A stretch of 26,080 bases of DNA from a virus. This document shows, one piece after another, positions 1 to 26,080 of the stretch. Below the pieces are notes generated by a model. It was given only the letters and a program-made list of their open reading frames with translations. It ran no database searches and was not told where the DNA came from. Position 1 is the first letter of the stretch; every line of letters starts with the position of its first letter. The position numbers and the translations under genes are program-made. The stretch is taken from positions 1 through 26,080 of the IMG/VR virus record IMGVR_UViG_3300046002_000752; one strand, given 5' to 3'.

Positions 1-1
1 G

Positions 2-241
2 AAAATTTGGTCTGTTGACGGTGTTAATACCCCCCTAGGTGTCCAAAACACAACCATCGTTGCAGCAGCAAGCCAAACCGTCTTTACAGTGCCTGAATAC
101 GGCCTTGGTGGCTATCTCATGGTGATCGTCAATGGACTCGTCAAAGAGTTTAATTACGATTACACTGAAACAAACACGACTACAATTACTTTCGGCACCG
201 GCCTTACCGCCGGACAAAGGGTTGTTACTCGAATGCTTTAA
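2..241 (+). CDS. C-terminal end of a phage structural protein (partial)
   Basis: The frame is open from the window edge to TAA at 239-241 and gives the last 79 residues of a larger protein. The end is beta-rich and polar, with VNGLVKEFNYDYTETNT followed by TFGTGLTAGQRV. This style of module is common in phage head and tail appendage proteins. It ends 43 bases before the scaffold gene, so it lies where a portal or portal-associated protein would be expected in a P22-like order. The N-terminus is outside the window and the exact product cannot be named. An ORF on the other strand at 35-217 is treated as a shadow. Confidence 0.6.
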   Translation, partial: KIWSVDGVNTPLGVQNTTIVAAASQTVFTVPEYGLGGYLMVIVNGLVKEFNYDYTETNTTTITFGTGLTAGQRVVTRML

Positions 242-284
242 ACCGTACCGATGAGGTTCATCGGGAACTCACTAGAGTTAAAAC
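237..284 (+). promoter_or_regulatory. Two back-to-back perfect hairpins before the scaffold gene
   Basis: CCGATGA (248-254) pairs with TCATCGG (258-264) around a three-base loop. One base later AACTC (266-270) pairs with GAGTT (275-279) around ACTA. The loop region GGTT (255-258) is also complementary to AACC (241-244), so a pseudoknot is possible. No T-run follows, which argues against a simple terminator. The structure ends five bases before the ATG at 285, so it could control translation or RNA processing. Function is unknown. Confidence 0.5.
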
Positions 285-1064
285 ATGACTGAAGAAGTCC
301 TAGCGGAAGTAGACTCCGCGCCAGCGAAGGTTGTGACGGCCACACCTGAAGTTGAAGCAAATTTGCCGGAAGTAGCTGAAAGCCAGCCTGTTAAGACATT
401 CTCGCAAGAGGAACTTGACGCTGCTATTGGCAAGCGCCTCGCAAGAGAACAGCGCAAATGGGAACGCGATCAAGTCGCTAGGCAAGCAGAAGTGCAAACC
501 AAGCAGGCTGTGTCAAGGGATGTTCCGTCTATCGATAATTTTGACAGCCCCGACGCCTATGCGGAAGCATTGGCGATTAAAAAGGCTGAAGAACTGATCG
601 CTACGCGTGACCGCCAGATGCACCAGGCTGAAGTCGTAGAGGCATATAACGAACGTGAAGAAAAAGCACGGGATAAGTACGATGACTTCGAAGATGTCGT
701 CTACAACCCCAAGCTGCGAATTACTGACGTTATGGCTGAGTCGATTCAATCGTCTGACAACGGCCCCGATCTAGCCTACTGGCTTGGATCAAATCCGAAA
801 GAAGCCGAGCGCATCGCCCGTCTGTCGCCTATATTGCAGGCAAAGGAAATTGGAAAGATTGAAGTCAGATTGGCTGATAATCCTCCGGTAAAAAAATCAA
901 CTTCTGCGCCGACGCCTATTAGTCCGGTAACTGCGCGGTCTTCGGGAAGCCCAAGCCATGACACGACTGATCCACGATCAATCAAAACCATGACTACTGG
1001 AGAGTGGATCGAAGCCGAGCGCAATCGCCAGATTCGTAAGTACGAAGCACAACGCAATCGCTAA
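285..1064 (+). CDS. Head scaffolding protein (putative)
   Basis: 259 residues, strongly charged, Glu/Lys/Arg/Gln-rich and without hydrophobic segments. The N-terminal 40 residues are acidic and look disordered. A helical stretch follows at about residues 43-66 (EELDAAIGKRLAREQRKWER), typical of phage scaffold and minor head proteins, and a basic C-terminus ends in EAQRNR. It sits immediately before the coat gene, which is the classic scaffold position, and would help the procapsid assemble and then leave it. The start is ATG 285, just after the paired hairpins. No recognisable Shine-Dalgarno precedes it because that space is taken up by the second hairpin. The assignment rests on position and composition rather than a catalytic motif. 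Confidence 0.72.
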   Translation: MTEEVLAEVDSAPAKVVTATPEVEANLPEVAESQPVKTFSQEELDAAIGKRLAREQRKWERDQVARQAEVQTKQAVSRDVPSIDNFDSPDAYAEALAIKKAEELIATRDRQMHQAEVVEAYNEREEKARDKYDDFEDVVYNPKLRITDVMAESIQSSDNGPDLAYWLGSNPKEAERIARLSPILQAKEIGKIEVRLADNPPVKKSTSAPTPISPVTARSSGSPSHDTTDPRSIKTMTTGEWIEAERNRQIRKYEAQRNR

Positions 1065-1080
1065 CATTTAAAGGACTTTT

Positions 1081-2292
1081 ATGTCAAATAGCATTCTTAC
1101 GATCGACATGATCACCCGCAAGGCTCTGGAAATTCTGGAGAACAACCTTGTACTTACCCGCAACGTGAACCGTCAGTACGACGACAGCTTCGCTGTCGAA
1201 GGTGCCAAGATCGGCTCCACACTGCGTATCCGCCTGCCTGACCGCGCTTTGGTCACTGACGGTGCCGCCCTGCAAGTTCAGGACGACAACGAGCAGTTCA
1301 CCACTCTGTCTGTGGCTAACCAAAAGCATATCGGCGTGAACTTTACTTCCGCCGAACTGACCATGCAGTTGGACGACTTCGCAGAACGTGTGCTTAAGCC
1401 GCGTATCTCCCAGTTGGCCTCCAGCATTGACGCTGACGTTGCCAATGCATACCGCACCATCGGTAACACTGTCGGCACACCAGGCACCACTCCGGCCACT
1501 TCTTTGGTGCTGTTGCAAGCCCAGCAGAAGCTCAACGAGAACGCCGCTGTGATGTCGCCACGTTACGCTACCGTGAACCCAGCGGCCAACGCTGGCTTGG
1601 TTGAAGGCATGAAAGGTCTGTTCAACCCAACAGACACTATCAGCAAGCAATTCAAGAACGGCATGATGGGCACTGGCGTGTTGGGCTTTGAAGAAATCAA
1701 CATGTCTCAGTCGATCAAGCAGCACCTTACTGGCTCACGTAGCGCCAGCGCTTCCACACTGGTCAAGACCCCTGGCGTTACTTCCGAAGGTTCATCGACC
1801 ATTCTGTTGGAACAAGGTTCTGTGTCAACAACAATCAATGCTGGTGACGTGTTCACCATCAGCGGTTGCAATGCTGTTAACCCACAGACCCGTGAGTCCA
1901 CTGGTTCGCTGTTCCAATTCGTGGCTTTGACTACTGTCACTGCTTCGTCTGGTACTTGGACTGTGACCGTTGCGCCTATGTACTCTGCTAACCATGCTCT
2001 GGCTACTGTAGATGTGCTGCCCGCAACTGGCGGTGTCGCAACCTTCGTGGGCGCTGCATCTACACAGTACGCACAGAACTTGGTTTACCACAAGGACGCC
2101 ATCACTTTCGCTACAGCCGACTTGCTGCTGCCACAAGGTGTTGACATGGCTGCCCGCGCAGTCCACAACGGCATCAGCCTGCGTATCGTTCGTCAGTACG
2201 ACATCAACAACGACCGTATGCCTTGCCGTATTGATGTGCTGTATGGTTACAGCACCATCCGTCCACAAATGGCTTGCCGCATCTGGGGCTAA
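1081..2292 (+). CDS. Major capsid protein, P22 coat protein family
   Basis: 403 residues, against about 430 in phage P22 coat protein. The N-terminal part reads like the P22 coat family: ITRKALEILENNLVLTRNVN, then DDSFAVEGAKIGSTLRIRLP (about residues 11-54), followed by the HK97-fold body. Residues about 217-330 are Ser/Thr/Gly/Val-rich and beta-like, and match the position of the extra I-domain of P22-type coat proteins. The C-terminus returns to the core fold (RAVHNGISLRIVRQYDINND). Codons are noticeably more uniform than in the neighbours, as expected for the most abundant virion protein. The start is ATG 1081 with AAAGGA upstream. A TTCG-loop hairpin follows the stop. Confidence 0.93.
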   Translation: MSNSILTIDMITRKALEILENNLVLTRNVNRQYDDSFAVEGAKIGSTLRIRLPDRALVTDGAALQVQDDNEQFTTLSVANQKHIGVNFTSAELTMQLDDFAERVLKPRISQLASSIDADVANAYRTIGNTVGTPGTTPATSLVLLQAQQKLNENAAVMSPRYATVNPAANAGLVEGMKGLFNPTDTISKQFKNGMMGTGVLGFEEINMSQSIKQHLTGSRSASASTLVKTPGVTSEGSSTILLEQGSVSTTINAGDVFTISGCNAVNPQTRESTGSLFQFVALTTVTASSGTWTVTVAPMYSANHALATVDVLPATGGVATFVGAASTQYAQNLVYHKDAITFATADLLLPQGVDMAARAVHNGISLRIVRQYDINNDRMPCRIDVLYGYSTIRPQMACRIWG

Positions 2293-2299
2293 ACCGAAT

Positions 2300-2331
2300 G
2301 GGGCTTCGGCCCTGTTTCTTAACTTTTTTTT
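2300..2331 (+). terminator. TTCG-loop hairpin plus T-run after the coat gene
   Basis: GGGC (2301-2304), loop TTCG, GCCC (2309-2312), with a possible G-T closing pair outside. A mixed pyrimidine stretch follows and then eight T at 2324-2331. This is a short but plausible intrinsic terminator or mRNA 3' stabiliser for the coat transcript. The T-run merges with the ribosome binding site of the next gene, so read-through must be common if that gene has no promoter of its own. Confidence 0.5.
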
Positions 2332-2343
2332 AAGGAAATTATC

Positions 2344-2745
2344 ATGGCTCTTCCAAATGGCGCAGGCGGTTACCAACTCGGTGACGGCAATATCGGTGAA
2401 GCTGTTCTGTCGGTTCAAGGCGCTCCTACTGCCGTGGCTGCTGCCGCGACAATGACGGCTGCTGAACTGTCTAATGGCTTGTTTGTGTTCAACGGCGCTG
2501 CCGGTAATCTGACTTTGCCCACCGTGGCATTGGTAGAAGCCGACATCACGGCCGCAGCAAAAGTTAACGCTTCCCTTGACTTCATCATCATCAATATCGA
2601 TGCTGCCGGTTCTGATTCAGTCACTTTGGCTGCTGGCACTGGCTGGACACTTGTTGGTGTTGCTGCGGTTGCTGTTAATACTTCGGCCCAATTCCGCGCC
2701 CGTAAAACCGGCGAAGGTACTTGGACGGCGTACCGCATTGCTTAA
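2344..2745 (+). CDS. Small virion protein, possible decoration or head accessory protein
   Basis: 133 residues, Ala/Val/Thr-rich and beta-like. It starts MALPNGAGGYQLGDGN and ends with FRARKTGEGTWTAYRIA. I recognise the general pattern as a conserved small phage protein usually found just after the coat gene, but it has no firm function. Position and composition suggest a capsid decoration or accessory protein. The start at ATG 2344 is supported by AAGGAAATTATC directly upstream. It is flanked on both sides by TTCG-loop hairpins, so it may be expressed as its own unit at a ratio different from coat protein. Confidence 0.75.
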   Translation: MALPNGAGGYQLGDGNIGEAVLSVQGAPTAVAAAATMTAAELSNGLFVFNGAAGNLTLPTVALVEADITAAAKVNASLDFIIINIDAAGSDSVTLAAGTGWTLVGVAAVAVNTSAQFRARKTGEGTWTAYRIA

Positions 2746-2752
2746 ACCTAAC

Positions 2753-2774
2753 GGGGGCTTCGGCCCCTGTTTTT
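2753..2774 (+). terminator. Second TTCG-loop hairpin plus T-run
   Basis: GGGGC (2754-2758), loop TTCG (2759-2762), GCCCC (2763-2767), then TG and five T (2770-2774). It has the same design as the hairpin at 2300 but a longer stem. It stands between the two small virion genes and just before the AAAGGA of the next one. Confidence 0.5.
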
Positions 2775-2785
2775 AAAGGAACATC

Positions 2786-3418
2786 ATGGCAAACACAAAA
2801 CCTGTTGGCGTTGCATACGAAGACCCGTACTTGGACGGCGCGGTTATCAACAACTCAACTATTACTGGTACGGTAACGTCTACTGCGGTGTCTAACATCG
2901 CCGTAACAAACGCTACCACCGGAAGTAGCAATGCTGCTGCATCTACCACCACTCTTACCCTCACGGGTGTGGGCGGTGTGGGTTGGGCAAGCAAGTCAGA
3001 CTTGGAAGCAAATGTTGCGCTGGGCGCATACGCTAACGGTCTATACGGCTATCTGGAATTCGGCGCAAGTGGCCGCGTTACTGGTTTGGCTTCGGGTACT
3101 GTTGGCGAAATTGTTTTGTCTGCTGGCTGTACACAAGGTACTTACGCTGCGTTTGAAGCTGAAATCGGTATGCCTAGCGGCGCTGTGACCGGCACAAACA
3201 CATCGTTTATGTACTTGAGCACTTATGGCGCTGATAAAGCAACATTTGACACAAGCGGTACTTTGTTCAATCTGGCTGGCGTGACTAAGGGTTCGGGTAA
3301 GTTCCTTCAAGACACAACATCCGGTTCAACAGCCCGTCCGGTTCAGGTAATTAAAGTGGTCACGCCTGATGGCATTCGCTATCTGCCGTTGTACTCTACG
3401 CCTGTAATCGCTGCTTAA
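2786..3418 (+). CDS. Virion structural protein of unknown role
   Basis: 210 residues, rich in Thr, Ser, Gly and Ala, with no charged coiled coil. The N-terminal third (residues about 20-60) is a run of Thr/Val/Ser repeats that looks like beta structure. The middle has aromatic and glycine motifs (YANGLYGYLEFGASGRVTG) and the end is VTPDGIRYLPLYSTPVIAA. Proteins of this kind follow the coat gene in many podophages and are usually called hypothetical structural or head proteins. The start at ATG 2786 has AAAGGAACATC upstream. Decoration protein or head fibre are possible roles that the sequence alone cannot separate. Confidence 0.72.
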   Translation: MANTKPVGVAYEDPYLDGAVINNSTITGTVTSTAVSNIAVTNATTGSSNAAASTTTLTLTGVGGVGWASKSDLEANVALGAYANGLYGYLEFGASGRVTGLASGTVGEIVLSAGCTQGTYAAFEAEIGMPSGAVTGTNTSFMYLSTYGADKATFDTSGTLFNLAGVTKGSGKFLQDTTSGSTARPVQVIKVVTPDGIRYLPLYSTPVIAA

Positions 3419-3420
3419 AG

Positions 3421-3594
3421 ATGATCACTCGCGAAGTAATACTAGAGCGAGTGCAAAGTCTGCAAAAACAAGCCGAGCGTTTGCGATCCGATTTGGACGC
3501 AACGCTTGGTGCGTTACAAGATTGCGGATATTGGCTTGAACAGTTAAAACAACAGGAAAACATCAATGCCAGCGATCTATCTCAGTCACCCTGA
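3421..3594 (+). CDS. Small coiled-coil protein
   Basis: A 57-residue ORF starts at ATG 3421, two bases after the previous stop, and ends at TGA 3592-3594. The protein is MITREVILERVQSLQKQAER followed by a heptad-like helix with an Asp/Leu/Gln pattern and CGYWLEQLKQQE. It overlaps the start of the next ORF by 29 bases in another frame. Small Gln-rich helical proteins with a DCxYWL motif occur in this spot in other phages. The role is unknown and could be an assembly helper. Confidence 0.62.
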   Translation: MITREVILERVQSLQKQAERLRSDLDATLGALQDCGYWLEQLKQQENINASDLSQSP

Positions 3595-3775
3595 TCATGG
3601 CTGCAAAGTTGCCACAATGGAACTTGAAGCTGAATACGACGAAAAAAACGGCTGGACACGCTACAATCCAGACACGCCTTTAGAACTTGAAGCGGCTCCC
3701 GTAAACGTGCTGGAAGTCAAACGCAAATACACCCGTCGAACCGAAGTTGTTGAGGGTGCAACCGAAGGAATCTAA
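3566..3775 (+). CDS. Small phage protein of unknown function
   Basis: 69 residues beginning MPAIYLSHPDHGCKVAT. It has an acidic first half (ELEAEYDEKNGW) and a basic tail (VKRKYTRRTEVVEG). ACAGGAAAACATCA before ATG 3566 supplies a reasonable ribosome binding site inside the end of the preceding ORF. It stops two bases before the adaptor gene, so it belongs to the same transcript. No domain recognised. Context suggests a minor structural or assembly factor. Confidence 0.62.
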   Translation: MPAIYLSHPDHGCKVATMELEAEYDEKNGWTRYNPDTPLELEAAPVNVLEVKRKYTRRTEVVEGATEGI

Positions 3776-3777
3776 GC

Positions 3778-4494
3778 ATGGCTACGTACACCGCGGGTGA
3801 ACAAATTAACCGAGCATTGCGCTTGCTAGGTGTACTGGCTGAAGGTGAGACACCTTCAGCAGACATGTCAAACGATGCGTTGACTGCGCTCGATCAGATG
3901 ATCGATTCATGGAACACCGAACGGCTGTCGGTGTTTGCCACGCAAGATCAGATTTTCACTTGGCCTGCCGGCGAAATCACACGCACGCTTGGCCCCACCG
4001 GCAACTTTGTCGGCCTGCGCCCCGTGCTGCTGGATGAGGCTACGTACTACCGTGACCCAGGCACGAACGTGTCGTTCGGCATCAAGTTCATTAACCAGCA
4101 GCAGTACAACGGCATCGCGGTCAAGACTGTGACCTCGACGTACCCGCAGGTAATTTTTGTCAACAACACCTACCCTGACTTTACGATGACGGTGTATCCG
4201 CGTCCTACTCGGGACTTGGAATGGCACTTTGTTTCGGTTGAAAAACTAAACCAGCCCGCCACGTTGGCAACGCAGATGCTATTCCCGCCGGGCTATCTGC
4301 GGGCGTTCACCTACAACTTGGCAATGGAAATCGCGCCAGAGTTTGGTGTCGAGCCAAGCCCTCAAGTGCAGCGCATTGCCATGACCAGCAAGCGCAACCT
4401 CAAGCGCATCAACAACCCAGATGATGTGATGTCGATGCCTTACGCCATTGTCGCCACGCGCCAGCGCTTCAACGTCTACGCCGGTAACTATTGA
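3778..4494 (+). CDS. Head-to-tail adaptor, P22 gp4-like
   Basis: 238 residues. The N-terminal part is the typical adaptor helix bundle: INRALRLLGVLAEGETPSAD, then NDALTALDQMIDSWNTERL (residues about 8-50). A beta-rich middle follows, and a helical end (PPGYLRAFTYNLAMEIAPEFG, cut here at 166-186). P22 gp4 is shorter (about 166 residues), but longer versions like this are common in podophages. It forms the ring that extends the portal and lets the tail attach after DNA packaging. It is followed directly by the gp10-like gene, with TGA and ATG sharing one base, which is the same order as in P22. Confidence 0.85.
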   Translation: MATYTAGEQINRALRLLGVLAEGETPSADMSNDALTALDQMIDSWNTERLSVFATQDQIFTWPAGEITRTLGPTGNFVGLRPVLLDEATYYRDPGTNVSFGIKFINQQQYNGIAVKTVTSTYPQVIFVNNTYPDFTMTVYPRPTRDLEWHFVSVEKLNQPATLATQMLFPPGYLRAFTYNLAMEIAPEFGVEPSPQVQRIAMTSKRNLKRINNPDDVMSMPYAIVATRQRFNVYAGNY

Positions 4495-6155
4495 TGAAGA
4501 CGCCTATATTGGGCAGCAGCTATGTGGCCCGCAGCGTCAATGCTGCGGATGCCCGCATGGTCAACCTTTTTCCAGAGGCTATCCCCGAGGGCGGTAAAGA
4601 GCCGGGGTTCTTAAACCGCGCACCTGGTCTGCGCCTATTGGCAAACATGGGCGACGGCCCCATACGCGGTCTGTGGCAATTTAACGGGTACGGATACGTT
4701 GTGTCCGGCGAAGTGTTGTATAGAGTTGACAGTATTTGGAATGTGTTTCCAATCGGCACTGTTGCAGGCTCATCTGGCCCTGTCAGCATGTCTGACAACG
4801 GCACGCAGCTATTTATTGCCTGTGACGGCCCTAGTTTTATTTACAACAGCCTGACGCTTGAGTTCAAACAGATTGATGACCCCGACTTCCCCGGCGCGGT
4901 CACCGTAGGTTTTATCAACGGCTACTTTGTGTTTAACGAACCAAATAGCCAGCGCATATGGATCACTAGCCTGCTAGATGGCACATCCATAGACCCGCTT
5001 GATTTTGCCAGCGCTGAAGGCTCTCCTGACGGCTTGGTGTCGGTTCTTGTAGACCACCGCGAAGTGTGGCTGTTTGGCACCAATTCAGTTGAAGTCTGGT
5101 ACGACTCCGGCGGCGCTGACTTTCCGCTAAGCCCCGTTCAAGGCGCGTTTAACGAGGTGGGCTGTATCGCCCCCTACTCAGTCGCCAAACTGGACAACGG
5201 CATCTTCTGGCTGGGCGCTGACGCCCGTGGCAAGGGCATAGTCTACCGCGCCAACGGTTACACCGCGCAGCGCGTGTCTACGCACGCTGTAGAGTGGCAA
5301 ATCCAGCAGTACGGAAACCTTTCCGATGCTGTTGCCTACACATACCAGCAAGACGGCCATTCGTTTTATGTGCTGATTTTTCCATCGGCCAACACCACTT
5401 GGGTGTTTGACGTTGCCACTTCGATGTGGCATGAACGCGCCGCCTTCATCAACGGTTCGTTTACCCGCCATCGTTCAAACTGCCAGATGTCGTTCAACAA
5501 CGAAATCGTTGTGGGCGACCATGAGCTTGGCAACATCTATGCGTTTGATTTAGAGGTGTTTTCTGACGCTGGCGCAGTGCAGAAATGGCTTCGGTCGTGG
5601 CGAGCGCTGCCGACCGGCATGAACGATCTAAAGCGTAGCGCACACCACTCGCTACAGCTTGACGCTGAAACCGGCGCGATTGACGACAGCGTGACAACGC
5701 CAGTCGTCATACTCGACATTTCCGACCCAAACGATGACCTGCTGGCTGAAAACGGTGATTTTCTTGTCTGGGAATATATCAGCGGCACGTTCAATGAAGT
5801 GCTGCTAACGGAATCTGGTGACCAGCTTGTTCAAGAAGACGGCGGCGAAATTGTGCTTGTCGTAGTTCCCATTAGCGCCACGGGCGGTAAGATTCTGGCC
5901 GAGAAGGGTCTTCCTACGGCAACAGCCATCGACCCACAAGTCATGCTGCGCTGGTCTGATGACGGCGGCCACACTTGGAGCAACAGCCACTGGCGGTCAA
6001 TGGGCAAGACGGGCACATACGGCACCCGCGTCATTTGGCGTCGCTTGGGCATGACCTTGAAGCTGCGCGACCGCGTGTACGAGGTGTCAGGGACTGACCC
6101 GATCAAGATTGCGATTATGGGCGCTGAACTTATTGCAAGCCCGACAAATGGCTGA
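4494..6155 (+). CDS. Packaged-DNA stabilisation protein, P22 gp10-like
   Basis: 553 residues from ATG 4494, overlapping the adaptor stop by one base. A TTG three bases earlier is also in frame but less likely. The first 360 residues follow the gp10 (Phage_stabilise) pattern: GSSYVARSVNAADARMVNLF, a beta-propeller-like body with FGTNSVEVWYDSGG and LGNIYAFD. The C-terminus (VMLRWSDDGGHTWSNSHW, then GTRVIWRRLGMTLKLRDR and IAIMGAELIASP) is also typical. P22 gp10 has 472 residues. Much of the excess here is a segment at about residues 402-469 with two LLxExGDxLVxE-like repeats. The protein forms a tail ring under the adaptor and helps hold the DNA in the head. Confidence 0.9.
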   Translation: MKTPILGSSYVARSVNAADARMVNLFPEAIPEGGKEPGFLNRAPGLRLLANMGDGPIRGLWQFNGYGYVVSGEVLYRVDSIWNVFPIGTVAGSSGPVSMSDNGTQLFIACDGPSFIYNSLTLEFKQIDDPDFPGAVTVGFINGYFVFNEPNSQRIWITSLLDGTSIDPLDFASAEGSPDGLVSVLVDHREVWLFGTNSVEVWYDSGGADFPLSPVQGAFNEVGCIAPYSVAKLDNGIFWLGADARGKGIVYRANGYTAQRVSTHAVEWQIQQYGNLSDAVAYTYQQDGHSFYVLIFPSANTTWVFDVATSMWHERAAFINGSFTRHRSNCQMSFNNEIVVGDHELGNIYAFDLEVFSDAGAVQKWLRSWRALPTGMNDLKRSAHHSLQLDAETGAIDDSVTTPVVILDISDPNDDLLAENGDFLVWEYISGTFNEVLLTESGDQLVQEDGGEIVLVVVPISATGGKILAEKGLPTATAIDPQVMLRWSDDGGHTWSNSHWRSMGKTGTYGTRVIWRRLGMTLKLRDRVYEVSGTDPIKIAIMGAELIASPTNG

Positions 6156-6822
6156 TCCTCAAAACATCACTAAAATCCCCGCGCCTCGCGTGCCGCTGGT
6201 GGATGATCGCACGGGGTTAATCTCGCGTGAGTGGTTTCGTTTTTTTAATAATGTCTACACCATATCTGGCGGCGCAACGCAGGGCATCGCCCAAATAGCC
6301 AATGGGGGGACGGGTGCGGATAACGCAACGCAAGCGCGTATTAATCTTGGCGTAGACGCAAATTCAGTTAGCCGAGTTGGGGGTACGGGCACGGTTAATG
6401 GAATTACTTTAACGGGCGACGTCACTTCATCTGGCGATTTAACACTCGGTGGCGCTTTATCGGGCGTTAATTTAACAAATCAAATTGCGGGCGTGTTATC
6501 CGTTTTCAACGGCGGTACGGGCTTGACCGCACGGCCCTCGGTTGCAACCAAAGTCGCGGACTTTACCCTTGCAAACACTGAAGGTTGGATCATCAACAAC
6601 AAGTCAGGCGCGACTTGTACGGTCACACTTCCCGCAGCATCAGCGTGGTCTGGCCGCGCAGTGACCTTTAAAAACCTGCAAACTGAGACAGTTGTGTCGG
6701 CGTCAAGCAACGTCGCGCCGATTGGCAGCGCCACACCTGGCACAGCCATTCTGCCCGCCACTGTAGGCGCATGGGCCACGTTGGTGTCAGACGGCACAAA
6801 CTGGGTGGTGATGGCATCATGA
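6148..6822 (+). CDS. Short tail fibre-like protein
   Basis: 224 residues. I start it at ATG 6148 (MADPQNITKIPAP), which overlaps the gp10-like stop by eight bases. An earlier in-frame start at 6109 lies deep inside that gene. Residues 17-37 (LVDDRTGLISREWFRFFNNV) look like an anchoring segment. The middle holds two NGGTG motifs (52-56 and 121-125) with ANGGTGADNATQARINLG, as in phage tail-fibre repeats. The C-terminus is a Val/Thr/Ala-rich beta domain ending LVSDGTNWVVMAS. It would be attached to the tail and contribute to host contact. No lyase or other enzyme motif is seen, so I do not call it a tailspike. Confidence 0.75.
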   Translation: MADPQNITKIPAPRVPLVDDRTGLISREWFRFFNNVYTISGGATQGIAQIANGGTGADNATQARINLGVDANSVSRVGGTGTVNGITLTGDVTSSGDLTLGGALSGVNLTNQIAGVLSVFNGGTGLTARPSVATKVADFTLANTEGWIINNKSGATCTVTLPAASAWSGRAVTFKNLQTETVVSASSNVAPIGSATPGTAILPATVGAWATLVSDGTNWVVMAS

Positions 6823-7355
6823 TTACAGTGACCTACGGCAAAGGCTTTAAGCTGTCGGAAACAGCAAGAGTCGCGTTTCGTGAAAAAATCATGGTCGTAC
6901 AAGATGGTATGCAAGCCCTGATTGACAGCGGCGCAATGCGGGCAACGCTTGAAGACTGCACGCTGAAACATTATTTTTCACCCAAAGATAAAAAATACGG
7001 CTGCTGCACTTACGCCCGCGAAATGATGATTCCAAAAGGAACATTGATCATTGGCAAAATTCATCGCCACCAGCATTTGAATTTTATTGCCAAGGGCAAA
7101 GTGATAGTGTTCACAGAGTTTGGTCAAAAGCACCTTGAAGGACCATGCACTTTTGTGTCTGAAGTAGGGCTAAAACGTGCGGTTTATGCTGAAGAAGATA
7201 CACTATGGACAACCGTACACATGACGCAGTTTCAATCGGAAGCAGAGTTAGATAAAATCGAGCAAGAAGTCATTTCCCCCTCATACGCTGAGATGGGCCT
7301 GATTGCTTCTGTTAATGATCTGCCTAAATTAACGGCACAAGGGGAAAAATTATGA
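6819..7355 (+). CDS. Cupin-like protein in the tail module
   Basis: 178 residues from ATG 6819, sharing ATGA with the fibre stop. The second half reads as a single-domain cupin: REMMIPKGTLIIGKIHRHQH (residues 67-86) with His82, His84 and His86, then KGKVIVFTE and, about 35 residues on, WTTVHMT with His134. These could bind a metal. The N-terminal 50 residues are helical (ETARVAFREKIMVVQDGMQA). Base composition is more AT-rich than in the surrounding tail genes. Cupin-like proteins occur beside tail genes in several podophages without a proven role. It could be a structural fibre-tip domain or an enzyme. Confidence 0.65.
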   Translation: MITVTYGKGFKLSETARVAFREKIMVVQDGMQALIDSGAMRATLEDCTLKHYFSPKDKKYGCCTYAREMMIPKGTLIIGKIHRHQHLNFIAKGKVIVFTEFGQKHLEGPCTFVSEVGLKRAVYAEEDTLWTTVHMTQFQSEAELDKIEQEVISPSYAEMGLIASVNDLPKLTAQGEKL

Positions 7356-8545
7356 CATGGGGATTTGTAGCTGTTGGCGCTGGTATGCTCGGCGGTGCGA
7401 TACTTTCATCAAATGCTGCTGAAAGCGCGGCTGAAACGCAGGCGGGGGCCGCCAAAGAAGCTGGCACAGCGTCGCTTGAAGGCTTGCAGTTGCAACTGGC
7501 GGCTGACAAAGAAGCGTTAGATAAAACGCTTGCGGCGCAACAAGCTGCTGCTGCGTCTGGTAATGCTGCTGCGGCTGCCGCGCTAGATAAGCAGTTAGCG
7601 CTGCAACGTGAACTTTACAACCGGCAAGTTGAGCTTCTAAGTCCGTACACAAAAGCTGGCGAAACCGGCCAGAATAGGCTGATGGACCTTTTGGGCCTAA
7701 GCGGCAATGTGAACGCGCCTGGCTACGGTTCTGCTGCGAAAAGTTTTTCTGCGGAAGACATGCAGCAAGACCCAGGCTATGCGTTTCGTTTGTCTGAAGG
7801 TCAAAAAGCAATTGAGCGCTCGACTGCTGCTCGGGGTGGCTTGCAGTCGGGTGCTGCACTCAAGGCCGCAGCGCGGTACGGCCAAGAGATGGGGTCGCAA
7901 GAGTACGCGAACGCATTTAATCGTTACCAGACCGAACGCCAGAGCCAATTGGGTAACTTGCAATCATTGCAATCAGTTGGTCAGGCTTCGGCTGCTGGTC
8001 AAGCTACTGCTGCGGGCAGTCTGTCGCAGGCAGGATCGCAAGCCTATGGCAACTACGGCGCAACGCAAGGCCAAATAGCCGCACAACAGGGTGCTGGCGC
8101 AACGGCGGCGTATGCTGGGTCTAGCCAAGCCCGCCAAAGCGCGTATGGCGCGAACACGGCCAACCAAATGGGTGCAATTACCGGCGCTGCTAATGCAATG
8201 TCTGCGGGTCAAATCGGTTCCGCTAATGCGTTTTCCAGTGCGATAGGCCAAGGCGTTGGCTTGTACGGCATGTACAACCAAAATCAGTTGGCACAACAAT
8301 ATATTAGCCGACTGCCCCCCGTTGCAGGTTCTGACGTTGCGATCAAAGAAAACATTCGCAAAATTGGTGTGTTGGAAAACGGCCTTAATGTGTACGAATA
8401 TGAGTACAAAGCCCCATACAAAGCCACATGGGGGCACGGCCAACAAATTGGCGTTATGGCGCAAGAAGTTGAGCAAATTATTCCTGAAGCTGTTAGTGTG
8501 CATCCTGATGGCTACAAGATGGTTGACTACTCAATGATCCACTAA
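7352..8545 (+). CDS. DNA ejection-like virion protein with C-terminal peptidase S74 chaperone domain
   Basis: 397 residues from ATG 7352, again an ATGA overlap. The N-terminus is a small hydrophobic Gly/Ala segment (FVAVGAGMLGGAILSSNAAE). Residues about 20-310 are Ala/Gln/Gly-rich helix with DPGYAFRLSEGQKAIERSTA and ARGGLQSGAALKAAARYGQE, a pattern seen in phage DNA transfer proteins. The last 71 residues are a peptidase S74 domain: Ser327-Asp, then Lys332 in IKENIRKIG, NGLNVYEYEY, IGVMAQEVEQIIPEAV and DGYKMVDYSM. The Ser-x4-Lys spacing fits the self-cleaving Ser/Lys dyad of this family. Its place matches P22 gp7. Related proteins are often labelled tail fibre because of S74 alone. Confidence 0.8.
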   Translation: MTWGFVAVGAGMLGGAILSSNAAESAAETQAGAAKEAGTASLEGLQLQLAADKEALDKTLAAQQAAAASGNAAAAAALDKQLALQRELYNRQVELLSPYTKAGETGQNRLMDLLGLSGNVNAPGYGSAAKSFSAEDMQQDPGYAFRLSEGQKAIERSTAARGGLQSGAALKAAARYGQEMGSQEYANAFNRYQTERQSQLGNLQSLQSVGQASAAGQATAAGSLSQAGSQAYGNYGATQGQIAAQQGAGATAAYAGSSQARQSAYGANTANQMGAITGAANAMSAGQIGSANAFSSAIGQGVGLYGMYNQNQLAQQYISRLPPVAGSDVAIKENIRKIGVLENGLNVYEYEYKAPYKATWGHGQQIGVMAQEVEQIIPEAVSVHPDGYKMVDYSMIH

Positions 8546-8555
8546 GGACTTAAAA

Positions 8556-10046
8556 ATGCCACTCGACCCCAGCATTATTCTTGGCGCAAAATCGCCGCAA
8601 TTTGATCTGTCGCAGTTTTCGCAGACAAACGCATTGACAAACGCGATGAAATTTAGGCAGGCTGATGAAGCAAGTCAACTGAACGCGCTAAAAATGGCGG
8701 AGTATGAACGCACTCGTACTGAAGAACAAGACTTTCGTAATTATTTGGCTACAACGGAAAAGCCAAATGATCCAGCAAATCGGGCAAATTTTTTGCGGTA
8801 CGGTAAGACAGGCGCTGCGTATGGCGAGGCTTTGGATAAGCGAGACACCGCAGCTTTGACGCAACAAGAAACCCAATTTAAAGTTGAAAAAGCTAAGAGA
8901 GAATTTACCGCGCAAGCGTTTCGCGACACCAGCCGAAATCCTTCAGACGCTAACATTACCGCGTACAAAGAAGATTATTTGGCTAACCCGCTATTTAATA
9001 AAGCCGAAAAAGATCGAATGGTTGCGGGCGTTGATCGAATTTTGACTATGCCCGTTGGTGAACGCGCAGCGTTTATGTCTAGCCAAGGCGCAAGCGCAAG
9101 CGAGTTGAAGCCTACGCTTACACCGCAAACTCTTGGCGCCACAACGCGCTTAATAAGTACACCAGCGTTTGGTGGCGCGGCTACCCAAGTTGTTGGCAGC
9201 GAAGGGGCGGTTACCGCCACTCCTGCTCAACTTGAAACTAACAGAATTGCACAAGCGCGTTTGGCATTTGATAAAAACAAATTTGCATGGGAACAATCTA
9301 ACCCAGGTTACGAACTTAAAGAAGGAGAAGACGGCACGGTCATGGCGATAAACAAGCGCACGCTGCAAGCGGTGCCTGTCACTGTTGGTGGCGCTGCTCC
9401 TGCGGCTTCGGGTGTTCCAGCCGCAGTCCCAGCAGCGGCTGGCGCTGGTATGCCTAGCGCTCGGGTGCCTGCGGCTGCTACGCCAGCCCCAATGGCTGGT
9501 GGTACGCCGCTTCGTGGCAAAAGTCCAGCAATGACCGAAACGCAAAGCAATGCCGCTATGTTTGGTGGCGCAATGATGCAAGCGCAAAACACCATTGACC
9601 AATTGGAAAAAACAGGCACTGTTAAAAATGCAGTTGTGCCTGGCTTGCTTACTGGTTTGGTAAACATGGCTCCATTTGGTTCCGGCCAAGGCGTTTCAGA
9701 AGCAATTGGAAGCGCTTTTAACGCCGATCCAACTGGCTTAATTGGGCCGAACGCTGCTCAACAAAAACTTGCCCAAGCTCAATTGGCTTTTGCAACTGCT
9801 TATTTGCGTAAAACTTCAGGTGCAGCATTTGGCGCATCTGAAATTGCCAACACTATTAAAGAATATTTTCCATTGCAAGGCGAAGGCGCTGCAATAATTC
9901 AGCAAAAAGCAGCGGCACGCAAACGCGCTGTAGAGGGCATGAAAATTTCAACAAACGCCGAAGGCAAAAAGTACATTAACACTTTTAGTGATGGCGGTGC
10001 GCCTGCGGCTGGCGTTGACACCAGCAACCCTTTGCTGCGGCGTTAA
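8556..10046 (+). CDS. Putative DNA ejection (pilot) protein, second of three
   Basis: 496 residues. Ten bases separate it from the previous stop, with AAGGACTTAAAA as ribosome binding site. The first 180 residues are charged helix (AEYERTRTEEQDFRNYLATT and so on). A Pro/Ala-rich linker lies at about residues 275-325 (PAASGVPAAVPAAAGAG). The C-terminal 170 residues are helical with Ala/Gly/Gln (AAQQKLAQAQLAFATAYLRK). Size, composition and position between two similar proteins fit P22 gp20, one of the proteins released from the head into the cell envelope ahead of the DNA. No enzyme motif is seen. The assignment is contextual. Confidence 0.68.
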   Translation: MPLDPSIILGAKSPQFDLSQFSQTNALTNAMKFRQADEASQLNALKMAEYERTRTEEQDFRNYLATTEKPNDPANRANFLRYGKTGAAYGEALDKRDTAALTQQETQFKVEKAKREFTAQAFRDTSRNPSDANITAYKEDYLANPLFNKAEKDRMVAGVDRILTMPVGERAAFMSSQGASASELKPTLTPQTLGATTRLISTPAFGGAATQVVGSEGAVTATPAQLETNRIAQARLAFDKNKFAWEQSNPGYELKEGEDGTVMAINKRTLQAVPVTVGGAAPAASGVPAAVPAAAGAGMPSARVPAAATPAPMAGGTPLRGKSPAMTETQSNAAMFGGAMMQAQNTIDQLEKTGTVKNAVVPGLLTGLVNMAPFGSGQGVSEAIGSAFNADPTGLIGPNAAQQKLAQAQLAFATAYLRKTSGAAFGASEIANTIKEYFPLQGEGAAIIQQKAAARKRAVEGMKISTNAEGKKYINTFSDGGAPAAGVDTSNPLLRR

Positions 10047-10055
10047 GGAATCAAA

Positions 10056-11969
10056 ATGGCAGACTTGGCCGCAATTCTTAAAGACCCAAATTATGTCAAC
10101 GCGAACCCAGCTACCAAGCAGGCTATCTTTGACAAGTTTGCGCCGCAAGACCCAAATTTTGCAAACGCAAATTCTGAGACTCAATTAGCCATTCGCAGCA
10201 AGTTTGGCTTGACGCCTGTTGACAGCGGCATTCCTGAGGGCCGTAGTGGCGTAAGCCAAATTCCAACTGAGGCAAGCGCTAATTTAACGCCTACTGGTTC
10301 AGAACCAGTCTCTATTCGCGACCGCATCATGGGCGTGATTGAAACGCCTGCGGCGCTTGTTGGTGGCCTTGCTGGTGGCATAGCTGCACCAATTGCTGGG
10401 ATGTACGGTCAACTGTCTAGTCCTGCGCCGCAAGGGTCACCAGCAGCTATGGCGGCTGGCGAGGCAATGGCTGCAAAGGCTCGCGCTCAGTTCTACCAGC
10501 CCCGCACAGAAACAGCCAAACAAATCCTTGGCGCTGTTGGCGGTGCAATGGAGGGCTTGCCGCCCACATTGGGCGGTGTGGGTACATCATTAAATGCGTT
10601 AGTTGCCCCAACCGTGCAACAAGCCGGTGCAATGGTGCGCCCAGCAGTCTCTCAAGCCGTTGCGCCAGTGCGTAATGCTTTGACCCGCAAGCAACCAGAC
10701 ATGGTGGGCATGGGCGCAGCTAGCACAGCAGAGGACTTGATGCGTCAGCAGCGCTTGGAGCAATTTGGCATCCGTGCCACCGCTGGTGAGCGTGAGCGCA
10801 ACTTGCAAAAGCAGCAGTTTGAGTCTGAGGTGCAACGTGGTGCGGTTACTGGCATTTCAGAAGATGCAAAGGTTGCATTGTCTGAGCAAATGAGAAGGTT
10901 TGAGGCTGGTAAAAGACAAGACATTGTTCGCAATTTTGAACGCATGACGGCTGAAACTGGCGCTGAAGTTGCCGATCCAACCCAATTGCGTGCTGTTGGC
11001 AAGATTGTTGACAAAACGCTTAATGATGAGTACACCAAAAAGTATGACCAATACAAGGCGTTGTACAAAAAAGCAGATGAAGCTGGTGAAACATTACAAC
11101 AAGTGCCTTATCAAAGTTTGCTTGATTTTATTGAAACCAAAACGCCAACACAACGTCAAAAATTAGACCCAATTTTGGATTCTGTGGCTGAGTCATTAAG
11201 AATGAATGATCCGCAAGGCACTGGAGCAATTTCAGTTCGAGCGCTTGAAGACATTTACCAGCAGATCGGCACGGTCAAAGACTCAGCAAATGCCAAGCCT
11301 ATGAAAAACATCATTACCCAAATGGGTGAAGGTGCTGGCGGTGAGTTGTATCAAAAAGCGCGTCAATCCAGAGCGCAGTTGGCCAAAGAGTTTGAAGATG
11401 TTTATCGCGTTGACAAATTGCTTGGCACAAAGGCTGGCTACGCTGACCGCCAAGTGGCGCTTGATGATGTGTTTAAGTATGTGGTGCTTGACGGTTCATT
11501 AGAAGAAATGCGCACAGTCACTAAATTGCTTAAAAAAGGTGGCAAAGAAGGTCGCAAAGCCTATGCAGAACTGCAAGGTCAAACCATTCAGCAGATGAAA
11601 GAAATGCTCACCAAGGGTGATCAGATGTCTTTCAAAAACTTGAACACTTTGATTAATCAGTTGGACAATGAGGGCAAGCTGGACTATATGTACGGTAAGG
11701 CAGGCCGTGATCAAATTCTTGACTTGCGGGACGCCATTAAAGATGTGGTGGTAAAAGAGCCAGGCGCTGTGAATTATCCAAATACCGCAGGCGTTGTGCT
11801 TCGGGGTTTGGAAATTTTGCAAAAATCGCCGATTAAAATACCCGGCACTCAAACAGCAGCCGAATTTGCTCGCACTCGCCAAGTTAAAAAACAGGTTGAA
11901 AAATCATTGGAACAACCTAACCAATTGGCACCAAAACAACCTAATCAAAACGCACTGACGGGACGATAA
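10056..11969 (+). CDS. Putative DNA ejection (pilot) protein, third and largest
   Basis: 637 residues, the position of P22 gp16 (609 residues). The N-terminal 60 residues contain two related helical pieces, DPNYVNANPATKQAIFDKFA and DPNFANANSETQLAIRSKFG, an internal repeat. Residues about 88-113 are a hydrophobic Gly/Ala stretch (VIETPAALVGGLAGGIAAPI) that could insert into a membrane. The rest is long charged helix, as expected for a protein that threads through the tail. It starts at ATG 10056 after GGAATCAAA, and its TAA is directly followed by the ATG of the next gene. Base composition is a little more AT-rich than in the capsid genes. Confidence 0.7.
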   Translation: MADLAAILKDPNYVNANPATKQAIFDKFAPQDPNFANANSETQLAIRSKFGLTPVDSGIPEGRSGVSQIPTEASANLTPTGSEPVSIRDRIMGVIETPAALVGGLAGGIAAPIAGMYGQLSSPAPQGSPAAMAAGEAMAAKARAQFYQPRTETAKQILGAVGGAMEGLPPTLGGVGTSLNALVAPTVQQAGAMVRPAVSQAVAPVRNALTRKQPDMVGMGAASTAEDLMRQQRLEQFGIRATAGERERNLQKQQFESEVQRGAVTGISEDAKVALSEQMRRFEAGKRQDIVRNFERMTAETGAEVADPTQLRAVGKIVDKTLNDEYTKKYDQYKALYKKADEAGETLQQVPYQSLLDFIETKTPTQRQKLDPILDSVAESLRMNDPQGTGAISVRALEDIYQQIGTVKDSANAKPMKNIITQMGEGAGGELYQKARQSRAQLAKEFEDVYRVDKLLGTKAGYADRQVALDDVFKYVVLDGSLEEMRTVTKLLKKGGKEGRKAYAELQGQTIQQMKEMLTKGDQMSFKNLNTLINQLDNEGKLDYMYGKAGRDQILDLRDAIKDVVVKEPGAVNYPNTAGVVLRGLEILQKSPIKIPGTQTAAEFARTRQVKKQVEKSLEQPNQLAPKQPNQNALTGR

Positions 11970-12191
11970 ATGGATTACCAAGTCTTGTTCAACGGCGCTG
12001 TTATCTTGGCGTCTTTTTTTGGCGGGTGGACACTGAATACCATCACCAAGTCGTTGGAGCGCCTGGACGCCGATGTGCGGGCCATGCCCGCCAACTACGT
12101 GGCCCGTAATGACTACCGCGAAGACGCCCGCGAGATCAAAGAAATGCTCAACAAAATCTTTGATAAGCTGGAAAACAAAGTTGACAAGTGA
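11970..12191 (+). CDS. Small membrane-anchored protein at the start of the lysis block
   Basis: 73 residues. One hydrophobic segment at about residues 6-23 (LFNGAVILASFFGGWTL) is followed by a charged helix ending with DYREDAREIKEMLNKIFDKL. It starts immediately after the stop of the ejection protein gene (TAA then ATG) and its own TGA overlaps the next GTG. This one-span plus coiled-coil layout is common near phage lysis genes. It may be a spanin-like or holin-associated protein, but no lipobox or other defining motif is visible. Confidence 0.65.
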   Translation: MDYQVLFNGAVILASFFGGWTLNTITKSLERLDADVRAMPANYVARNDYREDAREIKEMLNKIFDKLENKVDK

Positions 12192-12676
12192 TCGATCCCT
12201 TCACAGCCCTAGCGGCCATCCAGACAGCAGTTAAGCTCGTCAAGGCTGCATCAAAGACGGTGCAGGATGTGGAGTCGCTTGGCCCTGTACTGGGTAAGTT
12301 TTTCAGCGCCAAGTCAGACGCCATCAAGGTTGTCCAGCAGTCCAAGACCGGCGGCTTCAAAGGCAGTGCGATGGGCAAGGCCATCGAGCTTGAGCTTGCC
12401 ATTGAGAGCGCAAGGGCGTTTGAGGAAGAGATCAAGATGCTCTTCTTCCAAAGCAACAAGATGGATGTCTGGGCCAAGATTTTGGCCCGTGCTGCAAGTA
12501 TCGACAAGGAAGCCGCACATGACGCCAGACGCCAGCGCGAGGCGGCTGCAAGGCACAAGAAAGAGATGGACGAGATCATTACCCTTGTCCTGATGTTTGT
12601 GGTTCTGGCGCTGGTCTGCGGCGGTGTCGGATGGATCATCTACAAAGCTGTGCAAGAGTGCGGTGGGCGGTGCTGA
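12188..12676 (+). CDS. Conserved phage protein with C-terminal membrane segment
   Basis: 162 residues from GTG 12188, which overlaps the previous stop as GTGA. The N-terminus (IDPFTALAAIQTAVKLVKAA) and charged centre form long helices. Residues about 125-150 (EIITLVLMFVVLALVCGGVG then WIIYKAVQ) are a transmembrane segment. Proteins with this plan, DPF at the N-terminus and a Gly-rich membrane span near the end, occur beside internal virion or lysis genes in many T7-like and other podophages. The function is not established. It could be a minor virion protein or a lysis helper. Confidence 0.68.
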   Translation: MIDPFTALAAIQTAVKLVKAASKTVQDVESLGPVLGKFFSAKSDAIKVVQQSKTGGFKGSAMGKAIELELAIESARAFEEEIKMLFFQSNKMDVWAKILARAASIDKEAAHDARRQREAAARHKKEMDEIITLVLMFVVLALVCGGVGWIIYKAVQECGGRC

Positions 12677-12693
12677 TTGTGGGTAATGAAAAT

Positions 12694-13158
12694 ATGTTTT
12701 CTAACTTTGACCTGACTAAAGCCATTGGCGCAGTTGCTGCCAGTATTGCCGCGCTTGGCGGCGGTTACACCTTGGCCGACAAAATTGGGTGGTTTGACAG
12801 GGCCATTATTCAGTGGGCACCAGAGCATTTCAAGATTGTTGCAGAGGCTGGACAGCCCATCAATGTCACGGTTGCCCGTATTAAAAAGCGTGATGACTGC
12901 TCAGTGGAGGGCTTTACCCCAAGCATTAGAGACGCAGCAGGTATGGTGCACGAGGCAACTACCACCGCAAGCAAGTTCAGCGGCCCAGCCGGGCCAGAGA
13001 TTGACACGTTTACCTATCAGTTGACGATGGTGCGAAAAGAAAAGATTGCGCCCGGTAAAGCCACCTTGCTGGCGACCATCAAATACAAATGTCCAGAGGG
13101 TGAGCGTATCGTGCAATACCCCCGCCATACAAACCTAAGTTTTGACTTGAAAGGCTAA
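12694..13158 (+). CDS. Small phage protein with N-terminal hydrophobic segment
   Basis: 154 residues from ATG 12694. A GTG at 12670 is also in frame and would overlap the previous gene by seven bases. Neither has a strong ribosome binding site. The N-terminus (FDLTKAIGAVAASIAALGGG) is hydrophobic, then DKIGWF. The remainder is a beta-rich, probably exposed domain with Cys at DDCSVEG and YKCPEGE. It reads as an anchored or secreted domain. Similar proteins lie just upstream of holin genes in other phages. No function is assigned. Confidence 0.65.
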   Translation: MFSNFDLTKAIGAVAASIAALGGGYTLADKIGWFDRAIIQWAPEHFKIVAEAGQPINVTVARIKKRDDCSVEGFTPSIRDAAGMVHEATTTASKFSGPAGPEIDTFTYQLTMVRKEKIAPGKATLLATIKYKCPEGERIVQYPRHTNLSFDLKG

Positions 13159-13160
13159 AT

Positions 13161-13574
13161 ATGTTCCCACTTACAGCACTCCTTGAAGTCGGTAACAAGC
13201 TCATCGACAAGCTCATCCCAGACCCTGAAGCCAAGGCCAAGGCCCAGATGGAACTGGCAAAGCTGGCGCAAGACGGCGAACTCGCCAAGATGGCGAACGA
13301 CACCAAGTTGTTTGAGGTCGAGCAAGAGAACACCACCGACCGCTGGCAAGCCGACATGGGCAGCGACTCTTGGCTGTCCAAAAACATCAGGCCAATGGCC
13401 CTGATCGCCATCTTCATCGCCTTCTTCCTGTTCACCATGATGAGCGCCTTCGGTTACAACGCGCAAGAGTCCTACGTCCAACTGCTCGGCCAGTGGGGGC
13501 AGATCATCTTCCTTGCATATTTTGGTGGCCGTACAGTCGAAAAGCTGGCTGACATGAAAATGAACAAGAAATGA
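13161..13574 (+). CDS. Holin, GTA-holin (three-TM) type
   Basis: 137 residues. The N-terminus is an amphipathic stretch (LLEVGNKLIDKLIPDPEAKA), then a charged helix of alternating Lys/Glu, then hydrophobic spans at about residues 78-98 (PMALIAIFIAFFLFTMMSAF) and 108-123. This order, with IPDPEAKAKAQ and the Asn-Ile-Arg-Pro motif before the first long span, is typical of the holin family first described in gene transfer agents. It would open the inner membrane at the end of infection and let the downstream endolysin reach the wall. It shares ATGA with the endolysin gene. Confidence 0.85.
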   Translation: MFPLTALLEVGNKLIDKLIPDPEAKAKAQMELAKLAQDGELAKMANDTKLFEVEQENTTDRWQADMGSDSWLSKNIRPMALIAIFIAFFLFTMMSAFGYNAQESYVQLLGQWGQIIFLAYFGGRTVEKLADMKMNKK

Positions 13575-13987
13575 ACCTCACCGATCACTTCACGCTAGAG
13601 GAACTAACCACCACCAGCCATCGCCAGTTCGACAACACGCCGAACGATGCGGAGATGGCAAACTTGGTGCTGCTGGCTGAGTTCTTGGAAAAGGTCAAGA
13701 CCTACCTTGACGGCAAACCGATCATGATCAACAGCGCTTTTCGATCCAAGCAGGTCAACGACAGCGTAGGCAGCAAGGACACCTCACAGCACCGCACGGG
13801 CTGCGCGGCTGACATCAGGGTGCCAGGCATGACGCCAGACGCCGTGGTAAGGGCTTTGGTGGCCTCTACGCTGCCGTTTGACCAGATCATCCGCGAGTTT
13901 GACGCATGGACGCACATCAGCATCAGCGACAAGCCGCGCCGTCAAGCGCTGATCATTGACCGCGCTGGGACTCGGCCTTTCGCATAA
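13571..13987 (+). CDS. Endolysin, peptidase M15 family
   Basis: 138 residues. The start MNLTDHFTLEELTTTSHRQF is the typical opening of phage M15_3 peptidases. The zinc ligands are visible as His74 and Asp81 in SQHRTGCAADIRV and His115 in WTHIS, with Ser-Ala-Phe-Arg-Ser (55-59) in front. Such enzymes cut peptide bonds in peptidoglycan stem peptides or cross-links. There is no signal peptide, so it depends on the holin. Its last 35 bases are overlapped on the other strand by the final gene of the early operon. Confidence 0.9.
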   Translation: MNLTDHFTLEELTTTSHRQFDNTPNDAEMANLVLLAEFLEKVKTYLDGKPIMINSAFRSKQVNDSVGSKDTSQHRTGCAADIRVPGMTPDAVVRALVASTLPFDQIIREFDAWTHISISDKPRRQALIIDRAGTRPFA

Positions 13988-14126
13988 GCGCCCGATACGC
14001 CTCGATGGCGTCCTTCACATCGCGCTGAAGGGTTTCAATGCGTTCGTTCTGCGCGGTCATCTTTGCGTTTGCCTCCTCGGCAAACTGGGCTAAGTTTTCC
14101 TGCGTCCAAGTCTTAAAGTTTGACAT
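13953..14126 (-). CDS. Small helical protein, last gene of the minus-strand operon
   Basis: 57 residues, starting MSNFKTWTQENLAQFAEEAN and continuing as a heptad-like charged helix (QNERIETLQRDVKDAIEAYR). Start is ATG at 14126-14124 and stop at 13955-13953, so it overlaps the upstream HTH gene by 14 bases and the convergent endolysin gene by 35 bases. The amphipathic sequence and its fit with the operon spacing argue that it is real. The role is unknown. A coiled-coil partner or regulator is possible. Confidence 0.58.
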   Translation of the reverse strand: MSNFKTWTQENLAQFAEEANAKMTAQNERIETLQRDVKDAIEAYRALMRKAESQRGQ

Positions 14127-14286
14127 CGCGTTTCTTGATTAGTCGGTTAATTACTGAGTGACTTACGCCAAACTTGCGGGCTATCTCTCTGGCGCTGACG
14201 CCAGCATCGTGCAGTGTATATACGCGGCTGACCGCCATGTCTCTAGATGGCCGTCCCGCACCTTCCCTTTTGCCTCCGTGGGTCAT
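14113..14286 (-). CDS. Small HTH DNA-binding protein
   Basis: 57 residues from ATG 14286, sharing ATGA with the gene upstream. Residues 4-13 (GGKREGAGRP) form a basic Gly-rich arm like those at the start of many phage terminase small subunits and regulators. Residues about 25-51 (LHDAGVSAREIARKFGVSHS, then VINRLIKKR) are a clear helix-turn-helix of the resolvase or Trp-repressor style. No catalytic domain follows. It probably binds DNA as a small late-acting regulator, being at the far end of the early operon. Confidence 0.7.
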   Translation of the reverse strand: MTHGGKREGAGRPSRDMAVSRVYTLHDAGVSAREIARKFGVSHSVINRLIKKRDVKL

Positions 14287-14507
14287 CGTTTGTGTATCTT
14301 AAGTTGGTTTGGCCTTTGCGCCAGCATAGCAGCCGTCTTGCCGCTGATAGATAGCGTGCCGTAGGTGGGTATGTCCTCACGAATGCGCTCAATGGCTCTA
14401 GATGAGGCTAGGCTGCGCTTGCGTGCCGTGTTGTTGGCGTTGAGTGTCTCGCCGCGCTTGGCGCGTTCCTCGTCGGTGTACTGCTTCCAGTCAAAAGCGT
14501 TGGTCAT
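14283..14507 (-). CDS. Small basic protein, function unknown
   Basis: 74 residues from ATG 14507, linked by ATGA overlaps at both ends. It is rich in Arg, Lys and Ala (ARKRSLASSRAIERIREDIP), with a C-terminal piece YGTLSISGKTAAMLAQRPNQ that looks like a short helix-turn-helix but is not a confident match. Charge and neighbours (an HTH protein directly downstream) suggest nucleic-acid binding. This is inference only. Confidence 0.6.
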   Translation of the reverse strand: MTNAFDWKQYTDEERAKRGETLNANNTARKRSLASSRAIERIREDIPTYGTLSISGKTAAMLAQRPNQLKIHKR

Positions 14508-15133
14508 GTGTTTTCCTTGATGTCGTAGAACCAGTCATCGCCAGCGCTCCACTTGCGTGTGCCGTCTACAGTCCAAAACTGTTGTGCGGCCTTGAAGTCT
14601 GGGAACTTTGTTTCGGTAGGTATCAGGCTTTGGTCGTACCACAGGCATCTGTTGTTGGGCTGGCAGGCAAACTGGCCGTTGTCCAGCATGATCCAGTTGA
14701 ACGATTTGTGTTCTTCTGCCTGCTCTGTAAAGCCTGTGTCCAAGGCCAGTTCATCAGCGCAGAAGTCTACGGTAAACAGATAGCGTCCAAAGTGCCAATT
14801 CCGATCCTTGCCTAAGAACTTGACGCCGAGGTTGCGTAGGCCGATCTTTTCCACAATGGTGAAGCGGTAGCCCATGCAGTCCCACAGTTGCAGGGTGTCG
14901 ATGGGCAAGTCGCCGTGGTCTTCTTTCCACACATAGGCATGGATGGGCAGCTTGTCGTACAGCGCACCGTAGGCGGGCAGCAGCGACTCTATGCGGAACA
15001 CTTGACCGCGCAGGGCTTTCAGACTGACCCAGATGGCTGGCTCCAACTCGCCGTGCCCCTTCTCAAAGTTGTACAGAAACTCGCGCTTGACGAAGCACTT
15101 GATGGGCGGCAGTGATGCGATGATGTAGCTCAT
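14504..15133 (-). CDS. Conserved phage protein of unknown function
   Basis: 209 residues from ATG 15133, chosen because AAGGAGAAGAACAC precedes it and it shares ATGA with the upstream gene. A longer frame to 15181 runs into that gene. The protein starts MSYIIASLPPIKCFVKREFL and is rich in Trp, Tyr, Phe and Leu. Recognisable blocks are GHGELEPAIWVSLKALRGQ, LPAYGALYDKLPIHAYVW and DNGQFACQPNNRCLWYDQS. I recall similar proteins in other phages of freshwater and marine bacteria, none with a known role. It is soluble, with no membrane span and no nuclease motif. It is the largest protein of the small-gene cluster. Confidence 0.72.
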   Translation of the reverse strand: MSYIIASLPPIKCFVKREFLYNFEKGHGELEPAIWVSLKALRGQVFRIESLLPAYGALYDKLPIHAYVWKEDHGDLPIDTLQLWDCMGYRFTIVEKIGLRNLGVKFLGKDRNWHFGRYLFTVDFCADELALDTGFTEQAEEHKSFNWIMLDNGQFACQPNNRCLWYDQSLIPTETKFPDFKAAQQFWTVDGTRKWSAGDDWFYDIKENT

Positions 15134-15345
15134 GTGTTCTTCTCCTTGAGTTTGGCTTCGATGGCTCTCCACAAAGCCCACAAAGCCAACCCAGACGCGC
15201 TAAGTTCAGACAACTCCTCATCCGTCAACCCTACCCACGGGCGCTGCGCTGGCTGCGCCAAGGCTTCTTTGATGGCGGTGATGCGGTCGTCAACAGGCCA
15301 TAAACCAGCCTCCCGCGCCATAAGGATGATGTCTTCTTTAGTCAT
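15130..15345 (-). CDS. Small protein, MTxEDII family, copy B
   Basis: 71 residues, starting MTKEDIILMAREAGLWPVDD and ending in a charged helix (ALWRAIEAKLKEKNT). ATGA overlaps at both ends. Its N-terminus resembles that of the next upstream ORF (copy A at 15342-15536), so the two look like a tandem duplication. Small proteins with this opening are frequent in betaproteobacterial phages. The function is unknown. Confidence 0.65.
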   Translation of the reverse strand: MTKEDIILMAREAGLWPVDDRITAIKEALAQPAQRPWVGLTDEELSELSASGLALWALWRAIEAKLKEKNT

Positions 15346-15536
15346 GCTTGTCCCCTTGCTCGGATGGCATCTGCCAAGTCCGTGTTGTTCTTTGCGTAGC
15401 TGTCAACCAATTCAAGAATCGCCCAACGCTCTGCTGCTGCGACAAGGGCGGCGAAGCGTTCAAGCTCAGGCCAGCCAGCTTGGTGAAAATTAATTCCGCA
15501 ATCCCTCGCCATTCGAATGATGTCTTCTTGTGTCAT
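15342..15536 (-). CDS. Small protein, MTxEDII family, copy A
   Basis: 64 residues from ATG 15536 (MTQEDIIRMARDCGINFHQA). A longer frame reaching 15641 has no support and would sit inside the neighbouring gene. The start shares ATGA with the upstream gene. The rest is a helical Ala/Glu-rich piece (LERFAALVAAAERWAILELV). It shares its first dozen residues with copy B, while the C-terminal halves have diverged. The function is unknown. Confidence 0.65.
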   Translation of the reverse strand: MTQEDIIRMARDCGINFHQAGWPELERFAALVAAAERWAILELVDSYAKNNTDLADAIRARGQA

Positions 15537-15787
15537 ATCAGCAAACTCCAAATCCAAACGCCAGTAAAGAACAACAGGATGCAAACCACGGCCAGCGCAC
15601 CCATGATGGCGGTCAGCATCACCGTGCCAACTGTCTGCCACGCCTCGGACACCGGCTCGATGTCAGCAGGGACGATGGGGTACGCCTTGACCTTCCTGAC
15701 AGTCGCCGTGTCGTAGGCGCAGTCCCACACGCACTCGGGCAAGTGCGGGCAGTCGATGCGGCCCGTGTCGCAATAGCGGCGCGTCAT
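15533..15787 (-). CDS. Small Cys-rich membrane protein
   Basis: 84 residues from ATG 15787, preceded by TTGGAGGCTGAC, a strong ribosome binding site. An in-frame TTG at 15799 would destroy it. The N-terminus has four Cys in CDTGRIDCPHLPECVWDC, possibly metal-binding or disulfide-bonded. Residues about 52-82 (QTVGTVMLTAIMGALAVVCI then LLFFTGVWIW) form a membrane span. A short linker (KAYPIVPADIEPVSEAW) separates the two. The role is unknown. Phage-encoded envelope modifiers or superinfection-exclusion proteins can look like this. Confidence 0.68.
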   Translation of the reverse strand: MTRRYCDTGRIDCPHLPECVWDCAYDTATVRKVKAYPIVPADIEPVSEAWQTVGTVMLTAIMGALAVVCILLFFTGVWIWSLLI

Positions 15788-15993
15788 GTCAGCCTCCAAA
15801 TGCGGACGCCCCCGTCTACAGTGCGGGTTGCAAACCTTACGCCCAGCTTGTTAGCCTCTCTGCGAAAGGTGTTCTGCTGGCTTTTGCTAAAGTCAGCGAC
15901 AAGAAAGCTGTCGCCCGCCTCCATCTGCGCCAGCGCCTCGGCGTACTCATTGCGGCGGCTTGGCAGCTTAATGCCCTTGTCGATTTTGATCAT
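15784..15993 (-). CDS. Small soluble phage protein
   Basis: 69 residues from ATG 15993 with GTGGAGGCAAC in front. The longer frame to 16071 is not supported. The protein starts MIKIDKGIKLPSRRNEYAEA and ends FATRTVDGGVRIWRLT. The middle has AQMEAGDSFLVADFSKSQQN and a helix with RREANKLGVRF. This arrangement, a start with KGIKLP and an end with GVRIWR, is a widespread small-protein type in phages that I take to be nucleic-acid-associated, but no function is proven. Confidence 0.66.
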   Translation of the reverse strand: MIKIDKGIKLPSRRNEYAEALAQMEAGDSFLVADFSKSQQNTFRREANKLGVRFATRTVDGGVRIWRLT

Positions 15994-16175
15994 GTTGCCT
16001 CCACTGGCGCTTGGTACGCCTTGAGGCGCTTGACTCGGCTCTTGTTGAAGGCCACCGATGCCTGCGCCCATTCCACCCCCGTTTCAGCTTTCAGAAGGGC
16101 CATTTCAGCCTCAGCCAGTTCGGCAGCAATGGCCTGCGCTGGTGTGATCACTTTGAAAATGTCTAGTATGTTCAT
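15990..16175 (-). CDS. Small helical protein
   Basis: 61 residues from ATG 16175 (MNILDIFKVITPAQAIAAEL) with GAGGAGCGCC upstream and an ATGA overlap downstream. Almost entirely Ala/Glu/Lys-rich helix, with AEAEMALLKAETGVEWAQAS in the middle. A plausible coiled-coil protein of unknown role. A longer in-frame start at 16187 lies inside the preceding gene and lacks a ribosome binding site. Confidence 0.62.
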   Translation of the reverse strand: MNILDIFKVITPAQAIAAELAEAEMALLKAETGVEWAQASVAFNKSRVKRLKAYQAPVEAT

Positions 16176-16183
16176 GGCGCTCC

Positions 16184-16318
16184 TCACTTCACAAGGACAT
16201 CAAAGTAAGCAAGCATTAGGACAACGCCTAAGCCGACCAAGATTACGGCTCCGATAAAACTCATCAACGAGCATCGAGCTTGATCCATGTTCTGCTGGGT
16301 AAAGTAAGTTTGTTTCAT
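16184..16318 (-). CDS. 44-residue single-span membrane protein
   Basis: ATG at 16318-16316, stop at 16186-16184. The protein starts MKQTYFTQQNMDQARCSLMS and continues as one hydrophobic span (FIGAVILVGLGVVLMLAYFD) and a short tail. GGAGAAAACGAA precedes the start. It shares ATGA with the upstream gene and is followed eight bases later by the next. Tiny one-span phage proteins of this kind can modulate host membrane functions, but nothing here shows which. Confidence 0.6.
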   Translation of the reverse strand: MKQTYFTQQNMDQARCSLMSFIGAVILVGLGVVLMLAYFDVLVK

Positions 16319-16458
16319 TTCGTTTTCTCCTTAGTTAATTTACTGACATATCCACGCACTTTGGCGGCGTGTTCTTGGGTGAGGTAAAACTCGACTCGGA
16401 CTAAGCCAAGCGCCTTTCGGCGCTGGCGCAGTGCTTGGACTCGTTGGGTTGGGGTCAT
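16315..16458 (-). CDS. 47-residue ribbon-helix-helix-like protein
   Basis: ATG at 16458-16456, sharing ATGA with both neighbours. The sequence starts MTPTQRVQALRQRRKALGLV and continues RVEFYLTQEHAAKVRGYV, ending in a Lys-rich tail. The pattern of a basic helix, a short beta strand (RVEFYL) and another helix fits small Arc/MetJ-like DNA-binding proteins found in phages. It may be a repressor or DNA-binding accessory protein of the early operon. Confidence 0.62.
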   Translation of the reverse strand: MTPTQRVQALRQRRKALGLVRVEFYLTQEHAAKVRGYVSKLTKEKTK

Positions 16459-16622
16459 GCTAGTGGAAGCATCTTGTAGGCAGCGCGTGCTTCAGCATTG
16501 AATTGGCGTGTTGATGACTCGCTAAAGTCAAAACCAGAAACGCTCATTTCGTTTTGAACGCGCAAAGCAGTCTCAAGATCAATTTTGAGCAGTGCTGCAA
16601 TTTCTCGTGTGTAAATGTTCAT
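16455..16622 (-). CDS. Small protein of unknown function
   Basis: 55 residues from ATG 16622 (MNIYTREIAALLKIDLETAL). The preceding GGAGAAAACGAC is a near copy of the leader of the 44-residue membrane protein gene. The longer frame to 16694 has no such site. The protein is helical with a polar centre (RVQNEMSVSGFDFSESSTRQ). The N-terminal TREIAALLKID could be a small DNA-binding helix pair, but this is uncertain. A 55-base gap to the VRR-NUC gene holds nothing clear apart from the leader. Confidence 0.6.
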   Translation of the reverse strand: MNIYTREIAALLKIDLETALRVQNEMSVSGFDFSESSTRQFNAEARAAYKMLPLA

Positions 16623-16677
16623 GTCGTTTTCTCCGTTGTGTTGTTGATGATTGAATTCTAACACTGTTTCCGGTAAC

Positions 16678-17028
16678 TCATAAACTAGGGACAAACCCTA
16701 ACACCATTTCTTTAGCCTGATCAGCCCCCTTTGCCACAAAACAGGTGTAGCCACAACCCTCCAGATAGGCAATCCAGTCCTTCTGCTCGGCGCTTACGCT
16801 ACCGCCCTTGGTGCGCTTCATCTCCACCCACAAGCGCCAGTCTGGAATAAACAGGTCAGGCACGCCAGGCGATACGCCCTCGACCTTCAAGCGCCCAGCC
16901 GTAGCCATGCTTCTAGCACCGCCATTTGGGATAGCAAATATACGCACGCCCTTGTAGCCTTGGCGAAACCAGCGCACAAACTCGCGTTGCTCCTCATGCT
17001 CGGTTGGTATGCGGTCTAGAACGGACAT
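16678..17028 (-). CDS. VRR-NUC domain nuclease
   Basis: 116 residues from ATG 17028, after GGGAGGTTCA. The motif order is that of stand-alone phage VRR-NUC enzymes of the PD-(D/E)xK superfamily: Glu12/Glu13-Gln (HEEQREFVRWF), IPNGGARS (33-40), GVSPGVPDLF with Asp58, WVEMKR with Glu69 and Lys71, and Gln82 in AEQKDW. Glu13, Asp58, Glu69, Lys71 and Gln82 are the likely active site. Viral VRR-NUC proteins cut branched DNA structures, so it may resolve replication or recombination intermediates. It sits downstream of a helicase gene, a frequent pairing. Confidence 0.88.
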   Translation of the reverse strand: MSVLDRIPTEHEEQREFVRWFRQGYKGVRIFAIPNGGARSMATAGRLKVEGVSPGVPDLFIPDWRLWVEMKRTKGGSVSAEQKDWIAYLEGCGYTCFVAKGADQAKEMVLGFVPSL

Positions 17029-17207
17029 TGAACCTCCCACTTGTCGCACTCGCCCACGGCATTGGCAAATTCTGGTGGCGGTGGGATAAAGAACTCAACG
17101 CACAAGCCATCAACGCCGTAATGCTCACAGGTGTGGCAGCACCTTGGTGGGCCTGCTTTGTCCCACTCGCGCCACTGGATCAAAAACTCTGGCTCTGGTT
17201 GTCTCAT
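17016..17207 (-). CDS. Small Cys-rich, probably zinc-binding protein
   Basis: 63 residues from ATG 17207 (MRQPEPEFLIQWREWDKAGP), with GGGGGATGAA in front. It shares ATGA with the preceding mini-gene and overlaps the VRR-NUC start by 13 bases. Cys residues lie in RCCHTCEHYG, GLCVEF, GECDKW and near the end, enough for one zinc site. PPPPEFAN separates them. Small proteins with this CxxC-HYG and ECDKW pattern recur in phages of proteobacteria. No role is known. Confidence 0.66.
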   Translation of the reverse strand: MRQPEPEFLIQWREWDKAGPPRCCHTCEHYGVDGLCVEFFIPPPPEFANAVGECDKWEVQCPF

Positions 17208-17359
17208 TTCATCCCCCGTTGTTGTGTAAATTTCATCCAGCACTTGCCGCAATACCACTTGGCCCTGACATCAATGCCGCCCTTCGGGTCAGCGTCCAGC
17301 TTGCAAACATCGCAATGCTTGAGCTTTTGAGCGTTGCTCATTTGTTCTTCAACAGTCAT
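17204..17359 (-). CDS. 51-residue zinc-ribbon mini-protein
   Basis: ATG at 17359-17357, stop at 17206-17204, ATGA at both ends. After a helical start (MTVEEQMSNAQKLK) come HCDVCKLDADP and, about 15 residues on, WYCGKCWMKF, so two CxxC knuckles form a zinc ribbon. It lies directly after the helicase, which has a similar CxxC...CxxC insertion. It may be a small partner of the replication or recombination proteins (inference). Confidence 0.64.
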   Translation of the reverse strand: MTVEEQMSNAQKLKHCDVCKLDADPKGGIDVRAKWYCGKCWMKFTQQRGMK

Positions 17360-18954
17360 GCCCACCGCCTACGCATTACGCGAAAAAACTTGCCATCTTT
17401 TTTAAATTCAATGCTGCTCGGTGGTTGCGTTTGATTCATGTTGGCTGCCATCTCCTCAAGCGACTGCACATTAAGGCCACCTGGCTTGATCTGAGCCCGT
17501 TCTGCTATGGTTACGAGCTTCTGCAAAGCGCTCTGGCCCGCATAACCATCATGCGTAACGGCCAAGTACTCGGTCACCGCCGGATCACTCAAGCCGCCGT
17601 AGTAAGTCACCGCCAGCATTTCCTTGCCCGATGCCTTGCTTATGTGCTTGCGCCATGTCCAGCTTGTTACATCCAGATCACGCCCCTCCAGCCCCATGAT
17701 GTCGTCATCGTGCAGCTTGAGTTTCTTTGGCTCTGGGGCTGGAAAGGCATGACCACAGGCCGAGCAAACAGACGCTGATATGGCGCACAACTCGCCGCAC
17801 TCATCGCAGACCTTCACTGGCGCTTCGCCATTGCCATCACCACCCTTCTTTGGGGGCTGGACGGCGGTGATCGGCCCGTGGCTTGACACCACGCCAGCAA
17901 AGTCCAGCACCAGGCAGTCGGCCTTGCCAGTGTTCGGCCTCATGCCTCGACCTGCTTGTTGCAGATATAAGCCTGGGGACATAGTTGGTCTAGCCATCAC
18001 CAGCAGATCAATGGCTGGATGGTCAAACCCGACATTCAAACATCCGACCTGCGTAATTGCTGTAATCTTTCCAGACTTAAAATCGGCAATAGATTGCTCT
18101 CGATCTTTTTTTGCCATGTCACCAGTCACGGAAACGGCAGACACTCCACGACTTAAAAGAATGTCACGCAAATGCTCGGCGTGCTTTACACCCGTTGCAA
18201 AAAACATCCAACTTTTGCGGCCATCAGAACGATTGATGACCTCATTAATCATGGCATCGTTATTGTCTGATGTGTCAACAGCCGCTTGAAGTTCAGACTC
18301 AATAAAATCACCTCCTCGTTTGTGAACGCTGCTGGTGTCAAATTTAAAGCTGGTTTGCTTGCTGCGTAATGTCGCAAGATAGCCCTTAAAAATAAGTTCT
18401 TCAATGCTTATTGGCTCAATGAGTGCATCAAAGATCGCTGGCTTATCTGTAATCATTCCGTGGCCAAGACGAAATGGGCTAGCTGTAAAACCAATGACGC
18501 GCATGGATGGATTTATTTCCATAAAGTCATTGATGATTTTGCGATAGCTTCCTTCATCTTTATGAGAAATGTCATGTGCCTCATCCACCAGTAAAAGATC
18601 GCAATGACCAATCTTCTTTGTGACACGAACAATTGAAAGAGGCCCGCCAATGGTGATGGGTTCTCCCAATTGCTTTTTACCTGCACTTGCTGAGTAAATG
18701 CCCATTGGAGCACCTGGCCAAATCGCGCGTAGCTTTTCGGCGTTTTGGTTTATCAATTCAACGCTGCGCGTAAGCATCACGATATGCGTCTCCGGCCATT
18801 CCGTAATTGCTTTGCGACACAGTTCGGCGATAACAATGCTTTTTCCGCTGCCAGTCGGCAACACAATACATGGATGACCTGTGTTTTTTCCAAGCCAATC
18901 GTAAAGCATTGATAAAGCACGCGACTGGTATTCCCTCAGCTCTATTTTTTCCAT
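17356..18954 (-). CDS. SF2 DEAD/DEAH-box helicase
   Basis: 532 residues. Helicase motifs in order: Q-like LREYQSRAL (6-14), Walker A PTGSGKS (33-39), motif Ia-like MLTRSVEL, DEAH (124-127), TASP (157-160), a second RecA domain with FFATGVKHAE, VGCLNVGFDHP, and motif VI QQAGRGMR (332-339). A zinc knuckle with Cys383, 386, 397 and 400 follows, and then a C-terminal extension of about 120 residues. It is an ATP-driven DNA translocase similar to phage T5/UvsW-like and RadD-like helicases, likely working in replication or repair. The start at 18954 lies inside the end of the HNH gene. From about 18030 upstream its DNA is markedly AT-richer than the rest of the gene. Confidence 0.9.
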   Translation of the reverse strand: MEKIELREYQSRALSMLYDWLGKNTGHPCIVLPTGSGKSIVIAELCRKAITEWPETHIVMLTRSVELINQNAEKLRAIWPGAPMGIYSASAGKKQLGEPITIGGPLSIVRVTKKIGHCDLLLVDEAHDISHKDEGSYRKIINDFMEINPSMRVIGFTASPFRLGHGMITDKPAIFDALIEPISIEELIFKGYLATLRSKQTSFKFDTSSVHKRGGDFIESELQAAVDTSDNNDAMINEVINRSDGRKSWMFFATGVKHAEHLRDILLSRGVSAVSVTGDMAKKDREQSIADFKSGKITAITQVGCLNVGFDHPAIDLLVMARPTMSPGLYLQQAGRGMRPNTGKADCLVLDFAGVVSSHGPITAVQPPKKGGDGNGEAPVKVCDECGELCAISASVCSACGHAFPAPEPKKLKLHDDDIMGLEGRDLDVTSWTWRKHISKASGKEMLAVTYYGGLSDPAVTEYLAVTHDGYAGQSALQKLVTIAERAQIKPGGLNVQSLEEMAANMNQTQPPSSIEFKKDGKFFRVMRRRWA

Positions 18955-19616
18955 GTAACGCCTCTTCTAACGTTATTTATCGTTGTTCTTGTAACGCCAA
19001 ATTTTTCAGCTAATTCCCTACCGTTTAAATTAGAAACAAATATTTCTTTAACATTTTCTTCGGTCAACTTTGAGCGTCCGTTTTTCTCTCCAACGTAATG
19101 GCGTTTTTTTTGTAGTGCGTCTTGCGCGTTGTCTTTTGTTGTGCCAACAAACAAATGGTCTGGATTGACGCATCCAGGGTTATCGCAGTGATGGCAAACA
19201 ATCAATCCATCAGGAATTAATCCCTTGTAAATTTCATAAGAAAGCCGATGCGCTCTTGTGTTTTTTCGGTCACCAGGCAATACGCCATACCCGTCTTTGT
19301 CTGTGTGTGCCCTCCACTGCCAGCAGCCGCTATCAAGTTTTGCAAAACGAGAAAAAAAACGATCATGCAAAGTTCCAGACTGACGAAGCCTCATGGCTTT
19401 CATGGCGATTGAGTTTTTTTCCGCTTTTAAGCAACCACATGATTTACTTCCTCCACTTCGAATAGTCATGCCATAAACCACCTGCTTTGTTCCGCATTCG
19501 CAAATGCAATTCCAGAATTTTCCCGTCTGCTTTGTTTCCGCAGGTTTTGTTGCCTCTGACAACACCGTCCAACGGTTGTACTTAAGTCCGACCATTTCAA
19601 TTGTTGGTTTGCCCAT
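18942..19616 (-). CDS. HNH endonuclease, likely free-standing homing type
   Basis: 224 residues from ATG 19616, with AAGGAAATTGTTATT in front. The longer frame to 19652 is less supported. The N-terminal domain has Cys37, 39, 41, 60 and 62 (WNCICECGTK, then SKSCGCL), probably zinc-binding. The centre is an HNH_3 nuclease: AHRLSYEIYKG with His123, VCHHCDNPGCVNPDHLFVG with His142/143 and Asn151-His154. Residues 184-224 form a helix-turn-helix (GRELAEKFGVTRTTINNV). This domain set is typical of mobile phage HNH endonucleases. The gene is about 35-40 percent G+C against about 60-65 percent in the methylase gene. A TACAAT box lies on the minus strand at 19656-19651, so it could have its own weak promoter. 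Confidence 0.9.
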   Translation of the reverse strand: MGKPTIEMVGLKYNRWTVLSEATKPAETKQTGKFWNCICECGTKQVVYGMTIRSGGSKSCGCLKAEKNSIAMKAMRLRQSGTLHDRFFSRFAKLDSGCWQWRAHTDKDGYGVLPGDRKNTRAHRLSYEIYKGLIPDGLIVCHHCDNPGCVNPDHLFVGTTKDNAQDALQKKRHYVGEKNGRSKLTEENVKEIFVSNLNGRELAEKFGVTRTTINNVRRGVTWKK

Positions 19617-19701
19617 AATAACAATTTCCTTACTTGGTGAGAATATTGTCATTGTAGCGCATATAGCTGGTCTATGGTGCGTTGTTGGTAGTCACGGAGC
19701 A

Positions 19702-20673
19702 TTAAAACAACTCCAAAGAAAATTGATCGTCAGACATCTTTGCAACACAATGCGGGCTGCACCAGATCGTTTCACTGGCGCTGTTGGCCACAGCCTCGTC
19801 GGTAATGGCGTAGCCTTTGCGAGCAGTCCATTTGCGCTCAGTCCAGCCTTTTGCCAGCAAAGCGTCATGCTCCCCGGCATGGCCGCAAATCACAATGCGC
19901 AGCTTGGGGTTGTCGCCGTTGGTTGCGCACCATGTGCCCACCTCTGCGGGCAAGTTGGTTCCCACCCCTCCGGCTGCATAGTCCATCTCACCTTTAAAGT
20001 ATGGCGGGTCGAGAAAAACAGCAGTCAGTCCATGGCGCACGGTCACCGAGTCCTTGACCACCCGCGACCAATCGCCGCACGCTACGCGGACATCACGCAG
20101 GCGGTCATGCAAGGAGGCAAACCATGTGTAAATAAACTGGCCTCGCCCGGCGCTCAGGTGCGGGAGTTGACGGTTAATGCCTTGCCCGGCGCTCAGGTGC
20201 GGGAGTTGACGGCGATCAACCAGCTTTTCACCGTCATGAATCCACGGGCCTTCACCACCGCACCAGCCAGAACCAATCCAATTGCACGCGCCCCAACACC
20301 ACCACCCCGCCATCTTTGCGTCAAAGTAATCAGGATCAGCGTGCAGTTTTTCGGTTAAACCTTGCACATGGCGCACCAGCCATGAATGACGGGCAAACAA
20401 GTCGTTTTCATTGCAGGGCCAGTCGGCATGATGCGCCACAGCCTCAGAGTCGGCGTGGATGGCTCGCCAAAAGTTGGCCACAAAGCCGTCAAAGTCGTTA
20501 ATCGTTTCAATGCGCTTGCCTTCCGGTGCACCCAGCAACATGGCCGCGCTTCCCGCAAAAGGTTCAACGTAGTTTTGCACATCACCAAAGGCGTGCCAAA
20601 CCAGCTCGCACGCGCCAGATTTCCCGCCAAACCACGGAAATGGCGCTGCTAATGTTCCAGAATTAGTTTTCAC
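19702..20673 (-). CDS. DNA adenine N6-methyltransferase, D12 class
   Basis: 323 residues from GTG 20673, which overlaps the nuclease stop as GTGA. The D12-class motifs are visible: PFPWFGGKS (11-19) for AdoMet contact, VEPFAGSAAMLLG (36-48) for motif I, NDFD (59-62), and the catalytic DPPY in FLDPPYFKG (222-225). It transfers a methyl group to adenine and could protect phage DNA from restriction or mark it. Between the motifs, residues 155-180 hold two copies of RQLPHLSAG 13 residues apart, encoded by 29-base identical DNA repeats. No restriction gene lies next to it, so it is probably solitary. Confidence 0.88.
   Translation of the reverse strand: MKTNSGTLAAPFPWFGGKSGACELVWHAFGDVQNYVEPFAGSAAMLLGAPEGKRIETINDFDGFVANFWRAIHADSEAVAHHADWPCNENDLFARHSWLVRHVQGLTEKLHADPDYFDAKMAGWWCWGACNWIGSGWCGGEGPWIHDGEKLVDRRQLPHLSAGQGINRQLPHLSAGRGQFIYTWFASLHDRLRDVRVACGDWSRVVKDSVTVRHGLTAVFLDPPYFKGEMDYAAGGVGTNLPAEVGTWCATNGDNPKLRIVICGHAGEHDALLAKGWTERKWTARKGYAITDEAVANSASETIWCSPHCVAKMSDDQFSLELF
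20145..20212 (-). repeat. Tandem 39-base repeat (29 bases identical) inside the methyltransferase gene
   Basis: On the + strand the first copy runs from 20145 to 20173 and the second from 20184 to 20212. Each begins GCCCGGCGCTCAGGTG and ends GAGTTGACGG, with a ten-base spacer that completes a 39-base period. In frame this gives two 13-residue units (RQLPHLSAGQGIN and RQLPHLSAGRGQF). The period is a multiple of three, so copy number can change without breaking the gene. Confidence 0.9.
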
Positions 20674-21695
20674 CCCACCACCCTTCCATCAAACTGCTTA
20701 CGCATCTCAGCAATCAGCGGATCACCGCTACCGCAAGCGTCAGCGTTAGCCAGCAATTCTGTGGATGAGTACACGCCCTCTTGCTCTGGGTCGCCGTTAG
20801 CCAATGTCACGCCATTGATCTCATACACGGCAGTGAATTCGTCCGGCCCGTCCTTGCGCGGCCAAGGCACTAAGTCAGGGTGAAGCACATGCGACTCGCA
20901 ACCCTTGTGCTGTGCGTCCACTGGGATCACATCGTCCCACTTGGCGCAGTGCCAAGTTGAATCAGGCATTGGCGTGGCGTTGGCGCATGTGCGGCAATTG
21001 ACATGTTTGGTGGTCTTGGTTTCGTGGCAGAACTTGTACGCATCGCAGAACTTGCACTGATACCAACTTGGGTCAGTGCTGATCGGCTGGGGCATACGTT
21101 CGGCCAATGCAATGTAATGACCTCGGCGCACCGCCTTCTCTGCGACATCCTTGTCGTACTTGACGCGCTCAGTATGTATGCGGTCATCGTCCTTGCAGAT
21201 AGCAACGTACAGCGCACGATCAATGCCAGTGCCATGCATGTAAACCTGCATTTGGACAAGGTGTTCGGGCTTGGACTTCTCCACGCCGTCCTTGGCTAAC
21301 GCATCAAACGATTTCTTGCTGTGCGTCTTAAACTCGGCCACATGCTTGGCCTTTGGTGCCTCGGGCACGCCCTTGTCAATGATGGCGTCTAGCGATCCAG
21401 AGACATGACTGCCAAAGTCAACACGGTGCTGCGCTGACACCTTGCGGACATCCAACCCAATGGCACGCAAGTCACTGATGATGGTGGCTTCCTCGTTCTG
21501 GCCCCTACGAAACAGGCGCAAGATACGGCCAGAAAACTCAGGCTGCACCGCCCACCGAAACGACAGCCAAAGCCACCTGTCACAGACATGGCCTAACGTA
21601 CTAGCACCAAGGTGTGGTCGTGGTTTTTCAGGCTTTGCTTCATGCTGCTTGTCAATTAACGCTTGAATGGTATTATCGGGTTGGGGAATTTTCAT
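20670..21695 (-). CDS. PD-(D/E)xK exonuclease, RecB/Cas4-like with an apparent Fe-S cluster
   Basis: 341 residues from ATG 21695, after AAGGAGAGAACAA. The longer frame to 21746 crosses the intergenic hairpin. Active-site motifs: Glu69/Glu70, Asp103 in SGSLDAIID, Glu121-x-Lys123 in VAEFKTH, and Gln148-x3-Tyr152 in VQMQVYMHG. Cys38 (GHVCDRWLW) and the C-x2-C-x5-C of residues 214, 217 and 223 (CKFCDAYKFC) match the cluster-binding layout of AddB, Dna2 and Cas4. A second Cys set (234, 237, 250, 266) follows and may bind zinc. It is likely a DNA end-resecting nuclease acting with the recombinase upstream in the operon. Confidence 0.82.
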   Translation of the reverse strand: MKIPQPDNTIQALIDKQHEAKPEKPRPHLGASTLGHVCDRWLWLSFRWAVQPEFSGRILRLFRRGQNEEATIISDLRAIGLDVRKVSAQHRVDFGSHVSGSLDAIIDKGVPEAPKAKHVAEFKTHSKKSFDALAKDGVEKSKPEHLVQMQVYMHGTGIDRALYVAICKDDDRIHTERVKYDKDVAEKAVRRGHYIALAERMPQPISTDPSWYQCKFCDAYKFCHETKTTKHVNCRTCANATPMPDSTWHCAKWDDVIPVDAQHKGCESHVLHPDLVPWPRKDGPDEFTAVYEINGVTLANGDPEQEGVYSSTELLANADACGSGDPLIAEMRKQFDGRVVG

Positions 21696-21720
21696 TTGTT
21701 CTCTCCTTGAAGTAGATTTA

Positions 21721-21752
21721 GCCCCGACCTTAACCAGTCGGGGCATTTTTTT
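21721..21752 (+). terminator. Strong hairpin with T-run, oriented against the operon
   Basis: GCCCCGAC (21721-21728) and GTCGGGGC (21737-21744) form a perfect eight-base stem with an eight-base loop. It is followed on the + strand by A and seven T (21746-21752). Read on the + strand this is a textbook intrinsic terminator. Read on the - strand, the operon direction, the T-run becomes an A-run before the stem, so it should not stop the operon itself. Confidence 0.72.
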
Positions 21753-21754
21753 GC

Positions 21755-22249
21755 TTACTTTTTAGCCCAAGGTGGCGCAGCCTTTCCACTGGCTGCCGCT
21801 GGTGCTGACGCAGGCATAACGCTGGATGCCGCAGGCGCTACGCTGCCGGACACTGACTTAAAACCCCGCACTTCGTTGCTTGCGCCATATTGCGCGTCTT
21901 GCTTGATCTCCAGCTTGATGGCAATCTGACCACCGATCAGTTGGTCGGTGTCGGCAACCTTTGCCAGCCCAATAGCACGCATGATCTCGCCCAACTGCTG
22001 GCGTCCTATCTCTTCGGCCTTAGGGTTAGCGTTCTTGATGATTAAGTTGCCGAACACCACACGACCCTGATGGCTTGGGCCGGTGATGTCGTAGCGCAGC
22101 TTGATGTACTGGCCGTTACCAGCCTTGGTATCTTTAAGTTCAGCTTGGGAGATGGTGCATGTGTACCAACCAGCAGGCAGCGGCTCAAAGCTGCCTGTGT
22201 TACCAACTGGAAGTTCGTTGACATCGAAAGATTCGGTGAGAAAAGCCAT
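21755..22249 (-). CDS. DUF669 family protein, probable single-stranded DNA-binding protein
   Basis: 164 residues. The core is MAFLTESFDVNELPVGNTGS, then LPAGWYTCTISQAELKDTKA, GNGQYIKLRYDITGP and RVVFGNLIIKNANPKAEEIG. This is the DUF669 signature, a beta-rich OB-like domain found beside phage recombinases. The tail from about residue 136 is an Ala/Ser/Pro linker ending in PPWAKK, unlike the acidic tip of bacterial SSB. It would coat single strands for the Sak4-like ATPase. It lies five bases after the upstream gene. Its TAA is followed by the + oriented hairpin. Confidence 0.82.
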   Translation of the reverse strand: MAFLTESFDVNELPVGNTGSFEPLPAGWYTCTISQAELKDTKAGNGQYIKLRYDITGPSHQGRVVFGNLIIKNANPKAEEIGRQQLGEIMRAIGLAKVADTDQLIGGQIAIKLEIKQDAQYGASNEVRGFKSVSGSVAPAASSVMPASAPAAASGKAAPPWAKK

Positions 22250-22254
22250 GATAT

Positions 22255-22641
22255 TTATTCCTTAACAGTGATTTTGAAAGATGGACGGCCAGGCTTGGCC
22301 GTAATTGCACCAGCCAAATGCTTGGTGATGGACTCGTCTGCTGATTTCCAGAGCGTTAGGTTTAGCTCTGGCTTCCAGCGGAACAATGTAGCCAAATGCT
22401 CGGTCAACCCTGATTCGGTCGCCAACATCTGCAACTTCTCTGAATCAACCTTGCGGTCAATCCGGCCAGAAATTTTGACAACAAAACCTTCAGGCTCTGT
22501 TGTCTCAGTAGACTCAAATGCATCAGGTAGCGCCAACTCCTTGACGATCAAATCTTCAATTTTCCGGCGTTCAATGACCGCATGTTCTTCAGCAGTCTTG
22601 TGGCGCAGCCAATCTGCGCTCAATGCTTTGAGGTCGCTCAT
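22255..22641 (-). CDS. Phage protein beside the recombination genes, unknown function
   Basis: 128 residues, starting MSDLKALSADWLRHKTAEEH. The first half is a charged helix (IERRKIEDLIVKELALPDAF). The second half (FVVKISGRIDRKVDSEKLQM, and WKPELNLTLWKSADESI) is mixed alpha/beta and ends SFKITVKE. It shares ATGA with the preceding small gene. Proteins of this length and layout commonly lie between a DUF669 gene and the recombinase in siphophages and podophages. A helper in recombination is a fair guess. Confidence 0.7.
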   Translation of the reverse strand: MSDLKALSADWLRHKTAEEHAVIERRKIEDLIVKELALPDAFESTETTEPEGFVVKISGRIDRKVDSEKLQMLATESGLTEHLATLFRWKPELNLTLWKSADESITKHLAGAITAKPGRPSFKITVKE

Positions 22642-22832
22642 TCGTCACGCTCCTTTAACATGGCGTCAGCTATGCGGTAAGAAACAAGCGCAGCATCTTC
22701 CTCATTAAGTACAGAGTCAGCGCTGACCGTTGCAGCAATCAACACTTGCATGGCCTTGGCAGCAAAGTAATCGCGCAAGGTCATGCCATCGTGCCCGTTG
22801 TAGGGCATCGGAAATGCTTGCAAGTACTTCAT
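22638..22832 (-). CDS. Small phage protein
   Basis: 64 residues, starting MKYLQAFPMPYNGHDGMTLR and continuing DYFAAKAMQVLIAATVSA, then a helix rich in Ala and Asp. Both ends are ATGA overlaps, so it is translationally linked to the recombinase gene before it and the 128-residue gene after it. The MTLRDYFAAKAM motif is frequent in small phage proteins without a known role. Confidence 0.68.
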   Translation of the reverse strand: MKYLQAFPMPYNGHDGMTLRDYFAAKAMQVLIAATVSADSVLNEEDAALVSYRIADAMLKERDE

Positions 22833-23506
22833 GCTTTGCCGCCGATCTTGTCAATGATTGCACCAAGGTCAGGTGCTTCCCACGCGCCGAGTTTGCCGGA
22901 GCGATCTTTGGCTAGCCAAAGGCCGTCTGAATCGCACATCAATGCACGCTGCGTTACGCCCTCGGCATCGCGCTCAACGCGCAGCGCCAGCACTTCGTCA
23001 AAGAAGTAGGGCAAGCCTTGTGTAAGACTCTTGCCGGGCATACCAGGGTTGTACAACATCTTGCCCATCTCGTCTGTGGACTTCTCCAGCTTGGCGCTCA
23101 TAAACACATGCTTGTTGGGCAAGTCGCGGAATGCACGGATCAACTCTTGCATGGTGCTATTCATCTCGCCGTATGCTGCGCGGCCATCTTTAGACTTTTT
23201 CATCTCGTAATGCAAGACTACTTCAGCCACCTCGCTGATTGAGTCCAACGCAACAGACTGGTAGCCTTCAGCCTCTTTGCTGTCCTTGCACCAAGCAAAA
23301 GCCTCGCGCAAATCATCCATTGAAGCAATCTCAATGTAGGGCAAGTCAGCGTCCTGAATAGACAACAAGCCACCCTCGGCAGACAATACGATCACATTGG
23401 GCAACGTCTTGACCAGCGTGGTCTTGCCTGCACCGGCTTGCCCGTACACCAACAACTTCACACCATTAGCAGACAAGCTGCCCGTAGACTTCAAATTGAT
23501 AGCCAT
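22829..23506 (-). CDS. RecA-like ATPase, Sak4-type recombinase (putative)
   Basis: 225 residues from ATG 23506 with GGAGAGCCAA in front. Walker A is GQAGAGKTT (22-30) and Walker B is SVALDSI (84-90) with Asp88. Further family-like blocks are PYIEIASMDDLREAF and LPNKHVFMSAKLEK. The size and motifs fit the AAA_24 group, which includes the Sak4 single-strand recombinases of phages. These pair homologous strands with the help of an SSB. It is the first gene of the long minus-strand operon, 119 bases from the divergent HTH gene. Another RecA-like role, such as a terminase-unrelated ATPase, cannot be excluded. Confidence 0.8.
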   Translation of the reverse strand: MAINLKSTGSLSANGVKLLVYGQAGAGKTTLVKTLPNVIVLSAEGGLLSIQDADLPYIEIASMDDLREAFAWCKDSKEAEGYQSVALDSISEVAEVVLHYEMKKSKDGRAAYGEMNSTMQELIRAFRDLPNKHVFMSAKLEKSTDEMGKMLYNPGMPGKSLTQGLPYFFDEVLALRVERDAEGVTQRALMCDSDGLWLAKDRSGKLGAWEAPDLGAIIDKIGGKA

Positions 23507-23625
23507 TTGGCTCTCCTTTTTCACCCACTTCAGGAAATCTGTTCTGGGTGTGCTTGCACTGTATCACACAATTTAGGGTAAGATTCGGCCAGCGCAACAA
23601 ATTAATTTAACAAAGGAAAAAGAAC
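23507..23625. promoter_or_regulatory. Divergent intergenic region with possible operator and promoter
   Basis: 119 bases between two genes reading apart, one for recombination and one for an HTH regulator. An imperfect palindrome spans 23548-23569: GTGTG and CACAC arms around a 12-base centre. For the + strand, TTGCAC (23554-23559) and TAAGAT (23579-23584), 19 bases apart, are a weak promoter candidate overlapping the palindrome. No good sigma-70 pair is visible for the minus strand. The layout resembles a phage early switch, with the HTH protein as the likely regulator. Confidence 0.5.
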
Positions 23626-23811
23626 ATGATGACACTTGAGCAAATACGAGAAGCTCTATCCGACCGAATGCCAAGCAAGGTGGCCGAGGCCACTGGTGTC
23701 CACTACAACACCATCAGGCAGATGCGCGACAACCCCAATGCGAACCCCACGCACAAGGTGATGATGGCCCTGTCAACCTATCTTGAAAGTCGGAAGGTGA
23801 CGCATGGCTGA
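23626..23811 (+). CDS. Small HTH regulator, Cro-like
   Basis: 61 residues from ATG 23626 after AAAGGAAAAAGAAC. A second ATG follows directly at 23629. Residues about 17-37 (SKVAEATGVHYNTIRQMRDN) form a helix-turn-helix, followed by PNANPTHKVMMALSTYLE, the usual third-helix and wing part of compact phage repressor or Cro-like proteins. It likely binds the divergent region just upstream and controls the minus operon, its own transcript, or both. It overlaps the primase-helicase gene by eight bases, so the two are co-transcribed. Confidence 0.8.
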   Translation: MMTLEQIREALSDRMPSKVAEATGVHYNTIRQMRDNPNANPTHKVMMALSTYLESRKVTHG

Positions 23812-25813
23812 CCTCTCAAAAGTCCTTGGTGGCCCGTGGGCACCAGCACCAGAAAAGCGGGTTGACCCGCCTGAAGTGCAACTTATTGACGCCATGCGTG
23901 CTGCGGGGCTGGAGCCGCCAGATCACATTGAGATGGACGGGAAGATTCACCGCTTTCGCTCGGGCACGAAGGGTGCGCCTGGCCACGGCGACAAGCCGGG
24001 CTGGTATTTGGTCTTTGGTGATGGCATCCCAGCGGGGCGCTTTGGCTGCTGGCGTGCAGGTTTTGAATCTAGTTTCCGCGCTGATGTAGGGCGCAAGCTC
24101 ACCCAGACCGAGGAGATGTCCCACGCCAAGCGTCTGGCCGAGGCCAAAGCCTTGCGGGACGCAGCCATTGAGCGCCAGCATCAAGTAGCTAGCGAGACAG
24201 TCGAAAAGATATGGACAGGCGCACAGGCAGCGCTCCCTGACCACCCCTACCTTGCCAAAAAGGGCATCGGCGTTCATGGCGCTCGTGCCACGGGCGATGG
24301 CCGCTTGGTAGTCCCCCTGTACGATGCAGATGGCACATTGTCTAGCCTCCAGTACATAGACCACGAAGGCGGCAAGTTGTACCACGCTGGCGGGCAGACC
24401 GGCGGCAAGTTTTGGGTGGTAGGCTCATCAGATGAGCTAGGCACGCTATATGTGGCCGAAGGCTTTGCCACCGCTGCTACCATTTTTGAGGCTACAAACC
24501 GGCCTTGCGTAGTGGCCTACAGTGCCAGCAACCTAGTGCCGGTGACTGGCAGTTTGCGAGAAAAGCACGGCATTATGCAAGACATTGTGATTGTGGCTGA
24601 CCATGACCAATCCGGCGTTGGTCAACGTTATGCAGAACAAGCATCAGCCAAGTACGGCGCACGCATGGTGATGCCTCCGATTCTCGGTGATGCCAACGAT
24701 TATGCCCAAGCGGGGCACAATTTGGCCGCACTGCTCATGCCACCAGCAAATGATTGGCTCATCCCCGCAGACGAGTTTTCAGCCCAACCCAGCCCCATTT
24801 CGTGGCTGGTCAAGCGCTGGATTCAGTCCCAAGCCTTGGTGATGGTGCATGGCCCATCAGGCGGCGGCAAGACCTTTGTGGTGCTGGATTGGTGCTTACG
24901 CATGGCAAGCGGCATCCCAGACTGGTGCGGCCACAAGGTACGCCAAGGCAATGTGGTCTATTTGGCCGGTGAAGGCCACCACGGCCTGCGAGGCAGGGTA
25001 GCAGCATGGAAGCACCACAACAAGGCCGGAAAGCTCAATATGTGGCTTTCCAAGGATGGCTGCGACCTCAACACCCCCATCGGCTACCTCAAGGTGGTGG
25101 AACAGGTCAGGATGCTCAAAGACAGGCCAAGCGTGATAGTGGTTGATACCCTGCACCGATTCTTAGCAGGTGACGAGAACAGCGCCCAAGACGCCAAGAC
25201 CATGTTAGACGCTTGCAACGCCCTGATGATGGAGTTTGACTGCTCAGTCATCCTTGTCCACCACACAGGCGTGTCAGACGAAGCACAGCACCGCGCCCGA
25301 GGCTCAAGCGCATGGCGTGGCGCTTTGGACATTGAGATCAGTATCGTTCCAGCCAAAGATGACCAGCCCATGCAGATCGTGCAGCGCAAGTCCAAGGATG
25401 CTGAAATGGCCCAGACGGTTTACGCCGAACTGCGCCAAGTGACCATCCCAGCTTGGTACGACGAGGACAACCAGCCAGTCACCAGCGCAGTGTTAGTTGA
25501 AGCCCAAGCCCCCGCTATCATCAAAAAAGACAGCAAAATTGAGAGCCACCGCAAAACATTTGAGAACGCATGGTGGGGCACAGGCGCTGAAGTGCGCGAG
25601 GGTTTACCCTACATTAGCAGGTCGGCACTTAAGGACAAGCTGGCTCAAGATGGGCGCAAACCACGCACCATTGAGAACGATTTGAGTCCGTCATATCCGG
25701 AAAAAATGATCGGTGCGCTTATCCTTTCGGAGATCATTAGCCCCATTGAACATGGCTGGATGGTGGTTGATGAGGTGCAATCGAGTGCCATGCTGGTGCG
25801 AAAAGGTGGGTAA
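23804..25813 (+). CDS. Primase-helicase with Toprim and RepA-type ATPase domains
   Basis: 669 residues. Residues about 30-100 form an N-terminal domain with GWYLVFGDGIPAGRFGCWR and no CHC2 zinc finger. The Toprim domain follows at about 212-300: VAEGFATAAT with Glu219 and VIVADHDQSGVG with Asp266 and Asp268. Residues about 335-520 are a RepA/RecA-like ATPase: Walker A HGPSGGGKT (349-357), LAGEGHHGLRGRV, Walker B VIVVDTLHR (444-452), ILVHHTG, and GSSAWRGALD. The C-terminal 150 residues look like a winged-helix region. It would prime and unwind at the phage origin. The start overlaps the HTH gene by eight bases. Confidence 0.9.
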   Translation: MADLSKVLGGPWAPAPEKRVDPPEVQLIDAMRAAGLEPPDHIEMDGKIHRFRSGTKGAPGHGDKPGWYLVFGDGIPAGRFGCWRAGFESSFRADVGRKLTQTEEMSHAKRLAEAKALRDAAIERQHQVASETVEKIWTGAQAALPDHPYLAKKGIGVHGARATGDGRLVVPLYDADGTLSSLQYIDHEGGKLYHAGGQTGGKFWVVGSSDELGTLYVAEGFATAATIFEATNRPCVVAYSASNLVPVTGSLREKHGIMQDIVIVADHDQSGVGQRYAEQASAKYGARMVMPPILGDANDYAQAGHNLAALLMPPANDWLIPADEFSAQPSPISWLVKRWIQSQALVMVHGPSGGGKTFVVLDWCLRMASGIPDWCGHKVRQGNVVYLAGEGHHGLRGRVAAWKHHNKAGKLNMWLSKDGCDLNTPIGYLKVVEQVRMLKDRPSVIVVDTLHRFLAGDENSAQDAKTMLDACNALMMEFDCSVILVHHTGVSDEAQHRARGSSAWRGALDIEISIVPAKDDQPMQIVQRKSKDAEMAQTVYAELRQVTIPAWYDEDNQPVTSAVLVEAQAPAIIKKDSKIESHRKTFENAWWGTGAEVREGLPYISRSALKDKLAQDGRKPRTIENDLSPSYPEKMIGALILSEIISPIEHGWMVVDEVQSSAMLVRKGG

Positions 25814-25818
25814 TTTCG

Positions 25819-25932
25819 TGCCCCCTAGCCCCCTGAATCCCCCTTTGGGGGGAATGAAGGTTAGGGGGCAAAACGCTCGAAAATGCCCCCTCCCCTCCCC
25901 TCACTCTCTTAAGAGTGAGGGGGTTAGGGGGC
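25819..25932. repeat. Two tandem C/G-rich inverted repeats
   Basis: The outer arms of the first are TGCCCCCTA (25819-25827) and TAGGGGGCA (25862-25870), with an inner CCCCC-TTT-GGGGG (25839-25851). The second has GCCCCCT (25885-25891) and AGGGGGC (25926-25932) outside, and CCCCTCACTCT (25897-25907) pairing with AGAGTGAGGGG (25912-25922) around CTTA inside. No T-run follows, so neither is an obvious intrinsic terminator. The minus strand of the second carries three closely spaced G-runs. Confidence 0.85.
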
Positions 25933-25979
25933 TTCGATGCTGCGAATGATTTGGGACAAAATTAAGATTGGAGAAGTAA

Positions 25980-26080
25980 GTGGACGCTAACATGACAAAC
26001 GAAGTGGTGACCAAACATGCTGGTGGTAGGCCAACGACTTTTGGGATTGATCATCCATGCTGGCTTGAGATGTGCAGGCA
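25980..26080 (+). CDS. Start of a phage gene, possibly terminase small subunit (partial)
   Basis: The frame is open to the window edge. GTG 25980 is preceded by GGAG at 25970-25973, a good spacing. ATG 25992 is an alternative. From ATG 25992 the protein begins MTNEVVTKHAGGRPTTFGID, then HPCWLEMCR. The AGGRPT opening is usual in small DNA-binding subunits of phage terminases and related regulators. The position before the expected terminase and portal genes fits. The visible part is too short for more. Confidence 0.5.
   Translation, partial: MDANMTNEVVTKHAGGRPTTFGIDHPCWLEMCR

Follow-up and report, generated by a model that had tools for sequence, protein, structure and literature searches.

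Introduction

The combination of an exonuclease with the recombinase Sak4 was put forward as a possible conserved recombination system by Lynch et al. in 2012 (PMC3483164), a paper that discusses the exonuclease and Sak4 of KL1, PA73 and BcepGomr. According to the same source, the KL1 recombinase is 91% identical to PA73 ORF032, which was recombinase-active in E. coli in the work of Lopes et al. cited there. The Septimatrevirus-type module (PA73, KL1 and DLP1) consists of DUF7173, RecA/Sak4, DUF669, a RecB exonuclease and a DEAD helicase. In HK620, the DUF669 protein encoded beside sak4 has been demonstrated to be an SSB that stimulates Sak4 via its last six residues, and Sak4 to have recombineering and annealing activity (PMC5928155). 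RadD, in turn, was reported to accelerate RecA strand exchange (PMC8887467). In this study, we compare these systems with a gene cassette in IMG/VR virus record IMGVR_UViG_3300046002_000752; the window is the whole stretch analysed, 26,080 nt long. The window probably carries a phage recombination operon of a kind that is already known, widespread and annotated, and its copy is one example among many.

Results and Discussion

The genes of the cassette are all on the minus strand, in the order sak4-like, orf64, DUF7173, DUF669 SSB, exonuclease, methylase, HNH and RadD-like helicase (Table 1); the presence, order and strand of the genes were obtained directly. The first-pass annotation had described a three-gene operon at 20670-23506 that encodes a Sak4-like ATPase, a DUF669 SSB-like protein and an Fe-S staple nuclease. 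The positions, the operon layout and the three identities were all borne out. Its view of the three genes as close together stood as far as the operon is concerned but not as regards adjacency, because orf64 and DUF7173 separate Sak4 from the SSB. As a description of the whole module the interval was too narrow, since it ends short of the helicase; both the helicase and DUF7173 had been missed. A promoter signal in 15500-24500 was rejected, as the search returned 6 sites against 5.9 expected. The stem letters of the hairpin that precedes the ribosome site of the exonuclease gene covary among relatives, as judged by eye. Separately, a covarying RNA was observed in relatives and is absent from the window.

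Table 1. Features of the recombination cassette (coordinates refer to the window)
Feature	Coordinates	Strand	Evidence or remark
RadD-like SF2 helicase, 532 aa, cassette member	17356..18954	-	phrog_16 4.7e-94
HNH endonuclease gene, passenger	18942..19652	-	HNH_3 9.7e-12, phrog_1872 4.2e-32
D12-class adenine methylase gene	19702..20673	-	PF02086 4.2e-07, phrog_56 3e-19
Cas4-like exonuclease, PD-(D/E)XK core, 341 aa	20670..21695	-	phrog_1990 1.7e-96
Second cysteine set C234-x2-C237-x12-C250-x15-C266	20898..20996	-	invariant in relatives
Staple cysteines C214-x2-C217-x5-C223	21027..21056	-	fourth, C38, at 21582-21584
Hairpin, SSB stop to exonuclease ribosome site	21721..21744	-	z -3.98
DUF669 protein, presumed ssDNA-binding, 164 aa	21755..22249	-	PF05037, phrog_2300, phrog_6015
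DUF669 C-terminal tip PPWAKK	21758..21775	-	W161 conserved
DUF7173 protein, 128 aa, recurring cassette member	22255..22641	-	PF23791 2.3e-18, phrog_2480 8e-27
64-aa ORF (orf64), overlaps sak4 and DUF7173 genes	22638..22832	-	phrog_2201 3e-16
Sak4-like RecA-core ATPase, 225 aa	22829..23506	-	phrog_124 7.1e-58; AAA_24 4.9e-30

The locus resembles that of DLP1, in which the same five families lie on one strand (gene table in PMC4559383); however, DUF7173 comes before Sak4 in DLP1 and after it in the window. Further differences from the Septimatrevirus-type module are the exonuclease, which is about 30% identical, the methylase and HNH genes ahead of the helicase and the additional 64-aa ORF. The methylase gene, placed between the exonuclease and the helicase, is a variable passenger. 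HK620 is similar in that its Sak4 adjoins a DUF669-type SSB (PMC5928155), but these two proteins belong to other PHROGs (2872 and 743), the SSB tip is the acidic NDYPPF, and Abc2 is annotated beside the SSB, where the window cassette has the exonuclease. The HK620 Sak4 and SSB appear to be distant relatives: with each entered as a single sequence, hhalign gave a probability of 7% for the Sak4 pair and 34% for the SSB pair, although phrog_124 cross-matches the HK620 Sak4 at 1.9e-5. The logic of an exonuclease with an annealing protein is shared with lambda Red and LHK-Exo, as is the predicted core fold. Unlike these systems, the window exonuclease has an Fe-S staple motif and a second cysteine set and, unlike in lambda Red, the SSB and the RadD-like helicase share the operon. 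The Rad52-like annealing partner that characterises the two-component lambda Red system is not what accompanies the exonuclease here, as the window partner is a P-loop Sak4 and is not Redbeta-like.

A search of the phage collection detected the exonuclease in 409 phage records, and Sak4 was matched separately in 466-470; many of the listed exonuclease matches are labelled Cas4-domain exonuclease and have a Sak4-like gene close by. Given these numbers and the proposal by Lynch et al., the earlier description of the pairing as under-explored is not supported. Co-occurrence was read directly from 26 phages that were hand-picked for diversity, hence non-random, from 120 rows (60 best and 60 spread) of the 409. 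The stretches around the exonuclease contained Sak4 in 25/26, the SSB in 25/26, DUF7173 in 22/26 and a helicase homologue, downstream of the exonuclease, in 26/26; in the remaining phage (L166), the Sak4 match lies at the opposite end of the record. The helicase and DUF7173 counts led us to reject a closed three-gene unit. For gene order, we counted only stretches with an upstream flank of 4.5 kb and a downstream flank of 2.5 kb (23/26 phages and 23/52 further loci); Sak4-SSB-exonuclease-helicase was the order in 20 of these 23 phages and in 16 of these 23 loci. First-round profiles gave identical order counts; they were built before the further loci were fetched, on loci that included the 26 phages, and are independent only of the further loci. 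After three extra rounds, the helicase profile had drifted and matched an ORF that overlaps the HK620 terminase gene. This match disappeared when the counts were repeated at E 1e-5 with the profiles of the first round, and all of the cassette counts stayed the same; no HK620 protein was matched by these profiles.

That the genes are neighbours is in itself no proof that they act jointly. DNA polymerase genes occur near the cassette in several phages, some with a clamp, downstream in several relatives, and for this reason a replication role is also possible. A main role of the genes in replicating phage DNA (restarting forks, forming concatemers and processing branched DNA), with recombination as a by-product, is a serious possibility that we place somewhat below even chances. 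The primase-helicase gene that diverges from the cassette at 23804 is consistent with it, as is the report that Staphylococcus aureus phage replication needs Sak4 (PMC5499656), whereas the activities reported for HK620 Sak4 speak against it; the replication and recombination readings overlap.

The reading as a recombination operon draws on the Sak4-like protein, whose ORF starts with an ATG behind AAGGAGAG. Its Walker A motif is GQAGAGKTT, and G27, K28 and D88 are invariant across an alignment of 33 Sak4-like sequences. The profile match, the Walker motifs and the short single-domain architecture place it in the Sak4 family. A profile built from relatives of the protein matches the solved 52A phage Sak4 (8rc5) over most of its length (E 1.2e-9), and the protein is a homologue of the KL1 recombinase (E 4e-30). 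Grouping with non-recombinase AAA proteins, which had been named as a possible objection, is not what was found: the PHROG profile and 8rc5 both identify Sak4, and Pfam gives AAA_24 only. RecA matches the Sak4-like profile weakly, with E about 5-8 per repeat.

The exonuclease also starts with an ATG behind AAGGAGAG; the start of the mechanically called ORF, 51 nt further upstream, lacks a good ribosome site. Residues 23-294 of this longer ORF match positions 14-290 of the 290 in phrog_1990, a full-length match that makes the protein a member. All of the nuclease residues listed in the first-pass annotation, i.e., C38, D103, E121, K123, Q148, Y152 and the C-x2-C-x5-C cysteines, are present. The protein has the PD-(D/E)XK core, the Q-xxx-Y motif and the four staple cysteines (C...CxxCxxxxxC) of Cas4, AddB and Dna2, from which it differs in adding the second cysteine set. 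Across the 26 phages, the catalytic residues are slightly looser than the cysteines (D103 in 26, E121 in 24, K123 in 25, Q148 in 25 and Y152 in 23). The AlphaFold2 model (pLDDT 90.6) matched LHK-Exo (Z 11.8), lambda exonuclease (10.9), Cas4 SSO0001 (10.4) and Dna2 (7.1), mostly over residues 21-260, so that the matches say little about the fold past about residue 260, including most of the second cysteine set. The predicted catalytic core appears to be about equally near to the lambda-type exonucleases and to Cas4, with no clear winner, and the fold therefore gives no separation from Red. A profile search of PDB sequences with the exonuclease returned nothing useful, nor did PDB searches with single proteins. 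The CRISPR Cas4 model TIGR00372 scored 22 of 65 bits, which does not assign the protein to CRISPR-associated Cas4.

The second cysteine set was described correctly in the first-pass annotation as additional to the staple. All eight cysteines are identical in 26/26 chosen phages and form invariant columns in a 48-sequence alignment (A1) whose most distant members share 32% identity with the window. The cysteines are thus conserved, which answers an objection raised earlier, and on the same counts we rejected the second set as a local decoration. ORFs with a kept part of <200 aa were dropped from the cysteine table, leaving 150 rows, window included; the 123 viral rows, most of them from close relatives and some being loci that overlap on a contig, include two with a gap at C38. 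None of the 12 contrast rows, which have a Cas4-like protein but no Sak4 detected in the fetched stretches, contains the second set. They comprise 11 AH2-type rows and AXL3, with L221 and L222 being one phage and L225 and L226 looking alike; contrast locus L231 itself weakly matches the exonuclease profile (4.2e-5; 7.3e-4). A limited literature search found no description of an invariant second set. The second set might join the first in one cluster or be a redox or disulfide element, with no separate metal, which we consider unlikely: AH2-type exonucleases keep the staple without it, Cas4 proteins are reported to have four conserved cysteines (PMC5704561), and the second four show a ribbon-like CxxC...C...C spacing in all 26 phages. 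In other phages, an anti-host role of Cas4-like proteins has been discussed (PMC7504290, PMC5704561), and by analogy the protein could target the host, by degrading its DNA or by interfering with CRISPR adaptation, rather than serve recombination. This is improbable in view of the TIGR00372 score, the cassette order kept in 20/23 phage stretches and the missing second set in the contrast rows.

Of the remaining members of the presumed recombination operon, orf64 occurs in 60/168 sources searched, counting the window as well as loci of one contig that overlap, and DUF7173 lies >400 nt upstream of sak4 in nine of the chosen phages that have it. The DUF7173 model (pLDDT 91.2, pTM 0.58) had no PDB match at E<=0.001 in a fold search, and a profile search of PDB sequences was also fruitless. 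HkaM of HK620 was rejected as a DUF7173 protein, as it belongs to phrog_1723 and the DUF7173 profile has no match in L168. Residues 6-387 of the helicase match E. coli RadD (6jde, E 7.9e-49), its best match among solved proteins, and a homologue in Synechococcus phage Yong-L2-223 carries an existing RadD annotation. The curated RadD model NF053632 gave 253 bits where 720 are required; the helicase is thus a RadD relative and not an equivalog by that test.

The DUF669 protein belongs to PF05037 (1.6e-12, 48.2 bits, cut-off 21) and matches phrog_2300 (4.6e-47) and the SSB family phrog_6015 (1.6e-26); its profile had a single match among PDB sequences, MspI, at E 1.8. W161 in its tip is at least 90% conserved in an alignment of 55 sequences (A4), and a tryptophan lies within the last 12 residues in 33 of 39 SSB sequences at <60% identity, counts that rest on related sequences and whose chance expectation was derived solely from how frequent tryptophan is. 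The SSBs of L218 and L219 combine the PW motif with an end of the bacterial type (DDDIPF or DEDTPF), as though meant for both the phage and the bacterial set of partners. No description of the conserved tryptophan tip was found in a limited literature search.

We infer each biochemical step of the following scheme, as we would any role of DUF7173. Lambda exonuclease digests DNA 5'-to-3'. By analogy with it and with Cas4, the exonuclease would resect double-strand ends of phage DNA in the same direction, and the DUF669 protein would coat the 3' strand and recruit Sak4 through its low-complexity C-terminal tail. Sak4 may then anneal homologous strands with ATP, as the HK620 precedent suggests, and the RadD-like protein may work on joined or branched intermediates, so that the cassette proteins would jointly repair or concatenate replicating phage genomes. 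A bolder form, which we offer tentatively and hold to be somewhat doubtful, is a self-contained end-repair machine with a two-metal (Fe-S and Zn) exonuclease, in which the tryptophan tip of the SSB, rather than an acidic one of the bacterial type, would dock Sak4, the exonuclease and the RadD-like motor on phage DNA and ignore host SSB-binding proteins.

Conclusions

Sak4 phages are common, and this kind of cassette is common in phage genomes but little-tested. In the 26 phages, the second set of cysteines varies no more than the Fe-S staple does; together with the tryptophan tip, it leads to two testable predictions on DNA and partner recognition. For bacteria in which Red performs poorly, a compact cassette that supplies its own SSB, RadD-like partner and nuclease for resection would make a candidate recombineering kit.

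Operon organisation

The 26,080-base virus record comes from a phage whose coat protein is of P22 type (PF11651), and it carries a minus-strand operon in the order Sak4-like ATPase, 64-aa ORF, DUF7173, DUF669, exonuclease, D12 methylase, HNH endonuclease and SF2 helicase, with neighbouring genes that overlap or lie less than 60 bases apart. The first-pass annotation described a compact recombination module of a Sak4-like ATPase, a DUF669 SSB-like protein and an Fe-S staple nuclease; the observation and the part identities were borne out, but the module is wider than described and the exonuclease-Sak4 pairing is already known. In passages of PMC3483164, exonucleases and Sak4-like recombinases are presented as a possible conserved recombination system in some phages; the gene tables of DLP1 and DLP2 in PMC4559383 give, in this order, a helicase, a RecB exonuclease, DUF669 and RecA, and a passage of PMC5928155 states that an ssb gene adjoins up to 80% of sak4 genes.

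Coordinates of features in the window
Feature	Position	Strand	Remark
Sak4-like ATPase	22829-23506	minus	first gene of operon
Hairpin	21721-21744		GC-rich, A run in front, just ahead of exonuclease ribosome site
Cas4-like exonuclease	20670-21695	minus	operon member
Direct repeat	20140-20213		in methylase gene; encodes RQLPHLSAGxG twice in tandem
SF2 helicase	17356-18954	minus	last gene of operon
80-aa ORF	17016-17258		CxxC-x8-C-x15-C; weak phrog_31018 match only
VRR-NUC protein	16678-17049		downstream of helicase
DNA-ejection-type protein (phrog_598)	7352-8545		C-terminal S74 intramolecular chaperone domain

The Sak4-like ATPase matched phrog_124 (7.1e-58) and Pfam AAA_24 (4.9e-30), and a Sak4 profile of 33 sequences matched, over positions 5-207, the solved Sak4 of phage 52A (PDB 8rc5, explained in passages of PMC11846896) at 1.2e-9, while each of the RecA repeats matched it weakly. 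The helicase matched the E. coli RadD structure 6jde (7.9e-49) and scored 253 of 720 bits against the curated RadD model; the RadD label is already carried by a homologous helicase gene in one phage record. A VRR-NUC gene follows the helicase here and likewise in two fetched loci (L145, L146), and its product is a possible Holliday junction resolvase.

Among 26 phage records picked for diversity rather than at random (exonuclease identity 29-78%), whose stretches were searched with profiles, Sak4 was found in 25, the helicase in 26, the SSB in 25 (not in L162) and DUF7173 in 22. The Sak4 exception was Xanthomonas phage Pfeifenkraut (L166), with its match at the far end of the record. Among stretches whose flanks reached the required 4.5 kb (upstream) and 2.5 kb (downstream), the strict order Sak4-SSB-exonuclease-helicase was kept in 20/23 phages and 16/23 further loci. 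The position of DUF7173 varied: in the 21 phages with DUF7173 and Sak4 in the flank-filtered tally, plus one more, it lay after Sak4 in five, just upstream in eight and upstream by over 400 nt in nine. Its predicted structure is a long helix with small helices, and no PDB match was found at E<=0.001. Because the genes in the SSB-exonuclease and exonuclease-helicase gaps vary among relatives (methylase, deaminase, DksA-like zinc finger, HNH or NUMOD type), the methylase and HNH endonuclease of the window look like passengers.

Using tblastn on 50,697 phage records, matches were obtained in 470 for Sak4, 409 for the exonuclease and 246 for the DUF669 protein. Sak4 is also found where no exonuclease was detected: its tallies included 39-42 Streptococcus and 13 Gordonia records, and neither name was among the ten commonest in the exonuclease tally.

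Exonuclease and its second cysteine set

The exonuclease matched phrog_1990 (1.7e-96) and scored 22 of 65 bits against the CRISPR Cas4 model. All of the nuclease residues listed in the first-pass annotation were found at the same numbering, which is consistent with a start behind AAGGAGAG. Its AlphaFold2 model (mean pLDDT 90.6) was aligned by VIA-align with LHK-Exo (Z 11.8; 174 positions aligned at 3.9 A), lambda exonuclease (Z 10.9; 181 at 3.4 A) and Cas4 SSO0001 (Z 10.4; 189 at 4.8 A), adjacent rows being less than 1 apart and most covering residues 21-260; Foldseek ranked Cas4 SSO0001 first (3.9e-7) and LHK-Exo third (1.2e-6). These matches to both families argue that the predicted core is of the kind common to the LHK-Exo/lambda exonuclease and Cas4 families.

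Besides the staple, C234, C237, C250 and C266 were identical in 26/26 phages, in 48/48 sequences of the exonuclease alignment and in 123/123 viral rows, which are mostly close relatives. The contrast set comprised Burkholderia phage AH2 and its relatives (11 rows) and Stenotrophomonas phage AXL3. The AH2 exonuclease, assigned to the Cas4 superfamily in a passage of PMC3483164, has no annotated Sak4 beside it. The CxxC-C staple was kept in 11/11 AH2-type rows, whereas the second CxxC set was found in 0/11 and not in AXL3, and the Sak4, SSB, DUF7173 and helicase profiles had no match in any of the 12 contrast stretches. Invariance alongside Sak4 and absence from the contrast rows argue that the second set is a mark of the exonuclease subfamily seen with Sak4 in the sampled loci. 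Its ribbon-like spacing (CxxC-x12-C-x15-C) suggests zinc binding. The 80-aa ORF has a much similar cysteine spacing.

RNA elements beside the exonuclease gene

None of 200 shuffles folded as well as the window hairpin, the stem letters of which covary in relatives as judged by eye. A separate compact structured RNA lies between the SSB stop and the exonuclease start in eight fetched loci (L013, L014, L017, L028, L031, L034, L075, L211) and in other contexts from L233 onward; its covariance model found one copy (L211) in 36 sources and none in the window. The layout, present in at least 120 viral contig stretches, is an outer stem, GA-AAGCGGATGCTG, a variable loop, CAGAC or CAGT, GCAGCGAGTA and the outer stem again, often followed by ACC. 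In 119 distinct elements, some closely related, 534 of 595 cells of the outer stem, which lies outside the search pattern, can pair (as GC, CG, TA and AT), compared with a mean of 355 and a maximum of 387 with shuffled partners. No Rfam match was found at gathering scores in 12 sources, seven of which have the element, or at E<=5 around one copy; the best sub-threshold match around L031 (34.3 of 50 bits) lay on the opposite strand over the neighbouring hairpin. In one copy (L211:1904-1973), ARAGORN calls a tRNA-Arg(tcg) in the variable domain.

Tryptophan tip of the SSB

The DUF669 protein scored 48.2 bits (cut-off 21). According to passages of PMC5928155, the purified HK620 DUF669 protein, encoded next to sak4, binds ssDNA and uses its last six residues to stimulate Sak4. 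That protein ends in NDYPPF and the E. coli SSB in DDDIPF, whereas the SSBs analysed here mostly end in a low-complexity linker followed by PPWAKK, PPWAQ, APWGQR or similar. Tryptophan occurred in the last 12 residues of 76/83 SSBs at <90% identity, 33/39 at <60% and 22/25 at <50%, against a chance level of 0.16-0.17 per sequence from tryptophan frequency. It was missing there in L191, L193, L213, L214, L216, L218 and L219, the SSBs of L218 and L219 having DDDIPF or DEDTPF after a PW motif. By analogy with HK620, the tip may recruit Sak4. No description of the second cysteine set or the tryptophan tip was found in a limited literature search covering titles and abstract openings, and both are conserved features of these phages that can be tested.
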